From positions 496,001 through 560,000 of the forward strand of contig NZ_JAAGOY010000004.1 in NCBI RefSeq assembly GCF_010500215.1: a DNA stretch of 64,000 bases, read 5' to 3'. A model generated the notes under the pieces. It saw only the letters and a program-made list of their open reading frames with translations, had not been told where the DNA came from and ran no database searches. Below, in pieces: positions 1-64,000 of this stretch (position 1 is the stretch's first letter; each line of letters begins with the position of its first letter). The DNA comes from Aliiroseovarius sp. PrR006 (GTDB lineage: Bacteria > Pseudomonadota > Alphaproteobacteria > Rhodobacterales > Rhodobacteraceae). The position numbers and the translations under genes were made by a program.

Positions 1-107
1 CGGTTCATCCACGCCATCATCAGGACCTCTCCGGTCTCGTCATCCTGTGCGATGGCCGGGATCAGGCCCTTGTCATCAAACTTCAGCTGGCTGGCATCAA
101 ACTTCAT
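1..107 (-). CDS. hisI: Phosphoribosyl-AMP cyclohydrolase, 5' part only
   Basis: The first 35 codons of a leftward gene lie at the window edge. The translation begins [15 protein letters not shown] and continues through an [20 protein letters not shown] stretch, which is the characteristic N-terminus of HisI. The enzyme opens the purine ring of phosphoribosyl-AMP in histidine biosynthesis in the cytoplasm. The rest of the gene, including its metal-binding cysteines, lies outside the window. It is divergent from the Fe-S scaffold gene, with 70 bp between the two starts. Confidence 0.85.
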
Positions 108-177
108 GGCCCGTCCTTTTCTTTCCGGTACTGCGCTTCTATGTAGAGCGGATGAACGCCCGACGAAAGGCCCGGAC

Positions 178-621
178 ATGAGCGATACTGACCTGATCAA
201 GCTTTATTCCAAGCAGATCCTGTCCTTGGCGGCGTCCATCCCGCACCAAGCCCCACTGGATGCGCCTCAGGGCGAGGCCAAAGTGCGCTCGCCGCTCTGT
301 GGATCGACAGTGACCGCTGCCCTGACCCTTGAGGGCGAACAGATTTCAAGTTTCTCGCAAAACGTCAAAGCCTGCGCGCTGGGTCAGGCGTCCGCGTCGA
401 TCCTTGGTAAGGTCATCATCGGCTTGGATCGTCCAGCATTGGATCGTGGCCGTACCGAGCTGACCACAATGCTGAAAGACCAAGGCCCCGTCCCGGCGGC
501 CCCCTTCGACGGCTACGAGGTGCTTCAGCCCGCGCGGGAATTCAAAAACCGCCACGCGTCGATCCTGTTGGCCTTTAACGCGGCCATCGAAGCGTTCGAC
601 GACGCAAAAGCCAACGCATAA
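178..621 (+). CDS. Iron-sulfur cluster assembly scaffold protein (NifU/IscU-like)
   Basis: The 147-residue product starts [19 protein letters not shown]. It has single cysteines in the SPLCGSTVT and [13 protein letters not shown] contexts, which match the ligand positions of small NifU/IscU-type scaffolds in alphaproteobacteria. The inferred role is transient assembly and transfer of Fe-S clusters in the cytoplasm. The ATG at 178 was chosen because it begins the conserved region; an in-frame upstream extension to 52 would run into hisI on the other strand. The third canonical cysteine is not obvious, so the activity is less certain than the family call. Confidence 0.72.
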
Positions 622-655
622 AAAAACCGCCGCGCTCCTGGCAGGGAGGCGGCGG
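620..655 (-). terminator. Rho-independent terminator, leftward
   Basis: A stem with arms CCGCCGC and GCGGCGG, extended inward by CTCC/GGAG, is followed on the minus strand by six or more Ts. It lies at the very end of the Fe-S scaffold gene and points left, so it would end a leftward transcript coming from the small ORF at 823-945. Confidence 0.7.
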
Positions 656-822
656 AAGTGGTGCGGTTTGGGTCATCCAAATAGCGTCGGGAAGAGGCAA
701 ACATTCCGACAGGCAGGTGACGGGCGGTACTCCGTCGAAGGCATCGTGAAGGCTTCGGGACAGAAGGCTTCGTTGGGACATGATGCTGGATCAGACCATC
801 CGCAGGCAGAAACTGTATGGGA

Positions 823-945
823 TCAGATCATCCCGGGCAGATGCAGTGCACCCAGAAGCAATACAAGCAAGGAAATCGCCCCGAGCGTGTCCGAGACAAT
901 CGTGGTCGAGGACCGGGACAATGCGATTTTGACATCGTTCAACAT
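823..945 (-). CDS. 40-residue single-span membrane protein, probably SOS-induced
   Basis: This small leftward gene was read directly from the sequence. The product begins MLNDVKIALSRSSTTIVSDT and continues with a hydrophobic span (about residues 21-37, LGAISLLVLLLGALHLP) and ends GMI. A good ribosome binding site (AGGAG) stands 6 bases before the ATG at 945. The gene is bracketed by an array of GTTC repeats with a perfect GTTC-N7-GTTC upstream (1037-1051) and by a strong leftward terminator downstream (620-655), so it looks like a complete transcription unit. GTTC-N7-GTTC is the known LexA box of alphaproteobacteria. In Caulobacter an SOS-induced 29-residue inner-membrane peptide, SidA, blocks division; a comparable role here is inference, because sequence similarity to SidA could not be tested. 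Confidence 0.7.
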   Translation of the reverse strand: MLNDVKIALSRSSTTIVSDTLGAISLLVLLLGALHLPGMI

Positions 946-1026
946 GGGGTTACTCCTGCTCTCTGTCTGTGTGGGCAGCGTGTGTCACTGCGTCCGTGTT
1001 GCTATTTTGTTCGCATATTGAGAGCC

Positions 1027-1071
1027 GTTCTGTAAAGAACTTTTTAAGAACATTTGTGAACTTTTGAGAAC
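1027..1071 (-). promoter_or_regulatory. LexA-type box within a GTTC repeat array
   Basis: Reading the minus strand, GTTC occurs at 1071, 1061, 1051 and 1040, with gaps of 6, 6 and 7 bases, and GAAC follows at 1030-1027. The pair at 1051-1037 fits GTTC-N7-GTTC exactly, the operator recognised by LexA in Rhodobacter, Caulobacter and Sinorhizobium. It sits about 90 bp upstream of the 40-residue gene and just past the recG stop codon. The extra repeats at 10-base spacing could give cooperative or phased binding. Confidence 0.65.
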
Positions 1072-1078
1072 AAAGGTG

Positions 1079-3168
1079 CTAACCCACTGAAATCAAACGG
1101 ATCGCTTCATCCTGTCGCATGAGCCAAAGAAGAACACGCGCGGCGTGCCCCCGCGGCGTGCTTAGATCCGGGTCCTGCTGTAGCAACAGGCGCGCGTCTT
1201 TTTGCGCCACAGCCATCAACCCGGCCTGATGTTCCAAATCCGCGACCCAGAACCGCGGCAGGCCGGATTGCGCGGTGCCCAGAACATCCCCCGCCCCGCG
1301 CATTTCCAGATCAGCCTCAGAAATCACGAAGCCGTCTTCGGTATCACGCATCACCGACAGTCGCTTTTCACCGCCCTCTGTCAAAGGCGCCTGATACATC
1401 AACAAGCAGGTCGACGCCGCTTGCCCGCGCCCCACGCGTCCGCGCAATTGGTGCAGCTGCGCCAAACCGAAATGCTCGGCCCGTTCGATCACCATGATCG
1501 AGGCATTGGGAACGTCCACCCCCACCTCGATCACCGTGGTGGCGACCAGAAGTTTGGTCTTTCCTGCCACGAACTCCGCCATTGCAGCGTCTTTTTCACC
1601 GATAGGCATCTGACCATGCACCATGCCCACAACGCCTTCGCCCAGTTCGGCGCGTAGGTGCTTGAACCGTTCCTCGGCCGCGGTCATGTCCATGACCTCG
1701 CTTTCCTCGACCAAGGGGCAGACCCAATAGCATTGAGCCCCTTCCGCGATGGCCCCGCGAAGCCGTTCCACGACCTCATCCAGCCGTCCGGTGTTGATCA
1801 GCACTGTCTTGATCGGTTTGCGCCCCGGTGGTTTTTCGTCCAGCACCGAGACATCCATGTCGCCATATTGCGCTAGGGCCAAACTGCGCGGGATAGGTGT
1901 GGCGGTCATCACCAACACATCCGAGGCCGCGCCTTTCGCCCCCAACTCCATCCGCTGCGCCACACCAAAGCGGTGCTGTTCGTCCACGACGGCAAGACGA
2001 AGATCTTGAAATTCCACTTCTTTCTGGAACACCGCGTGCGTACCGACCAGAATGTGAATGTCACCAGCCTTGAGCGCCTCAAGTTTGCGCCGACGTTCGG
2101 CACCCTTGTCGCGCCCGGTCAGGATCTCGACCACGACGCCAGCTTCCTCGGCCAAGGGGCGCAGCCCTTCCAGATGCTGACGGGCCAGAATTTCCGTGGG
2201 GGCCATCATCACGCCCTGCCCGCCCGCCTCGACCGCAATGAGCAACGACAGCAGCGCGACCAAAGTCTTGCCCGCACCCACATCACCTTGCAGCAAGCGG
2301 TTCATGCGGGTGCCTGCGGCCATGTCGGCGGCGATCTCCTCGACCGCGCGGGATTGCGCGCCGGTGGGGGTATATGGAAGGGCGGACAGCACCTTGTCGC
2401 GCATAGTGCCGGTGCCGATACTGACCCGCCCCTTGCCACGGCGCACCGTCGCACGCGCCAATGCGAGCGTCAGTTGATGCGCAAAGAACTCGTCATAGGC
2501 CAACCGCCGCCGCGCTGGCGATTGCGGCGACAGGTCATCCGGACCGTCAGGTGTGTGGGCTGCACGTAATGCTTCGTGCCAGTCGGGCCAGTGCTCACGC
2601 TCTTTCAGCGCCGGATCAACCCATTCCTGCAACATCGGCAGGCGGGTCAGAATATCGCCCACGCCCTTGATCACCGTCTTGCCGGTCACGCCCGCTGTCA
2701 GACGATAAACAGGTTCAAAATCAGGGATCTGCCCAGCGTCACCCGGAGGCAGAATGAAATCAGGATGCACGATCTGCGCACGCCCGTCGAAATGTTCCAC
2801 CTTGCCCGAGATCACACGTTTCGCGCCCACTGGAAGCTGCTGTTCCAGCCAGCGCGTATTGGCATGAAAAAACACCAGTTCAAACGTGGTCAGAGGGTCC
2901 GAGACCTCGACCCTATAGGGCGCGTTGCGCGACCGTCCGGGACGAAGCGGGCCGACCTCGACCTCGACAGTCGCCATATCACCCGGCTGTACTTCGGTGA
3001 CCGACGCGCGGAATTTGCGGTCGATCCCCGCATGGGGCAACCAGAACAGCAGGTCACGCGGAAGGGTTATCCCAAGCGTTTCCATAGACTTAGCGGTCTT
3101 CGGCCCGATCCCACCCAGCGTTTCCAGCTTGGCGAACAGAGGGAACAGGATTTCGGGCCGGGTGGACA

Positions 3169-3169
<1 letters not shown>
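1079..3169 (-). CDS. recG: ATP-dependent DNA helicase RecG
   Basis: The 696-residue product is the usual RecG length. An N-terminal wedge region opens with a helix-hairpin-like LGGIGPKTAKSMETLGI. The Walker A motif is LLQGDVGAGKT and the DEQH motif is VVDEQHRFG. A typical helicase C domain contains QLRGRVGRG. RecG remodels stalled replication forks and branch-migrates Holliday junctions. The start codon overlaps the ligA stop by one base (TGATG on the minus strand), so ligA and recG are translationally coupled in one operon. The gene ends only a few bases from the LexA-type array, which controls the next gene rather than recG. Confidence 0.96.
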
Positions 3170-5328
<2,159 letters not shown>

Positions 5329-5512
5329 TTAGGAAAGTGATAGGCGCATCCGTTACAGCACGTCCAGCCCCAACCCGCCAGCCGGGTGGCCTAAGCCTCT
5401 GAAAATCCCGGCTTCACAGGACAACTAACAAGGCTAATTGACGTTAGGGCTATTGCCGATTTCACCCCAAGCACATAAGTTTTGCGCGAGCACGATACGG
5501 GAAGCCACCTTC

Positions 5513-6259
5513 ATGAACGACTTGGACGACCATCACAGGCGCAAGTGGCGCCCTTTTACCGGTCTGCGCAACAACTTCCTTGCGGGTCTTGTGGTTGTGG
5601 TTCCCATCGCCATCACCATTTGGATGATCTGGACCTTCGTAGGTTGGATCGACAGCTGGGTTCTGCCCTTCGTGCCGACCGCTTATCAACCGGACGCACT
5701 GATTGACTGGCTGTTTGGCGACAGCGCATGGTTCAAGATGCTTTTTGGCGAAGACGTGCGCGTCAATGTGCGCGGGCTTGGCGTGGTGGTGTTTCTGATA
5801 TTCACCGTTCTGGTGGGCTGGATCACCAAGGGCCTGATTGGCCGGTCGTTCCTGTCTTGGGGCGAAGGGCTGGTAGACCGCATGCCGGTCGTGCGTTCGC
5901 TCTATAACGGGTTGAAGCAGATCGCCGAGACAGTGTTCAGCCAGTCGACCGATACCAAGTTCGACAAGGCCTGTCTGGTGGAATATCCGCGCAAGGGGAT
6001 TTGGGCGATAGCCTTCATCTCGACCAAGGCCAAGGGCGAAGTAGACAACCGAATTCCGGTGGACGAAGACATTATCTCGGTCTTTCTGCCGACCACACCG
6101 AACCCAACTTCGGGCTTTCTGCTGTTCGTGCCACGTCATTCGGTGATTGAACTGGACATGACGGTCGAGGATGCGGCCAAGCTGGTGATCTCGGCCGGGC
6201 TGGTCTATCCGAACTCCAAGGACCCCAGCCAATCCGTTGAGGTGGCTGAGGCCGAATGA
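5513..6259 (+). CDS. DUF502 family membrane protein
   Basis: The 248-residue product starts MNDLDDHHRRKWRPF. Two membrane segments follow: LVVVVPIAITIWMIWTFVGW near residue 25 and VVVFLIFTVLVGWITKGLI near residue 105. A conserved soluble C-terminal half carries VPTTPNPTSG-like sequence (VFLPTTPNPTSGFLLFVP), the family hallmark. The function of DUF502 is not established. The ATG at 5513 begins the conserved part; an upstream extension to 5438 is possible. The last four bases overlap the start of the following exporter gene (ATGA), so the two are cotranslated. The gene is divergent from ligA-recG. Confidence 0.85.
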   Translation: MNDLDDHHRRKWRPFTGLRNNFLAGLVVVVPIAITIWMIWTFVGWIDSWVLPFVPTAYQPDALIDWLFGDSAWFKMLFGEDVRVNVRGLGVVVFLIFTVLVGWITKGLIGRSFLSWGEGLVDRMPVVRSLYNGLKQIAETVFSQSTDTKFDKACLVEYPRKGIWAIAFISTKAKGEVDNRIPVDEDIISVFLPTTPNPTSGFLLFVPRHSVIELDMTVEDAAKLVISAGLVYPNSKDPSQSVEVAEAE

Positions 6260-6885
6260 GCATCGCCCCTGCCCTGACCGGATTTGCCACGGGGTTCTCA
6301 CTGATCCTTGCGATCGGCGCACAGAACGCTTTTGTTCTGCGGCAAGGGCTGATGAAGCAGCATGTCTTCTGGTTGTGCCTGTTCTGTGCTGCCTCTGACG
6401 CATTCCTGATCGCTGCGGGCGTGGCGGGGTTCGGCGCCTTGGTCGAGGCCATGCCGTCCCTACCCACCGTCATGGCGCTGACCGGGGCTGCTTTCCTGAT
6501 CATCTATGGACTGATGCGCTTCATGGCGGCGTGGAAAGGCAACTACGCGATGGAGATCGCCGGAAAATCACGCGGGCTGTGGCCCACGCTGGCCATCGCG
6601 GCAGCCTTCACTTGGGCCAACCCGCATGTCTATCTGGACACGCTAGGCCTGATCGGTGCGATTTCGACCTCTTATCCCGACTGGCCAACACGCATTACCT
6701 TTGGCACGGGGGCCGTGATTTCCAGCTTCGTCTTCTTCTTCTCGCTTGGCTATGGTGCCCGTTTCTTGGCCCCAGTCATGCAAAAACCCGCCTCGTGGCG
6801 GGGTCTTGACGTGATCATCGGTGCGGTGATGTGGGCGATCGCAGCCAAATTATTGCTGGGTGTCACAAACGGAACGCTTCACTAA
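6256..6885 (+). CDS. LysE/ArgO family amino acid exporter
   Basis: The 209-residue product has about six membrane segments and the family signature FSLILAIGAQNAFVLRQGL near the N-terminus, followed by the HVFWLCLFCAASDAFLIAAG segment. An FTWANPHVYLDTLGLIG motif lies in the middle. This matches ArgO/LysE exporters that expel basic amino acids; the actual substrate here cannot be read from sequence. It overlaps the DUF502 gene by four bases. Confidence 0.85.
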   Translation: MSIAPALTGFATGFSLILAIGAQNAFVLRQGLMKQHVFWLCLFCAASDAFLIAAGVAGFGALVEAMPSLPTVMALTGAAFLIIYGLMRFMAAWKGNYAMEIAGKSRGLWPTLAIAAAFTWANPHVYLDTLGLIGAISTSYPDWPTRITFGTGAVISSFVFFFSLGYGARFLAPVMQKPASWRGLDVIIGAVMWAIAAKLLLGVTNGTLH

Positions 6886-6917
6886 GAAACGTCCCGTATC
6901 TTGACCGGTCCCGCGAA

Positions 6918-7703
6918 TTACAGCGCCGTCCAGCCACCATCGACCGAGATCGTCGTGCCGGTGATCTGTGCGGCAGCATCCGAACACAGGAAGGTCGCCG
7001 TGCCGCCCATCTGTTCAACAGTGGCGAAATCCTTAGACGGCTGGCGCGCCAGCATCACTTCGCGCACAACTTGGTCGCGGTCCATGCCGTGGGTTTTCAT
7101 CTGATCCGGGATCTGGCTTTCGACCAGCGGGGTCAGCACATAACCGGGACAAATCGCATTGGCGGTGATCGGATCCTCGGCCGTTTCCAGCGCCACAGTT
7201 TTGGTCAGCCCGACAACGCCGTGTTTCGCGGCGATATAAGCGGATTTATAGGGTGACGCGGTCAGCCCATGTGCCGACGCGATATTGATTACGCGGCCCC
7301 AGCCATTGGCGCGCATCTGCGGCACCGCGACAGCGGTGGTATGGAAGGCCGAACTGAGGTTGATGGCGATGATCGCGTTCCACTTGTCGATCGGGAAGTC
7401 CTCGACCGGGGCAACGTGCTGAATGCCCGCGTTGTTCACGAGGATGTCACAACGGCCAGCCTTCTCGACCAGGGCACGGCAATCCTCGGCCTTGGACATG
7501 TCTGCTTGCACATAGCGCGCGGACACGCCAAATTCTTTCGCAACCTCAGCCGCAATGGCGTGATCTTCTGCCGAATCGGTGAACGAGTTCAGAACGACAT
7601 CCGCACCCGCGCGGGCCAATTCCCTAGCCACCCCAAGCCCGATGCCCGAGTTCGATCCGGTGATGACGGCTGTTTTACCTTCCAGTGACATGGTGATGGC
7701 CAT
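6918..7703 (-). CDS. bdhA: D-3-hydroxybutyrate dehydrogenase (SDR family)
   Basis: The 261-residue product is a classical short-chain dehydrogenase with the cofactor motif TGSNSGIGLG, the NNAGIQHVAPVED stretch, a catalytic serine in INIASAHG and YIAAKHG as the Tyr-x3-Lys pair. The C-terminus ISVDGGWTAL and the HGM-containing MKTHGMDRDQVV region fit bacterial 3-hydroxybutyrate dehydrogenases, which interconvert 3-hydroxybutyrate and acetoacetate during PHB turnover. The ATG at 7703 has GGAG seven bases upstream. A second in-frame ATG lies at 7691. The gene is convergent with the exporter gene. Confidence 0.85.
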   Translation of the reverse strand: MAITMSLEGKTAVITGSNSGIGLGVARELARAGADVVLNSFTDSAEDHAIAAEVAKEFGVSARYVQADMSKAEDCRALVEKAGRCDILVNNAGIQHVAPVEDFPIDKWNAIIAINLSSAFHTTAVAVPQMRANGWGRVINIASAHGLTASPYKSAYIAAKHGVVGLTKTVALETAEDPITANAICPGYVLTPLVESQIPDQMKTHGMDRDQVVREVMLARQPSKDFATVEQMGGTATFLCSDAAAQITGTTISVDGGWTAL

Positions 7704-7868
7704 ATTTGGGCTCCTTATCCACAAGCATAATTCTGTTGCGGTGCAGCATAACGCAAGGAATCCAAGGCACCAGTGCTTTCACAACGTCACGAGACTTTGT
7801 GGAATCACCCGATTCTTCACTAAAGCTGCGACGCGCTTTGCGCGATCATCCCAACCCGGATTCGCCAT

Positions 7869-7895
7869 AAAAAAAACGCCCGCACAAGGCGGGCG
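7869..7895 (-). terminator. Rho-independent terminator, leftward
   Basis: Arms CGCCCGC and GCGGGCG enclose a five-base loop, and the minus strand continues with eight Ts. No protein gene lies upstream of it on that strand before the divergent gene start at 8057, which is why a small RNA is proposed. Confidence 0.75.
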
Positions 7896-7944
7896 CAAAG
7901 TTATTGAGGCAGGTTTCATACAGGCAAGAAACCTATCGAGCAGT
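7869..7944 (-). ncRNA. Candidate two-hairpin small RNA of about 76 nt
   Basis: In the 353-bp gap between bdhA and the peptide-binding protein gene the minus strand shows a -35-like TTGGAT (7974-7979), a 17-bp spacer, a -10-like TATAAA (7951-7956), a perfect 7-bp hairpin (AGGTTTC/GAAACCT, 7911-7934) and a perfect 7-bp GC hairpin followed by eight Ts (7869-7895). Nothing with a credible ribosome binding site is encoded between promoter and terminator. The transcript ends are predicted from the motifs only. The rest of the gap shows nothing recognisable. Confidence 0.45.
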
Positions 7945-8056
7945 GAATTCTTTATAAGCGGTTAGACGCCTTTATCCAAGCTAAAAGTTTGAAAAGGCGG
8001 ATTTCCACCTCTAGTGTTTCCCCAGATAAATCAGGGACGTGAAGGATTGTTTCGCA

Positions 8057-9877
8057 ATGAGAACTAATATGACCCAGAAGCTTCGCGGGATGATCGCAAC
8101 GGGTGTTGTGACGCTGTCGACGGTGCTGGCCGCACAGGCCGAACCACAGCACGGGATCGCAATGTATGGTGACCCCGCCCTGCCCGCTGACTTCACCGCC
8201 CTGCCCCACGTGAACCCCGACGCCCCCAAAGGGGGCCGCATCGTTTTCGCTGAGGCCGGAAGCTTTGATAGCCTGCACCCCTATATCCGTAAGGGTAGCA
8301 CGCCTTGGCAGCTGCGTTTCATGCTGGCCGAAAGCCTGATGGGCCGCAGCTATGACGAACCCTTCACCCTTTATGGCCTTCTGGCCGAGACGGTCGAGAC
8401 CAACGACGACCGGACTTGGGTGGAATTCACACTGCGCGAAGAGGCTACGTTTTCGGACGGCACCCCCGTCACCGTGGAAGACGTAATGTGGTCGTATGAG
8501 ACGCTCGGCACCAAGGGGCACCCGCGCTATCACGGCGCGTGGAACAAGATCGACACGATGGAGCAAACCGGCCCGCGCTCGATCAAATTCACCTTCAACA
8601 CCGAAGACCGCGAGTTACCCCTGATCTTGGGCATGCGCCCGATTTTGCAGAAGGCCCAGTGGGAGGCCGCAGATTTTGATGCCTCCGGCGTGGACGTGCT
8701 GCCCATCACCTCGGGCCCTTACGTGATTGGCGACTTCGAACCCGGCCGCTACCTGACACTGAAGCGGAACCCCGATTACTGGGGCAAGGACGTGCCGTTC
8801 ATGAAGGGGCAAGCCAATCTGGATGAAATCCGTTTTGATTACTACGGCGACGGAGGTGTGACCTTCGAGGCCTTCAAAGCGGGCGAGTCCAACACCCACC
8901 GCGAAACCAATGCGCATAAATGGGCCACGCAATTCGACTTTCCCGCCGTGCAGTCAGGCGACATCGTTCTGTCCGACATCCCGCATCAGCGCCCGACCGG
9001 CATCAAGGGTTATGTGATGAACACCCGCCGACCGGCGTTTCAGGACATTCGGGTCCGCGATGCAATGATCCATGCGTTCAACTTCGAATTCATCAACCAG
9101 ACGATCCACGGCAACACCAAACGTCGTATCCAGTCCTATTTCCACAACTCGGTTTTGGGCATGGCTTCCGGGGACGAAGCGCAGGGTAAAGTGCGTGCGC
9201 TGCTGGACGGGCTGGCGGGCGACATCCCTCCCGGAGCGATCGAAGGCTACAGCCTGCCCGTGTCCGACGGCTCGGAGCGCAATCGTAAAGGCATCCGCAC
9301 CGCGATGGGCTTGATGGAAGAAGCAGGCTGGACCGTGCAGAATGGCGTGATGAAGAATGCCGCAGGCGAGCCCTTCACCTTCGAGATTCTTCTGAAGTCC
9401 GGAGCTGATGAGAACCGGCAAGAGATCGAGATCTTCTCTGCCGCGCTGTCGCGTCTGGGGATCACGCCGACGATCACCTCGGTCGATAGCGCCCAGTACA
9501 AGGAACGCACCACCGCGTTTGACTTCGACATGGCCTATTACTGGCGCGGTCTGTCGCTGTCTCCGGGCAACGAACAGAAGCTTTATTGGGGTGGCGACAG
9601 TGCGGACACCGAAGGCTCGCGCAACTGGATGGGTGTGAAGAACCCGGCCATCGACGCGCTGATCGACGCCATGCTGACTGCCGAAGATCAGGACGGCTTC
9701 CGCGCCGCCGTGAAGGCCTTGGACCGCGTTCTGACCGCCAGCCGCTTCGTCATTCCGCTGGGCTATAGCGAACTGTCGCACGTTGCCCATGCGAAAGAGC
9801 TGCACTTCCCTGCGCGCATCCCGATGTATGGCGACTATCTGGGCTTCCAACCCGAGATTTGGTGGTACGAGGAATAA
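8057..9877 (+). CDS. Periplasmic peptide-binding protein of an ABC transporter (SBP family 5, YejA-like)
   Basis: The 606-residue product begins with a Sec signal peptide (TQKLRGMIATGVVTLSTVLA, cleavage near AQA). Family-5 solute-binding features follow: GGRIVFAEAGSFDSLHPY, TFSDGTPVTVEDVMWSYET, ITSGPYVIGDFEPGRYLTLK and NPDYWGKD. The length and the ALPHVNPDAPKGG start fit YejA-type proteins that bind oligopeptides or microcin-like peptides. No permease or ATPase gene is next to it, so the partner transporter is elsewhere or the protein is an orphan. AAGGA stands 10 bases before the ATG; an in-frame ATG at 8069 is an alternative. Confidence 0.85.
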   Translation: MRTNMTQKLRGMIATGVVTLSTVLAAQAEPQHGIAMYGDPALPADFTALPHVNPDAPKGGRIVFAEAGSFDSLHPYIRKGSTPWQLRFMLAESLMGRSYDEPFTLYGLLAETVETNDDRTWVEFTLREEATFSDGTPVTVEDVMWSYETLGTKGHPRYHGAWNKIDTMEQTGPRSIKFTFNTEDRELPLILGMRPILQKAQWEAADFDASGVDVLPITSGPYVIGDFEPGRYLTLKRNPDYWGKDVPFMKGQANLDEIRFDYYGDGGVTFEAFKAGESNTHRETNAHKWATQFDFPAVQSGDIVLSDIPHQRPTGIKGYVMNTRRPAFQDIRVRDAMIHAFNFEFINQTIHGNTKRRIQSYFHNSVLGMASGDEAQGKVRALLDGLAGDIPPGAIEGYSLPVSDGSERNRKGIRTAMGLMEEAGWTVQNGVMKNAAGEPFTFEILLKSGADENRQEIEIFSAALSRLGITPTITSVDSAQYKERTTAFDFDMAYYWRGLSLSPGNEQKLYWGGDSADTEGSRNWMGVKNPAIDALIDAMLTAEDQDGFRAAVKALDRVLTASRFVIPLGYSELSHVAHAKELHFPARIPMYGDYLGFQPEIWWYEE

Positions 9878-9891
9878 GCTTGAACTGACTT

Positions 9892-9935
9892 CGGGCGGCG
9901 GCTAGGCATCGCGCAACGCGATCATCTGCCGCCCG
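9892..9935 (+). promoter_or_regulatory. Long hairpin next to the ACR3 ribosome binding site
   Basis: Perfect 8-bp arms CGGGCGGC (9892-9899) and GCCGCCCG (9928-9935) enclose an inner stem ATCGCG-CAA-CGCGAT. The outer stem ends directly at the GAGG that forms the ribosome binding site of the gene at 9944. The structure could close or expose translation initiation, or could simply separate the two transcripts. There is no T run after it. Confidence 0.45.
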
Positions 9936-9943
9936 GAGGTCTC

Positions 9944-10963
9944 ATGGGTATTTTCGAACGCTTTCTGTCCGTCTGGGTCGCCTTGTGCATCACCGCGGGC
10001 GTTCTTTTGGGCAACCTGATGCCCGGTCTGTTCCAAACCATCGCAGCGCTTGAGATATCCAAGGTGAACCTTGTGGTCGCCGTGCTGATCTGGGTGATGA
10101 TCTATCCGATGATGGTGCAGGTCGATTTCGCCTCGATCAAGGATATTGGCCGCCGCCCCAAGGGGCTGGTGCTGACGCTGGTAATCAATTGGCTGATCAA
10201 GCCCTTCACCATGGCAGCACTTGGCTGGTTGTTCTTCCGCGTGATCTTTGCCGGTCTGGTCGAGCCTGAAACCGCCAATGAATACATCGCCGGCATGATC
10301 CTTCTGGGCGTGGCGCCGTGCACAGCGATGGTTTTTGTCTGGAGCCAGCTGACCAAGGGCGATCCGGCCTATACGCTGGTGCAGGTCAGCGTGAATGACG
10401 TGATCATGATTTTCGCCTTCGCCCCTATCGCGGCCTTCCTGCTGGGCATCTCGGACGTGACCGTCCCGTGGGAGACGCTGTTGCTATCCGTCATCCTTTA
10501 CGTGGTCCTACCGCTGACTGCGGGCATCGTGACGCGTGCGCGGCTGGTGAAACGCGGGGAGGCCGCGCTGGATGGCTTTCTGGCTCGTCTGAAACCATGG
10601 TCTGTAGTTGGCCTGCTTGCCACCGTCGTGTTGCTGTTTGGCTTTCAAGCGCAGACCATCTTGGCCAAGCCGCTGGCCATCGTCCTGATCGCTGTGCCGC
10701 TTCTGATCCAAACCTATGGGATCTTCGCCATCGCCTATGGCGCGGCGAAAGCGATGATGCTGCCGCACAACATCGCAGCGCCCGCCTGCATGATCGGCAC
10801 GTCGAACTTCTTTGAGCTGGCAGTGGCTGTGGCGATTTCGCTCTTTGGCCTGAACTCGGGCGCGGCATTGGCCACCGTGGTCGGTGTGTTGGTCGAGGTG
10901 CCTGTGATGCTGTCGCTGGTGGCAATCGCCAACCGCACGCGCCACTGGTTCCCAAACACCTGA
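9944..10963 (+). CDS. ACR3-type arsenite efflux permease
   Basis: The 339-residue product has about ten membrane segments and ACR3 features: an N-terminal [35 protein letters not shown], the cysteine-bearing [20 protein letters not shown], and the late [20 protein letters not shown]-like segment (read as [19 protein letters not shown]). ACR3 proteins expel arsenite with the proton gradient. No arsR, arsC or arsH lies beside it, so an arsenic role follows from family membership only. The ribosome binding site GAGG abuts a long hairpin. Confidence 0.85.
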
Positions 10964-10967
10964 AAAC

Positions 10968-11594
10968 TTAGGTCAGCGAAGTCACCCACAGGATCAACGC
11001 ATCCTCTTCGCTGACCGAGATCACGTTATGCCCCATCGAGGCATCGTAGTAAGCGCTGTCACCGCGACGCATCTCGACCGGCTCGTAGAATTCGGTGATC
11101 AGACGCACGGCGCCCGTCAGGACATAGAGGAATTCTTCGCCATCATGGCGGACCCAGCCGTCGAACTCATCGAACGAGCGGGCACGGACACGGGCGCGGT
11201 AGGGTAGCATGGATTTCTTGGTCAGGGCGCCCGCCAGCATCTCGTGTTCATAGGTCGTGGTCGGGTGCGATGCGCCCTCGCCTGACTTGGTCACGGCCAT
11301 CCGACCCGACACCTGCGCAGACTTCGGCGCGGTGAACAGCTGCGGCACCGAAATCTCAAGCCCGACGGCCAGCTTCTTCAGTGCTTCATAGGTGGGCGAC
11401 ATCTGACCGTTTTCGATCTTGGACAGGGTCGAGCGCGCAAGACCCGCCTGCCCCGCCGCCTGCTCCAACGTCCAACCGCGTGACTTACGCAGCTCGCGTA
11501 CACGCTCGCCCAGATTCAGCGGGCTGGGATCTGGCAGGTCTTCCCCGGTTTCACGGGCAAGTTGGATTAGGCTGGGTTGGTCTGCTTTCGTCAT
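10968..11594 (-). CDS. XRE-family regulator with C-terminal cupin domain
   Basis: The 208-residue product starts MTKADQPSLIQLARETGEDL. A helix-turn-helix occupies about residues 28-82 (LGERVRELRKSRGWTLEQAA, LARSTLSKIENGQMSPTYEA). A cupin fold at about 130-205 carries FLYVLTGAVRLITEFYEPVE and MGHNVISVSEEDALILWV. Such regulators respond to a small metabolite bound in the cupin and often control polyamine, amino acid or acid catabolism. It is divergent from the acyl-CoA synthetase gene with a 78-bp gap, which makes that gene its likely target. Confidence 0.88.
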   Translation of the reverse strand: MTKADQPSLIQLARETGEDLPDPSPLNLGERVRELRKSRGWTLEQAAGQAGLARSTLSKIENGQMSPTYEALKKLAVGLEISVPQLFTAPKSAQVSGRMAVTKSGEGASHPTTTYEHEMLAGALTKKSMLPYRARVRARSFDEFDGWVRHDGEEFLYVLTGAVRLITEFYEPVEMRRGDSAYYDASMGHNVISVSEEDALILWVTSLT

Positions 11595-11672
11595 GCCCCT
11601 TGCATACAGACAATCTGCGCTGATGCAACCACACGGCTTGCATCCGGCGCCATCCCTTGGCACATCAGAATG

Positions 11673-13217
11673 ATGATCTCGGAATTGATGCCTTCCTCGC
11701 CGCTTGCCCCCGCCCCTTCGCCCTTCAACATGGCAGAGTACGTGCTGCAACATGCAGAACGTCTGGGCGACAAGTCGGCGCTAGAAATTGTGTCGGCAGA
11801 CGCTGCGCCAAACGCGACATGGACCTATGCCCAACTAGAGCGCGCGGTGCGGGGTGTCGCGACCGGGCTTCTGGACCAAGGGCTACAGCCCGGAGACCGC
11901 GTGCTACTGCGTCTGGGCAACACGGTGGACTTCCCGCTGGGCTTCTTGGGGGCCATCGCAGCCGGTCTTGTGCCGATCCCCAGTTCGTCTCAGCTGACCT
12001 GCGCCGAAATTACCCGCATGGCCGATTTGGTGGTACCGTCCTTGATCATCGCGGATCCCGGCATCGCCCTGCCCGACCCGGCGCCCTGCAATGTGATTGA
12101 CACCGAGACCCTGCACGGGTTCACCGATCTGCCCCCGGCCGCCTTTCACCAAGGCAACCCCGAGCGGCCCGCCTATATCATCTTCACCTCTGGCACCTCT
12201 GGCCAAGCGCGCGCCGTGCTGCATGCCCACCGCGCGATTTGGGCGCGGCAGATGATGTGGGACGGCTGGTATGGGATCACCGAAGACGACCGCATGATGC
12301 ATGCCGGCGCCTTCAACTGGACCTATACACTGGGCACCGGGCTGATGGACCCGTGGTCCGTCGGTGCGACCGCGCTAATCCCGGCGGCGGGCAGCACGCC
12401 CGATGACCTGTCTGCCTTGCTGCACAGCGAAAGCGTCAGCATCTTTGCCGCAGCCCCCGGCGTCTATCGCCAGATGCTGAAACATGACCTGCCCCCGTTG
12501 CCCAACCTGCGCCATGGGCTGTCTGCGGGCGAGAAGCTGCCCGACTTCACCCGCGCCCGATGGGTAGATCAGACCAGCACCCCCATTCACGAGGCGTTCG
12601 GCATGTCCGAATGCTCGACCTTCATATCGGGATCCCCCTCAAGACCCTCACCGAACGGCGCGCTGGGCTTTGGTCAGGCTGGTCGGCATCTGGCGGTACT
12701 GGACGCAGACGGCGCGCCCGTGCCGTTGGGCGCCGCAGGCACGCTTGCCATTCACCGCAGCGACCCCGGCTTGATGCTGGAATATCTGAACGCGCCCGAC
12801 GCCACCGCCGCGAAGTTTCAGGGTGACTGGTTTCTGACCGGCGACAGTGCCTCGATGTCCGAAACAGGTGCGTTTACCTACGAGGGCCGCTCCGACGACA
12901 TCATGAACGCAGGTGGCTATCGCGTGTCCCCGATCGAGGTCGAGGCCGTCATGGCCCAGCATCCCGGCATCAGCGAGGCCGCCTGCGTTGAAGTTTCCGT
13001 GAAGGCGGATGCATCTGTAATCGGCTGCTTCTATATCCCTTCTGATGCCCCCGTATCCGATGATGAGCTGTCCCAACATGCCCACGCCCTTCTGGCCCAC
13101 TATAAATGCCCGCGGCTGTTTCAGCCCATCGACTGCCTGCCACGATCCACGAATAATAAGCTTTCACGGGCAGCCTTACGCCTGTTGGTTGACGCGCACG
13201 GCAAAGAAATCACCTGA
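11673..13217 (+). CDS. AMP-forming acyl-CoA synthetase
   Basis: The product is 514 residues. The P-loop-like motif is IIFTSGTSGQARAVLHAHRA, followed by FGMSECSTFI, LTGDSASMSETGAFTYEGRS, DDIMNAGGYRVSPIEVEAVM and a C-terminal LPRSTNNKLSRAAL that holds the adenylation lysine. It activates a carboxylic acid to its CoA thioester via an acyl-AMP. The short length and overall order resemble benzoate/acetate-type members, but the substrate cannot be read. ATGs at 11670, 11673 and 11688 are all in frame with no strong ribosome binding site, so the start is uncertain. It is divergent from the XRE-cupin regulator. Confidence 0.85.
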   Translation: MISELMPSSPLAPAPSPFNMAEYVLQHAERLGDKSALEIVSADAAPNATWTYAQLERAVRGVATGLLDQGLQPGDRVLLRLGNTVDFPLGFLGAIAAGLVPIPSSSQLTCAEITRMADLVVPSLIIADPGIALPDPAPCNVIDTETLHGFTDLPPAAFHQGNPERPAYIIFTSGTSGQARAVLHAHRAIWARQMMWDGWYGITEDDRMMHAGAFNWTYTLGTGLMDPWSVGATALIPAAGSTPDDLSALLHSESVSIFAAAPGVYRQMLKHDLPPLPNLRHGLSAGEKLPDFTRARWVDQTSTPIHEAFGMSECSTFISGSPSRPSPNGALGFGQAGRHLAVLDADGAPVPLGAAGTLAIHRSDPGLMLEYLNAPDATAAKFQGDWFLTGDSASMSETGAFTYEGRSDDIMNAGGYRVSPIEVEAVMAQHPGISEAACVEVSVKADASVIGCFYIPSDAPVSDDELSQHAHALLAHYKCPRLFQPIDCLPRSTNNKLSRAALRLLVDAHGKEIT

Positions 13218-13271
13218 CCTCTTCCCAAACCTATCAATCCCAGATAGAGCTAACCGCTATAGGAGTATCAT

Positions 13272-13940
13272 ATGATCCGTCTGGACATTTTCTCTGATCC
13301 GATCTGCCCCTGGTGCTACATCGGAAAAGCGAGACTAGATTTTGCATTGGAATCCCGCCCTGATCACCCGTTTCAGGTGCAGTGGCATCCTTTCCAACTG
13401 AACCCGGAAATGCCGCCCGAAGGCATGGATCGACGCACCTATCTGGAAAACAAATTTGGCGGTCAGCAAAAGGCCGTGAAAGCCTATATGCCGGTCATCG
13501 AAGAAGCTGCCGCATCGGGTGTCGAGATCAATCTGGAAGCCATCAAGCGCACACCAAACACGATGAACGCCCATCGCGTGATCCATTGGGCGGGGCTTGA
13601 GGGGAAACAAAACGCTGTGGTCGACCGGCTGTTCCGCGCCTATTTCGTCGAAGGGCGTGATCTCGGCGACAATGAGGTCCTATGCGACATCGCCGCCAGC
13701 GCCGGAATGGACGGCGAGATGGTCGCCCGTCTGCTGGCCTCGTCCGCGGACGCAAGCGACCTTCTGGCCCGCGACATGGACGCACGCCAAAAAGGGGTGA
13801 ACTCGGTCCCGACCTTCGTGATCGCGAACCAACACGTTGTGCCCGGAGCGCAACCGATCAAGCTGTGGCAGCAGGTCATTGATGACATCATGGAACAGCT
13901 AGACGCCGCTGACGTTCAAAGTGGAACCCCTCTTCAGTGA
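13272..13940 (+). CDS. DsbA-family oxidoreductase, FrnE type
   Basis: The 222-residue product starts MIRLDIFSDPICPWCYIGKA with a CPWC redox motif at residues 12-15 and no signal peptide, so it is cytoplasmic. The helical insert (MPPEGMDRRTYLENKFGG) and VNSVPTFVIANQHVVPGAQP with the cis-proline loop are typical of FrnE-like proteins. These act as thiol oxidoreductases or isomerases; the substrate is unknown. AGGAG lies seven bases before the ATG. The stop overlaps the start of the MFS gene by four bases (GTGA). Confidence 0.88.
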   Translation: MIRLDIFSDPICPWCYIGKARLDFALESRPDHPFQVQWHPFQLNPEMPPEGMDRRTYLENKFGGQQKAVKAYMPVIEEAAASGVEINLEAIKRTPNTMNAHRVIHWAGLEGKQNAVVDRLFRAYFVEGRDLGDNEVLCDIAASAGMDGEMVARLLASSADASDLLARDMDARQKGVNSVPTFVIANQHVVPGAQPIKLWQQVIDDIMEQLDAADVQSGTPLQ

Positions 13941-15157
13941 GGCTGATGGCGAACCCACCAGTCGAGCCATTGCGCTTGCGGGAATACGTACTGCTGATGG
14001 CAGCCCTGTTTTCGATGGTGGCGTTCTCGATTGACTCGATCCTGCCAGCTTTGCCTGAAATCGCGTCTTTACTGGTTCCTGATGACGTCAACCGTGCACA
14101 GCTTCTGATCAGCTCCTTTGTGATCGGAGCGGGTGCCGGGCAGCTGATCTTCGGCCCCCTGTCAGACGCAATCGGACGGCGCTGTTCGCTGGCGCTGGGC
14201 ATGCTGCTTTACATGCTGGCGGCCTTCGCGGCCCTCTGGGCGCAATCGCTCGAGGCCCTTCTGTTCTGGCGCTTCATCCAAGGTCTGGGCGCCGCAGGAC
14301 CACGAACCTGTGGCATGGCGATGACCCGCGACCTTTACGAAGGACGCCAGATGGCGCGGGTCAACTCGATGGCGTTCACCTTCTTCGTCCTCGTCCCGGC
14401 CGTTGCGCCGTTGATCGGACAATGGGTGGTTCTGGGCTTTGGCTGGCGGCATATGTTTACCACCTATATCTTGCTGGCAATCGCCATTCTGACATGGTTT
14501 CTTCTACGTCAGCCCGAAACGCTGACCCCGGAACGCCGTCGCCCGCTGTCCCCCCGTCCGACACTGGAAGCCTTTGCGATTGTTCTGAAAAGCCGAGTCA
14601 CACTGTTGTATATGGGCGTGATTACCTTTGCCTTTGCCCAATTGATCGCCTTCATCAGTTCCGCCCAACAGATATTTGTCGACGTATTAGGCGCCGGCAC
14701 GAAGTGGCCAGTCTATTTCGCTTGTATCACGGTGTTTTCGGCTGCGTCTGGGCTTCTAAACGCGCGGCTGGTGATGCGGATCGGGATGCGTCGCTTGGCG
14801 CAGGCAGGGTTTGCAACGCAGACAGTTCTGGCAGGTCTGACCCTGACCTTCTGGTGCGTGTACGAGCCGCAAGGGCATGGCGCGCTGGTCATCTTCTGCC
14901 TCTGGGCCACCACCCTTTTCTTCCTGAACGGGCTGAGCTTTGGCAACCTGAACGCCCTGGCCATCCAGCCCCTTGGACATGTCGCCGGGACTGCCAGCGC
15001 AATCATCGGCGCGCTTCCGACCGTGGCCGCGATGGCAATCGCAGCGCCCATTGGGTTAGCCTTCAACGGCACGCCCCTGCCCCTGATGACCGGCGTTACG
15101 ATCTGCTCCGGCCTGGCGCTGTTGCTGATGCAATTCGACCGTAAAAACGACCACTAG
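13937..15157 (+). CDS. MFS multidrug transporter, Bcr/CflA type
   Basis: The 406-residue product has twelve predicted membrane segments. FSIDSILPALPEIASLL in segment 1, QLIFGPLSDAIGRRCSLALG between segments 2 and 3, and FWRFIQGLGAAGPRTCGMAM are hallmarks of the drug:proton antiporter DHA1 group that includes Bcr and CflA. Start at GTG 13937, coupled by overlap to the FrnE-like gene; an ATG at 13946 is an alternative. The substrate is unknown. Confidence 0.88.
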   Translation: MRLMANPPVEPLRLREYVLLMAALFSMVAFSIDSILPALPEIASLLVPDDVNRAQLLISSFVIGAGAGQLIFGPLSDAIGRRCSLALGMLLYMLAAFAALWAQSLEALLFWRFIQGLGAAGPRTCGMAMTRDLYEGRQMARVNSMAFTFFVLVPAVAPLIGQWVVLGFGWRHMFTTYILLAIAILTWFLLRQPETLTPERRRPLSPRPTLEAFAIVLKSRVTLLYMGVITFAFAQLIAFISSAQQIFVDVLGAGTKWPVYFACITVFSAASGLLNARLVMRIGMRRLAQAGFATQTVLAGLTLTFWCVYEPQGHGALVIFCLWATTLFFLNGLSFGNLNALAIQPLGHVAGTASAIIGALPTVAAMAIAAPIGLAFNGTPLPLMTGVTICSGLALLLMQFDRKNDH

Positions 15158-15190
15158 TCCCGCCCATGGCAGAGGTTGCACCTCATACAA

Positions 15191-15225
15191 AAAAAGCCGC
15201 CCAAGCCATTTGGCTAGGCGGCTTT
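15191..15225. terminator. Bidirectional terminator between convergent genes
   Basis: Arms AAAGCCGCC and GGCGGCTTT with an inner AAGCC/GGCT pairing are flanked by A and T runs on both sides. It serves the MFS gene (rightward) and betB (leftward). Confidence 0.8.
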
Positions 15226-15244
15226 CTCGTTTGCAAATGATGAC

Positions 15245-16699
15245 TTAAAACGGTGCTTCTAGATCGCTGAGGCGAACATAGACCGTCTTCAGCTCGGAGT
15301 AATGTTCGATCGCCGCTTTCGAGTTCTCACGTCCCACACCCGATGCTTTCGAACCGCCAAAAGGCGCCTCGACTGGCGCGTCGTTATAGGTGTTGATATA
15401 GCAGGTGCCCGCCTCGAACCCGGCAACCACGCGGTGGGCGCGGGTCAGGTCATTGGTGAACACGCCAGCTGCCAGACCGAACTCGGTGTCATTGGCGCGG
15501 GCCATAACCTCGGCCTCGTCCTCGAAATCCAGAACCGACATGACGGGGCCAAAGATTTCCTCGCGGGCAATGGTCATGTCATCGGTTACATCGGCAAAGA
15601 CGGTGGGCTGCAGATAGAAGCCATCGCCCTCGATCCGCGCACCGCCATAAGCCAGACGTGCGCCCTCTTCCTTGCCCTTTTCGATGTAGTTCTGGACGAT
15701 GTTCAACTGCCCTTCGCTAACCATCGGGCCAAACGAGGTATCAGGGTCCAGCGGGTCACCGATCACAGCGCCATCCAGACGTTCTGCCAAACGCTTCAGG
15801 AAGGCTTCCTTGATGCCCTTCTGAACAAACACGCGCGTGCCATTCGAGCAGACCTGACCCGACGAATAGAAGTTGCCCAGAATCGCACCCGACACGGCGT
15901 TCTCGACATCCGCATCATCAAAAACGATCATCGGGGATTTGCCGCCCAGTTCCATCGTGACGTGCTTCAGACCTGCGGCCGCAGCGGCATAGACCTTGCG
16001 GCCTGTTGGCACCGATCCGGTCAACGAGACCTTGGCGACACGGTCATCTGTCACCAACGCGGCACCCACGTCGCCATAGCCCTGAATGACGTTAAAAATG
16101 CCAGCAGGTGCGCCTGCTTCGATCATGATCTCGGCAACTTTCAACGCGGAAAGCGGCGTGGTTTCCGACGGTTTGAAGATCGAGCTGTTGCCGCAAGCCA
16201 GCGCAGGCGCGGCTTTCCAGCAGGCGATTTGCGTCGGATAGTTCCACGCGCCGATGCCCACACAAACGCCAAGCGCCTCGCGGCGGGTATAGACGAAATC
16301 CCCGTCCGGCATCTGGATGTGTTCGCCGGTCAGCGACCCAGCCAGGCCACCGAAATATTCCAGTGCATCCGCGCCCGAGGTGGCGTCCGCAACGCTGGTC
16401 TCCTGATAGGGTTTACCCGTGTCCAGCGTTTCCAGAACCGACAGATCGTGGTTGCGTTCACGCATGATGTCAGCGGCGCGACGCAGAATGCGGCCCCGCT
16501 CGGTTCCGGTCATTGCGGCCCAGTCCTTCTGGGCGGCGAGCGACGAGGTGATGGCTTGTTCGATGACTGCGGGCGTAGCGGAATGCAGTTTTGCAATGAC
16601 CTCGCCGGTGGCGGGGAAGATCACGTTGATTTCGGCTCCTGCGGTGTCTTCAACAAAGGCACCGTTGATGAAATGGCTGGCTTGAGGTTGTGCGCGCAT
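15245..16699 (-). CDS. betB: Betaine aldehyde dehydrogenase
   Basis: The 484-residue product has the BetB order: [20 protein letters not shown] at the start, [20 protein letters not shown], the NAD-binding [18 protein letters not shown], catalytic glutamate in [18 protein letters not shown], catalytic cysteine in [16 protein letters not shown] and a C-terminal [20 protein letters not shown]. It oxidises betaine aldehyde to glycine betaine, an osmolyte and a one-carbon donor. No betA, betI or betC is adjacent. A 26-bp dyad lies about 55 bp upstream. The corrinoid one-carbon cluster starting at 19 kb could consume its product, which is inference. Confidence 0.93.
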
Positions 16700-16754
16700 G
16701 TTGCACCTTTCCAGTTTGCCCCGACAATTTGGCGAGGCGACAGTTCAGTTTGAT

Positions 16755-16780
16755 CCGGTTGTGTCAGATGTGACATCCGG
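16755..16780. promoter_or_regulatory. Dyad upstream of betB
   Basis: CCGG and ACAtCCGG-type half sites face each other around TGTCA-GATG-TGACA, giving an imperfect 26-bp dyad 55 bp upstream of the betB start. It is a plausible operator. No known consensus could be assigned. Confidence 0.3.
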
Positions 16781-16868
16781 GTGCTATTCAAAAGGCGACA
16801 GGCTAAGGCCAGAGCGCGCCGTTGACGCGACGCACCCTACAGGCTCAATCTTGCAAAGATGGAACAGA

Positions 16869-17630
16869 TCAGCCCTTGTAATCCATGGCGACGACAAATT
16901 TTTCCGAGCTATCGGAACGGCTGGAAGGCGGCTTCACGTTCATCACCTTGTTGAATTTCGTCTTCAACAATTTCTGTAGCTCGCCCTCGGCCCCGCCTGC
17001 CAGCACCTTGGCGACAAAGGTACCGCCTTCGTCCAGCACATCGAACGCGAAATACGCCGCTGCTTCGCATAGCGAAATGATGCGCAGGTGGTCGGTCTGT
17101 TTGTGCCCCGAGCTAGACGCCGCCATGTCGGACATGACCACATCGGCCTTTCCGCCCAGCCAATCACGCACAACTTGGTCTGCATCGTCTTCCATGAAAT
17201 CGAGCTGTTCGAAGCGGGCACCGGCCAGCGGTTCGACTTCCTGCAGGTCTACACCCAGATAGGTGCCAATGCGCTTGCCCGACTTCTCACCCAACGCGTT
17301 GATACGCGGAACAGCAACCTGCGCCCAGCCCCCGGGTGCGCAGCCAAGATCAACGACGCGTGCGCCGTTTACAAGGAACCGGTATTTATCATCCAATTCC
17401 ATGATCTTATAGGCCGCACGGCCGCGAAACCCTTCGGCCTGAGCGCGTTGCACATAGGGATCATTTAGCTGGCGCTGCAACCATCGGGTCGACGAACTGC
17501 GCCGACCGCGCGCGGTTTTCACCTTCACGGTCAGGTCACGCTGACCCCGGCCCGAGCTTTTGCGCGTGCGCTTTGAATACTTGTTGCCACCCCCTTGGGG
17601 GCCGCCGGAGTTACCATCGTCTTGAGACAT
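16869..17630 (-). CDS. rlmE: 23S rRNA 2'-O-ribose methyltransferase RlmE (FtsJ/RrmJ)
   Basis: The 253-residue product has a basic, glycine-rich N-terminus, then a lysine-dependent Rossmann methyltransferase: [16 protein letters not shown], the SAM motif [34 protein letters not shown] and [17 protein letters not shown], giving the K-D-K-E tetrad. It methylates U2552 of 23S rRNA in a late step of 50S assembly. Its start codon shares one base with the stop of the Ppx/GppA gene, so the two form an operon. Confidence 0.93.
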
Positions 17631-18742
17631 CAGAAAGGTCCGCCTTCCAACACGCCGTCCGAGGACATTTGAGAATAAAGGATGCCTTCTCTAAGGCCAC
17701 GATCCGCAACTGACAAGCGGTCAGTCGGCCAGACGCGCAGAAGCGCCTGCAAAATCGCTGATCCGGACATGATCAACGATTGCCGATCCCGTCCAATATG
17801 AGAGTTCACGCGCCGCCCCTTAGGTCCCATCGCCAGATAACCCTGGATCACACGTTCGATCTGTTCGGACGTCATGCGCAACCCGTCTACGCGGGTCCGA
17901 TCATAGCGGCGCAGCCCCAGATGGGTCGCCGCAACCGTTGTCACCGTGCCGGAGGTACCGATGATCTGAAACCCTTCGCGGGGCGGTTCGTGGTGAAACG
18001 GGCTGAAATCGGCCAGTTGCTCTTCGAAATGGACCGACATCAAGGCATAGCGCCCGGCGTCGTCTTCCACATCATCAAACATCTCGCGCAGGGTTGCCAC
18101 GCCCAGAGGGACGGAAATCCAGTCCACCACACTGGCGGCTGGGAAGTCGCCCACGCCGCCCGAAAACCCGCGCCCCATCCGCATGATGGATTGCGCGCGG
18201 TCCAGCGGCGGGACTTTCGACAGGTCGATCCAGACAAGCTCGGTCGAGCCGCCACCAATATCCACCACCAAAAGTTGCTCGGTCTTGGTCGACACCAAAG
18301 GTGCGCAAGACACCACGGCCAGACGTGCTTCTTCCTCGGGCTTGATGATTTCCAGCTCCAACCCGGTTTCGCGCCGGATATTGGCCATGAAATTCTTGCC
18401 GTTGGTCGCACGGCGGCAGGCCTCGGTCGCGACTAGGCGCATCCGCTTCACATCATGCTTGATCAGCTTCTTGCGGCAAATCCGCAGCGCCTGAATGGTG
18501 CGCGACATGGACGAGCGGCTTAACCGGCCCGAGGCTTCCAAACCACGACCCAATTGCACGGATTTCGAGAAGCTGTCCACAACATGAAACTGACTACCCT
18601 TTGGCTGGGCAATCAGCATGCGACAACTGTTTGTTCCGAGGTCCAGAGCCGCATAAAGGCTGGCCGGATCCACGGGGGATGGCACGGGGGCTACTACCGC
18701 TTTCGGGAACACGCCCGCACCTTTGGGACGCTTGGGCGTCAT
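17630..18742 (-). CDS. Ppx/GppA phosphatase family protein
   Basis: The 370-residue product has the ASKHA-type signatures of exopolyphosphatase/pppGpp phosphatase: [17 protein letters not shown] near residue 30, a [15 protein letters not shown] phosphate loop and [16 protein letters not shown]. It should hydrolyse polyphosphate or pppGpp. At this length it lacks the C-terminal HD domain of long Ppx proteins, which fits the short alphaproteobacterial form. It is upstream of and coupled to rlmE. Confidence 0.85.
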
Positions 18743-18928
18743 TGGTCACGCCCTCCATTTCAAGTTACCCTCAAGATAGGGTGCATGGCCGGTGCTGGCA
18801 ATCCCTGCGGGGCGGCAAATGTAACTCTCTCATGTCATAATCAACATGAAAGGTTTTCACGGCGCGTGGCATAGCCTCTACCGCTCGTTTTTCGTATGCC
18901 TTTGGCGCGGAACGTCCGAACGCGACCC

Positions 18929-18980
18929 CCGTGAAGCCTGTGAAGTCGCTTGTGAAACGCGGCGTGTCGAAAATCGACAC
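18929..18980 (+). promoter_or_regulatory. GTGAA direct repeats and GTGTCGA palindrome
   Basis: The 293-bp gap between the divergent Ppx gene and the one-carbon cluster holds three GTGAA repeats at steps of 9 and 12 bases (about 18929-18955), then a perfect 7-bp inverted repeat GTGTCGA-AAA-TCGACAC (18964-18980). This is 56 bp before the first gene of the cluster. The arrangement resembles a regulator array. No known consensus is claimed. The rest of the gap shows no gene. Confidence 0.4.
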
Positions 18981-19035
18981 AAGGTGCGGGGCAAGCGCGA
19001 CTACGAATAGAGAACGAAGAAAAGGGAGAATCGCA

Positions 19036-19332
19036 ATGCCAGACGTCACCATCGTTTATTGGAGGGACATCCCCGCCCAGGTGATCGTGGGTAAAGGGCG
19101 CCGTGGGACCAAAGCCCCCCTGCCCGAGCGGTTCGAACAGGCCATTGACCGGGCTGCCATGAAGGTGAACGCAAAAGACAGCGACGCCTATCTGGCGGAA
19201 TGGCGCAAGGCTGACCCTTTTTCTGTCGAAGGTGACCCGCAAGAGATCGCGACGGCCGAGGCTGCGCGCTTGGACGCGGAATATGACAAAGAGCGGCTTG
19301 TCGCTCTGATTGGCAACGACGGATGGGCTTGA
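19036..19332 (+). CDS. Conserved 98-residue protein ('virulence factor' domain family)
   Basis: The product starts MPDVTIVYWRDIPAQVIVGK and carries RRGTKAPLPERFEQAIDRAA and DAYLAEWRKADPFSVEGDP. It belongs to a small alphaproteobacterial family labelled virulence factor; that name has no known biochemical meaning. It is the first gene of the one-carbon cluster with GGGAGA before the ATG, and lies 26 bp before the MetF-like gene, so a role connected to corrinoid methyl transfer is more likely than virulence. An upstream ORF extension to 18931 is rejected for lack of a ribosome binding site. Confidence 0.75.
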   Translation: MPDVTIVYWRDIPAQVIVGKGRRGTKAPLPERFEQAIDRAAMKVNAKDSDAYLAEWRKADPFSVEGDPQEIATAEAARLDAEYDKERLVALIGNDGWA

Positions 19333-19358
19333 TCCCACCCTCTATCAAGGAGGCAGCC

Positions 19359-20297
19359 ATGGCGCTGTTGAACTTCCGCAAGAAGCCGACCGAAGGTCAG
19401 GCCAATGCCGCATCCCCCGAACTTCAGGCCTTCCTGAAGGGCTATTCGATTGAAATCATGCCGCGTACGGCTGGTAAGGTCGAAGACTTCCGTGACCTTC
19501 TGCCAGAAGGCACGCGGGTCTATATCGCCCATATCGAAGGCACGCCGATCGAGGACATGGTCGCCACCGCCAAGCGCGTCAAGGAAGAAGGCTTCGACGT
19601 GATGCCCCACTTCCCGGCACGCATCATCAAAGACAAGGCCACTCTGGCTGACTGGATTGCCCAGTATCAGGGCGAAGCCGACGTCAAACAGGGCCTGATC
19701 CTTGCCGGCGGCGTTGCCCAGCCGGTTGGCGAGTTCGACAGCTCGATGCAGCTTCTGGAAACCGGTCTGTTTGATCAAGCAGGCTTTACCCACCTGAACG
19801 TCGCTGGCCACCCCGAGCCGAACCTGGACATCGACCCCAAGGGCGGTCGTGCCAACACCTATGCGGCGCTGGACTGGAAACAGGAATTCTCGAAACGCAC
19901 CGACGCCGAGATGGCACTGGCCACCCAGTTCTGTTTTGAAGCCGATCCGGTCATCCAATGGGCAAACGAACTGGCCGAGCGCGGCATGAACCTACCGATC
20001 CACATCGGCATCGCGGGTCCGGCCAAGCTGCAGACCATGATCAAGTTCGCCATCGCCTGTGGCGTGGGCCCGTCCCTGAAAGTGCTGCAAAAGCGTGCCA
20101 AGGACGTGTCGAAGCTGCTGCTGCCGCACGAACCGACCGAGGTTCTGAATGATCTGGCGCTGCACAAAGCCGCCAATCCCGACTTTAACATCACCCAGGT
20201 GCACTTCTTCCCGCTGGGCGGGATCAAGACCAACGCCAACTGGGCCATCGAGCATGGCGGAGACAACACCGCCCCCGTCAACGCGACCAAAGGATAA
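19359..20297 (+). CDS. Methylenetetrahydrofolate reductase-like protein (MetF family)
   Basis: The 312-residue product starts MALLNFRKKPTEGQANAA after a strong AAGGAGG. It has TIM-barrel MTHFR features: IEIMPRTAGKVEDFRDLLPE, YIAHIEGTPIEDMVATAKRV, MPHFPARIIKDKATLADWI, HLNVAGHPEPNLDID and QFCFEADPVIQWANELAERG. It should interconvert methylene- and methyl-tetrahydrofolate. It is divergent from standard MetF and sits directly before the methyltetrahydrofolate:corrinoid methyltransferase gene, so it probably works in methyl-group oxidation from methylated compounds rather than in methionine synthesis. Confidence 0.83.
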   Translation: MALLNFRKKPTEGQANAASPELQAFLKGYSIEIMPRTAGKVEDFRDLLPEGTRVYIAHIEGTPIEDMVATAKRVKEEGFDVMPHFPARIIKDKATLADWIAQYQGEADVKQGLILAGGVAQPVGEFDSSMQLLETGLFDQAGFTHLNVAGHPEPNLDIDPKGGRANTYAALDWKQEFSKRTDAEMALATQFCFEADPVIQWANELAERGMNLPIHIGIAGPAKLQTMIKFAIACGVGPSLKVLQKRAKDVSKLLLPHEPTEVLNDLALHKAANPDFNITQVHFFPLGGIKTNANWAIEHGGDNTAPVNATKG

Positions 20298-20303
20298 TCA
20301 AGA

Positions 20304-21374
20304 ATGACCCGTACCATCGTCGAAAGCGCGACCAAGACCTCGATCATCGGCTTTGACCAGCCGTTTTCCGTGATCGGCGAGCGCATCAACCCGACTGGCC
20401 GCAAAATCCTGAACGAAGAGCTGGAGCGCGACGACTTCAGCCGTGTTGAACGTGATGCGATTGCTCAGGTTGCCGCTGGCGCGACCATTTTGGACATCAA
20501 CTCGGGCGCTGTGTTCTCGAACAAGATGGCCGAAGATCCGCGTTACGCCGACAACAACTTTGTCGAGCCTGACCTGATGCGCAAACTGGTGGAAACTGTG
20601 CAGGCCGTCACTGACTGCCCGCTCTGCATCGACTCGTCGGTTCCCGGCGCACTGGAAGCAGGTCTGGAAGCCGCCAACGGTCGCCCGCTTCTAAACTCGG
20701 TCACCGGCGAAGAAGAGCGTCTGGAACTGGTTCTGCCGCTGGTCAAAAAATACAATGTGCCGGTCGTGGCGATTTCGAACGACGACACCGGTATTTCGGA
20801 AGACCCGGAAGTGCGTTTTGCCGTTGCCAAAAAGATCGTGGAACGCGCTGCTGACTTCGGCATCCCCGCCCATGACATCGTGGTTGACCCGCTGGTCATG
20901 CCGATCGGCGCGATGGGCACCGCCGGGCTTCAGGTGTTTGAACTGAACCGTCGCCTGCGTGACGAGTTGGGCGTGAACACCACCTGTGGCGCCTCAAACA
21001 TCTCGTTTGGTCTGCCCAACCGTCACGGCATCAACAACGCCTTCCTGCCGATGGCAATGGCAACCGGCATGACCTCGGCGATCATGAACCCGATCGCCCT
21101 GCCCGTTGGCCCCAAAAAGCTGGCGGAAAAGAAAGCCGAGATCGAAGCCAAAGGCATCGTCGTTCCGGCCGATATGGATGATGAAACCTTCTGCCAGGTG
21201 TTTGGTCTGGGCTCAACGAAACCGCGCGCAGGTAAGGAAATGGAAGCCATCCGCGCCGCCAACTTCCTGACCAACAACGACGAAGGTGGCGCCAACTGGA
21301 TCGCCTTCAACAAGCCCTCCGGTGAAGCTGGTGGTGCCGGTGGTCGTCGCGGTGGCCGTCGCCGTCGCGGCTAA
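20304..21374 (+). CDS. Methyltetrahydrofolate:corrinoid methyltransferase
   Basis: The 356-residue product has the pterin-binding TIM-barrel motifs of AcsE/MtgA-type enzymes: FSVIGERINPTGRKILNEEL, GATILDINSGAVF, CPLCIDSSVPGALEAGL, IVVDPLVMPIGAMGTAG and NTTCGASNISFGLPNRHGI. It would move a methyl group between a corrinoid protein and tetrahydrofolate. The MetF-like gene ends 6 bp upstream and the two are surely cotranscribed. The C-terminus is a Gly/Arg tail (GGRRGGRRRRG) beyond the barrel, similar to the tail of the RACo-like protein at 23220. The corrinoid protein and substrate methyltransferase are not in the window. Confidence 0.88.
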   Translation: MTRTIVESATKTSIIGFDQPFSVIGERINPTGRKILNEELERDDFSRVERDAIAQVAAGATILDINSGAVFSNKMAEDPRYADNNFVEPDLMRKLVETVQAVTDCPLCIDSSVPGALEAGLEAANGRPLLNSVTGEEERLELVLPLVKKYNVPVVAISNDDTGISEDPEVRFAVAKKIVERAADFGIPAHDIVVDPLVMPIGAMGTAGLQVFELNRRLRDELGVNTTCGASNISFGLPNRHGINNAFLPMAMATGMTSAIMNPIALPVGPKKLAEKKAEIEAKGIVVPADMDDETFCQVFGLGSTKPRAGKEMEAIRAANFLTNNDEGGANWIAFNKPSGEAGGAGGRRGGRRRRG

Positions 21375-21396
21375 GGCTGACACATAAAACACATGC

Positions 21397-21423
21397 AAAG
21401 GCCCGCCATTTTGGCGGGCCTTT
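21397..21423. terminator. Terminator after the corrinoid methyltransferase gene
   Basis: Arms AAAGGCCCGCCA and TGGCGGGCCTTT close over a three-base loop. The 12-bp stem with A/T flanks ends the first one-carbon operon. Confidence 0.85.
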
Positions 21424-21612
21424 CACGTTTTGTGTGTGCCAAATCCGCAAAAACCATGGAAAAAAACGCCTTCTGACGTCCCTCTGGCTTGCGTCAACGG
21501 TTAACTTGCCTATCATCAACCTCGTTCGCAGTTCCGTCCCGGGACATTTTATCTCGGGGACGACGGGGCTTTTAACTATCGATTTCGATCAAAAAACGCC
21601 GGAGTAATATCC

Positions 21613-21732
21613 ATGAAAGTTACCGCTACACTTCTTCTGATTGCGATGACCACCCTTGCAGCTTGCGCCACCGAGCCCGAGCCCGTTGTCGTCGCCGAGC
21701 CGACCTATGACAAAATGGGCAACCCCATGTAA
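21613..21732 (+). CDS. 39-residue putative lipoprotein
   Basis: The product begins MKVTATLLLIAMTTLAACAT and continues with a short acidic/proline segment (EPEPVVVAEPTYDKMGNPM). LAAC is a good lipobox with cysteine 18 as the acylated residue, leaving a mature peptide of 22 residues. GGAGTAATATCC before the ATG is a ribosome binding site. Its own strong terminator follows at 21751. The function is unknown. Small lipoproteins with a proline-rich tail and C-terminal conserved YDKMGNPM-like motif occur in related genomes, by recollection only. Confidence 0.7.
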   Translation: MKVTATLLLIAMTTLAACATEPEPVVVAEPTYDKMGNPM

Positions 21733-21750
21733 TGGTGGTTTACCCCAAAG

Positions 21751-21780
21751 AAAGCCCGCGCTTGTCGCGGGCTTTTTTTT
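21751..21780 (+). terminator. Terminator of the small lipoprotein gene
   Basis: Arms AAAGCCCGCG and CGCGGGCTTT with a CTTGT loop are followed by a run of eight Ts. Confidence 0.9.
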
Positions 21781-21935
21781 GCCCTGAAGTCGGGGCTCCC
21801 TCCGCATCAGCGCCCACTGTGATCTTCATACGTCCCGCGTCAAAACAGATTCTGACAGTTTGATTTCCCGCAAATAAACCACCATAACGCGAGCGCTAAT
21901 TGTCCATAAATGCCGCAAACAGAAGGACATTGATC

Positions 21936-23105
21936 GTGTCGACACCCAACCGCCCTCCGCTAAAGGGGATCACTATTTTGGACCTGACGCACGTGCTGGC
22001 GGGGCCCTATTGCTCGATGATCCTGTCGGATCTTGGGGCCAAGGTGATCAAGATTGAGCAGCCCGGCATTGGCGATGACACACGGCATTTCCCACCGTTT
22101 CGCGACGGTCACAGCGCCTATTTCGCCACCATCAACCGCGACAAACAGTCGATCGCGCTGGATCTGAAGGACGAGGTGGATCGCGCCGTGTTTGAACGGC
22201 TGTTGGCACAGGTCGACGTGGTGATGGAAAACTACCGCCCCGGTGTGATGGAACGCCTGGGCTATGGCTGGGACACCCTGTCAGACCGCCATCCGCATCT
22301 GATCTATGGCGCCGTGTCAGGATTTGGGCACACGGGACCGGACGCAATGAAACCCGCCTATGACATGGTGGTGCAAGCGCGTGGCGGCGTGATGTCGATC
22401 ACCGGCGAAAAAAACCGTGAACCCGTGCGGGTTGGGGCCTCGGTCGGGGACATTGTCGCAGGTATGTTTCTGGGCCACGGGCTGCTGGCCGCGCTGTATC
22501 AACGCGAAAAGACCGGTAAGGGGCAAAAAGTCGACGTAGCGATGCTGGACAGCCAGTTGGCAATTATCGAACATGCAATCGCCATCACCGGCGAGACCGG
22601 CATTCCGCCAGAACCGTGCGGGGCACGTCACCCCTCGATCGCGCCATTTGAAACCTATCATACCGCAGATGGCCTGATGGTCATCGCCTGCGGCAACGAT
22701 GTGCTGTTCAAAAAGCTGTGCCATGTGCTTGGGAAGCCAAAATGGGCCACCCGACCCGAATTTGCAAACAACCTTGCCCGCTGCGAAAATGTGCAGTTGC
22801 TGCGCCGTCGGATCGAAACGGTGACCCTAGGACAAACACGCAGCCATTGGCTTGAGCTTCTGACCGCTGAAGGCATTCCTTGCGGTCCCATCCAAAACGT
22901 CGCCGAAGCCATGCAAGACCCGCAAATACTGGCGCGCAACATGGTTAAATACCTACCTGCCCCAGACGGCGGCAAGCCGTTCGTTGCAGCGGGAAACCCA
23001 ATCAAGATGAGCAATCTGGACGACACAAATAATCCCGGTGCAGCGCCTCTTTTGGACGGTGACCGCGCCGCAGTTCTGGATTGGCTGGCCGAACAAGAGC
23101 GCTGA
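21936..23105 (+). CDS. CaiB/BaiF (class III) CoA-transferase
   Basis: The 389-residue product has class III CoA-transferase motifs: LKGITILDLTHVLAGPYCSM, LSDLGAKVIKIEQPGIGDDT, MENYRPGVMERLGYGWDTL and KPAYDMVVQARGGVMSITG with the catalytic aspartate. The enzyme moves CoA between carboxylic acids by a ping-pong mechanism. GTG at 21936 was chosen because AGAAGGA stands 8 bases before it; an in-frame TTG at 21900 lies outside that site. The gene is between the corrinoid methyltransferase and corrinoid activator genes, which suggests a substrate linked to the same catabolic route. No substrate can be read. Confidence 0.85.
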   Translation: MSTPNRPPLKGITILDLTHVLAGPYCSMILSDLGAKVIKIEQPGIGDDTRHFPPFRDGHSAYFATINRDKQSIALDLKDEVDRAVFERLLAQVDVVMENYRPGVMERLGYGWDTLSDRHPHLIYGAVSGFGHTGPDAMKPAYDMVVQARGGVMSITGEKNREPVRVGASVGDIVAGMFLGHGLLAALYQREKTGKGQKVDVAMLDSQLAIIEHAIAITGETGIPPEPCGARHPSIAPFETYHTADGLMVIACGNDVLFKKLCHVLGKPKWATRPEFANNLARCENVQLLRRRIETVTLGQTRSHWLELLTAEGIPCGPIQNVAEAMQDPQILARNMVKYLPAPDGGKPFVAAGNPIKMSNLDDTNNPGAAPLLDGDRAAVLDWLAEQER

Positions 23106-23219
23106 TCCGCACGCACAGACAAAAAACGGCGTTTCCAGACAATTTATGCCGCAAGCAGGCATTGCGCGCGCCTGTACGTTCCTTAAATTGATTGAAAATC
23201 AACAGGAAAGACGCGCGCA

Positions 23220-25262
23220 ATGTCTCAGGATCCTTTGGTCATCTTCACTCCTTCCGGCAAACGGGGTCGTTTCCCGGTTGGCACCCCCATTCTGACCGCC
23301 GCCCGCCAATTGGGCGTAGATCTGGATTCGGTCTGTGGCGGGCGTGGTATCTGCTCGAAATGCCAGGTCACCCCCAGCTTTGGCGAGTTTCCAAAGCATG
23401 GTGTCACCGTCGAAGAGGACGCCCTATCCGAATGGAACAAGGTCGAACAGCGCTATGACGACATCCGCGGACTACCCAAGGGCCGCCGTCTGGGCTGTCA
23501 GGCGACCGTGCAGGGCGATGTGGTCGTCGATGTGCCACCAGAAAGCCAAGTCCACAAACAGGTGGTCCGCAAACGCGCCGAGGCGCGCGAGATCACGTTG
23601 GACCCAGTCGTGAAGCTTTACTATGTCGAGGTCGAAGAGCCCGACATGCACGAGCCTTCGGGCGATCTGGAACGTCTTGTCACAGCCCTTGAAGAGCAAT
23701 GGGAAATCAAAGGCGTACGTGCCGACCTTCACATTCTGTCCTCGTTACAACCCTGCCTGCGCAAAGGCGAATGGAAGGTCACCGTTGCCGTCCATCTGGG
23801 AGATGAAGAAAATCCGCCTCGGGTCATGCATGTCTGGCCCGGCTATCACGAAGGCAGCGTTTATGGTATGGCCGTAGACCTTGGCTCCACCACCATTGCG
23901 GCCCATCTGTGCGACATGTCGACCGGCGAGGTCGTGGCGTCCTCGGGCCTAATGAACCCGCAAATCCGCTTTGGCGAAGACCTGATGAGCCGCGTCAGCT
24001 ATTCCATGATGAACGCGGGCGGCGCACAGGAAATGACCGATGCGGTACGCGAGGGCATGGACGCGCTCTTCACCCAGATCGCTGCGGATGCCGAAATCGA
24101 CAAGCACTTGATCATGGATGTGGTCGTGGTTTGCAACCCGGTCATGCACCACCTGTTCCTTGGCATTGACCCGTTCGAGCTGGGACAGGCGCCCTTTGCG
24201 CTGGCGACGTCCGACGCGCTGCGCCTGAGGGCCACGGATGTGGATCTGACCATCCACCCCCTCGCCCGCCTGTACATGCTTCCCTGTATCGCAGGCCATG
24301 TGGGCGCGGACGCCGCAGCCGTTGCGCTGTCGGAGGCCCCGGACAAGTCTGACGACCTTGTGCTGGTCGTGGACGTGGGCACCAATGCCGAGATTTTGCT
24401 GGGCGACAAGGACGGCGTGCTGGCCTGTTCTTCGCCCACCGGCCCTGCTTTTGAAGGTGCACAGATCAGCGCGGGCCAACGCGCAGCCCCCGGAGCGATT
24501 GAACGTGTCGAGATCGACTCCGTCACCAAGGAACCCCGTTTCCGCGTGATCGGTAGCGACATCTGGTCCGACCAAGGCGGTTTTTCCGCCGCGACCGCTG
24601 TGACCGGCGTCACCGGCATCTGTGGCTCGGGCATTATCGAGGTGATCGCCGAGATGCGTCTGGCCGGCCTAGTGGATGCAGGCGGGCTGATCGGCTCGGC
24701 CGAGCAAACCGGCACCGACCGCTGCTTTGCCGATGGCCGTACCAACGCCTACCGCCTGTGGGACGGGGACGAGGATCAGAAGCCGATCACCGTCACCAAT
24801 GGCGACATTCGCGCCATCCAAATGGCCAAAGCCGCGCTTTATTCCGGTGCGCGTCTGTTGATGGATAAGCGTGGTGTCGACAAGGTGGACCGCGTGGTGC
24901 TGGCAGGTGCGTTTGGCGCGCATATTTCGGCCAAGCACGCGATGGTTCTGGGCATGATCCCAGACTGTGAGCTGGACAAGGTGACCTCGGCGGGCAACGC
25001 GGCAGGCACCGGCGCGCGGATCGCGCTGCTGAACCGCGCTGCACGGGCCGAGATCGAAGACACAGTGCGCAAGATCACCAAGATCGAAACCGCCGTGGAA
25101 GCCAAATTCCAAGAGCATTTCGTCAACGCCTCGGCCATGCCGAACTCGGCCGATCCCTTCCCGATCCTGCGATCCGTGGTCGATCTGCCCGAACCCAGCT
25201 TCAACACAGGCGGTGGAGACGAAGAAGGCGGCGGCCGCCGTCGACGTCGTCGCCGGGGGTAA
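23220..25262 (+). CDS. Corrinoid-activation protein, RACo-like (2Fe-2S plus ASKHA domain)
   Basis: The 680-residue product has an N-terminal ferredoxin-like domain with cysteines 39, 45, 48 and 93 (CGGRGICSKCQV and LGCQA), a middle region, and a C-terminal ASKHA-type domain beginning YGMAVDLGSTTIAAHLCDM near residue 216 and including LVLVVDVGTNAEILLGDKDG and DRVVLAGAFGAHIS. RACo-type proteins use ATP and an Fe-S cluster to re-reduce Co(II) corrinoid to Co(I). It therefore maintains the methyltransferase system at 19-21 kb. It ends with an acidic/Gly stretch and a seven-arginine tail (GGGRRRRRRRG). Confidence 0.87.
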   Translation: MSQDPLVIFTPSGKRGRFPVGTPILTAARQLGVDLDSVCGGRGICSKCQVTPSFGEFPKHGVTVEEDALSEWNKVEQRYDDIRGLPKGRRLGCQATVQGDVVVDVPPESQVHKQVVRKRAEAREITLDPVVKLYYVEVEEPDMHEPSGDLERLVTALEEQWEIKGVRADLHILSSLQPCLRKGEWKVTVAVHLGDEENPPRVMHVWPGYHEGSVYGMAVDLGSTTIAAHLCDMSTGEVVASSGLMNPQIRFGEDLMSRVSYSMMNAGGAQEMTDAVREGMDALFTQIAADAEIDKHLIMDVVVVCNPVMHHLFLGIDPFELGQAPFALATSDALRLRATDVDLTIHPLARLYMLPCIAGHVGADAAAVALSEAPDKSDDLVLVVDVGTNAEILLGDKDGVLACSSPTGPAFEGAQISAGQRAAPGAIERVEIDSVTKEPRFRVIGSDIWSDQGGFSAATAVTGVTGICGSGIIEVIAEMRLAGLVDAGGLIGSAEQTGTDRCFADGRTNAYRLWDGDEDQKPITVTNGDIRAIQMAKAALYSGARLLMDKRGVDKVDRVVLAGAFGAHISAKHAMVLGMIPDCELDKVTSAGNAAGTGARIALLNRAARAEIEDTVRKITKIETAVEAKFQEHFVNASAMPNSADPFPILRSVVDLPEPSFNTGGGDEEGGGRRRRRRRG

Positions 25263-25298
25263 CCCTGATAACGGCTTGAACTTCCTTATCCCATGGCA

Positions 25299-25332
25299 TA
25301 GCTCAATGGGTAAGGCGGGTGTAGCTCAATGG
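25299..25332 (+). repeat. Short direct repeat: D-arm fragment of tRNA-Gly
   Basis: TAGCTCAATGG at 25299-25309 is repeated at 25322-25332 inside the tRNA, a period of 23 bases. The upstream copy has no tRNA around it, so it looks like a slipped partial duplication of the tRNA 5' part. Confidence 0.6.
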
Positions 25333-25388
25333 TAGAGCAGCAGCTTCCCAAGCTGACGACGAGGGTTCGATTCCCTTCACCCGCTCCA
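25315..25388 (+). tRNA. tRNA-Gly (anticodon CCC)
   Basis: A complete cloverleaf can be drawn. The acceptor stem is GCGGGTG/CACCCGC, the D stem GCTC/GAGC, and the anticodon loop TTCCCAA gives anticodon CCC. The T stem GAGGG/CCCTT has loop TTCGATT, and CCA is encoded at the 3' end. The outermost anticodon-stem pair (G27-A43) is a mismatch. It decodes GGG. It stands between the RACo-like and thioesterase genes. Confidence 0.93.
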
Positions 25389-25422
25389 AGCCTTCCCCCA
25401 AGCGCTACCTGCCGAGGTTTCC

Positions 25423-25911
25423 ATGTTCGTCCACACAGACCTTCCGCTTGTCACACCGCTGACAGCACAGCAGTTGCAACGCGCAGGTGTGCCCGAGGGC
25501 TGGAATTTCGGTCAAGCTGACCGCGTGCGTTTTCACGAGCTTGATGCGCTGAACCATGTGAATAACATCGTCTATCTGCGCTGGTTCGAGGATATTCGCA
25601 TCCCCTATTTCCACACCCATGCAATCACCAGCTACAATTCTGAAGACGATCCGCAGGTCGTGCTGGCCACCAACGCAGCGCGCTATTTCAAGCCGATGTT
25701 TCTGGGCGAAACCTTCGTCGTCACGGCACGCTGTACCAGCTTCCGCAACAGCTCTTTCGTGTTGGAATACGGCGTCTGGGTCGAGGGCGAGCTACGTTGC
25801 TCGGGCGAGACGGTGATTGTCACACTTGAGCAGGACGGCAAGACCAAACGCCCACTCAGCCCCGAGGTCATTGCCGCGCTGACCGCGGACGGCGCCACTA
25901 AGGCAGGGTAA
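25423..25911 (+). CDS. Acyl-CoA thioesterase, 4HBT hot-dog family
   Basis: The 162-residue product has the hot-dog signature RVRFHELDALNHVNNIVYLR with the catalytic aspartate, and WFEDIRIPYFHTH after it. It hydrolyses an unknown acyl-CoA in the cytoplasm. Its last 14 bases overlap the convergent PhyH-like gene. Confidence 0.83.
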   Translation: MFVHTDLPLVTPLTAQQLQRAGVPEGWNFGQADRVRFHELDALNHVNNIVYLRWFEDIRIPYFHTHAITSYNSEDDPQVVLATNAARYFKPMFLGETFVVTARCTSFRNSSFVLEYGVWVEGELRCSGETVIVTLEQDGKTKRPLSPEVIAALTADGATKAG

Positions 25912-26698
25912 GCCAATCGGACACGCCGCCGGGTAGATCGGGGCGGAAATAGGCGATCATGCGTCCTTCTGACGGTGCTTTGGCCCCGTCCTGCCATGGC
26001 GCGACGCCGTGTAGCGTGAAACGATCCATCAGATAGGCCTCGCCGGGGGTGGCATGAACCGTGATGCGCGAGCAGGTTTCAAACACCTCTCGGCGCGCCG
26101 CTTGGTAAGCCTGCGTGACATCATGGCGGCGCATTTGATCAGCGGGCACATCTTCGAATGCATCTCGCAACGCTTTACGCATGATCAGATGGCTGCCCTC
26201 CCACAAGACCAACGGGCTGGCGCGGTCATCCGTGCGGTTCAGGGGAATGCCGATGACATAAGCATGCGCCTCGGCCACGCAGCGCCCTCCGCCTGACAGT
26301 TCAGGCTTCAACCCGTCCAAATGCGCGGCGTCTCGGTCGCGACGATAGCGGAACCCGGCATCCGTCTCGTGCGGGTCACGCTGGGGATAGCCCGGATAGG
26401 TGATCGACACCTGCGCCCGGTCCAGATCGTACCAGCCAAAGCGGTTCTCGGTGAAGTCGCGCAATGCACCCGTCAACGCGGGTCCACCCCCGACATGCCC
26501 CTGCCCGTCATTGGCGATGGCATTCACCCCGACAAACCACGTGCCCCCGGCGCGCAGCCAAGTTGCGATCTGCTCGGGGTCATTTCGCGCCTCAAGCGCC
26601 AACGGAGTGACGTGATCGACCCACGCTGCGATGGCTTTGTCATAGGCAAACTTGACCCACCCGTTGCGATCAAACGCAGCGCGCAGGGCGTCTACCAT
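25898..26698 (-). CDS. Phytanoyl-CoA dioxygenase-like Fe(II)/2-oxoglutarate oxygenase
   Basis: The 266-residue product has AAHLDGLKPE as the H-x-D iron pair, VLWEGSHLIM in the jelly-roll, and FTLHGVAPWQDG with the distal histidine, followed by RMIAYFRPDLPGG where the arginine could bind 2-oxoglutarate. The family hydroxylates lipids or small metabolites, and the substrate is unknown. It overlaps the TauE gene by seven bases at its start, so it is cotranscribed with it. Confidence 0.72.
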   Translation of the reverse strand: MVDALRAAFDRNGWVKFAYDKAIAAWVDHVTPLALEARNDPEQIATWLRAGGTWFVGVNAIANDGQGHVGGGPALTGALRDFTENRFGWYDLDRAQVSITYPGYPQRDPHETDAGFRYRRDRDAAHLDGLKPELSGGGRCVAEAHAYVIGIPLNRTDDRASPLVLWEGSHLIMRKALRDAFEDVPADQMRRHDVTQAYQAARREVFETCSRITVHATPGEAYLMDRFTLHGVAPWQDGAKAPSEGRMIAYFRPDLPGGVSDWLTLP

Positions 26699-27516
26699 CC
26701 CAAAGCCTTACGGAGCATGTTCAACGCGACCAGCGTCAGGAACACAGCGAATACGCGCTTCAACGGTTTCGGGTCCATCGCATGGGCCAGTTTCACCCCC
26801 AAAGGCGCAGTAAACAGGGTCATCGACACGATCAAAACGAAGGCAGGCATATTTACGGCCCCGATGGTCCAAGGCGGACGCACAGCCGGGTCAATCTGAA
26901 CGAAGAGGAATCCAAGGACCGAGGGCACCGCGATCAGAACGCCGAACCCGGCTGCTGTCGCCACCGCCTTGTGAATGGGGCGCCCGTGCAGGGTCATCAG
27001 GGGGACGCCAAAGCTTCCGCCTCCGATCCCCATCAGGACCGACAGGAAGCCCAGAACAGGAGCCAGCATGGCAACCTTTGGACCTTTGGGCATGTCTTCT
27101 GCCAGACGCCAATGGGCCTTTCCAAGCCCTAGATACGCGCCGATACACAGGCCCAGTACGCCGAAAATCGCTTGCAAAACTATGGATTTCAAACCCGAGG
27201 CGATGATCACGCCGATCAGCGCACCCGCGGCAATGCCCGGTGCCCAGCCCTTCAGGATGCCCCAATCCACCGCGCCCTTCTTGTTGTGCGATAGAACCGA
27301 CCTGACCGAGGTTACGATGATCGTCGCCAGCGAGGTCGCCAGACAGATCTGCATCAGCTGGTCCGAGCCATAGCCAAGCGCCGAGAACGCATAGAAAAAC
27401 GCGGGGACCAATACGATCCCGCCACCTACGCCCAGAAGTCCGGCCAACACGCCCGCAAAGGCCCCGATCGCGGCCAATAGCGCAGTCATGGGAAGAAGCA
27501 GGGATGGATCCGGCAT
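26692..27516 (-). CDS. TauE/SafE family sulfite/organosulfonate exporter-like permease
   Basis: The 274-residue product has about eight membrane segments. GVLAGLLGVGGGIVLVPAFF near the N-terminus and SVLMGIGGGSFGVPLMTLHG in the second half are the duplicated family motifs. TauE-type proteins export sulfite, sulfoacetate or other anions. It lies 2 kb from the sulfur-oxidation operons but beyond dusA and an SDR, so a link to sulfur oxidation is not shown. It ends four codons into a PhyH-like gene start. Confidence 0.85.
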   Translation of the reverse strand: MPDPSLLLPMTALLAAIGAFAGVLAGLLGVGGGIVLVPAFFYAFSALGYGSDQLMQICLATSLATIIVTSVRSVLSHNKKGAVDWGILKGWAPGIAAGALIGVIIASGLKSIVLQAIFGVLGLCIGAYLGLGKAHWRLAEDMPKGPKVAMLAPVLGFLSVLMGIGGGSFGVPLMTLHGRPIHKAVATAAGFGVLIAVPSVLGFLFVQIDPAVRPPWTIGAVNMPAFVLIVSMTLFTAPLGVKLAHAMDPKPLKRVFAVFLTLVALNMLRKALGW

Positions 27517-27525
27517 GGGGTGACC

Positions 27526-28533
27526 TCAGTCGGCAGGGACGTGTTCAGGCACAGATGACAGGGCTTCGGCGACCAGTGCAACCCCTGCCCCCGGTTTCGT
27601 CGCCCCTTCTGACAGGATACGTCGCCATTTACGGGCGCCGGGACGCCCCGTGAAAATGCCCAGCATGTGGCGGGTGATCGAATGCAGGCGGAGGCCTTCG
27701 GCCAAGCGCGCTTCGATATAGGGATACATCGCCTCGACCACCTCATGGGCTGAGCGTCCGGGCGTGGTGTCTCCAAAGATCTGTTGATCAGCGTCCAGCA
27801 GCACGGTTGCCGGGTCGTGATACGCCGCCCGGCCGATCATCACACCGTCCATGACATCCAGATGCGCACGGGTTTCATCGAGCGTCGTGATGCCCCCGTT
27901 GATCGACAGATGCAGATGCGGAAACGCCTCTTTCATGCGGTGAACCAGGGGATAGTCCAAGGGCGGAATGTCCCGGTTTTCCTTTGGGCTGAGGCCCTGA
28001 AGCCACGCCTTGCGCGCGTGGATGGTGAAGCGGCTGACACCTGCGGCAGATACCTTTTCAAGGAAGTCCGGCAGCACAACTTCAGGGGCTTGATCATCCA
28101 CGCCAATGCGGCATTTCACGGTGACTTCAACATCTTGCGCCGCGCTCTTCATGGCCGCCATACAGTCCGCGACCAATTCCGGGTCGCGCATCAGAACGGC
28201 GCCAAACGTGCCCGACTGCACCCGGTCAGACGGGCAGCCGACGTTCAGGTTCACCTCGTCATAGCCACGCTCGACACACAGCTTCGTGGCGGCGGCGAGT
28301 TCCTTCGGGTCCGACCCGCCAAGCTGCACAGCCACGGGGTGTTCTTCGGCATTATAGTCCAGAAGGTGCAGCGCTCCGCCACGCACCAAAGCGGGTGCGG
28401 TGACCATTTCCGTATAGAGCAGCGCGTGACGGCTCATCAGCCGGTGGAAATACCGGCAGTGACGGTCGGACCAGTCCATCATCGGGGCGACGGACAGGCG
28501 GGCAGCGTGGCGTATGGTCGATTGCGTAGTCAT
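27526..28533 (-). CDS. dusA: tRNA-dihydrouridine(20/20a) synthase DusA
   Basis: The 335-residue product starts with RLSVAPMMDWSDRHCRYFHR, typical of DusA, then VQLGGSDPKELA, NLNVGCPSDRVQSGTFGAVL with the catalytic cysteine, TVKCRIGVDD and ITRHMLGIFTGRPGARKWRR. The FMN enzyme reduces U20/U20a in the tRNA D-loop. It is 10 bp before the TauE gene on the same strand. Confidence 0.93.
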   Translation of the reverse strand: MTTQSTIRHAARLSVAPMMDWSDRHCRYFHRLMSRHALLYTEMVTAPALVRGGALHLLDYNAEEHPVAVQLGGSDPKELAAATKLCVERGYDEVNLNVGCPSDRVQSGTFGAVLMRDPELVADCMAAMKSAAQDVEVTVKCRIGVDDQAPEVVLPDFLEKVSAAGVSRFTIHARKAWLQGLSPKENRDIPPLDYPLVHRMKEAFPHLHLSINGGITTLDETRAHLDVMDGVMIGRAAYHDPATVLLDADQQIFGDTTPGRSAHEVVEAMYPYIEARLAEGLRLHSITRHMLGIFTGRPGARKWRRILSEGATKPGAGVALVAEALSSVPEHVPAD

Positions 28534-28601
28534 CGCGCGCTACATAGGCGATCCGCGCGCGGGATGCCAGAGGGCGGTCACCCGCCCCCGGCCAATTGGG
28601 T

Positions 28602-29369
28602 TTAGCGCGGCGCCATGCGCACGGCGCCGTCCAAACGGATCACTTCGCCGTTCAGGAACGAGTTCTCGACGATGTGGCGCACCATGCCGGCGAATTCGGC
28701 CGGGTCACCAAGGCGCGACGGGAACGGAACCTGAGCGCCAAGGCTGTCTTGAACCTCTTGCGGCAGACCTGCGACCATCGGGGTTTTGAAGATGCCCGGT
28801 GCGATGGCCATCACGCGGATGCCGTCGCGCATCAGGTCGCGGGCCATGGGCAGGGTCATGCCAACAACGCCGCCTTTGGACGAGGCATAGGCCAACTGGC
28901 CGATCTGGCCATCCATCGCCGCGATCGAGGCGGTGTTGACGATCACGCCACGCTCGCCGTCCTCGGTTACGGGGTCTGCCACAGCCATCCCTGCAGCGGC
29001 TTGGCTGGCACAGTTGAAGGTACCGATCATGTTCACGCCGATGACTTTGGCATAGAGGCCTGCATCGTGCGGCTCGCCCTTCGACTGGGTCTTGGCGGCG
29101 GGGGCGATGCCCGCGCAGTTCACCATCACACGTTCTTGGCCCAAAGCGGCGCGCAGCGTCTTGAAACCTTCGGCAACCGATGCGGCGTCCGACACGTCCA
29201 CCTTGGCGAACGCTCCACCCAACTTTTCGGCCATGGCCTGTCCGGCCTCTTCATTCAGGTCGAAAATGCCAACCTTGGCACCTGCGGCGGCGAACGCTTC
29301 GGCGACTGCGCCGCCCAGACCAGATGCCCCGCCTGAAACGGTGACAACGGTGTTCTCAGAAATCTGCAT
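28602..29369 (-). CDS. SDR dehydrogenase, 3-hydroxyacyl-CoA dehydrogenase type II-like
   Basis: The 255-residue product has [20 protein letters not shown] as cofactor motif, [19 protein letters not shown], the serine in [20 protein letters not shown] and YASSKGG with the Tyr/Lys pair, and [16 protein letters not shown]. The pattern matches HSD17B10-like short-chain 3-hydroxyacyl-CoA dehydrogenases of beta-oxidation. Confidence 0.85.
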
Positions 29370-29465
29370 GGGGAACCCTCCGTAACTGTTGGGTCGGCCC
29401 TAGCAAGAATTGCACAAGCGTTCAATAAATCCGACCACCCTGCCCCCGGTGACGCAGCGTCGCCC

Positions 29466-31208
29466 TTAGTTCACCGGCCCCAAAGCACGCATCGCGGCGT
29501 ATTGGGTCAGATAGACATCGCCGGACAGGTGATCCAGAAAATCGGTACGTTGCAAGCGGTCCATGACAGGGCCTTTCACCTCGGACAGGCTGAGCGTGAT
29601 GCCGCTGTCCGCAAGCTGCCGCTCTAGCTCTTCCAGCGTTTCAAGGGCCGATAGGTCGATCTCGTTCACCGCCGAGCACATCAGGACCACGTGTTTCAAG
29701 CCTCCGCGACTGGTGCGGGCCAGCAGGTAGTCCTCGATATAGCGCGCATTGGCGAAATAGAGATTTTCGTCCAGCCGCAGGCTCACCAGCTCTGGGTGGG
29801 TTAGCACGTTGTGCCGGTCGATGTTCCGGAAATGCTGGGTGCCCGGGACCAGACCGACCTCGGCAATATGCGGACGCGAGGTTTTGTATAGATACAGCAC
29901 GATCGACAGAACCACACCTGCGGACACGCCAATCTCGACCCCGAAGCCCAAGGTCAGAAGGATGGTGGCCAGAACGGCGGTGAAATCCGCGCGGTGATAG
30001 CGCCAGGTGGACTTCAGGATCTGCAGGTCCACCAGCCCCAGCACGGCCACGATGATGGTTGCCGCCAGCGTGGCTTTGGGCAGGAAATACAGAAGCGGGG
30101 TCAGGAACATGGCAGCGAGCAGGATGCCGACGGCAGTAAAGGCCCCCGCCGCAGGTGTCTCGGCCCCGGCATCGAAGTTCACGACGGAACGGGCAAAGCC
30201 CCCCGTGACCGGATAGCCGCCGGACATGGCCGCTGCGATGTTCGAGGCGCCAAGCCCCACCAGTTCCTGATCTGGCACGATGCGCTGGCGTTTTTTCGCG
30301 GCCAAAGTCTGCGCGACCGAAATCGATTCTACAAACCCGATGATCGAGATCAGCAGTGCCGAGCCAAACAGGCTGGTCCATAAGTCCGCGTCAAAGCTGG
30401 GCATGGTCAGGGGCGGCAAGCCTTGCGGCACATCGCCCACGATGGCGACGCCTTTCGACTGCAAATCAAAGCCCCAGCTGATCAATGTGGTCACGACCAC
30501 GGCGCCCACGGGACCTGCTTTGGCCAGACTGCCGGCCAGACGGTCACCAAGCCCAAGGGACATCAACAGGGGTTTCAGCCCCTTTCGCACCCAGAACAGG
30601 AACGCAACCGAGGCCGCGCCGATCACCAGCGTGATCAGATTGGTTTCGCCCAGATGCGCGAACAGCGATCCGAAGAGGTCGATCAGGGAATGGCCATGCG
30701 CCTCGATCCCCAGAATGTGCTTCAGCTGGCTGGTGGCAATCAGCAGGCCCGAGGCCGTGATGAAGCCAGCAATGACCGGATGGCTCAGGAAATTCGCCAG
30801 AAAGCCCAAACGGAACACGCCCATCACCAGCAGGATCAGACCAGACAGGAAGGCTAGCGTGATGGCCGCAGCGATATAGTCGGCCTGACTGGGCAGGTCG
30901 AGATTGCCGACCGCCGCTGCCGTCATCAGGCTGACCACCGCGACCGGCCCGACGGCCAACGCACGCGACGTTCCAAAAATCGCATAGGCGACCAACGGCA
31001 GGATCGATGCGTAAAGACCCATCTCGGCGGGAAGACCTGCCAGAAGCGCATAGGCCAGAGACTGCGGGATCAGCATGATCGTGACGATCACCGCCGCCAG
31101 CAGGTCGGCCGAGAACGCCCCCTGATCATAGCGGCGCCCCCAGTCTAACACAGGCACGAATTGTCCCAGGGCAGCGCCGCGCGCCGCCATAGCCTTGATC
31201 ACATTCAT
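29466..31208 (-). CDS. SulP family sulfate/anion permease with STAS domain
   Basis: The 580-residue product has about 12 membrane segments over residues 1-420, with the SulP signature IPQSLAYALLAGLPAEMGLY near residue 50 and GGYPVTGGFARSVVNFDAGA in the middle. A STAS domain follows at about 445-560 (NEIDLSALETLEELERQLAD). SulP proteins move sulfate or bicarbonate. It is the last gene of a leftward operon with the DUF442, persulfide dioxygenase-like and YeeE/YedE genes. A role in exporting or importing sulfur oxyanions next to the sox cluster is a context inference. Confidence 0.88.
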   Translation of the reverse strand: MNVIKAMAARGAALGQFVPVLDWGRRYDQGAFSADLLAAVIVTIMLIPQSLAYALLAGLPAEMGLYASILPLVAYAIFGTSRALAVGPVAVVSLMTAAAVGNLDLPSQADYIAAAITLAFLSGLILLVMGVFRLGFLANFLSHPVIAGFITASGLLIATSQLKHILGIEAHGHSLIDLFGSLFAHLGETNLITLVIGAASVAFLFWVRKGLKPLLMSLGLGDRLAGSLAKAGPVGAVVVTTLISWGFDLQSKGVAIVGDVPQGLPPLTMPSFDADLWTSLFGSALLISIIGFVESISVAQTLAAKKRQRIVPDQELVGLGASNIAAAMSGGYPVTGGFARSVVNFDAGAETPAAGAFTAVGILLAAMFLTPLLYFLPKATLAATIIVAVLGLVDLQILKSTWRYHRADFTAVLATILLTLGFGVEIGVSAGVVLSIVLYLYKTSRPHIAEVGLVPGTQHFRNIDRHNVLTHPELVSLRLDENLYFANARYIEDYLLARTSRGGLKHVVLMCSAVNEIDLSALETLEELERQLADSGITLSLSEVKGPVMDRLQRTDFLDHLSGDVYLTQYAAMRALGPVN

Positions 31209-31255
31209 GGCAATTTTCCGTTTATTTCAAGCCGGTTGGCGAATGCCAGACCGGA

Positions 31256-31585
31256 TTAACTGTTCGAGAGGGTCCACAGGATCTCGCAGCGTGTACCGGT
31301 CCGGCAATAGGCAAAAACCGGACCATCCGCCGCCGCCATTTCTGCCTTGAACGGCTCTTTCATGGCGATGGCATCCTCACGCGACGCCACCGGCAGGAAG
31401 ACGGTCTTCAATCCTAGGGCCTCGGCCTCGGTCTTGACGTCTTCCCACGACGGCTGGCCGGGATCCTCACCATCCGGGCGGTTGCACATCAGGATGGTAA
31501 ACCCCTGATCGCGGATGGCTTTCACATCCTCAATCGCAATCTGATGCGACACCGTGATGGTGTCATCCAGTTTCTTGGTTTGCAT
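31256..31585 (-). CDS. DUF442 (TIGR01244) sulfurtransferase domain protein
   Basis: The 109-residue product has a phosphatase/rhodanese-like loop, VFAYCRTGTRCEILW, near its C-terminus with a candidate persulfide cysteine. In the Blh protein of the BigR regulon this domain is fused to a persulfide dioxygenase; here it is a separate gene 9 bp after the metallo-beta-lactamase gene. It probably carries sulfane sulfur for that enzyme. The catalytic assignment is inferred from the motif. Confidence 0.8.
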   Translation of the reverse strand: MQTKKLDDTITVSHQIAIEDVKAIRDQGFTILMCNRPDGEDPGQPSWEDVKTEAEALGLKTVFLPVASREDAIAMKEPFKAEMAAADGPVFAYCRTGTRCEILWTLSNS

Positions 31586-31594
31586 TGGAACCTC

Positions 31595-32482
31595 TTAAAG
31601 CGCGTTTACGGGAACCTTCAGGAAGGTCTTTCCGTCCTCATCTGCGGGGGGCATTTCGCCTGCACGCATGTTGACCTGAAGCGAAGGAATAATCAGACGC
31701 GGCATATCCAACTGAGCATCCCGTTCAGTGCGGAACTTCACGAATTCTTCGCGCGATTTCCCGGCACCCACATGGATATTGTGCTCTTTTTCATCTGCCA
31801 CGGTGGTCTCCCACTGAATGTCACGGCCATTGGGGCCGTAATCGTGGCACATGAATAGACGGGTTTCGTCGGGCAGCGCCAGAACCTTCTGGATCGAGTC
31901 ATACAGAATACCCGCATCTCCACCCGGGAAATCGGCACGGGCTGATCCACCATCCGGCATAAACAGCGTGTCGCCCACGAATGCGGCATTCCCGACCACA
32001 TGCACCATACAGGCGGGCGTATGGCCCGGCGTATGCATGGCAAACACATCCATGTTGCCAATTTTGTAGGTGTCGCCGTCCTCGAACAAGGCGTCGAACT
32101 GGCTGCCGTCCCGCTGGAATTCGGTGCCTTCGTTGAAGACCTTGCCGAATACGTCCTGCACAACGGTGATCTGGCTGCCAATGCCGATCTTGCCGCCCAG
32201 CTTTTGCTGGATATAAGGCGCGGCCGACAGGTGGTCGGCATGGACATGCGTTTCGATCAGCCATTCAAGCTTTAGCCCTTCGGACTGGATATACGCGATG
32301 ATTTCATCGGCGTGCTCGTAGGAAATGCGACCAGCGGCATAATCGATGTCCATGACGCTGTCGACCACCGCACAAGCATCCGAGGTTGGATCTTTGACCA
32401 CGTAGGAAATCGTGTTCGAATCCGGCTCGAAGAAGGCTTTCACTTCGGGGATCAGGTCGGTGTTTACGGGATAGTCAGCCAT
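31595..32482 (-). CDS. Metallo-beta-lactamase-fold hydrolase, persulfide dioxygenase type
   Basis: The 295-residue product has the metal-binding ETHVHADHLSAAPYIQQKLG (HxHxDH) with further ligands in FAMHTPGHTPACMVHVVGN and FVGDTLFMPDGGSARADFPG, and LFMCHDYGPNGRDIQWETTV. This is the Blh/ETHE1-like group, which oxidises glutathione persulfide to sulfite. It is located between YeeE/YedE genes and the DUF442 gene, the classic company of SqrR/BigR-controlled sulfide detoxification operons. Confidence 0.87.
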   Translation of the reverse strand: MADYPVNTDLIPEVKAFFEPDSNTISYVVKDPTSDACAVVDSVMDIDYAAGRISYEHADEIIAYIQSEGLKLEWLIETHVHADHLSAAPYIQQKLGGKIGIGSQITVVQDVFGKVFNEGTEFQRDGSQFDALFEDGDTYKIGNMDVFAMHTPGHTPACMVHVVGNAAFVGDTLFMPDGGSARADFPGGDAGILYDSIQKVLALPDETRLFMCHDYGPNGRDIQWETTVADEKEHNIHVGAGKSREEFVKFRTERDAQLDMPRLIIPSLQVNMRAGEMPPADEDGKTFLKVPVNAL

Positions 32483-32521
32483 GACATGTCCTTTCCTTGG
32501 TGCCCGGAATTGGATCCGGAG

Positions 32522-32965
32522 TTAGCTTGCTGAAGCGGCGTCGCGCTGCTGCGCGCTCCGCTGGATCATGAAGCGGGCGATGAAGATGCCCACTATAAAC
32601 GAAACCGTGAAAATCAGAACGTCAGGGTTGCCGGTCGAGATCACGGGAAGCGAGGCACCCGGGCAGAAGCCGGCCAGCCCCCAGCCCAGACCAAAGGTAA
32701 AGGAACCACCGATCAGACGACGATCAATCAGCTTGGTGCCCGGCAGGGTGAACCCATTGCCAAAGACGGGCTTCGGTCGCTTCAGGACCAGGAAATACCC
32801 GGGGGCCGTGACCATAATGGCGGCGCCCATCACGAAGATCAGGCTGGGATCCCAGATGCCTGCAAAGTCGAAGAAGTTCAGGACTTTGGCCGGATTGGCC
32901 ATGCCCGAGATCGAGATACCAAGGCCGAAGATCAGGCCGATGACATAGATGAAGATCAACTGCAT
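32522..32965 (-). CDS. YeeE/YedE half-transporter (second gene of pair)
   Basis: The 147-residue product has four membrane segments. GLIFGLGISISGMANPAKVL and GWGLAGFCPGASLPVISTG carry the family's conserved glycine/cysteine motif. Proteins of this group move thiosulfate or persulfide-type sulfur. It pairs with the gene at 32978, 12 bp upstream, as the PmpB-like half of a split transporter. Confidence 0.85.
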   Translation of the reverse strand: MQLIFIYVIGLIFGLGISISGMANPAKVLNFFDFAGIWDPSLIFVMGAAIMVTAPGYFLVLKRPKPVFGNGFTLPGTKLIDRRLIGGSFTFGLGWGLAGFCPGASLPVISTGNPDVLIFTVSFIVGIFIARFMIQRSAQQRDAASAS

Positions 32966-32977
32966 ATCGGTCCCTCC

Positions 32978-33412
32978 TTACAGGCCAAAGATGTGGCGGG
33001 TTACGAACACCATGACGGTGATCCCGGCCATAAAGCTAAGCGTGGCGACAAAGCTGCGCGGCGACAGGCGCGACATGCCGCAAACCCCGTGGCCAGACGT
33101 ACAGCCCGACCCGTAGGTCACGCCGATCCCGACAATGACACCGCCAATGATCATCGACAGCGTGCTGACAGGCACTTGAATCGCGGGAAACTCGCCTACG
33201 ATGAACAGATAGACAAGCGGGCCGGTGACCATGCCTGCCAGAATAGCCGCGCGCCACGCCCAATCGGCCGAGCTGCTGGGCTGCATGAAACCGGTCAGAA
33301 TGCCGGTTGCCCCCAGAACATTGCCGCGCACCCACATCAAAAGCACCGAGGCCAAGCCGATCAAGGCGCCTCCGAACGATGCTGCCAGCGGTGTAAATTC
33401 AGTTTCGATCAT
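32978..33412 (-). CDS. YeeE/YedE half-transporter (first gene of pair)
   Basis: The 144-residue product has about four membrane segments. It begins MIETEFTPLAASFGGALIGL and contains VGIGVTYGSGCTSGHGVCGM, whose cysteines are the conserved sulfur-relay positions of the family. The start at 33412 is preceded by GGTGAGG; the ORF continues upstream without a ribosome binding site. It opens the leftward operon YeeE-YeeE-MBL-DUF442-SulP. A perfect ATTC-N8-GAAT palindrome lies 70-90 bp upstream. Confidence 0.85.
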   Translation of the reverse strand: MIETEFTPLAASFGGALIGLASVLLMWVRGNVLGATGILTGFMQPSSSADWAWRAAILAGMVTGPLVYLFIVGEFPAIQVPVSTLSMIIGGVIVGIGVTYGSGCTSGHGVCGMSRLSPRSFVATLSFMAGITVMVFVTRHIFGL

Positions 33413-33480
33413 GTCATGCCTCACCAGGATTTCTGTTCGCGTGTTAAACTTAGGACGCCTTCTCGGGCAGGGCAAGATTT

Positions 33481-33523
33481 ACATTCACCTTTTTGAATGT
33501 TTTTCTTCCCGACCTTGCGTCAA
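33481..33523 (-). promoter_or_regulatory. SqrR/BigR-type operator and promoter of the YeeE-persulfide dioxygenase operon
   Basis: ACATTC-N8-GAATGT (33481-33500) is a perfect inverted repeat matching ATTC-N8-GAAT, the site reported for the persulfide sensor SqrR. On the minus strand a -35-like TTGACG (33518-33523) is placed 17 bases upstream of the palindrome, so the operator would cover the -10 region, as expected of a repressor. Confidence 0.6.
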
Positions 33524-33529
33524 GCAAAA

Positions 33530-33558
33530 GCCCCACATATCATTGCGACATGCGGGGC
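33530..33558. terminator. Terminator after the DUF302 gene
   Basis: Arms GCCCCaCAT and ATGcGGGGC form a nine-position stem with one mismatch, with T-rich sequence on both sides. It stands between the DUF302 gene and the promoter of the next leftward operon. Confidence 0.65.
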
Positions 33559-33582
33559 CTTGTTTTTCAAGCCAAATCGTCG

Positions 33583-34044
33583 TTACTCGGCAATCGCTTC
33601 CTGCACAATCCCATCCAGAAGCGATTGCACCTTCTGCATCTCGCCCTCTGGATATGTACGATATCCAACGCGGACCTCGCCATTCGTGTCAGTCACGAAG
33701 ATGCCATAGGGGCAGAACGAGATGTTGGCAGCGTCTGCCTCCATCACTTCGCGGCTGAGCTTGGCCGAACAGAACAGGAAGATGTCCGCAGCATCGAAGA
33801 TTGTCACATCCGAGCCCACATCGCCCTTGGTGCGTTCAAGCATCTCGCCAGTATGGCTGACATAGTCGATTACCAGCCCCTGCCCGACGATAGCGGATTC
33901 AACCGCAAATGTCGCATCGTCAAAGCTGCCGTCAAAGGCGTAGGTGACGGCGTGTTCGCTCATCTGCTTGCCGTGACCGTCAGCAAAAGCCGGGGCAGTC
34001 AACGCAGCGGCTGACACCAGTGCGGTTCCAAGAATCTTGCGCAT
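33583..34044 (-). CDS. Exported DUF302 family protein
   Basis: The 153-residue product starts with a signal peptide (MRKILGTALVSAAALTAPAF, cleavage after AFA) and a DUF302 domain: YAFDGSFDDATFAVESAIVG, GDVGSDVTIFDAADIFLFCS and CPYGIFVTDTNGEVRVGYRT. The mature protein is periplasmic. DUF302 has no settled function. Here it contains two cysteines (LFCS and SFCPYG) and is set between soxF and the YeeE operon, each with terminators between, so it is probably a sulfur-island accessory. AGGAGGAAAACT precedes the ATG at 34044. Confidence 0.8.
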   Translation of the reverse strand: MRKILGTALVSAAALTAPAFADGHGKQMSEHAVTYAFDGSFDDATFAVESAIVGQGLVIDYVSHTGEMLERTKGDVGSDVTIFDAADIFLFCSAKLSREVMEADAANISFCPYGIFVTDTNGEVRVGYRTYPEGEMQKVQSLLDGIVQEAIAE

Positions 34045-34088
34045 TAGTTTTCCTCCTAAATTGAGGGCCGTTCGCGCGAAGCCCCTTA

Positions 34089-34119
34089 CAAAAAACGGGA
34101 CCCGGACGACCGGACCCCG
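34089..34119 (-). terminator. Terminator after soxF
   Basis: A 10-bp stem with two G-U pairs (minus strand CGGGGTCCGG/CCGGGTCCCG) and a four-base loop is followed by six Ts. It ends the soxEF transcript. Confidence 0.85.
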
Positions 34120-34163
34120 AGTTGATTTCAACATATTCGCCCATGCGAATATTGGCAAGACAA

Positions 34164-35438
34164 TCAGCCAAACATGTCCGAGGTAATCCCGGCATACCAG
34201 CCAACGCTTTCCTCGTATGTGGCCTGACGCAGCTCTGCATCTTCACCCACGGCACTGATGAAGCCATCAACCTTAGCGATTTTCTCGTCCGTGGCCTCAT
34301 AGCTCGCACCCACTTTCACGCCGTCATTGTCGTCGATCAGTGACCAGCAGGTGTTGGTGAACTTGGCCGGGAACAGTTTTGACCCGGTCAGCGCCGAACG
34401 TACGGCCATCGCGGCAACCTTCGCCTGACTGTTGGCGGCAAAGCCCGATTTCGGCATGTCACCCTGCTGACTTGCATCGCCAAGAACGTGGATGTTTTCG
34501 TCTACGCGCGACTGCATCGTGTGCGGATTAACCGGCGCCCAGTTGCCCTCGGTGATACCCGCCATGTCACAGATCTTACCGGCTTTCATGGCCGGGATGA
34601 CGTTACAAACGTCCACCTTGGTTTCTTCACCATCGATGGTCACCGTCATATCATGCGGGTTCACAGAGACATTGCCGCCACCGAAGTCACCGCCAATCCA
34701 GTCGATCATGCCGTCATAGTGACGCGACCAACCGTCCTGGAACAGCGCCATCTTCGAGAACTTCTCTTTCGGGTCGGCAATGATGATCTTCGCCGTCGGG
34801 TTCTTTTTCGACAGGATATTCGCTATCATCGAGATCCGCTCGTACGGCCCAGGAGGGCAGCGGAACGGGTTGGGTGGCGCGACCATGGCGAAGGTGCCCC
34901 CTTCCGGCATGGCCTCGACCTGTGCTTTCAGAAGCTCAGACTGCGAGCCCGCCTTATAGGCGTGCGGCATGGCGTTCTGATGGGTCACGTCCCAGCCTTC
35001 CACCGCGCCATCGACAAAGTCGATGCCCGGCGACAGAACCAGTCGGTCATAGTTCAGCGTAGCCCCACCGGCGAGCGACACGGTGCGTGCCTCGCGATCG
35101 ATCCCAATGGCCCAATCATGCACAACATTGATGCCGTATTCCGATGCCAGCTTGCCATAGCTATGTGCGATCGAGCCCAGCTCGCGGAAACCCGCCATAT
35201 AGAGGTTCGAAAAGAAGCAGGTGTAGTAACTGCGGCTCGGCTCGACCAATGTAACTTCGATCTCGCCTTTCGAGTCCTTAGCGATATACCGTGCGGCGGT
35301 TGCACCACCTGCCCCGCCGCCAATGACAACAACCTTTGGCTTGCCATGGCCGGCCGCGTGCACAACTGGCGCAGTAAGCGTTGTCGCCGCCGCACCGGCG
35401 GCTGCACCGCCCATAAACAAACGTCTGTTAATCTTCAT
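34164..35438 (-). CDS. soxF: Sulfide dehydrogenase flavoprotein subunit SoxF
   Basis: The 424-residue product starts with a twin-arginine signal (MKINRRLFMGGAAAGAAAT). Its FAD-binding motif is PKVVVIGGGAGGATAARYIA, and an YYTCFFSN loop carries a redox cysteine. C-terminal FCSD-like sequence (FTNTCWSLIDDNDGVKVGAS) holds another. SoxF with the SoxE cytochrome resembles flavocytochrome c sulfide dehydrogenase (FccAB) and can feed sulfide electrons to cytochrome c in the periplasm; it is accessory to thiosulfate oxidation. The ATG at 35438 is preceded by AGGGAG. soxE lies 79 bp upstream. Confidence 0.93.
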   Translation of the reverse strand: MKINRRLFMGGAAAGAAATTLTAPVVHAAGHGKPKVVVIGGGAGGATAARYIAKDSKGEIEVTLVEPSRSYYTCFFSNLYMAGFRELGSIAHSYGKLASEYGINVVHDWAIGIDREARTVSLAGGATLNYDRLVLSPGIDFVDGAVEGWDVTHQNAMPHAYKAGSQSELLKAQVEAMPEGGTFAMVAPPNPFRCPPGPYERISMIANILSKKNPTAKIIIADPKEKFSKMALFQDGWSRHYDGMIDWIGGDFGGGNVSVNPHDMTVTIDGEETKVDVCNVIPAMKAGKICDMAGITEGNWAPVNPHTMQSRVDENIHVLGDASQQGDMPKSGFAANSQAKVAAMAVRSALTGSKLFPAKFTNTCWSLIDDNDGVKVGASYEATDEKIAKVDGFISAVGEDAELRQATYEESVGWYAGITSDMFG

Positions 35439-35517
35439 GTTTTTCTCCCTAATTGGTTGTAATAGGCGCACAATCTGCGCTCGTGTATCGACCCTCTCAG
35501 GTCTTTGAAAAATCTAA

Positions 35518-36228
35518 TTACGGTTCGACCTCTTCGAAATAAGCTGCCAAAGCCGCAATTTCGTCATTGGACAGACGCCCGGCCATCATTTGCATCACGG
35601 GATGGGGGCGGAACTTGTCCTTGTAAGCATGCATGGCGATCACGAAATCCTCGGCAGGCCAGCCGATGATACCCGGAATGCCGTCATTGTCCCCGGTCAT
35701 CTGGTGACAGGAAGTGCATTCAGACGACAGGTATTCGCCATATTCCGGATCGCCCTGTATGGCCAAAATGGCCGGATCAACGTCGTGGTCGGTGCCCGCG
35801 GCAGTGGGGGCTGCTTCCGGGATGTCACCCGGATTATCCGAGTAGCGGCGCAGGAATGCCAGCAGGTCAGCCCGCTTTTGTTCGTCTTTCAAGCCGCGAT
35901 AGGACATCCGCGTGTCGGACGCGAACGCCTTGGGGTTTTCGATATAGCGATCCAGAAGGTCAAACTCCCAAATCAGACCGTCCTTGCCCATGCGCGCCAG
36001 CCCGTTGGAATACTTGAACCCCTCTTCCGACCCGGCCCGACGGCCAAAGATGCCATTCAGATGAGGCCCAACACGGTTCTTGGCGCCTTCGCCAAGTGCA
36101 TGGCAAGATTTGCATTCACTCCAAATTTTTTCGCCATCAGAAGCATTGCCAATTTCATTGGAAAAAGAAGGCGTTGAGGCGCATATCGCAACCGTTAGCC
36201 CAATCGCAGCATTTCTAAACCAATTCAT
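35518..36228 (-). CDS. soxE: Diheme cytochrome c SoxE
   Basis: The 236-residue product has a signal peptide and two heme c sites: CKSCH at 39-43 and CTSCH at 171-175. The first half is cytochrome c550-like with NRVGPHLNGIFGRRAGSEEG. It is the cytochrome partner of SoxF. A strong terminator upstream, after soxD, and an AT-rich stretch (36250-36300) before soxE suggest it has its own promoter. Confidence 0.9.
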   Translation of the reverse strand: MNWFRNAAIGLTVAICASTPSFSNEIGNASDGEKIWSECKSCHALGEGAKNRVGPHLNGIFGRRAGSEEGFKYSNGLARMGKDGLIWEFDLLDRYIENPKAFASDTRMSYRGLKDEQKRADLLAFLRRYSDNPGDIPEAAPTAAGTDHDVDPAILAIQGDPEYGEYLSSECTSCHQMTGDNDGIPGIIGWPAEDFVIAMHAYKDKFRPHPVMQMMAGRLSNDEIAALAAYFEEVEP

Positions 36229-36239
36229 GGGGGCACCTT

Positions 36240-36300
36240 AAACGCCAAGCCCAATCCGCTCAATAACTATAATATACAAATGCATGCATAAGTTGGAATA
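36240..36300 (-). promoter_or_regulatory. AT-rich candidate promoter of soxEF
   Basis: Between the soxD terminator and soxE the minus strand holds ATGCATGCAT, a palindrome, followed by a TATATTATAG-type -10 region and TTCCAA about 17 bases upstream. It is the only AT-rich stretch in this 145-bp gap. No SoxR-type ATTC-N8-GAAT site is present here. Confidence 0.35.
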
Positions 36301-36317
36301 ATGTTGCGCGAAGGCAA

Positions 36318-36346
36318 AAGCGGGCGCTGCATCACCTGCAGCGCCC
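36318..36346 (-). terminator. Terminator after soxD
   Basis: A perfect 10-bp stem (GGGCGCTGCA/TGCAGCGCCC, 36322-36346) with a five-base loop is followed on the minus strand by CTTTT. It separates soxCD from soxEF. Confidence 0.75.
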
Positions 36347-36373
36347 ACTTTTCCAATTCATGGCCAATCGACG

Positions 36374-37453
36374 TTACTGGCTATGCGACTTCAAGAATTC
36401 CAAGATCGCAGCAATATCCTTGTCCTTCTTCAGACCCGCAAAGGACATTTTGGTGCCCTTCATGTATTTACGCGGGTTGGCCAGATAGCCGGACAGTTCG
36501 GTTTCGTCCCAAACCAAACCACCTTCGGCAGCGGTCAGCATCGGCTTGGAGTATTTGAACCCGTCAACCGTACCAGCTTCGCGGCCATAAACACCGTTCA
36601 GGATCGGGCCGGTGCCGTTCTTGGCCTTGTCGCCAACCTTGTGGCATGCCTTACATTTCTTGAAGACCTTCTCACCCTTGGCGACCAGTTCTGCATCCAG
36701 CTCCATAGCCGGCGCGGCTTCTTCAGCGGCAGGCGCTTCAGCTGCGGCCTCGGTAACTTCGGCTTCCGCAGGTGTGGCAGCGGCCGTACCCATCACGGCT
36801 TGGCTGATCGGCGTCGCATCGAAACCCGAGTTCGGGTCACCCGGGAACACCACGGTCGTGATGACCTCGACTGTACCCGGCTTACAATCACTCATGCAGC
36901 GGTTCGTGAAACTGCCATATTCGGTTTCAGCACGATCATCGACAATGAAGCCTTCGGCGTTCGGGAGCTCGACATCCAAGAAGGTCTCTTTCGACAGGAC
37001 GAAATCGTCGTCGACCAAGTCGTTCGAGTACAGGATATAGGCCACGATCGCGTAGGTGTCGTCATCCGACAGCGTGCCCGCAGCACCAAACGGCATCGAG
37101 CGGCGAACATAGTCAAAAGTGGTCGACAGATACGGCCAATAGGATCCAACCGTTTTCAGCGGATCTTCGTGGTCCAGCGTATCCGCGCCACCAGCCAGTT
37201 TTGGCCAGTTGCCAGCACCTTCAGCGAATTCACCGTGGCAGACTGCACAGGCTTCAGCAAAGACTTCCTCACCGGTCCAGACATCGCCCTTACCCGCTGG
37301 CAGGTTCGACCCATCCGGGAACACGTCTAGGTTCCAAGCTGCAATCTCGGAGTCTGTCGCCGTACGGCCAAGGCCCAGCTTTTCAGCCATCGCAGGGGCG
37401 GCGGTCAAAGTGGCAACCGACGCTGCCATCAGGAATTTAGGAAACTTCGACAT
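36374..37453 (-). CDS. soxD: Diheme cytochrome c subunit SoxD of sulfane dehydrogenase
   Basis: The 359-residue product has a signal peptide (cleavage after AMA), heme sites CAVCH (69-73) and CKACH (267-271), and an Ala/Glu-rich linker at about 224-252 between the two cytochrome domains. SoxD accepts the six electrons released by SoxC from the SoxY-bound sulfane sulfur. Its start overlaps the soxC stop by 17 bases and has its own GGAGG. Confidence 0.93.
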   Translation of the reverse strand: MSKFPKFLMAASVATLTAAPAMAEKLGLGRTATDSEIAAWNLDVFPDGSNLPAGKGDVWTGEEVFAEACAVCHGEFAEGAGNWPKLAGGADTLDHEDPLKTVGSYWPYLSTTFDYVRRSMPFGAAGTLSDDDTYAIVAYILYSNDLVDDDFVLSKETFLDVELPNAEGFIVDDRAETEYGSFTNRCMSDCKPGTVEVITTVVFPGDPNSGFDATPISQAVMGTAAATPAEAEVTEAAAEAPAAEEAAPAMELDAELVAKGEKVFKKCKACHKVGDKAKNGTGPILNGVYGREAGTVDGFKYSKPMLTAAEGGLVWDETELSGYLANPRKYMKGTKMSFAGLKKDKDIAAILEFLKSHSQ

Positions 37454-38717
37454 TGTTTGCCTCCCCGTTTGCGTTGACGTGCCACGTCTGGATGCAGTTG
37501 TTGTGATAGATCGAGTTCAGGCCGCGCACTTCACGCAGCTGCGCCTTGGTGGGCTGAACATAGCCAGTGTCGTCCATCGCACGCGACTGGAGGAACATCT
37601 CGGACCCATCCCAATTGATGTCCAGATAGAAGCGTGTCAGCGCCATCGGCTTGCCCGGCTCGGCCAGACGCGCCTCTTGCCAGGTCACGCCACCATCCAG
37701 CGACACGTCGACGGCGGTGATCGCACCGCGGCCCGACCAGGCCAGACCGGTGATGACCAGCGGACCTTTGCCATGCTTGATCGGCATCTGCGGGCTGGGG
37801 CTTGTGACAACCGACTTGGCATCCATCGCCCACGTCCACTTGCGCGAGGTGCCATCTTCCAGCGTGTCGGTGTATTTCGAGGTCTCTTCGCGGCTTTCAA
37901 CCGGCTTGTCCATCACTTCGATGCGACGCAGCCATTTGACCCACATGTTGCCTTCCCAACCGGGAACAACCAGACGCACCGGATAGCCGTGCTCCATCCG
38001 CAGGGCTTCACCGTTGGCTTTGAACGCGACCATACAGTCGTCCAGCGCCTTTTCCATCGGGATCGAGCGGCCGTTCGACGACGCGTCCGCGCCTTCGACG
38101 TAAACCCACTTGTCCTTCAGGTCGCCAGCCGCGTCCAGACCAGCCTCTTCCAGCAGAGTCCTCAGGGTGACACCGGTATATTCCATGTTGTGGATCATGC
38201 CGTGTGTGTACTGGGCACCATTCAGCTGCGAGCCCGCCCACTCCATACCCGTGTTCGCGGCACATTCCAGGAAGAAGGTCTGCTGCGCACGCGGAAACCG
38301 CTCAAGGTCGTCATAGGTGAACACCAGCGGCGTATCGACCAGACCGTTGATCATCAGACGATAGTCTTCTTTCTTCAGCGTGATCGCGCCCGAGTGGTGG
38401 CGTTCAAACGCACAGCCCTGTGGGGTAATCGTACCATCCAACGCGTGGATCGGCGTGAAGTTGATCGAGGAAATCGTGTCGGCGGTCAGCCATTCCACGT
38501 TGCGGCGCACAACGTCGCCTTCAAATTCGATCGGCATACCGTAAGGCGTGGCGTCTACGCCTTCGCCCAGACCGGATGCCCATTCCTGTACTTCGGTGAT
38601 CAGCGGATCGCCTTCGGCGCGGGCAGCACCGGCGGCCCCAAGGGCGGCACCTGTTGCAGCGGCCCCTTTCAGGAAACCGCGACGCGAGGTCCCGGTACCT
38701 TTGGTTTCAGTCGACAT
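37437..38717 (-). CDS. soxC: Sulfane dehydrogenase molybdenum subunit SoxC
   Basis: The 426-residue product starts with a twin-arginine signal (TSRRGFLKGAAATGAALGAA). It has the sulfite-oxidase-type molybdenum domain with LECAANTGMEWAGSQLNGAQ including the Mo-ligand cysteine, PVRLVVPGWEGNMWVKWLRR, and a dimerisation domain with AWSGRGAITAVDVSLDGGVT. SoxC oxidises sulfane sulfur on SoxY to the sulfonate level. Its presence predicts complete thiosulfate oxidation without sulfur globules. AGGAGG precedes the ATG. Confidence 0.95.
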   Translation of the reverse strand: MSTETKGTGTSRRGFLKGAAATGAALGAAGAARAEGDPLITEVQEWASGLGEGVDATPYGMPIEFEGDVVRRNVEWLTADTISSINFTPIHALDGTITPQGCAFERHHSGAITLKKEDYRLMINGLVDTPLVFTYDDLERFPRAQQTFFLECAANTGMEWAGSQLNGAQYTHGMIHNMEYTGVTLRTLLEEAGLDAAGDLKDKWVYVEGADASSNGRSIPMEKALDDCMVAFKANGEALRMEHGYPVRLVVPGWEGNMWVKWLRRIEVMDKPVESREETSKYTDTLEDGTSRKWTWAMDAKSVVTSPSPQMPIKHGKGPLVITGLAWSGRGAITAVDVSLDGGVTWQEARLAEPGKPMALTRFYLDINWDGSEMFLQSRAMDDTGYVQPTKAQLREVRGLNSIYHNNCIQTWHVNANGEANNVEVS

Positions 38718-38800
38718 ATGTCAAACCTCCTATTTGGCTGTTTGGCTAAAAAATGTCCCGCCGCCCTGCCCCTAAAGCCAGTCGACGGGTGTTCAATGAA

Positions 38801-40498
38801 TTACGCGCCCACCACCTGGACCGAGTTGTTCGGGTCCAGCTTGATGGTGCCTTGTTTCTTGATGTGGCTTTCGACCACATCCCAGATCTGCGGCCCTTCT
38901 GTGCCTTCGTTGACCGAGGCCCAGCCCGCGACCACATAGGTTTTCGAGGGATCGATCTTCTCGCCGGTTTTCAAAAGGGTCATGTCGGTGATGCGTTCGC
39001 CCTGCGGCTTCGAGATGTCTATGCGATAGCCCATGCCACCAATGCGCACCATGTCGCCACCCTGCTGATAATAGGGATCAGGGTTGAACAGGTTGTCACC
39101 CACATCTTCCAGAATGGTATGGATGAATTCACCTGTCATTTCTGTGCGGTACGCCTCGCCATAGGACATCGAGGTCACGTTCCAGATGTCTTCTCGGGTG
39201 ATCGCCTGACCCGGCAGAATCGACGGGCCCCAGCGGACACCGGGCGACATTGCGATATCGGCTTCACGCTCGTTAATCAGAGCGTCACAGATCAGGTCAT
39301 CCCAGCTGCCGTTGAAGTTACCACGACGATACAGAAGCGTATCGGTGTGGCCGATTACCTCTTCCAGCTCGGCCTTGTAGGGCGCGCGTTGGTCGTCGAT
39401 CAGTTTGGTGATCGTGGCGTCGGGCGTGATGACGTCGGCGAAGATCGGGATCAGCTTGTGGCGGATGCCCATCATCTTGCCGTCGCGCACATCCAGATCC
39501 ACGCGGCTGATGAATTTCGAGTTCGAGCCCGAAGCGATGATGAAGGTTTGCTCGACCTGTACCGGCTCGGGCAGTGCGTCATGGGTGTGGCCCGACAGGA
39601 TCACGTCGATGCCGGTCACCTTGCTTGCCATCTTCTTGTCCACGTCGAAACCGTTGTGCGACAGGACGACGACCAGCTCGGCACCTGCGGCACGCACTTC
39701 GTCGACCATCGCCTGCATGTTCTCGTCACGGATCCCGAACGAGTATTCCGGGAACATCCAACGCGGGTTTGCGATCGGCATATAGGGGAAGGCCTGACCG
39801 ATCACGGCCACCTTCACGCCACCGCGTTCGAAGAATTTGTACGGCTTAAACAACTCAGCAGGTTCGTCCCACTCGGCGTCAAAAATGTTCTGACCAAGGG
39901 CAGCGAAAGGCAGATTTTCGACGATCTCGTTCACGCGTTCGGAACCCAGAGTGAACTCCCAGTGGAAGGTCATCGCGTCGGGCTTCAGCGCGTTCATAAC
40001 GTTGACCACATCCTGACCTTCAGTGTGATGACAGGTGTACGAGCCATGCCATGTGTCACCGCCGTCCAGCAGCAGCGCATCGGGACGGTCAGCGCGAATA
40101 GCGTTCACCACGGTCGCCACGCGGTCCATGCCGCCCACCTTGCCATAGGCCTGCGCCAGCGACGTAAAGTCGTTGTATGTCAGCGCATAAGCGTTGGGCG
40201 AGCCATCCTCGATCCCATAGGCCTTGCGGAAATCAGCACCCGTTACGTGAGGCATCTGACCGTATGCAGCGCCAACACCAAGGTTGATCTCGGGCTCGCG
40301 GAAATAGATCGGTTTCAGCTGGGCGTGGATGTCAGTGATGTGGATCAGGCTGACATTGCCAAACGTGTCGAACTTCAAAAGGTCGTCTTGGGTCAGAGCT
40401 TGCTGGGCAGCCAGTTTGGCCCAGTTGCCAAAGCCCGACGCACCATACAGCGCAGACGCAGCCATCGAAACCTGAAGAAAGTCGCGGCGAGAAATCAT
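38801..40498 (-). CDS. soxB: Thiosulfohydrolase SoxB
   Basis: The 565-residue product starts with a twin-arginine signal (MISRRDFLQVSMAASALYG). It belongs to the 5'-nucleotidase/metallophosphoesterase fold, with metal ligands in SLIHITDIHAQLKPIYFREP, LLLDGGDTWHGSYTCHHTEG, VVVLSHNGFDVDKKMASKV and VILSGHTHDALPEP. SoxB releases sulfate hydrolytically from SoxY-bound S-sulfonate using two Mn ions. AAGGAAA precedes the ATG at 40498. A strong hairpin separates it from soxA, and a 13-mer shared with the soxS/soxV region lies 52 bp upstream. Confidence 0.95.
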   Translation of the reverse strand: MISRRDFLQVSMAASALYGASGFGNWAKLAAQQALTQDDLLKFDTFGNVSLIHITDIHAQLKPIYFREPEINLGVGAAYGQMPHVTGADFRKAYGIEDGSPNAYALTYNDFTSLAQAYGKVGGMDRVATVVNAIRADRPDALLLDGGDTWHGSYTCHHTEGQDVVNVMNALKPDAMTFHWEFTLGSERVNEIVENLPFAALGQNIFDAEWDEPAELFKPYKFFERGGVKVAVIGQAFPYMPIANPRWMFPEYSFGIRDENMQAMVDEVRAAGAELVVVLSHNGFDVDKKMASKVTGIDVILSGHTHDALPEPVQVEQTFIIASGSNSKFISRVDLDVRDGKMMGIRHKLIPIFADVITPDATITKLIDDQRAPYKAELEEVIGHTDTLLYRRGNFNGSWDDLICDALINEREADIAMSPGVRWGPSILPGQAITREDIWNVTSMSYGEAYRTEMTGEFIHTILEDVGDNLFNPDPYYQQGGDMVRIGGMGYRIDISKPQGERITDMTLLKTGEKIDPSKTYVVAGWASVNEGTEGPQIWDVVESHIKKQGTIKLDPNNSVQVVGA

Positions 40499-40549
40499 GA
40501 GCGGTTTTCCTTGATTATCAGCCCCTTGCACACATAACCCATGCCGGGG

Positions 40550-40562
40550 ATTGAATATGTTC
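40550..40562 (-). promoter_or_regulatory. 13-mer regulatory motif upstream of soxB
   Basis: Minus-strand GAACATATTCAAT is identical in all 13 bases to the motif at 43677-43689 between soxV and soxS. It lies just downstream of the soxA terminator and 52 bp before soxB, a fitting place for a control site. Its core GAA-N4-TTC is palindromic. Confidence 0.5.
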
Positions 40563-40570
40563 AGTTACAG

Positions 40571-40602
40571 AAAACCCCGCCCAAGGCCTGCCTGGGCGGG
40601 GT
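40571..40602 (-). terminator. Terminator between soxA and soxB
   Basis: A perfect 10-bp stem (ACCCCGCCCA/TGGGCGGGGT, 40574-40602) is followed on the minus strand by four Ts. It lies 8 bp past the soxA stop and would limit read-through into soxB. Confidence 0.8.
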
Positions 40603-40609
40603 CTGTGAT

Positions 40610-41458
40610 TTAGTTGCGGACCGACGGGCCTTCGACCGACAGACCATTGCCGCGCGAGGCGACATAGAGTTCCAGAGCAATGAACTCTTCCGAACCCGGG
40701 CTATAGGTGTGGGCACGCGTGTCACGGACACAGCCTTTGAAGCGCGAATGCACCCCGTTCAGCTTGGCGTTCTTCAGACGATAGGTCGGGAAACCGTTGA
40801 TCTGACCCTGCGACAGATGGTCGGCACGGATCATGTTGCCATAATTGTCTTCGTGACAATTGGCACAGCTCATTTCCAACTGACCAGTGCGGGTATAGTA
40901 GAGCTCTTTGCCCTGCTCCCACGTGGCTTGCGCCGGACCGTCAATGGCCACGTTTACAGGCATACCGCGCGACACCGAAGACAGAAGAGCTTCGATATTG
41001 ATCGCTGGGGTCTTGTCATAGCCCCAGGGCTCGGCCTCCATGGCGTTTTCGCGACAATTGTTGACCGCCATCTGCAGGGTTTCCACCCGCTCTCTATCGT
41101 CGTTCCACTTCGGATATGTCGGCTTCACGCCAGCCATTTCCTCGGGTTCGCCGTGACAATCCGCACAGGATTTGCCTTTCGCACCATCAACGGTGTTCCA
41201 GATCTCGATGCCTTCCTCGACGCCCAGCATGCCGGGGTTGTCAAAGTCATCCATCTGCATTTCCTGCGTCTGATCCGAGCGGAAACGCCAACCTGAGAGT
41301 ACCTCGTCCAGTGCATCCGACAGATGCGCGGGCGCGGCCGTTTTCGTTACGATGTCGATTTCACCGTTTACGGTGAGTTCAGCGCTTTCGTCGGCTGTTG
41401 CGGCGGCTGCCCCGAAGAGTGTCGAGGCAGCTACGAGTGCTGCGATGCCTTTTTTCAT
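40610..41458 (-). CDS. soxA: Cytochrome c SoxA (L-cysteine S-thiosulfotransferase subunit)
   Basis: The 282-residue product has a signal peptide, heme sites CADCH (98-102) and CANCH (198-202), and the catalytic/heme-ligand cysteine 243 in FKGCVRDTRAH. SoxA with SoxX joins thiosulfate to the cysteine of SoxY. The two heme-binding motifs show the diheme type of SoxA. AGGAGGAGAACATA precedes the ATG. It follows soxZ by 24 bp. Confidence 0.95.
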   Translation of the reverse strand: MKKGIAALVAASTLFGAAAATADESAELTVNGEIDIVTKTAAPAHLSDALDEVLSGWRFRSDQTQEMQMDDFDNPGMLGVEEGIEIWNTVDGAKGKSCADCHGEPEEMAGVKPTYPKWNDDRERVETLQMAVNNCRENAMEAEPWGYDKTPAINIEALLSSVSRGMPVNVAIDGPAQATWEQGKELYYTRTGQLEMSCANCHEDNYGNMIRADHLSQGQINGFPTYRLKNAKLNGVHSRFKGCVRDTRAHTYSPGSEEFIALELYVASRGNGLSVEGPSVRN

Positions 41459-41482
41459 TATGTTCTCCTCCCTGCGCTGGCC

Positions 41483-41812
41483 TCAGCCGATGGCGATCGA
41501 CTTGGTGGTGTCGTAGACAGACCCGTCGTCATCGTACCAAGTGAATTTGAAATCACCGGCTTCATCGACCTTGGCGTCGAACTCGACGTAAGGGTTGGTC
41601 GAAATCGCAGGTTCCAGCGTCACGTCGATGACCGACTTGCCGTTGAACTCGCAGGTGAAGCGGTTGATGATCGAACGCGGGATGAGGTTGCCCTCTTTAT
41701 CCTTGCGCTGACCCGATTCCATCTTGTGGCTGATCAGGGTCTTGATGGTCACCACATCACCGGCAGCAGCCGTCTTGGGGACCTTTACGCGGGGTTTTGC
41801 ACCTTTTGCCAT
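41483..41812 (-). CDS. soxZ: Sulfur carrier complex protein SoxZ
   Basis: The 109-residue product contains PRVKVPKTAAAGDVVTIKTL and LIPRSIINRFTCEFNGKSVI, typical of SoxZ, and lacks a signal peptide because it is exported with SoxY. It forms the SoxYZ carrier that holds pathway intermediates. AGGAG lies 9 bases before the ATG. Confidence 0.95.
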   Translation of the reverse strand: MAKGAKPRVKVPKTAAAGDVVTIKTLISHKMESGQRKDKEGNLIPRSIINRFTCEFNGKSVIDVTLEPAISTNPYVEFDAKVDEAGDFKFTWYDDDGSVYDTTKSIAIG

Positions 41813-41829
41813 ATCTCTGATCTCCTAAC

Positions 41830-42246
41830 TTAGCCGCCGCAGCCGCCGATGGTGACTTTTACGGTCGACAACGCTTTCACGAAGCTGCCATCTGCCATTT
41901 TGGCAACAGCAACAACGTCTTGCGTTCCAGCCAGACGAATACGGGTCGATGCCGACTGCGAGCCAGCGGCTTCGCCAAAGTTGAACTGAGCGACACCCGG
42001 GGTCGGGTTGCCAGCCGCCAGAACAATGATCGAAACTGCGCCGGGAGCGTCGACCGAGATCGGAACAGTGTTGCCGTTCTCAGCAATTTCCGGCGCGGTC
42101 AGGGTGATCCCGCCTTCGCCGGTTTCTGCGCCGCCGGTGAAGGCCGCGACGGCCTCGTCTGCAGCAGCCAGTGCGCGCATCGGCAGCATGGCCACGGCGG
42201 TCGCGCCGAGCCCAAGTGCCAGAGCATCACGTCGAGTGAATTTCAT
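41830..42246 (-). CDS. soxY: Sulfur carrier protein SoxY
   Basis: The 138-residue product begins with a twin-arginine signal (MKFTRRDALALGLGATAVAM) and ends with the essential swinging-arm motif GGCGG, whose cysteine carries the sulfur intermediates. AGGAG precedes the ATG. It is transcribed between soxX and soxZ. Confidence 0.96.
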   Translation of the reverse strand: MKFTRRDALALGLGATAVAMLPMRALAAADEAVAAFTGGAETGEGGITLTAPEIAENGNTVPISVDAPGAVSIIVLAAGNPTPGVAQFNFGEAAGSQSASTRIRLAGTQDVVAVAKMADGSFVKALSTVKVTIGGCGG

Positions 42247-42286
42247 CTCTAGTCTCCTGTGAGTGTACTTCGTTGCCCCGATCCGC

Positions 42287-42763
42287 TCAGTCTTTGAGCG
42301 TCATCAGATAGGCAACAACATCTTCAATCTGCTGAGCATTCAGCAGTGGTACGACGTCGCCTTCATGGGCTTTGCCGGTGTAGGCTTTACCAAGGCGAAT
42401 GAAGCCTTCGGTCTTGTAGAATGATGGCATCATCGAATCTTCGAATGTCATCTTTGCGTCTACAATGATGCCGCGCAGCTCAGCTTCGCTCCAGCGGTCA
42501 CCCGCCCCATCCAGCATGGGGCCAACTTCACCGTGGAACGGCACATCAGCCAAGTCTGTGATTTCGTGACATGCGACGCAGTTGCCCTGCGACTTCGTCG
42601 ATACGACCTTGGCGCCTTCCGCAGGATCCCCTGCGACGCCGGTCAGTGATTGGGCCACTGCCCCTTCTTCGAATGCGACGGCGGTGGGTGCCACCGTCTC
42701 AGCATTTGCCGCTCCCAGCCCTGCAATTAGCAGGGTGCAAAGCGTGATCGTTGTCCGCTTCAT
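42287..42763 (-). CDS. soxX: Cytochrome c SoxX
   Basis: The 158-residue product begins with a signal peptide (MKRTTITLCTLLIAGLGAAN) and has one heme site, CVACH at 62-66, with a likely axial methionine in DSMMPSFYKTEGF. SoxX is the electron-accepting partner of SoxA. GGGAGGAAAC precedes the ATG at 42763. Upstream sequence carries a perfect ATTC-N8-GAAT palindrome and so soxX is probably the first gene of a soxXYZA unit. Confidence 0.94.
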   Translation of the reverse strand: MKRTTITLCTLLIAGLGAANAETVAPTAVAFEEGAVAQSLTGVAGDPAEGAKVVSTKSQGNCVACHEITDLADVPFHGEVGPMLDGAGDRWSEAELRGIIVDAKMTFEDSMMPSFYKTEGFIRLGKAYTGKAHEGDVVPLLNAQQIEDVVAYLMTLKD

Positions 42764-42825
42764 GTTTCCTCCCATAACCGTTGTCAGGCCAAACTACGCA
42801 GGTGAAACATTTTTCGCAACATCAA

Positions 42826-42841
42826 ATTCCGTTATTTGAAT
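42826..42841 (-). promoter_or_regulatory. SqrR/BigR/SoxR-type operator upstream of soxX
   Basis: ATTC-N8-GAAT at 42826-42841 extends to AAATTC/GAATTT, a perfect inverted repeat 63 bp before soxX. This equals the core of the site upstream of the YeeE operon (33481). Confidence 0.6.
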
Positions 42842-42868
42842 TTTTGTCATTATTGCGCCGAATAGATG

Positions 42869-42903
42869 CGATTGATTACGATATTTCATTCAATCAATCG
42901 AAA
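42869..42903 (-). promoter_or_regulatory. Second dyad upstream of soxX
   Basis: Perfect 9-bp arms CGATTGATT (42869-42877) and AATCAATCG (42892-42900) enclose 14 bases. Overlapping it, 42888-42903 reads ATTC-N8-GAAA, one mismatch from the operator consensus. It lies 47 bp upstream-side of the perfect site and next to the soxV stop. Confidence 0.4.
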
Positions 42904-42919
42904 CCATCAGATAAGCTAC

Positions 42920-43657
42920 TTATCCGACACCTCCGAGCACCGGAAATGTCTCAAGCAGCCACTGTCCGATCCGATTGACCTGCCCCGAGACGATCAGGAT
43001 CGCAAACAGGATCAGCATCGCGCCCATGACCCTTTCGACCCATGGAAGATACTTCCTATTGCGCCCGACCCACGCCAGAAACGGGCGGGCAAACATGGCG
43101 GCCAGAACGAAGGGCAACGTCATGGACAGGCCATAAACGGCCAGCAACAGCGTGCCGTGCCACAGATCCCCCATGCCGCTGGCAATCATCAAGATCGAGG
43201 CCAGAGCAGGCCCGACACAGGGGGTCCAGCCAAAGCCGAAGGCCAGCCCCATCAGGTAGGCGCCAAGGATCGAACTAGGCTGCGTGGGCCCCTCCAGCCG
43301 TGCTTCGCGATACAGAAAGGGGATTCGCATGATGCCCAGAAAATGCAGCCCGAATAGAACCAAGATCGTCGCGCCGATATAGCTGAGCTCTTGCTGATAC
43401 TGTGCGAACGCCGCCCCTAAAGCGGTGGCGCCCAAACCTAGCAACATAAAGATCGAGGTCACACCGAATGCAAAGGCGATGGCTGCGATGACCAGCCTGC
43501 GTTGGGCACCAGGGTTGATCTTGCCCTCTCCCGTCAGCTCAGTCATCGACAGACCGGCCATATAACACAGGTAGAACGGCACCATCGGCAGGATACAGGG
43601 CGAGAAGAACGATAAAAGCCCCGCAAGCGCGGCTCCGGCGAAGGATATATCCAGCAT
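42920..43657 (-). CDS. soxV: CcdA-like thiol:disulfide membrane protein SoxV
   Basis: The 245-residue product has six membrane segments. LLSFFSPCILPMVPFYLCYM holds the first CcdA cysteine and GFGWTPCVGPALASILMIAS the second. SoxV passes reducing equivalents from the cytoplasm to the periplasm to keep SoxY and other Sox thiols reduced. It is the first leftward gene, divergent from soxS over 85 bp. Confidence 0.92.
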   Translation of the reverse strand: MLDISFAGAALAGLLSFFSPCILPMVPFYLCYMAGLSMTELTGEGKINPGAQRRLVIAAIAFAFGVTSIFMLLGLGATALGAAFAQYQQELSYIGATILVLFGLHFLGIMRIPFLYREARLEGPTQPSSILGAYLMGLAFGFGWTPCVGPALASILMIASGMGDLWHGTLLLAVYGLSMTLPFVLAAMFARPFLAWVGRNRKYLPWVERVMGAMLILFAILIVSGQVNRIGQWLLETFPVLGGVG

Positions 43658-43676
43658 CAGGGCTTCCTTGAAATTA

Positions 43677-43702
43677 GAACATATTCAATTTATCTATTGG
43701 AT
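43677..43702. promoter_or_regulatory. Divergent soxV/soxS control region
   Basis: GAACATATTCAAT (43677-43689) is shared with the soxB upstream region. Overlapping it, ATTCAAT (43683-43689), a six-base gap and ATTGGAT (43696-43702) form a near-perfect inverted repeat. In Paracoccus pantotrophus SoxR is known to bind the soxS-soxV gap. No perfect ATTC-N8-GAAT is present here. Confidence 0.55.
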
Positions 43703-43742
43703 GAAACGAAGGTCAACCAATTGTCAAGAAGTGGGCTCCGTG

Positions 43743-44147
43743 ATGCGGAAAGTTACTTTAAGTTTGCTCTCTACAGCCCTGATCGGGTTTGGTTTTGCCT
43801 CACAGGCAGCCGAACTGATCATGGTAGAAGAGCCCGGCTGCGCATGGTGCGCAAAATGGGAAAGCGAGCTTGGCGACATCTATCCGAAAACCTCGGAAGG
43901 CAAATACGCCCCCCTGCGCAAAGTTGTTCTACACGACCTGAAACGATCAGATGAACAAGAAAGGCTTGGCGTCATGCCGACGACACCCGTCGTCTTTACC
44001 CCAACCTTCCTGCTGATCGAAGACGGTAAGGAAATTGCCCGCCTTCAGGGCTATCCGGGCGAAGATTTCTTCTGGGGCATTTTGGAACAGATGCTGCTTG
44101 AGAACACAGATTACGTGACGCCAAAGGTTGAGCCGAGCGGAAGCTAG
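43743..44147 (+). CDS. soxS: Periplasmic thioredoxin-like protein SoxS
   Basis: The 134-residue product begins with a signal peptide (MRKVTLSLLSTALIGFGFAS) and carries the redox motif EEPGCAWCAKWESELG. A C-terminal thioredoxin-like TPTFLLIEDGKEIARLQGYP follows. It matches SoxS, which keeps Sox proteins active through thiol exchange with SoxV. A SoxW label cannot be excluded. The ATG at 43743 follows a purine-rich stretch; the longer ORF from 43668 lacks a signal-peptide-like start. Confidence 0.82.
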   Translation: MRKVTLSLLSTALIGFGFASQAAELIMVEEPGCAWCAKWESELGDIYPKTSEGKYAPLRKVVLHDLKRSDEQERLGVMPTTPVVFTPTFLLIEDGKEIARLQGYPGEDFFWGILEQMLLENTDYVTPKVEPSGS

Positions 44148-44288
44148 AATCGGGCTGAACGCCCTTGTTTCAAAGGTATTGCAGTCAGAACACGTCCCGT
44201 TCATCTGACTGTTACAACGATTGCAATGAAGATGACCTCCTATTATTAGGGGGCCAGTAACACAAATGGACCACAAGGACCGGTTAAC

Positions 44289-44660
44289 ATGGCACTGCCC
44301 GTCATAAAGGAAGACATGTCAAACGAAGAGCTGGACAAAATGATGACCAGCGCGTGCGATGCATCGACTCTTCTCAAGGCTATCAGCCATGAGGGGCGCT
44401 TGATGATCCTCTGTCATCTTGTGACAGGCGAGAAATCCGTGACCGAGCTGGAAAAGCTGCTTCACGCCCGTCAGGCCGCCGTCTCGCAACAGCTGGCCCG
44501 TCTGCGCCTGGAAGGTCTTGTGACGCCGCGTCGCGAAGGCAAAACGATCTATTATTCGCTGACAGATGATCGTCCGCGGCGTATCTTGGAAGTGATCTAC
44601 GAGCTCTTCTGCTCGATCGATGCAGCACCGGCTTCGGAACTTCCTAAAGCGGCCGAATAA
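44289..44660 (+). CDS. soxR: ArsR-family sulfur regulator SoxR (persulfide-sensor type)
   Basis: The 123-residue product is a winged helix protein (LLKAISHEGRLMILCHLVTG, RQAAVSQQLARLRLEGLVTP). Cysteines are at 23, 42 and 108. C42 and C108 correspond to C41 and C107 of Rhodobacter SqrR, which form a tetrasulfide bridge that releases DNA. It likely represses the sox and YeeE operons when reduced. Divergent from the leftward sox genes and 50 bp before soxT. ATG at 44289 has AAGGAC upstream; an internal ATG lies at 44316. Confidence 0.88.
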   Translation: MALPVIKEDMSNEELDKMMTSACDASTLLKAISHEGRLMILCHLVTGEKSVTELEKLLHARQAAVSQQLARLRLEGLVTPRREGKTIYYSLTDDRPRRILEVIYELFCSIDAAPASELPKAAE

Positions 44661-44711
44661 AGGCCCCCCATTCGCAAGCCGGTCCAACGCCATCTGGAAT
44701 TGTGAGGTTCC

Positions 44712-45770
44712 ATGTACGACTGGATCAGCGACGCAACTCTTGCCGCCATTGTCGGATTGATCGGCGGTGTTCTTCTGGGACTTGCCGCCCGTCTGGGCCG
44801 TTTCTGCACATTGGGCGCCATTGAGGACGCGCTTTATGCACGCTCTGGGTTGCGCATGCGCATGTGGGGCGTGGCGATCGGTGTTGCGATGATTGGAAGC
44901 CATGCCCTGATCGCAACTGGGCATCTTCCAGCGGCCGAGGCGACCTATCTGCGCATCGGCTGGAACCCGATGGCATCAATCATTGGCGGCCTTCTGTTTG
45001 GCTATGGCATGGCTTTGTCCGGAAACTGCGGCTTTGGCGCGCTGGCGCGGCTGGGTGGCGGAGACCTCCGGTCCTTCGTCATCGTTCTGGTGATGGGGCT
45101 GTCGGCCTATGTGGCAATCTCTGGCCCCCTGTCCGGCTTGCGCGTCGCAGTGTTCCCAGAAAATCCGGTTGAGGCAAACGCCCTACCTTCGCTTGCCTTC
45201 GCAGTTGAGCGCCTGAGCGGCTTATCGGCGGCTTCTGTGGGGATCATTGCGGGCTCTCTCTTGTTGCTGGCCATGCTCGCAAATCACGAACTGCGCCACG
45301 CCAAGCTCGAACTTTTCTGGTCCGCTATCGCCGGGATCGCCGTGGTCATCGGCTGGGGTGGCACAGCGTGGGTTCTGGAGCACGGATTTTCAGCCATCCC
45401 GGTGGAAAGCCACACCTATTCGGCCCCGATTGGCGACATGATGATCTACTTGATGACCTCGTCCGGCAACAACCTGAACTTCGGCGTCGGGTCTGTGGTC
45501 GGCGTGCTGGCGGGTGCCTTCATCGGCAGCCTGTTCAAGGGGCATTTCCGCTGGGAAGCGTGCGAAGACCCGCGCGAGCTAAAGCGTCAAATTGGCGGGT
45601 CGGTGATCATGGGGCTGGGTGCGGTGATCGGATTTGGATGCTCGATCGGGCAAGGTCTGTCGGCCTTTTCCATCCTCTACTACGGGGCACCTGTTACGTT
45701 TCTGGCGATCATCGCCGGGGCTTGGCTTGGCCTGCGCCAGTTGATCCAAGGCTTTGCAGCGGCCGAGTGA
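44712..45770 (+). CDS. soxT: YeeE/YedE family sulfur transporter SoxT
   Basis: The 352-residue product has about nine to ten membrane segments, full-length YeeE/YedE with both halves: ALSGNCGFGALARLGGGDLR and GFGCSIGQGLSAFSILYYGA hold the conserved cysteines. In soxSRT clusters of Pseudaminobacter and relatives this gene is named soxT and is proposed to import sulfur compounds that signal to SoxR. It is cotranscribed with soxR. Confidence 0.83.
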   Translation: MYDWISDATLAAIVGLIGGVLLGLAARLGRFCTLGAIEDALYARSGLRMRMWGVAIGVAMIGSHALIATGHLPAAEATYLRIGWNPMASIIGGLLFGYGMALSGNCGFGALARLGGGDLRSFVIVLVMGLSAYVAISGPLSGLRVAVFPENPVEANALPSLAFAVERLSGLSAASVGIIAGSLLLLAMLANHELRHAKLELFWSAIAGIAVVIGWGGTAWVLEHGFSAIPVESHTYSAPIGDMMIYLMTSSGNNLNFGVGSVVGVLAGAFIGSLFKGHFRWEACEDPRELKRQIGGSVIMGLGAVIGFGCSIGQGLSAFSILYYGAPVTFLAIIAGAWLGLRQLIQGFAAAE

Positions 45771-45903
45771 GCTTTCGCATACACAAACGTCGCTTTTCGC
45801 CCTTTCCTACCCGTTTCACTCGGGCTAGTGTCCGCGCCGAACAGCAGGGTTATGCTGGCCGTCAGCCCCCTGCCCCGACGCGCGAACACAGGACGGATTG
45901 CCA

Positions 45904-46398
45904 ATGAGCAGCTTCACCCCCAGCCCGGACCACGCGGGTGAATTCCGTCAGGCCTTGGGGCAGTTTGCAACGGGTGTAACGGTGGTCACCGCCGCGTCGG
46001 AGACCGGGCCGATTGCCATGACGGTGAACAGCTTCACCTCGGTCTCGCTGGACCCGCCGCTGATCCTGTGGTGCCCGGCCCATGTGTCCGAACGCCATGA
46101 CGCCTTTGTCGCAGCGTCCCACTTCGCCATTCACGTCCTGAAAGAAGACCAGACCGAACTTGCCCGCCATTTCGCAATGAACGGCGCGGATTTCTCGCCC
46201 GCGGATCTGATCAACGGTGCCCATGACGTGCCGCTGTTCGAGGACTGCCTGGCCCGGTTCGAATGTGCAACCCACACGGTACACCCCGGCGGCGATCATT
46301 CGATCATGATCGGAGAAGTTCTGCGCGTCACGATGGACCCTGGCGCCCCGCTGGCATTCCAGGCCGGGCATTTCGGACGTTTCACACCCAATAGCTAA
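45904..46398 (+). CDS. Flavin reductase-like domain protein
   Basis: The 164-residue product has the split-barrel flavin reductase features FRQALGQFATGVTVVTAASE, PIAMTVNSFTSVSLDPPLIL and LARHFAMNGADFS, with FMN-phosphate loop residues. It would supply reduced flavin to a monooxygenase or act as an oxidoreductase. The partner is not in the window. The ATG at 45904 follows AGGACGGA; a TTG at 45898 is an alternative. Confidence 0.85.
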   Translation: MSSFTPSPDHAGEFRQALGQFATGVTVVTAASETGPIAMTVNSFTSVSLDPPLILWCPAHVSERHDAFVAASHFAIHVLKEDQTELARHFAMNGADFSPADLINGAHDVPLFEDCLARFECATHTVHPGGDHSIMIGEVLRVTMDPGAPLAFQAGHFGRFTPNS

Positions 46399-46401
46399 CC
46401 T

Positions 46402-46815
46402 TTACTGGATCTGGATCTGAGCGCGGTCGAACGTGGCAATGGTCTCGGCACCATCATCATAGACGATGCGGACCTCGACGGTCTCAACAGATTGAAGCGC
46501 GAACTGCTGATATGGCAATATATCGGTGACCTTCAGCCCGTTGGGCGTTGGTTCGTCCTCATAACAGGGTTCTGCATCGAATTGCGTTTCATCTCCGCCG
46601 TTTACGCTGAAATGGATGGCCTCCAACCCGCAGCGCCACGCCAGCAGATGGGTGAAATACAAAAGATCCTGCCCGTTATATTCCCGCACAGCGACCCAAT
46701 TCGCCTGCGTGGCATTCAAGATCGGGCGCACTTCCGCGGCTGTGGTGAAATTCTGCGCGGCCACGGGCGCGGCAGCTCCGACGCAAAGCGCTGTCATCGC
46801 AAGAAATTTACGCAT
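46402..46815 (-). CDS. Exported hypothetical protein, 137 residues
   Basis: A signal peptide (MRKFLAMTALCVGAAAPVAA, cleavage after AAA) is followed by a mature domain with a single CG pair (AWRCGLEAIHF) and a DAEPCYEDEP cysteine, a likely disulfide. It ends VRIVYDDGAETIATFDRAQI. No family was recognised. It is convergent with the flavin reductase gene, three bases between the stops. Confidence 0.75.
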   Translation of the reverse strand: MRKFLAMTALCVGAAAPVAAQNFTTAAEVRPILNATQANWVAVREYNGQDLLYFTHLLAWRCGLEAIHFSVNGGDETQFDAEPCYEDEPTPNGLKVTDILPYQQFALQSVETVEVRIVYDDGAETIATFDRAQIQIQ

Positions 46816-46928
46816 CAACTCGTCCCTTAAATATAGCCCGAGGCACGCCTGCAAAACTGCCTACGCTCTTCCAGACTCGTTTCATTCCTGACTATACTGC
46901 CCGAAAGAATAGCGCGGGCAAAGCAGTG

Positions 46929-47945
46929 ATGACAAAAACCTCGGAAACGGCAGGGATGCCCACCACAACCGCGCCCAATGTTGTCATCGTCGCGCAGGAT
47001 GGCCGTCTGGCGTACGAGGCGATCCTGTTTGCCGCCAGCCTGCGCCACAGTGATCCCGATTTCCAAGGCCGCCTGCTGGTCGCCGAGCCGCAGCCCGGCG
47101 ACCTCTGGCCCGACGACCCGCGCTTGAAGCCGCATATCTGCGAGACGCTTGACATGCTGGGGGCCGAAATCGTGCCCTTCGAGGCCCAGCAATTTGGCCA
47201 CCACTATCCCAATGGCAACAAGATCGAAGCGCTTCTGGCCCTGCCCGAAGGCGAGCCGTTTCTGTTTTTTGACACGGACACGGTGATCACCGGAAAACTG
47301 TCCGAGCTGCCAATCCCCTATGACCGCCCCTCGGCCTCGATGAAGCGCGAAAACACATGGCCCAAGATCGAACTGTACGGGCCGGGCTATACCCAGACGT
47401 GGAAGTCGCTCTATGACAAATTCGGGCTGGATTTCGAGGCGTCCTTGGACCGCAGCCAACCAGACGAATACTGGCAGCGCTATATGTATTTCAACGCAGG
47501 CTGGTTCTTCGGCCCCTGCCCGCGCGAATTTGGCCGTCGTTTCAAAGACTACGCCGTCGCGATCCACCATGACGGCCCCGAGGAACTGGTCTGCCAGACG
47601 CTCTACCCGTGGCTCGACCAAATCGCCCTACCCCTTGTGATCTCAAGCTTCGGCGGAGGCCGACCGGGCCCTGAACTGGACGGTTTGGACGGCGACGTCA
47701 GCTGCCACTGGCGCATCCTGCCCTTGGCCTATGCCCGCGAAAGCGACCACGCGATCGAGGTGATCGAGGCTGCCACTGCCCCCAACAAGATCAAAAAAAA
47801 TCTCAAGGAATACGACCCGATGAAGCGGATGATCTTTCAAGGACGCGGCCAGAAGGTTCGGGCCTTGTTTGATCGCGATAACCTGCCCCGCAAAGAGCAG
47901 GCCATCCGCAATACGATCAAGCGCGAAGGGTTTTGGATGCGGTGA
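46929..47945 (+). CDS. GT-A-like glycosyltransferase-related protein
   Basis: The 338-residue product has a Rossmann-like N-terminus (PNVVIVAQDGRLAYEAILFA), a DTD motif at 115-117 within FLFFDTDTVITGKLSELP, and YMYFNAGWFFGPCPREFGRR where GT8/GT-A enzymes place an acceptor loop. The fold assignment is a motif-level inference and the substrate is unknown. It has no glycan genes around it. ATG at 46929 (preceded by GTG at 46926) or the ATG at 46956 could be the start. Confidence 0.5.
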   Translation: MTKTSETAGMPTTTAPNVVIVAQDGRLAYEAILFAASLRHSDPDFQGRLLVAEPQPGDLWPDDPRLKPHICETLDMLGAEIVPFEAQQFGHHYPNGNKIEALLALPEGEPFLFFDTDTVITGKLSELPIPYDRPSASMKRENTWPKIELYGPGYTQTWKSLYDKFGLDFEASLDRSQPDEYWQRYMYFNAGWFFGPCPREFGRRFKDYAVAIHHDGPEELVCQTLYPWLDQIALPLVISSFGGGRPGPELDGLDGDVSCHWRILPLAYARESDHAIEVIEAATAPNKIKKNLKEYDPMKRMIFQGRGQKVRALFDRDNLPRKEQAIRNTIKREGFWMR

Positions 47946-48169
47946 AGAAGATTAATAGAATGAAATTCTCTTATGAATCGCAGCAAAGATTTGGCCTATT
48001 TGTTGGGCTCTTGGCTTGCACCTATATTCTCATTTTTAGATGGGACGATTTGCCAGCTAACTATTCACGCCAAACTTTGCTGATTGGTGTGGCATGGACA
48101 TACTTCACACTGGCTATCAAAGCCGTGAATGCAGTGGTTGCCTATATGTTCAGGGATAAGAATTTGTGA
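47933..48169 (+). CDS. Small two-span membrane protein in an AT-rich patch
   Basis: The 78-residue product has segments FGLFVGLLACTYILIF and TLLIGVAWTYFTLAIKAVNA. It overlaps the end of the previous gene by 13 bases. GAAGGG stands before the ATG at 47933; a second ATG at 47960 (MKFSYESQQRFGL) is also possible. Base composition falls well below the rest of the window from about 47.95 to 48.6 kb, suggesting transferred DNA. No family was recognised. Confidence 0.6.
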   Translation: MDAVKKINRMKFSYESQQRFGLFVGLLACTYILIFRWDDLPANYSRQTLLIGVAWTYFTLAIKAVNAVVAYMFRDKNL

Positions 48170-48224
48170 CGGGCCAAAAGTTAAGAGTGCCTACTTAGCC
48201 CCTCTCATATTTGGAGCATAAAGA

Positions 48225-48603
48225 ATGGAGTTATTCCGCAGTGCGGCCGTGGCAGCGCAAGCGTTAGTATTCGGGGAAGGACCCACGGATATTAGAACGG
48301 AACTGACCTATGCGCGAGAAGTTGAGGTGTGTTTCGCACATCCCTACAAAAAACTGCACCTCAGATTGGTGCCCGACAGTACCGGAAGGGACCTACGCAG
48401 TGCTGGTCAGAGAAACTGAAAATCCCAAGCGCTCTCAGAAACTGCTCTACCTAGATCAGTACGATCTCTTTGATGAAGAATCTAAACTTGTTTTGTACCA
48501 TCGTGAAAACACTGAATGTTTGCTCAAGCCACCACTAACGTCCTTCCGCTTCGTAGTCTCGACAACATCCAATGAGAACAGGTTCTCGTTACGGGTGGAA
48601 TAG
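48225..48603 (+). pseudogene. Frameshifted gene of unknown function in the AT-rich patch
   Basis: Two ORFs in different frames overlap and read as one protein if one base is skipped. The first (from 48225) gives MELFRSAAVAAQALVFGEGP and on to KKLHLRLVPDS; the second resumes PEGTYAVLVRETENPK and ends RFVVSTTSNENRFSLRVE. Removing the A at 48381 joins them as VPDSPEGTYAVLVRE. The joined product is about 125 residues. This could be a true frameshift, a sequencing error or recoding; a slippery heptamer is not obvious, which argues against recoding. No family was recognised. Confidence 0.55.
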
Positions 48604-48622
48604 CCCGCCTTTCAGCTAGCCC

Positions 48623-49036
48623 CTACCCAGCAAACACCCCCTCCATATCCCGAAACCCCTTCACCTCAATCGGATTGCCCGAGGGATCGCGAAAGAACAT
48701 CGTCCATTGCTCGCCGGGTTCGCCTTCGAAGCGCACCGTGGGGGCGATGACCCAGTCGGTGCCCGCGGCCTCTAACCGATCCGCCAGCGCGCGCCAGTCG
48801 TCATAGGCGAGCACCACGCCGAAATGCGGCATGGCGACCATGTGTGCTCCGACCTTGCCGGTATTGGCGGTTTCAAACGGTGCGCCCAGATGGAAGCTGA
48901 GTTGATGCCCGAAGAAGCTGTAGTCGACCCATGTGTCGGTCGAACGCCCCTCGGCACAGCCCAGAACGCCGCCATAAAACGCGCGGGTTTCGTCAAGATC
49001 GGTCACGTTGATGGCAAGATGAAAGGGCGTCAGCAT
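48623..49036 (-). CDS. VOC-family (glyoxalase-like) protein
   Basis: The 137-residue product has TPFHLAINVTDLDETRAFYG, YSFFGHQLSFHLG and WTMFFRDPSGNPIEVKGF, the paired beta-alpha-beta motifs of vicinal oxygen chelate proteins with His and Glu metal ligands. The substrate is unknown. It is divergent from metY with a 180-bp gap. Confidence 0.85.
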   Translation of the reverse strand: MLTPFHLAINVTDLDETRAFYGGVLGCAEGRSTDTWVDYSFFGHQLSFHLGAPFETANTGKVGAHMVAMPHFGVVLAYDDWRALADRLEAAGTDWVIAPTVRFEGEPGEQWTMFFRDPSGNPIEVKGFRDMEGVFAG

Positions 49037-49050
49037 GCGGGCCTCCGGAA

Positions 49051-49142
49051 CAGTATTTTGCGCAGCTTACGGAAATTGGGAAATTGGACCAGCCCGAAGT
49101 TGCAGCGCGGCCAGCATTCCTGATCAGAAAATACTGCGCAAA
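49051..49142. promoter_or_regulatory. Inverted regulatory repeats between the VOC gene and metY
   Basis: CAGTATTTTGCGCAG (49051-49065) and CAGAAAATACTGCGCAAA-like sequence (49125-49142) share the words AAAATACTG and TGCGCAAA in opposite orientation. The second contains CAGAAAATACTG, a palindrome-like 12-mer. A regulator such as an Lrp/AsnC or MetR relative is plausible. No SAM riboswitch consensus was recognised. Confidence 0.4.
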
Positions 49143-49216
49143 CCAGACCGCTTGGTCGTTGATGCCATCGCCGCAATGCCCTAGCCTTCCCGCGACCAAG
49201 AATGAGGGAGAAAACC

Positions 49217-50509
49217 ATGTCCAACGAGCGCCCACAGGGCTTTGACACGCTGCAAATCCACGCAGGTACCGAACCTGATCCTGCCACTGGCGCCCGCCAG
49301 GTGCCGATTTACCAGACCACCGCTTATGTCTTCCAAGACGCAGACCACGCAGCGCGTCTGTTTAACCTCGAGGAAGTCGGTTACATCTATTCGCGCCTGA
49401 CCAATCCGACCGTTGGCGCGCTGGCCAACCGGATCGTGGCGCTGGAAGGCGGCGCAGGTGGCTTCTGCTGCTCGTCCGGTCACGCGGCCCAGATCATGGC
49501 GCTGTTCCCGCTGATGGGTCCGGGCCTGAACATCGTGGCGTCGAACAAGCTCTATGGCGGCACCGTCACCCAGTTCACCCAGACCTTCAAACGCTTCGGC
49601 TGGGAAGCCAAGCTGGTGGATTTCGATGATCCGGCTGCGGTCGAGGCTGCCATCGACGACAACACCCGCGCTGTGTTCTGCGAAAGCATCGCAAACCCCG
49701 CTGGCGTGCCGACCGACATCCCGGCCATGGCTGCGATTGCGGACAAGGCAGGCGTGCCGCTGATCGTCGACAACACCTCGGCCACGCCCTATCTGGTGCG
49801 CCCGATCGAGATGGGCGCAACCATCGTCGTGCACTCGACCACCAAATACCTGACCGGCAACGGCACAGTGACCGGTGGCTGTGTAGTCGATTCAGGCAAG
49901 TTCGACTGGATGGCCTCGGACAAGTTCCCGTCTTTCAGCCAGCCGGAGCCAGCCTATCACGGCCTGACCTTCGGTGCCGCACTTGGGCCAATGGCCTATA
50001 CGTTCCACGGCATCGCCATCGGTCTGCGCGATCTGGGCATGACCATGAACCCGCAAGGCGCGCATTACACGCTGATGGGGATCGAGACGCTGTCGCTGCG
50101 CATGCAGAAGCACGTTGAGAATGCCCAGCAGGTTGCTGAATGGCTGGAAGCCGACGACCGCATCGAGAGCGTCAGCTATGCTGGCCTGCCCTCGTCGCCC
50201 TATCACGACCGCGCCAAGGCGATCTCGCCCAAAGGTCCGGGTGCGCTGTTCACCGTGGGTGTGAAAGGCGGCTACGAGGCCTGCGTGAAGCTCGTCAACA
50301 ACCTGAAACTGTTCAGCCACGTGGCCAACTTGGGCGACACGCGTTCGCTAATCATCCACTCGGCGTCGACCACGCACCGTCAGCTAAACGAGGAACAGCA
50401 GGTTGCGGCGGGCGCCGCGCCCAACGTGGTCCGTGTCTCGATCGGAACCGAGGACGCCGCCGACATCATCGCCGATCTGGATCAGGCGCTGGCGGCTGCC
50501 ACCGCGTAA
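49217..50509 (+). CDS. metY: O-acetylhomoserine sulfhydrylase
   Basis: The 430-residue product is a cystathionine-gamma-synthase-type PLP enzyme: GFDTLQIHAGTEPDPATGAR, VPIYQTTAYVFQDADHAARL, GGAGGFCCSSGHAAQIMALF and the PLP lysine in VVHSTTKYLTGNGTVTGGCV, with a long C-terminal SLIIHSASTTHRQLNEEQQV. It condenses O-acetylhomoserine with sulfide to homocysteine, linking sulfur assimilation to methionine. GGGAG precedes the ATG at 49217. Confidence 0.93.
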   Translation: MSNERPQGFDTLQIHAGTEPDPATGARQVPIYQTTAYVFQDADHAARLFNLEEVGYIYSRLTNPTVGALANRIVALEGGAGGFCCSSGHAAQIMALFPLMGPGLNIVASNKLYGGTVTQFTQTFKRFGWEAKLVDFDDPAAVEAAIDDNTRAVFCESIANPAGVPTDIPAMAAIADKAGVPLIVDNTSATPYLVRPIEMGATIVVHSTTKYLTGNGTVTGGCVVDSGKFDWMASDKFPSFSQPEPAYHGLTFGAALGPMAYTFHGIAIGLRDLGMTMNPQGAHYTLMGIETLSLRMQKHVENAQQVAEWLEADDRIESVSYAGLPSSPYHDRAKAISPKGPGALFTVGVKGGYEACVKLVNNLKLFSHVANLGDTRSLIIHSASTTHRQLNEEQQVAAGAAPNVVRVSIGTEDAADIIADLDQALAAATA

Positions 50510-50532
50510 CGCACGCTACACTTAAAAACACA

Positions 50533-50562
50533 GAACCCCGCCAGATTGGCGGGGTTCTTTTT
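50533..50562. terminator. Terminator between metY and the SIMPL gene
   Basis: Arms GAACCCCGCC and GGCGGGGTTC with a five-base loop are followed by Ts on the plus strand and TTTT-rich sequence on the minus side. It is shared by the convergent genes. Confidence 0.9.
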
Positions 50563-50583
50563 ATTTCAGCACTTTAACGTGTA

Positions 50584-51276
50584 TTATTCAACCAGTTCAA
50601 ACACCATCGTGACGCTGGAGGTGATGCCCATTTCACCGGCGGCAATCGGCATGTCGGCAGAGGCGCGTTCCATTGCCATCATGACCGGGCGACCGGGCGC
50701 GGCACCGCCTTCCTGCATCATCAGGACAGACCCCAGTTTCAGCCCCGCCGCTTCGGCCAGCACCTTGGCGCGGTGCATCGCGTCCTTCACTGCCAGTGCA
50801 CGGGCACTGTCTTCGGCACCCGCACGGTCCTTCACGTCAAACTGCAAACCGTGGATCTCGTTCGCGCCGACTGAGGTCACGGCCGTCATGATCGCCCCTA
50901 GTGTCGACAGATCCTGCACCTTCACCGACAGGGTCGAGCTGGCCACGAAGCCAACCAGAACCGGCACGCCATTGTTCTTACGATTGTAGTCGTACTGCGG
51001 CGACAGATTGACCTGCGTGCTTTGAATGTCCCGCTCGGCCACACCGGCCTCGGTCAGTTTGGTCAGCATGCGTGCGATGGACCCGGCGACGGCATCAAGT
51101 GCCCGCCCTGCATCGTCCGACCGCTCACTGACGCCCAAACTGATCCGCGCCATATTAGGTACAACCTGCGCCACGCCCTGCCCGGTCACCGTCAATTGCG
51201 GGACAGCTGCTGTGTCTGCGTGACCGATGCCTGCTGCGGCAATGGAAATCGCAATAATGGATAAAAGTTTCCGCAT
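50584..51276 (-). CDS. Periplasmic SIMPL (DUF541) domain protein
   Basis: The 230-residue product starts with a signal peptide (MRKLLSIIAISIAAAGIGHA) and contains LTVTGQGVAQVVPNMARISL, VQDLSTLGAIMTAVTSVGAN and VKDAMHRAKVLAEAAGLKLG, typical of SIMPL proteins. Their role is not well defined, although members affect envelope stress. GGAG precedes the ATG at 51276. Confidence 0.83.
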   Translation of the reverse strand: MRKLLSIIAISIAAAGIGHADTAAVPQLTVTGQGVAQVVPNMARISLGVSERSDDAGRALDAVAGSIARMLTKLTEAGVAERDIQSTQVNLSPQYDYNRKNNGVPVLVGFVASSTLSVKVQDLSTLGAIMTAVTSVGANEIHGLQFDVKDRAGAEDSARALAVKDAMHRAKVLAEAAGLKLGSVLMMQEGGAAPGRPVMMAMERASADMPIAAGEMGITSSVTMVFELVE

Positions 51277-51448
51277 CTTAAGCTCCTTTTTCAGACACAT
51301 TGCGCTGTCTTCCGCCGCTGGCAAGTCCGCGACCCTACGCCCCCTTTCCATGAGCAATTTCCTGCTGTAGTTTCAATCCGGTATTCAGCGGTTGCACGGC
51401 CGTAAAAGCTGTGCCTGAAGCCAGATATTTTGAAGGGGACATGGCTGC

Positions 51449-54223
51449 ATGAAACCAAGCTTTGCGCTTGATCTCAATCATGATGGGATCGGCCTTGTCC
51501 ATCGCGGCAAGGACGGGTGGCAGCTTGTTGGTAAGGTCGCATTGGACGATCCCGATTTGGGCGCCGCTTTAACAGCGTTACGCGATACTGCCACGACGCT
51601 CGGCTCTGGTGTATTTGCCACCAAGCTAATCGTGCCGGGGACGCAGATCCTGTTCACATCGATGACGGCCCCAGGCCCCGATGACGTCACACGTGAGGCA
51701 CGCATTCGCGAAGGGCTGGAAGGACTGACCCCTTATGCGGTTGAAGATCTTGTTTTTGACTGGCAGCCAGATGATAGCGAAGAGGCCATGGTCCACGTGG
51801 CCGTTGTCGCCCGTATTACGCTGGACGAAGCATTAGGCTTTGCGCAAGACTACGCGATGAACCCTTTAGGGTTTGTTGCACGCCCCAAAGGCGCGTTCTC
51901 GGGCGAGGTCTATTTTGGGTCTTTGGAAGGCAGTACGACGGTTCTTGACCGCGAAAAGCGGCCGGTTCCGAAGCTTTTGGACACCGAGCCGGTAACAATT
52001 GCGCCCATCACAGAACAGGACGAGGTGCCTCTTACGTCAGAGGAGCCGTCCCCCGCGCTGGAAGAGACAGAACCAGAAACGCCCGCACCAACAACAGCTG
52101 GCGACATTCCCGAGCTGCCCCCCTTCCCACCGACGCCAGACATGCCGGTGACGGAAGAGGATGACGCGTCGAAGTCACGCTCTGCCCAAAAGAAGAAAAA
52201 ACCCAAACCCGCGCCCGCTTCATCGGAAGAGCCAGCATCGGATACGGTCGTCCCTAAGGCGCCAGCAACCGAACCTGAAGAGCCCGATGCGCCTGTCGTT
52301 GGTTTCTCATCAAACCGATCCCCCGAGGCAGAGGCCAAGGCCGCTCTGGACACCCCGACCGAGCCCCCAGCCGAGCCTGATCCGGTGCCGGCCGAGCCTC
52401 GGTTGTCCCTTTCTCTGACCGCGTCCGAGCTCGCCCCCGAGACCAACAAACCCGCCATCCCGCCTGCGCCTCCGTCTACCGTCCACGTACCTGTGACCGC
52501 ACCTGTAGCGTTCGATACCGAGCTGGAGCCATCCACCACGGAAAAGGCAAAAACCACTGCCGAACGCGGCAAGGACAGCTTGGCCAAGGCAGCGCGCAAA
52601 GGTACGGCTGGTCCGACTGCCGCCGTCGAGCGTGCAGGAGCCCTTGGGCGCCAGGCGGCTAACAAAATACCATCCCCAAGCACAAGCAAAGATGCCCCGG
52701 CTGATGCAGATCAGAAATCCGGTCGTGCGACGAGCCTGACCAAGCTGAGCGGACAGATATTGGGCAAGGGAAGCAGCAAGCCGGCAACGACTGCAGAACC
52801 GCAAGTCACCGCTGTCGCCCCCCCACCGGTTACCGACGAAGACGACCTGCCGCCAACCACCAATGGCCGTTGGTCGCGCGAGGCCGAGGCGCTCACCATT
52901 TTTGGCGCGCGGAAAACCCAGCAGGTTGGCGGCAAGCCCCGTTTCCTAGCGCTCTACCTTATCCTTGGCCTTCTGATTTTCTTAGGCATTCTGATTATCT
53001 GGTCGATGCTTTTCCTGTCGGACACGACAACAGCACGCGATTCCAGCCAGATCGATCAGTTTGAAGCCGCCATCACCACCACGCAGTCCGACATTGACGG
53101 AGACGAGGTATTCGGCGCGGACAGCACACTGATCGACCCCTCGCTAGTAGAAGGGGACGAGGTATTGGACAGCCATTTCCCCGAGCCGCTGTCCGAAGAA
53201 GCCGCGCAGGCACGCTATGCCGCGACCGGGATCTGGCAACGCGCGCCTGACCCTCTGGGCGACGCCACCACAGGGCGGATTGATGACCTCTATGTGGCCT
53301 CGATCGACCCGCAAACGGTCGGCCATGACGCTGTTGCGCTGACCCCCTTTCGGGCGGAGCAGATGGGTGGCCCGCTTCCGAATACCAACCCGCCGCCGCC
53401 GCTTGGGACCGTGTTCAATCTGGATGAGCGGGGTTTTGTCGAAGTTACGCCCGAGGGTGCGCTGACACCGGAAGGTGCCTTGGTCATCGCCGGACGCCCA
53501 GATGTCATTCCAGCCCCGGCCCCCCGGCCCGAGCAAAGCCAGACAACGGCGGAAGAAGCCACGACGGACGATACCACAGATGCTGCGACCGAAGCGGCAG
53601 AGGTTGCACCCACAATCCGCCCCCGCGCACGCCCCGAAGGCATTATCGAGGGCAATGAGCGCCTTCTGCTTGGGGGACGAACGCGGACCGAACTGGCGCA
53701 ATTGCGCCCGCGTGGTCGCCCAGACGCGATCATTGCAGCGGCTCAGGCAGAGGCACAAGCGCAGGCAGATGCCATTGCCGCGGCCCTGTCGGGTGAGAAC
53801 GCCGCAGCGGCAGGCATTGCTCCGACCGCTCTGGCCGTGTCCCGCTCGACCGCACCCAAAGCGCGCCCCTCGAATTTCTCGCGCATTGTCGCGCAGGCAC
53901 GCCCGAACGGCGGTGCGTCGGATGGAAGCGTGGCCGTGGCGGCAGCCCCTCAGACCACAGGTCCGGCGATCCCCACACGGGCCTCGGTGGCAAAACAGGC
54001 CACCATCAAGAACGCTATCAACCTGCGCAAAGTCAGCCTGATCGGCATCTACGGCCCGGCTTCGTCGCGACGCGCCTTGGTCCGCATGCCTTCAGGGCGC
54101 TACGTCAAAGTTGGCGTGGGCAGCCGGTTGGATGGCGGCAAGGTGGTCTCTATCTCGACCACCAAGCTGATCTATCAAAAGGGCGGTAGGACGGTGACGC
54201 TAAACGTCCTGCCCTTCAGCTAA
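51449..54223 (+). CDS. Large single-span protein with PilM/GspL-like N-terminus and PilP-like C-terminus
   Basis: The 924-residue product starts MKPSFALDLNHDGIGLVHRG, like an actin-fold PilM/GspL start, with an RIREGLEGLTPYAVEDLVFD segment that resembles the GspL cytoplasmic domain. Residues about 180-495 are rich in Pro, Glu and Ala. A membrane segment follows near 497-522 (LYLILGLLIFLGILIIWSML). After a second disordered region the last 70 residues, INLRKVSLIGIYGPASSRRA to YQKGGRTVTLNVLPFS, resemble a PilP/GspC-type beta domain. No pilus or secretion genes are adjacent. The domain calls are from pattern reading and uncertain; other translated ORFs in other frames here are composition shadows. 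Confidence 0.55.
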   Translation: MKPSFALDLNHDGIGLVHRGKDGWQLVGKVALDDPDLGAALTALRDTATTLGSGVFATKLIVPGTQILFTSMTAPGPDDVTREARIREGLEGLTPYAVEDLVFDWQPDDSEEAMVHVAVVARITLDEALGFAQDYAMNPLGFVARPKGAFSGEVYFGSLEGSTTVLDREKRPVPKLLDTEPVTIAPITEQDEVPLTSEEPSPALEETEPETPAPTTAGDIPELPPFPPTPDMPVTEEDDASKSRSAQKKKKPKPAPASSEEPASDTVVPKAPATEPEEPDAPVVGFSSNRSPEAEAKAALDTPTEPPAEPDPVPAEPRLSLSLTASELAPETNKPAIPPAPPSTVHVPVTAPVAFDTELEPSTTEKAKTTAERGKDSLAKAARKGTAGPTAAVERAGALGRQAANKIPSPSTSKDAPADADQKSGRATSLTKLSGQILGKGSSKPATTAEPQVTAVAPPPVTDEDDLPPTTNGRWSREAEALTIFGARKTQQVGGKPRFLALYLILGLLIFLGILIIWSMLFLSDTTTARDSSQIDQFEAAITTTQSDIDGDEVFGADSTLIDPSLVEGDEVLDSHFPEPLSEEAAQARYAATGIWQRAPDPLGDATTGRIDDLYVASIDPQTVGHDAVALTPFRAEQMGGPLPNTNPPPPLGTVFNLDERGFVEVTPEGALTPEGALVIAGRPDVIPAPAPRPEQSQTTAEEATTDDTTDAATEAAEVAPTIRPRARPEGIIEGNERLLLGGRTRTELAQLRPRGRPDAIIAAAQAEAQAQADAIAAALSGENAAAAGIAPTALAVSRSTAPKARPSNFSRIVAQARPNGGASDGSVAVAAAPQTTGPAIPTRASVAKQATIKNAINLRKVSLIGIYGPASSRRALVRMPSGRYVKVGVGSRLDGGKVVSISTTKLIYQKGGRTVTLNVLPFS

Positions 54224-54248
54224 CGCAGCGCTCACTGAAACCAAAAAA

Positions 54249-54282
54249 GCCGAAACGCTTTCACGCTTCGGCCCGTTTTTTT
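54249..54282 (+). terminator. Terminator after the PilM/PilP-like gene
   Basis: Arms GCCGAA and TTCGGC with inner ACGC/ACGC loop sequence are followed by a T run at 54276-54282. Confidence 0.75.
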
Positions 54283-54301
54283 CGTTGGTTGTGTATGGGG
54301 A

Positions 54302-55321
54302 TTAGCCGTCCGACACGCCTGCCTCGGCAAAAGTCGCCATGCCCGAGTGGCACGCGATTGCGGCTTTCAGGATGTTAATCGCAACTCCAGCCCCCGAACC
54401 TTCACCCAACCGCATACCAAGCGACAAAAGAGGCTCTTTCCCGATGCGGTCCAGAGCGTTGGCATGTGCAAGCTCGGCCGACACGTGCCCCGCAACTGCA
54501 TGATCTAGCGCGCCCGGCACGCTTTCGTGCAGACACGCGGCGGCGGCAGTCGAGATGAAACCATCGATAATCACCGGAACACCCAGCACGCGTGCGCGGG
54601 CCATGGCACCAGCCATTGCCGCCACTTCACGGCCACCCAGACAGCGTAGCGCTTCCAGCCCGTTGCCAGCAGCGGCAGCGTTGGTCGCCAGACCCTCGCG
54701 GATCACGCGGGCTTTCAGCGCCAGACCGTCATCATCCACGCCGGTACCGCGACCGACCCAATCCTCGGCCTCGCCGCCATAGAGCGCCAGGAACAGCGCG
54801 GCAGCAGAGGTCGTGTTGCCGATCCCCATCTCGCCCGTGACCAGCAGGTCTGCGTTCTCGTTAACCGCGTTCCAGCCGGTCAGAAGCGCCGATACAACTT
54901 CGTCCTCGCTCATGGCGGGGCCTTGGGTGAAATCCTGCGTCGGACGGTCCAGCTCCAGCGCGTGGACATCCATCTGCGCGCCTGCCGCCTTAGACAGCTG
55001 GTTGATCGCCGCCCCGCCGTGCTGGAAGTTCAGAACCATCTGTTCCGTCACTTCCGCCGGGAAGGCCGACACGCCTTGCACGGTCACGCCGTGATTGCCC
55101 GCAAACACAACGACCTGAGGCGCGTTCAGCTCGGGGCGTCCATTGCCCTGCCAGCCAGCCACCCAAATCGCCAGCTCTTCCAACCGTCCCAAAGCACCGG
55201 GGGGTTTGGTCAGCTGGCCGTTGCGCTCTTCTGCCGCTTGGATCGCCGCCGTATCCGGGCCGTTCGCCGCCTCAAGCAGCGCCTTAAACTCGGCCAGGGT
55301 CGAGAATGGCTGTTGCGACAT
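54302..55321 (-). CDS. cobT: Nicotinate-nucleotide:DMB phosphoribosyltransferase
   Basis: The 339-residue product has CobT motifs: [76 protein letters not shown], and [10 protein letters not shown]-like [20 protein letters not shown] with the catalytic glutamate. It makes alpha-ribazole phosphate for cobalamin. Start at 55321 with GGAG upstream; the ORF extends past this without a site. Divergent from cobS over 81 bp. Confidence 0.94.
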
Positions 55322-55402
55322 GGCGAGACTCCTTGATTGATTCATTTCCTCACCCTCTTTACCGATGGGGGACAACTGCAACTAGACTGCAAAAGACCAA
55401 AT

Positions 55403-56179
55403 ATGACGAAACACGACAGATCGACGTCAATCCTGCATCCCGCGGATATCCCCGCAGCGATTGGGCTTTTGACGCGTCTACCGATACGGGTAAACACGAC
55501 GCTGGCGACCCAGCGGGCTGCGCGGTCTGCCTGGGCGTGGCCTTTGGCCGGGATCGTGCCAGCAATAATCGGCTGGGTCATGGGCTTTGGCGCCGTGTCC
55601 GTTGGTCTTCCGCCGCTCTTCGCGGCCTGTCTGGCGCTCTTGGGACAGATCATGGTCACCGGCGCCCTACACGAGGACGGTCTGGCCGATGTCGCCGACG
55701 GGTTCTGGGGCGGCTATGAGCGTGATCGACGGCTTGAGATCATGAAAGACAGCCGGATCGGGGCTTACGGGGTGATTGGGTTGGTTTTGTCGCTGGGCCT
55801 GCGCGCCTCGGCCCTTGCCGTTTTGCTGCCCCATCCCGGTGCGCTCTCTGCGTTGATCGTCATCGCCGTCAGCAGCCGCCTTCCGATGGTGCTTCTGATG
55901 GCCGCCATGCCCAACGCGCGCGGCGCGGGGCTGGCCAGCCAAGTGGGACGTCCGCCCGCACGCACCGCTTGGATCGCCTGTGGTGTGACCGCGCTGGTGG
56001 TGCTAATCCTGATGCCAGTCGCACTCTTTCCGCTTGTGGCCTATATCGGGCTTGGCGCCCTCACTTTGGCAGTCTTGGCAAATACCAAGATCGGTGGGCA
56101 GACGGGGGATGTGCTGGGCGCGTCACAACAGATCAGCGAGATCATCGGACTGGCGGTCATAGTCAGCCTGATCGCATAG
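55403..56179 (+). CDS. cobS: Adenosylcobinamide-GDP ribazoletransferase (cobalamin synthase)
   Basis: The 258-residue product has six or seven membrane segments and the CobS signature GALHEDGLADVADGFWGGYE, then MKDSRIGAYGVIGLVLSLGL and IGGQTGDVLGASQQISEIIG with aspartate metal ligands. It joins adenosylcobinamide-GDP with alpha-ribazole in the membrane. Cobalamin made here would serve the corrinoid module at 19-25 kb. The ATG at 55403 has a weak ribosome binding site. Confidence 0.94.
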   Translation: MTKHDRSTSILHPADIPAAIGLLTRLPIRVNTTLATQRAARSAWAWPLAGIVPAIIGWVMGFGAVSVGLPPLFAACLALLGQIMVTGALHEDGLADVADGFWGGYERDRRLEIMKDSRIGAYGVIGLVLSLGLRASALAVLLPHPGALSALIVIAVSSRLPMVLLMAAMPNARGAGLASQVGRPPARTAWIACGVTALVVLILMPVALFPLVAYIGLGALTLAVLANTKIGGQTGDVLGASQQISEIIGLAVIVSLIA

Positions 56180-56182
56180 AAA

Positions 56183-56210
56183 AAGCCGCCTGCCCTGCGG
56201 CAGACGGCTT
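56183..56210. terminator. Terminator between cobS and carD
   Basis: AAGCCGcCTGCC and GGCAGaCGGCTT form a long stem with one mismatch pair and a four-base loop, shared by the convergent cobS and carD genes. Confidence 0.75.
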
Positions 56211-56231
56211 CTCCACAATCTTGACGTCAGA

Positions 56232-56744
56232 TCACGCAGCAGCAGCGCGCGACATCAGAACGTCCGAGACCTTCTTCTGTGCGGCCAGCTCGTCACCACC
56301 ACCCACGGCAGCAACTTCACGGGTCAAACGCTCCAGAGCGGCTTCATACAGCTGACGCTCGGAATAGCTCTGCTCGCGCTGGTCATCGGTGCGATGCAGG
56401 TCGCGCACGACCTCAGCAATGGCGATCAGGTCACCCGAGTTGATTTTCTGTTCATATTCCTGCGCACGACGCGACCACATGGCGCGTTTTACACGGGCCT
56501 TGCCTTTCAGGGTGGTCATCGCCTTCGAAATCTCGTCCGGGCTGGACAGTCCGCGCATGCCAACTTCGGTGGCCTTGTTGGTGGGCACCCGCAGCGTCAT
56601 CTTGTCTTTCTCGAACGAGATGACGAACAGCTCAAGCTCGATCCCGGCAACTTCCTGCTCTTCGATCGACACGATCTGTCCAACGCCGTGTGCGGGATAG
56701 ACAACGTATTCGTTCGGGCGGAAATCCAGTTTCTTCTTGCTCAT
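56232..56744 (-). CDS. carD: CarD-family RNA polymerase-binding regulator
   Basis: The 170-residue product has the N-terminal RNA-polymerase-interacting Tudor-like domain (EYVVYPAHGVGQIVSIEEQE, VPTNKATEVGMRGLSSPDEI) and a helical DNA-binding C-terminus (WSRRAQEYEQKINSGDLIAI). CarD stabilises open promoter complexes, notably at rRNA promoters, and in Rhodobacter activates many promoters lacking a -7 T. It is convergent with cobS. Confidence 0.93.
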   Translation of the reverse strand: MSKKKLDFRPNEYVVYPAHGVGQIVSIEEQEVAGIELELFVISFEKDKMTLRVPTNKATEVGMRGLSSPDEISKAMTTLKGKARVKRAMWSRRAQEYEQKINSGDLIAIAEVVRDLHRTDDQREQSYSERQLYEAALERLTREVAAVGGGDELAAQKKVSDVLMSRAAAA

Positions 56745-56861
56745 GTATGCGATCCTTCGCGTTATTGTTACAGTCGGGTGTCATGGCTGAGGTGGTCAGA
56801 CAAAAACGGGTGGCGGCGCAGATAGCCCGCCAGCAAAATGTCACGACTCACCGAAATAAAA

Positions 56862-56884
56862 CGCCCTGCCTCAGGTACAGGGCG
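56862..56884 (-). terminator. Terminator in the fdxA-carD gap
   Basis: CGCCCTG (56862-56868) and CAGGGCG (56878-56884) form a 7-bp stem, and the minus strand continues TTTTATTT. It is about 140 bp downstream of fdxA. The 277-bp gap carries two further dyads (56913-56934 and 56958-56973) but no gene. Confidence 0.6.
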
Positions 56885-56912
56885 CCATGATCGACCCAAG
56901 ATTTGGAATAAG

Positions 56913-56973
56913 TATACCATAAAAATCAGGTATAGAAAAGCGCTGCAATGCAGAAGGTTGACCGATCGGTCAA
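56913..56973. promoter_or_regulatory. Two dyads between fdxA and carD
   Basis: TATACC and GGTATA (56913-56918 and 56929-56934) face each other over ten bases. Then TTGACCGATCGGTCAA at 56958-56973 is a perfect 16-bp palindrome, of the kind bound by TetR-family dimers. Its position between fdxA stop and the terminator could also make it part of the fdxA 3' end. Confidence 0.4.
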
Positions 56974-57021
56974 ACTCCTCCCTTTCCTACACATCTTGTC
57001 TCGCCTAACAGCAGACAGAAC

Positions 57022-57357
57022 TTACTGCTCGGCAGGTGCTTCCGAGAAATACTTCTCGAGCTTGCCGTCTTCGCCGTCACGCTCTTCCGCTTCGGGCAGC
57101 GGGTCTTTACGCTCGATGATGACCGGCCAAAGTTCCGAGTATTTGCGGTTGAACTCGACCCATTTTTCCGTCCCCGGCTCGGTATCGGCGCGGATGGCGT
57201 CGGCCGGGCATTCCGGTTCGCACACACCGCAGTCGATGCATTCGTCTGGATGGATGACCAGCATGTTTTCACCTTCATAGAAGCAGTCTACGGGGCAAAC
57301 TTCCACACAGTCGGTGTATTTGCAGGCGATGCAGTTGTCTTGGACGACATAGGTCAT
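57022..57357 (-). CDS. fdxA: 7Fe ferredoxin FdxA
   Basis: The 111-residue product has the FdxA cysteine pattern: C9 and C17 for the 3Fe-4S cluster with a late Cys, and C40, C43, C46 with C21 for the 4Fe-4S cluster ([17 protein letters not shown]). The long acidic C-terminal tail is normal for the family. It carries electrons in the cytoplasm. It is downstream of the S4-domain gene on the same strand. Confidence 0.94.
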
Positions 57358-57406
57358 TGTGGCACCTTCAGGTTGGTCTCGGCCTCACTTAGGACAGCGC
57401 GCGGGA

Positions 57407-57835
57407 TCAATCAAGCATAGTCCTGCGGGTTTGATCCAAGATGCGACGATCTTTCTTTGTCGGACGGCCCTTCCCGACCGTTTTTGGCGCAGATGCTTGT
57501 GATTGCGGAACATTGTCCGTCTTCTGGGCGGGCGGATCAAGGTCTTCGTACAGTGCTTGGGCTTCGGGCGCGGGGCCGCGGCGCGTCGACAAAGCCAAAA
57601 TACGGATCACACGCACCTGTTTGGCCTGCGGAAAGGTCAGAACATCGCCTTCTGTGATTCCATATGACGATTTCGCGATCTTGTCGCCATTGACCCGCAC
57701 GTGACCGGCGGTCACCAGTTTGGTTGCCAGCCCTCGGGTCTTGAAAAAACGCGCGTGCCACAACCACTTGTCCACGCGCATTTTTGTACCTTGAGGGGCG
57801 GGCGGTGTTCCGCCCTTCCCCTGAGCCTCTGCCAT
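57407..57835 (-). CDS. S4-domain RNA-binding protein (Hsp15-like)
   Basis: The 142-residue product has an S4 domain (MRVDKWLWHARFFKTRGLAT, VTAGHVRVNGDKIAKSSYGI) like HslR/Hsp15, which rescues stalled 50S subunits by binding nascent-chain-carrying ribosomes. The C-terminus is basic and low-complexity. The gene follows the helicase gene by 6 bp and is in the same operon. Function beyond the S4 fold is inferred. Confidence 0.85.
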   Translation of the reverse strand: MAEAQGKGGTPPAPQGTKMRVDKWLWHARFFKTRGLATKLVTAGHVRVNGDKIAKSSYGITEGDVLTFPQAKQVRVIRILALSTRRGPAPEAQALYEDLDPPAQKTDNVPQSQASAPKTVGKGRPTKKDRRILDQTRRTMLD

Positions 57836-57841
57836 CGCGGC

Positions 57842-60619
57842 TTAGCCCTTGTCTTTCAGCCCCATCAGGGCCGCTGCGAAGGGGTTATCCGGGTCGATGG
57901 CTTTTTCTTTCCGCGGACCGGATTGATAGCTTTTCGGCTTCATGTCGCGCGGGCCTTTGTTCGGACCTTTGCCACGCTTGGGCTTACCGCCAGAGCGATC
58001 GCCGCGCGGCTTGCCGCCCGGTTTGCCCTGCCCGCGTTCACCACGCGGTTTGCCACCCTGACGGGCGCGGCCAAAGCCACCCCATGTGAAGGTGAAGAAG
58101 GTTTCCATTTCAGGGCCAGTATCTTCAGCGGGTGCCTCAGCAGCTTCAGGCGCAGCTTCAGCAGAAGCTTCTTCCGCAGCGGGTGCTTCGGCGGAAGCCT
58201 CTTCAGCAGCAGCCTCGGCCACGGCTTTCACCTTCTCGCGCTCGCCCTTCTCGGCCTTATAACCGAGACCCTGCATCAGGTCGGCGAACTGCTCCAGCGT
58301 CATACCGGTGATCGACAGCATATCAGCCTTGGCTTCAAAGCCGCCACGGCTGTCTTCCACGCGCAGTTGGTCGGCCAGACGTTCCAGCATGTCGATACGG
58401 ATCGCACGGGCACCGGCGGGGCGATAGCCCGACAGCAGATAAGCCGATTGATCCACGCCGTCGATCACGGGGATCGTAACCAAACCGGGGGGCGGGCTTT
58501 CGGGGAATTCCGACAGACCTTTCCACAAGCCGTCCAGAACCAGACGCAGACGAGTCGGCGCGGGCTTCAGCAGAAGCGGCATGAAGATGGTGAACTGACC
58601 AAAGCGCACACCGTGCTTGCGCAGCGCGCCACGGGCGTCTTGGTCCAGGTCCTTGACCTCGCCCGCGACCTGATCACGCGGGATGATGCCCAGATTCTCG
58701 ATCATACGGAAGCCGAAGCCACGGGCCATGCCGGTCAGCGTCTCGTCCTTCTCGATCGTAGTCAGCGGCTCGAACAGCGCTTGCACCTTACGGTCGATGA
58801 AATGCTGCAAACGACGGGTAACCTTTTCAGCGACATCGGTGCCGGCTTCGTCGTCGACGAAGGCCTGCACGCGCGGCTTGGCAACGTCATCACCCTTGAC
58901 CAGCTTGCCCACGGCATGCTCGCCCCACATCAGGCCACCTTGTTCGGTGAAGTCCATCTCGGTGTCGGGGGCGTTATAAAAACGGTCCGCCCGCAGGTGA
59001 AATTCCGGCGCCAAGGCCTTCAGGCTAGCCGCCCGCAGGGTTTTGGCTTCTTCCGGTGTCTGGGCGGTGTCCTGGCTAAACCGGAACCCCTCCAATCGGC
59101 CAACAAACTGGCCTTCAACCGTCACTTCACCTTTATCGTTCACGTCAGCCACAAGGCTCTCCTTCTGCTTCAACCGGCGCAGCAAAACGCTGGTGCGCCG
59201 GTCAACAAATCTTTGGGTCAGACGCGCGTGTAACGCATCCGACAGGCGATCTTCTACAGCACGAGTCTCGCCACGCCAATGGGTAACATCGTCCAACCAG
59301 TCGCGTCGTTGTGCCACATAGGTCCATGTGCGGATATAGGCCAGCCGTTTGGACAGTGCGTCGATGTCCCCATCCGTGCGGTCAATGCGCTTGACCTGAC
59401 GGGCAAACCAGTCGCGTTTGACCCGGCCATACTGGTGAATATCGTTGAATAGCTGGGTAATCAGCCCCGCATGTTCGCCGTGACTGATACCTCGAAAATC
59501 TGGCAGTTGGCAGAGTTCCCACAACAGCGATACCGAGCGCCCGTCGCTGGCGCGCGCGGTCACCTCGGCATCCTTGGCCAGCAGTTTCAGCGCCATTACA
59601 TCATCCGCATCCCGCCCGCGGGTCAGCCAGTCATTGCCGGTCGGTGCTTCCAGCGAACGGATCAAAGCCGGGATCGTGCCAAAGGACAGGTCGCGGTTGC
59701 GCCAAAAGATCTTTTTATCGGGCGCGAATTGGTGTGAACAGATCGCATCAGCGACCTCCTCCGCCAGCAGCGGCGCCTCGCCCGTCACCCCGAACGATCC
59801 GTGATTCATGTGCCGCCCTGCCCGGCCGGCAATCTGTGCCAGCTCGCTGGGCAACAGCGGCCGCATCCGGTGGCCATCAAACTTGGTCAGCGCCGAGAAC
59901 GCCACGTGGTCGATATCCAGGTTCAAACCCATGCCGATGGCATCGGTGGCGACCAGATAGTCGACGTCACCGTTCTGGTACATCTCGACCTGCGCGTTGC
60001 GTGTGCGCGGGCTGAGCGCGCCCATCACCACAGCCACGCCGCCCTTTTGACGGCGCATCAGTTCGGCAATCGCATAGAGGTTATCTACCGAGAAGCCCAC
60101 AATGGCAGACCGCCCCGGCATCCGGCTGAGCTTTTTCGATCCGGCGTGGATCAGTTCCGAGAATCGCTCGCGGCGCAGGAACTGGACGTCGGGGATCAGC
60201 CCCGCAATCACAGGCCGCATGGTGTCCGACCCCATGAACAAGGTTTCCTGCGTGCCACGCATATGCAGCAGGCGGTCGGTGAAGACGTGCCCGCGTTCGG
60301 CATCGGTACAGAGCTGGATTTCGTCAATGGCGACAAAGTCAGCGCCCAGCCCCAACGGCATGGCCTCGACCGTGGCGACCCAGTATTGGGCGCGGTCCGG
60401 AACGATACGTTCCTCTCCAGTAACAAGTGCCACCGCATTGGGACCGCGTAAGCTGACCAATTTGTCATAGACCTCGCGCGCCAAAAGGCGCAGCGGCAGG
60501 CCAATGATGCCGGTGCGATAGCCCAGCATGCGTTCAAGCGCATAGTGCGTTTTGCCAGTATTGGTCGGACCCAGGACGGCAGTGATCCGTTGGCCACTTC
60601 GCGCGCTGTCGGAAACCAT
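57842..60619 (-). CDS. SUV3-like DExH RNA helicase with basic C-terminal tail
   Basis: The 925-residue product has ITAVLGPTNTGKTHYALERM as Walker A, DEIQLCTDAERGHVFTDRLL as the DEIQ box, TDAIGMGLNLDIDHVAFSAL, and AQIAGRAGRHMNHGSFGVTG as motif VI. A long alpha-helical middle and a Gly/Lys/Arg-rich tail (about residues 855-905) follow, with acidic Ala/Glu repeats before it. SUV3-like enzymes unwind RNA; in alphaproteobacteria the precise substrate is unknown. It starts the helicase-S4-fdxA leftward series. ATG 60619 has AAAGGG 7 bases before it. Confidence 0.85.
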   Translation of the reverse strand: MVSDSARSGQRITAVLGPTNTGKTHYALERMLGYRTGIIGLPLRLLAREVYDKLVSLRGPNAVALVTGEERIVPDRAQYWVATVEAMPLGLGADFVAIDEIQLCTDAERGHVFTDRLLHMRGTQETLFMGSDTMRPVIAGLIPDVQFLRRERFSELIHAGSKKLSRMPGRSAIVGFSVDNLYAIAELMRRQKGGVAVVMGALSPRTRNAQVEMYQNGDVDYLVATDAIGMGLNLDIDHVAFSALTKFDGHRMRPLLPSELAQIAGRAGRHMNHGSFGVTGEAPLLAEEVADAICSHQFAPDKKIFWRNRDLSFGTIPALIRSLEAPTGNDWLTRGRDADDVMALKLLAKDAEVTARASDGRSVSLLWELCQLPDFRGISHGEHAGLITQLFNDIHQYGRVKRDWFARQVKRIDRTDGDIDALSKRLAYIRTWTYVAQRRDWLDDVTHWRGETRAVEDRLSDALHARLTQRFVDRRTSVLLRRLKQKESLVADVNDKGEVTVEGQFVGRLEGFRFSQDTAQTPEEAKTLRAASLKALAPEFHLRADRFYNAPDTEMDFTEQGGLMWGEHAVGKLVKGDDVAKPRVQAFVDDEAGTDVAEKVTRRLQHFIDRKVQALFEPLTTIEKDETLTGMARGFGFRMIENLGIIPRDQVAGEVKDLDQDARGALRKHGVRFGQFTIFMPLLLKPAPTRLRLVLDGLWKGLSEFPESPPPGLVTIPVIDGVDQSAYLLSGYRPAGARAIRIDMLERLADQLRVEDSRGGFEAKADMLSITGMTLEQFADLMQGLGYKAEKGEREKVKAVAEAAAEEASAEAPAAEEASAEAAPEAAEAPAEDTGPEMETFFTFTWGGFGRARQGGKPRGERGQGKPGGKPRGDRSGGKPKRGKGPNKGPRDMKPKSYQSGPRKEKAIDPDNPFAAALMGLKDKG

Positions 60620-60655
60620 GCTCTGCCCTTTCAAAGCGCCGCCCGGCGCGGGCGG

Positions 60656-61210
60656 TCAAATATCCTTCGCCCGTTTCTGTTCCAAACGGGCCACGGCGCC
60701 TTTTATGTCGTCACTGTGTGGATGTATAGCAAGGGCGTGGCGATAAGCTTCTAATGCGCGGGCTTCATTTCCAAGCTCTTCCAAGATCAAGCCCAGCCCT
60801 GTCAGCGCCCCGAAATGACGCGGCTCTAAGGACAGGGTTTGCGCGATGTCATTCAGGGAAAGCCCCAACTCGCCCGACAGATAGAATGCCGTAGCACGGG
60901 CATTCCAGCCTTCAGCAAACTCTGGTGCATGGTCGGTCAGCGCACTGAGATGTGCAATCGCGCGGTTCAGATCTCCGTTTTCAATCGCGGTCTGCCCACG
61001 CCATAACAAAAGATCCATCGCATCCGAGCCAGAGCGGGACCAAAGCTCCCAAATCTCGCTTTCCAGCGCTTGCCAATTGCTGCTATCGGCGGTTTGAAGT
61101 TGTGAAAACAGGGTATCCAACTGTTCTTGGCGATCTTGTGCAACGGCAACGGTTGGCGGGACGATCCCGACGAACAAGATACAAAGCAAGATCAGCGAAA
61201 ACATGCGCAT
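60656..61210 (-). CDS. Exported tetratricopeptide repeat protein
   Basis: The 184-residue product has a signal peptide (MRMFSLILLCILFVGIVPPT, cleavage near AVA) and about three TPR motifs (WELWSRSGSDAMDLLLWRGQ, FAEGWNARATAFYLSGELGL, GALTGLGLILEELGNEARAL). The periplasmic partner is unknown. It is upstream of the helicase gene on the same strand with a 37-bp gap. No strong ribosome binding site is seen for the ATG at 61210; 61204 is an alternative. Confidence 0.8.
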   Translation of the reverse strand: MRMFSLILLCILFVGIVPPTVAVAQDRQEQLDTLFSQLQTADSSNWQALESEIWELWSRSGSDAMDLLLWRGQTAIENGDLNRAIAHLSALTDHAPEFAEGWNARATAFYLSGELGLSLNDIAQTLSLEPRHFGALTGLGLILEELGNEARALEAYRHALAIHPHSDDIKGAVARLEQKRAKDI

Positions 61211-61395
61211 AGGGAATGTTAGCGCGCAAAACCCTTCGAGAACAGGCACATTCGCGTGTGTTCCGCGCACATCGCAGGTGGAAACATGAAGTTCCCTTGC
61301 GTCGACTGCACGAAAACAGGTTTACGCGCACGGAAACTTTGATCTAGCATGTTCGGGACATCCATGCCCGACGGGCCATTTTCGGAGGAATAGAA

Positions 61396-61686
61396 TTGAG
61401 CGATGTGATCAACACGGCCGTGGCCGCTCTGAACGATAAAGTAGGCGGCGGATTTGACGGTGGCACCGCCAAATTTGTCATCAATGGCGAAGGTGGTATC
61501 ATCATCGACGCCGACGGCGTACGTGCCGGCGACGATGACGCTGACGTGACCCTGACGGCCGATGCCGACGTCTTTCAGGACATGCTGTCGGGCGATCTGA
61601 ACCCGACCACCGCCTTCATGACCGGAAAACTGGCTGTGGACGGCAATATGGGACTTGCCATGCAACTTGGCGCTGTTTTGGCCTAA
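61396..61686 (+). CDS. Stand-alone SCP2 sterol-carrier domain protein
   Basis: The 96-residue product (MSDVINTAVAALNDKVGGGF, FVINGEGGIIIDADGVRAGD, DVFQDMLSGDLNPTTAFMTG, KLAVDGNMGLAMQLGAVL) is a minimal SCP2 fold that binds lipids or CoA esters. It starts at TTG 61396, with GGAGGA 7 bases before it and no better start. It lies 29 bp before the alpha/beta hydrolase gene. Confidence 0.85.
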   Translation: MSDVINTAVAALNDKVGGGFDGGTAKFVINGEGGIIIDADGVRAGDDDADVTLTADADVFQDMLSGDLNPTTAFMTGKLAVDGNMGLAMQLGAVLA

Positions 61687-61714
61687 CTATCTGAAATTCA
61701 GCAGGATCTGCGGC

Positions 61715-62701
61715 ATGAGCACCTCTGACGCCCCTTTGTTCGACGACATTGCACAAGGACCCGCCGAAGGGCGGGCCTTTTGGCGTGAGACGTCGGATGG
61801 TGTGCGGATCCGGCTTGGGCTGTGGCCCGCAGCCCAAACGGCCACCTCGGCCGGGACAGTCCTGCTGTTCCCCGGTCGCACCGAATATATCGAGAAATAC
61901 GGCCTGATCGCCGCCGAACTGGCGGACCGCGGCTTCGCCACCCTCAGCGTTGACTGGCGTGGGCAAGGTCTGTCGGATCGCGCGGATCAGGACCGTCTGC
62001 TGGGCCATGTGGGGCATTTTTCCGAGTACCAGTTGGATGTGGCCGCTATGATGGCGTTGGCCGAAGAGCTGGGCCTGCCCCGCCCCTTCGTTCTTGTCGG
62101 GCATTCTATGGGCGGCTGCATCGGATTGCGGTCGCTGCACGAGGGGTTGGACGTGAAAGGCGCCTGTTTCAGCGCGCCTATGTGGGGCATCACCATCGCC
62201 TCGGCCCTGCGTCCCATCGCCTGGGGCTTGTCTTGGGCGCTTCATCAGACCCCGTGGAAGCTGATGTTGACCCCCGGCACGGCGCGCAAAACCTATGTCG
62301 ATATTCAGCCGTTTGAAGACAACATGCTGACCACCGACCCCGAGATGTACGCGCTGATGCAATTGCAAGCCAGCGCACGTCCTGAATTGACTTTGGGTGG
62401 CCCGACGGCGGGCTGGCTCTACGCCGCCCTGCGTGAGACCACAGAGCTGACGAAACTGCCCGCGCCCAGCACGCAAACCGTGACCTTCCTGGGCACGCAA
62501 GAGCGCATTGTGGAATCGGAACCGATCCACGAGTTGATGGGACGGTGGCGTGAAGGTCGGCTGGACCTGATGCAAGGCTGCGAACACGAAGTGCTGATGG
62601 AGGCCGAGCCGATCCGGGCGCAGGTCTACGACGCCATTCACCTGCTGGCGGATACCAACGGAAATGCAAGCGAAGCTTTATTAGTTGCGCAGACACAATG
62701 A
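61715..62701 (+). CDS. Alpha/beta hydrolase, lysophospholipase-like
   Basis: The 328-residue product has FPGRTEYIEKYGLIAAELAD, LSVDWRGQGLSDR, the nucleophile elbow LVGHSMGGCIGLRSLHEG with the GHSMG serine, and a C-terminal GCEHEVLMEAEPIRA histidine. This matches PldB/monoacylglycerol lipase-like enzymes of bacteria. Proximity to the SCP2 gene hints at lipid metabolism. It is convergent with pgi. Confidence 0.85.
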   Translation: MSTSDAPLFDDIAQGPAEGRAFWRETSDGVRIRLGLWPAAQTATSAGTVLLFPGRTEYIEKYGLIAAELADRGFATLSVDWRGQGLSDRADQDRLLGHVGHFSEYQLDVAAMMALAEELGLPRPFVLVGHSMGGCIGLRSLHEGLDVKGACFSAPMWGITIASALRPIAWGLSWALHQTPWKLMLTPGTARKTYVDIQPFEDNMLTTDPEMYALMQLQASARPELTLGGPTAGWLYAALRETTELTKLPAPSTQTVTFLGTQERIVESEPIHELMGRWREGRLDLMQGCEHEVLMEAEPIRAQVYDAIHLLADTNGNASEALLVAQTQ

Positions 62702-62712
62702 CTTATCCGTCA

Positions 62713-64000
62713 CTATTCACCCAACTTCTCAATCAAAGCGCGCGTGGACCCATCCAGCGCATCCGCAGGCGCATCTCCGCTGAGAACTGGTGCTAAGGCG
62801 ACAGCAAGTTCCTTGCCCAACTCCACACCCCACTGGTCAAACGAGTTGATACCCAGCAGAACGCCTTCCACAAAAACACGGTGTTCGTAGAGAGCGACGA
62901 TCGCACCTAGGATCTCAGGAGTGAGTTTGGAGTAGAGCAATGTGGTCGAGGGACGGTTTCCGGGGAAAACGCGGTGGGCGGCTTGACGCTCCAGCTCGCC
63001 CCCTTCAAAGCCTTTCGCTTGCATCAACGCACGTGCCTCGGCCAGGCTGCGACCCGTCATCAAGGCCTGCGACTGTGCCAGACAGTTGGCCACCAACAGC
63101 TGATGCTGATACGCCAAATCGGGCTCGTGCCCCTCTGCCCCCACCATGAACTCGCACGGGATGATATCGGTACCCTGATGGATCAACTGATAGAAAGCGT
63201 GCTGGCCATTCGTGCCCGGCTCGCCCCAGACAACGGGGCCAGAGGGCAGATCCAGTGCGGCTCCATCCAAGGCCACGCGCTTGCCGTTGCTCTCCATCTC
63301 AAGCTGCTGAAGGTAGGCTGGTAGACGTGCCAACCGCTGTTCGTACGGCAAAACCGCACGGGTCGCATGACCGCAGACCTGACGGTGCCAGAACCCGACC
63401 AAGGCCAGCATCAGCGGCATGTTCGCGCGGCCCTCGGCGTTCTGAAAATGCAGGTCCATCGCGCGTGCGCCCATCAGCATCTGATCAAACCTGTCGGCCC
63501 CGATGGCGATCATCAGAGACAAGCCAATCGGCCCCCACATGGAATAGCGCCCGCCAACCCAGTCCTCAAAGCCAAAGACACGCTCGGCGGCGATGCCCCA
63601 TTCGGCCGTTTTCTCCAAATTCGAGGACAGCGCGGCAAAATGCAGACCCACCGCATCCGCAGTCACGTCACGCAGTAACCAATCGCGGGCCGTGGCGGCA
63701 TTGGTCATGGTTTCAATGGTCGTGAAGGTTTTTGAGGCCACCATGATCAGCGTTTCCGCCGGGTTTAGCCCACGCAAAACATCCGCAATCTGCGCCCCGT
63801 CCACGTTCGAGACGAAATGCACCCGCGGCCCATCGTGATAGGGCGACAGCGCCTGCGTGGCCATCGCGGGTCCAAGATCCGAGCCGCCAATGCCGATATT
63901 CACCACATCCCGAAAGCGCCCGCCCCCGGGCGCGCGGATCTGACCCGCGCGCAGGCGCGTCGCGAAATCCCGCATCCGGGCAAGCGTGTCGCGGACGCCG
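62713..64000 (-). CDS. pgi: Glucose-6-phosphate isomerase, 3' part
   Basis: About 429 residues of the C-terminal part are present; the reading frame continues beyond the window edge, so the true start is missing. Seen motifs are [50 protein letters not shown]-like [55 protein letters not shown] and [15 protein letters not shown]. It interconverts glucose-6-phosphate and fructose-6-phosphate. Confidence 0.95.

Follow-up and report, generated by a model that had tools for sequence, protein, structure and literature searches.

The window analysed here, a 64,000-nucleotide stretch of the genome of Aliiroseovarius sp. PrR006, contains a small unit downstream of recG that is very likely, on comparative sequence evidence, to be a LexA-repressed transcription unit of the Rhodobacteraceae in the wide sense, a qualification adopted because NCBI places Seohaeicola in the Roseobacteraceae and Rhodovulum in the Paracoccaceae. 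The unit comprises a 40-codon open reading frame (ORF), which is a real gene under purifying selection, and a 3′ untranslated region (UTR), which is a conserved structured RNA with a covarying closing stem. Neither this RNA nor a second LexA-like element (1012-998) was noted in the preliminary description of this locus. The promoter suggests that DNA damage induces the gene, and an inhibition of cell division resembling that exerted by SidA is plausible by analogy.

The layout originally proposed for the locus, namely a leftward 40-codon ORF equipped with a good ribosome binding site and placed between a GTTC-N7-GTTC box and a strong terminator, next to recG and ligA, was borne out in each of these respects (Table 1). 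The ORF is separated from recG by 133 nt, and approximately 200 nt follow it up to the end of the terminator. Read 5′ to 3′, the spacer consists of GTTCTCAAAA GTTCACAAAT GTTCTTAAAAA GTTC TTTACA, a further 18 nt, GAACAAAATAGCAAC and the ribosome binding site, with GTTC start-to-start steps of 10, 10 and 11. At all 139 loci that were read, the ORF is preceded by the C-terminal end of a co-directional recG. On the far side of the unit, the window carries a convergent gene (178-621, plus strand) that by eye encodes a NifU/SufU-like iron-sulfur scaffold; its stop codon (619-621) extends into the T-run of the terminator described above.

Table 1. Positions in the window of the features of the recG-linked unit and its upstream neighbours
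Feature	Position	Strand	Basis or remark
ligA	3169-5328	(-)	identity by eye
recG	1079..3169	(-)	upstream co-directional gene
Two further GTTC half-sites (GTTC-N6-GTTC-N6-)	1052..1071	(-)	GTTC at 1071-1068 and 1061-1058
Putative LexA-type operator 1, GTTCTTAAAAAGTTC, GTTC-N7-GTTC	1037..1051	(-)	conservation; recA/lexA matrix
Possible -35 element TTTACA	1031..1036	(-)	inferred; TTGACA in L261 and L262; no clear -10
Operator-like element 2, GAAC-N7-CAAC	998..1012	(-)	family conservation; resembles family recA box
Ribosome binding site AGCAGGAG	953..960	(-)	AGGAG at 957-953, 7 nt before ATG
ORF, predicted single-span membrane protein, 40 codons	945..823	(-)	start ATG; MLNDVKIALSRSSTTIVSDTLGAISLLVLLLGALHLPGMI
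Structured 3′ UTR	620..822	(-)	closing stem and terminator; inner hairpins from single-sequence folds
Intrinsic terminator stem-loop	627..655	(-)	T-run 626-620; ~170 nt 3′ of ORF

The distribution of the encoded protein was examined at several depths. Used as a single query, it matched 33 of 61 sampled genomes, these being its own, all 20 congeners, 11 of 16 other family members and one distant genome, the last of which (E 0.65) was discounted as spurious. At E<=0.01, a profile of 19 rows matched 344 of the 394 genomes from the family, nearly all of them from different genera. Searched across the class, the profile matched 6 of 385 genomes, comprising that of the window, four others from its family and a single match that was both weak and partial; the latter was the sole match among the 380 class genomes outside the family, and since it spans residues 1-28 inside a 495-residue frame (E 2.2e-4) it was also taken as spurious. 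The 139 loci referred to throughout were drawn from the first search (29), from wider searches (30) and from named genomes (80), the last including Ruegeria, Sulfitobacter, Phaeobacter, Rhodovulum, Defluviimonas, Actibacterium and others. They contain repeats of one genome, as with L023, which lies inside L146 (Seohaeicola saemankumensis), and represent 127 distinct promoters; rows L018, with a truncated ORF, and L113, which was spurious, were dropped.

The preliminary description had made its case depend in part on conservation of the ORF with a bias towards synonymous substitution, and this sequence-based part stood. Among 98 distinct ORFs of exactly 40 codons, 23 disjoint close pairs gave a pN/pS of 0.135, with pN lower than pS in all 23, compared with values of 1.18 and 4.16 for the control frames; differences at codon positions 1, 2 and 3 numbered 66, 25 and 187, respectively. 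The single membrane span proposed at the same time is likewise supported, in that residues 21-40 are devoid of charge in every one of the 98 orthologues and AlphaFold2 returned one helix spanning residues 2-39 (pLDDT 81.9, pTM 0.43). From the sequences and this model we infer a small protein inserted in the inner membrane, probably with its N-terminus inside. The 19-row alignment shows no variation at D19, G22, L30, L34 and P37 and very little at R11 and T15, and none of the 19 members has a match in Pfam or NCBIfam.

The putative operator presents a different problem, in that a 15-mer of this type is uninformative in any one sequence. GTTC-N7-GTTC occurs four times in the window, where 2.58 occurrences are expected, and 120 times genome-wide compared with 106 for the reversed pattern. 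The box alone was therefore rejected as evidence and, since it is not above chance in one sequence, conservation was used as the deciding test. The box is present in 138 of the 139 orthologous promoters, with N6 spacing in the exception (L189), whereas among 1600 control windows, each of 130 nt, 3 contained it, as did 83 of 20000 sequences obtained by mononucleotide shuffling of the spacer in the window; this degree of conservation is far beyond chance. The triple arrangement GTTC-N6-GTTC-N7-GTTC is retained at 129 of 139 loci, and GAAC-N7-CAAC follows the box at 132 of the 136 where anchoring was possible, the interval separating the last GTTC from GAACAA being 23 nt at 117 of 138 loci and 24 nt, as in the window, at 17 of 138. 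Within the genus, the triple block of the window or a close variant is found as one copy in each of 12 of 13 genomes, the thirteenth, in which it was not seen, being 56 percent complete.

With regard to the identity of the cognate regulator, the preliminary description regarded the box as the LexA operator of alphaproteobacteria, and the comparative evidence supports this assignment. Both lexA and recA are present in the window's genome and the promoters of both carry a box of the GTTC-N7-GTTC type, as do 27 of 27 lexA loci in the family (L249, which is partial, and L250 and L251, which are weaker, being excluded) and 24 of 30 recA loci; the six recA loci without a perfect box indicate that it is not universal even there. 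A matrix constructed from 62 recA/lexA sites, themselves scoring 11.5-28.1 bits with a median of 23.2, assigns 18.6 bits to the box upstream of the small gene, the top score in the window, with the next at 11.1. Element 2 is also similar to the family recA site (GAACAAGAGGCGAACAAA compared with GAACAAAGNGGCAACAAA). The SOS box of Rhodobacter sphaeroides is reportedly GTTC-N7-GTTC. We place the probability that LexA controls the candidate operator at roughly 90%. The main text of a network study of the same species (PMC4344238) contains no GTTC motif. LexA sites have been predicted in silico in Dinoroseobacter (PMC6473078); recG does not occur in the main text, and the unit described here is not mentioned in the part consulted.

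Certain features of the promoter nonetheless count against LexA, as does the failure of a consensus scan of positions 1-3000 to find any promoter. A precedes the second GTTC in 126 of the 127 distinct promoters, whereas at the LexA sites of recA and lexA this position is T in 53 of 62 cases and A in 4 of the 62; scored on its 15-base core, the window's box comes no higher than 35th among the 100 matches listed of 120 in the genome; and LexA offers no explanation for the N6-spaced GTTC repeats. These same features, together with the occurrence of three or four GTTC motifs at steps of 10, 10 and 11 bases, would suit some other regulator that recognises direct GTTC repeats, for example a member of the OmpR family, proteins of which often bind direct repeats at steps of about 10 bases (PMC9275681), in which event the unit would be an envelope-stress or cell-cycle gene rather than an SOS gene. 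We consider this very unlikely, principally on account of loci in which the protein itself has diverged (described below). The sole such regulator compared, CenR of Rhodobacter sphaeroides, uses TGA-N8-TGA (PMC9275681, from the part consulted), and was rejected as a binder of the GTTC repeats because of this mismatch.

Twenty of the 50 family genomes that were negative with the profile were examined, the end of recG being readable in 14 and unreadable in 6. Five of the 20 match GTTC-N7-GTTCTTTAC, three of them (L254, L255 and L256) directly after recG, where a diverged one-span ORF of 39-43 residues is found, and two away from recG. When recG was searched for in the remaining 17, 11 ends were readable, and seven of these (L257, L259-L263 and L267) are followed by a perfect box and a one-span ORF. 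A perfect box accompanied by a diverged ORF, the latter assigned by position and hydropathy only, is thus found at 10 of 14 readable loci. Seven of the ten have the T preferred by LexA (L254, L255, one of two boxes in L259, L261, L262, L263 and L267), while A is found in L256 and L260 and C in L257. Matrix scores were 22.9 for L261, 24.9 for L262, 22.6 for L263, 19.3 for L259 and 18.1 for L260; in L257 and L267 the box occurs in the GAAC sense only and was left unscored by the one-strand scan. The N6 pair, conversely, occurs in only two of the ten (L257 and L259), and the second site is a perfect GAAC-N7-GAAC in L255, L256, L259 and L263. Since the strict N7 pair persists where the protein sequence has drifted and the extra repeats are mostly missing, LexA fits better than a regulator of 10-base repeats. 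In L257 the 100 nt that follow recG contain a pair of perfect GAAC-N7-GAAC boxes, ahead of the diverged ORF. At the other four readable loci (L258, L264, L265 and L266) a complete recG is followed by no recognisable unit, and these genomes are possible natural knockouts.

Under LexA control, the unit would be kept off in undamaged cells by LexA bound to the box beside the -35 region and probably also to the second, downstream site. DNA damage would then trigger, via RecA, the cleavage of LexA, with release of the promoter. The resultant transcript would direct synthesis of the 40-residue inner-membrane peptide, comprising one helix, which would most likely pause division or envelope growth by binding a divisome component in the membrane, in the manner of SidA in Caulobacter, and the folded 3′ UTR might either stabilise the message or be released as a regulatory RNA. 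We regard the chances that the peptide is an SOS checkpoint effector at the membrane as evenly balanced, and those of division being its target, which is argued by analogy, as slightly short of even. Counting against a checkpoint role, a gene that most genera retain as part of their core set could have another purpose. An SOS-boxed membrane peptide beside recG, widely kept in roseobacters, Rhodovulum, Defluviimonas and their kin, would constitute a concrete candidate for a damage-induced pause. Among the literature titles surveyed, covering openly accessible papers without their supplements, none concerns a recG-linked SOS peptide unit in this family.

Among the closest known analogues is SidA of Caulobacter crescentus, although that protein has 29 residues as opposed to the 40 here and acts through FtsW, and we know of no structured 3′ RNA associated with sidA. 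YneA and its kin may be likened to the peptide, again by analogy, as SOS-induced division inhibitors, but YneA-type inhibitors are larger and have an extracytoplasmic part. The resemblance to SidA lies in its being an alphaproteobacterial, SOS-controlled and very small inner-membrane protein (PMC4211646, which treats both SidA and DidA); yneA, divS, chiZ and sidA are among the SOS division inhibitors described outside the gamma-proteobacteria (PMC4211646).

The main rival to a checkpoint role is that the peptide behaves in the manner of TisB or DinQ of Escherichia coli, depolarising or otherwise modulating the inner membrane, with effects on dormancy or nucleoid state, without binding the divisome and perhaps with an antisense antitoxin. 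The LexA box of E. coli differs from GTTC-N7-GTTC, but the combination of a short, hydrophobic, SOS-controlled single-span peptide with LexA-type operators is common to both, DinQ in particular having one span and a promoter that overlaps two LexA operators (PMC3567139). We judge this unlikely, given that retention in 344 of 394 genomes, a single fixed place at 139 of 139 loci, an invariant D19 and nearly invariant R11 and T15 are more reminiscent of a core protein that binds a partner than of a mobile toxin. Antisense RNA control is also known for DinQ, whereas a consensus scan of positions 1-3000 found no sigma-70-type promoter, antisense or otherwise, on either strand, a result that says little since the scan, which does not cover every type of promoter, missed the gene's own promoter too.

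Attention was also given to the 3′ UTR. A terminator rule delimited the UTR in all but 2 of 139 loci, and the 137 UTRs contain on average 4.2 CTGYC motifs, compared with 0.88 in mononucleotide shuffles. Folded without their terminators, the 119 distinct UTRs in the 130-230 nt length range proved more stable than dinucleotide shuffles, with a mean z of -2.50 and 66 percent of values below -2. The window's own UTR has a z of -1.7 for the core and -2.58 with the terminator included, while a fold lacking the far arm (141 nt) gave 0.21. Common to the individual folds is a long-range closing stem that encloses hairpins, and the bases of the CTGYC motifs are unpaired more often than other C/T bases (0.70 compared with 0.51; higher in 107 of 119 UTRs).

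The closing stem was evaluated further by exchanging arms between UTRs. Of 112 usable UTRs, 41 had dissimilar 5′ arms, and for these the mean energy was -22.8 kcal/mol with the native arm and -15.6 kcal/mol with swapped arms, with none of 5000 permutations reaching the native mean; the UTR's own arm was the best partner in 11 of 41 cases and outperformed the median partner in 39 of them. For a narrower set of 22, 97.7 percent of the stem positions form standard pairs, falling to 22-51 percent when the arms are slid relative to each other. This stem contains 16 double-changed cells compared with 5.1 in shuffled alignments (0/500) and four pairs with double changes compared with 1.9 (6/500), whereas the number of further pair types, at 8 compared with 7.3 (151/500), is not above shuffles. 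The consensus from this group comprises the closing stem and terminator only, the inner hairpins resting on single-sequence folds, and a MAFFT alignment of 26 3′ UTRs revealed nothing but the terminator, because the stems differ between genera.

Searches of Rfam 15 returned no match at the gathering score in 10 loci, and the best of three weak matches to positions 600-1100 of the window scored 13.3 bits compared with a gathering score of 50. The element would represent an RNA family absent from Rfam 15, one that occurs in the majority of the genomes sampled from a large bacterial family and that would connect the SOS response with post-transcriptional control. In the CcsR/CcaF1 system of Rhodobacter sphaeroides, a DUF1127 small protein and structured RNAs are carried on one stress transcript. 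The unit described here shares this arrangement of small protein and structured RNA, but the protein is a different one, and neither Pfam (19 of 19 members) nor Rfam (10 loci) yielded a match. Of published Rhodobacterales structured RNAs, HRC-8-4, near ccoP/ccoG, and uORFC-8-2, before cysS, are different elements, although the present RNA may be among the other motifs of the same paper (PMC8632094).

Whether the RNA acts in trans seems to us an even question. The excess stability of the 119 distinct UTRs, the compensated closing stem and the mostly unpaired CUGYC motifs could be taken to mean that the main product is a damage-induced regulatory RNA, with the peptide secondary. This is improbable, since the ORF itself is under strong purifying selection, and diverged loci such as L254 and L260 keep an ORF while their RNA, by eye, looks weaker. 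A two-product SOS checkpoint common to an entire bacterial family, in which one LexA-controlled transcript would provide both a division-halting peptide and a multi-hairpin RNA whose CUGYC motifs, numbering about four, sequester a protein or base-pair with numerous mRNAs, the two products cooperating once DNA is damaged, is a doubtful but somewhat better prospect.

Several other boxes were noticed in the course of the analysis. In family recA promoters (e.g. L204, L195 and L081), a degenerate GTTC-N7-G(A/G)TC is visible by eye upstream of GAAC-N7-GAAC in many of the 24 loci, such that recA, like the small gene, seems to be preceded by a pair of LexA-like elements that face opposite ways. In the window's own genome (G000), GTTC-N7-GTTC lies shortly upstream of uvrA (L064, C4:605293) and of an imuB-like gene (L069, C4:1059749), both identified by eye, and of an unnamed ORF of 100 residues (L062, C4:2169), and all three are likely to be SOS genes of this organism.
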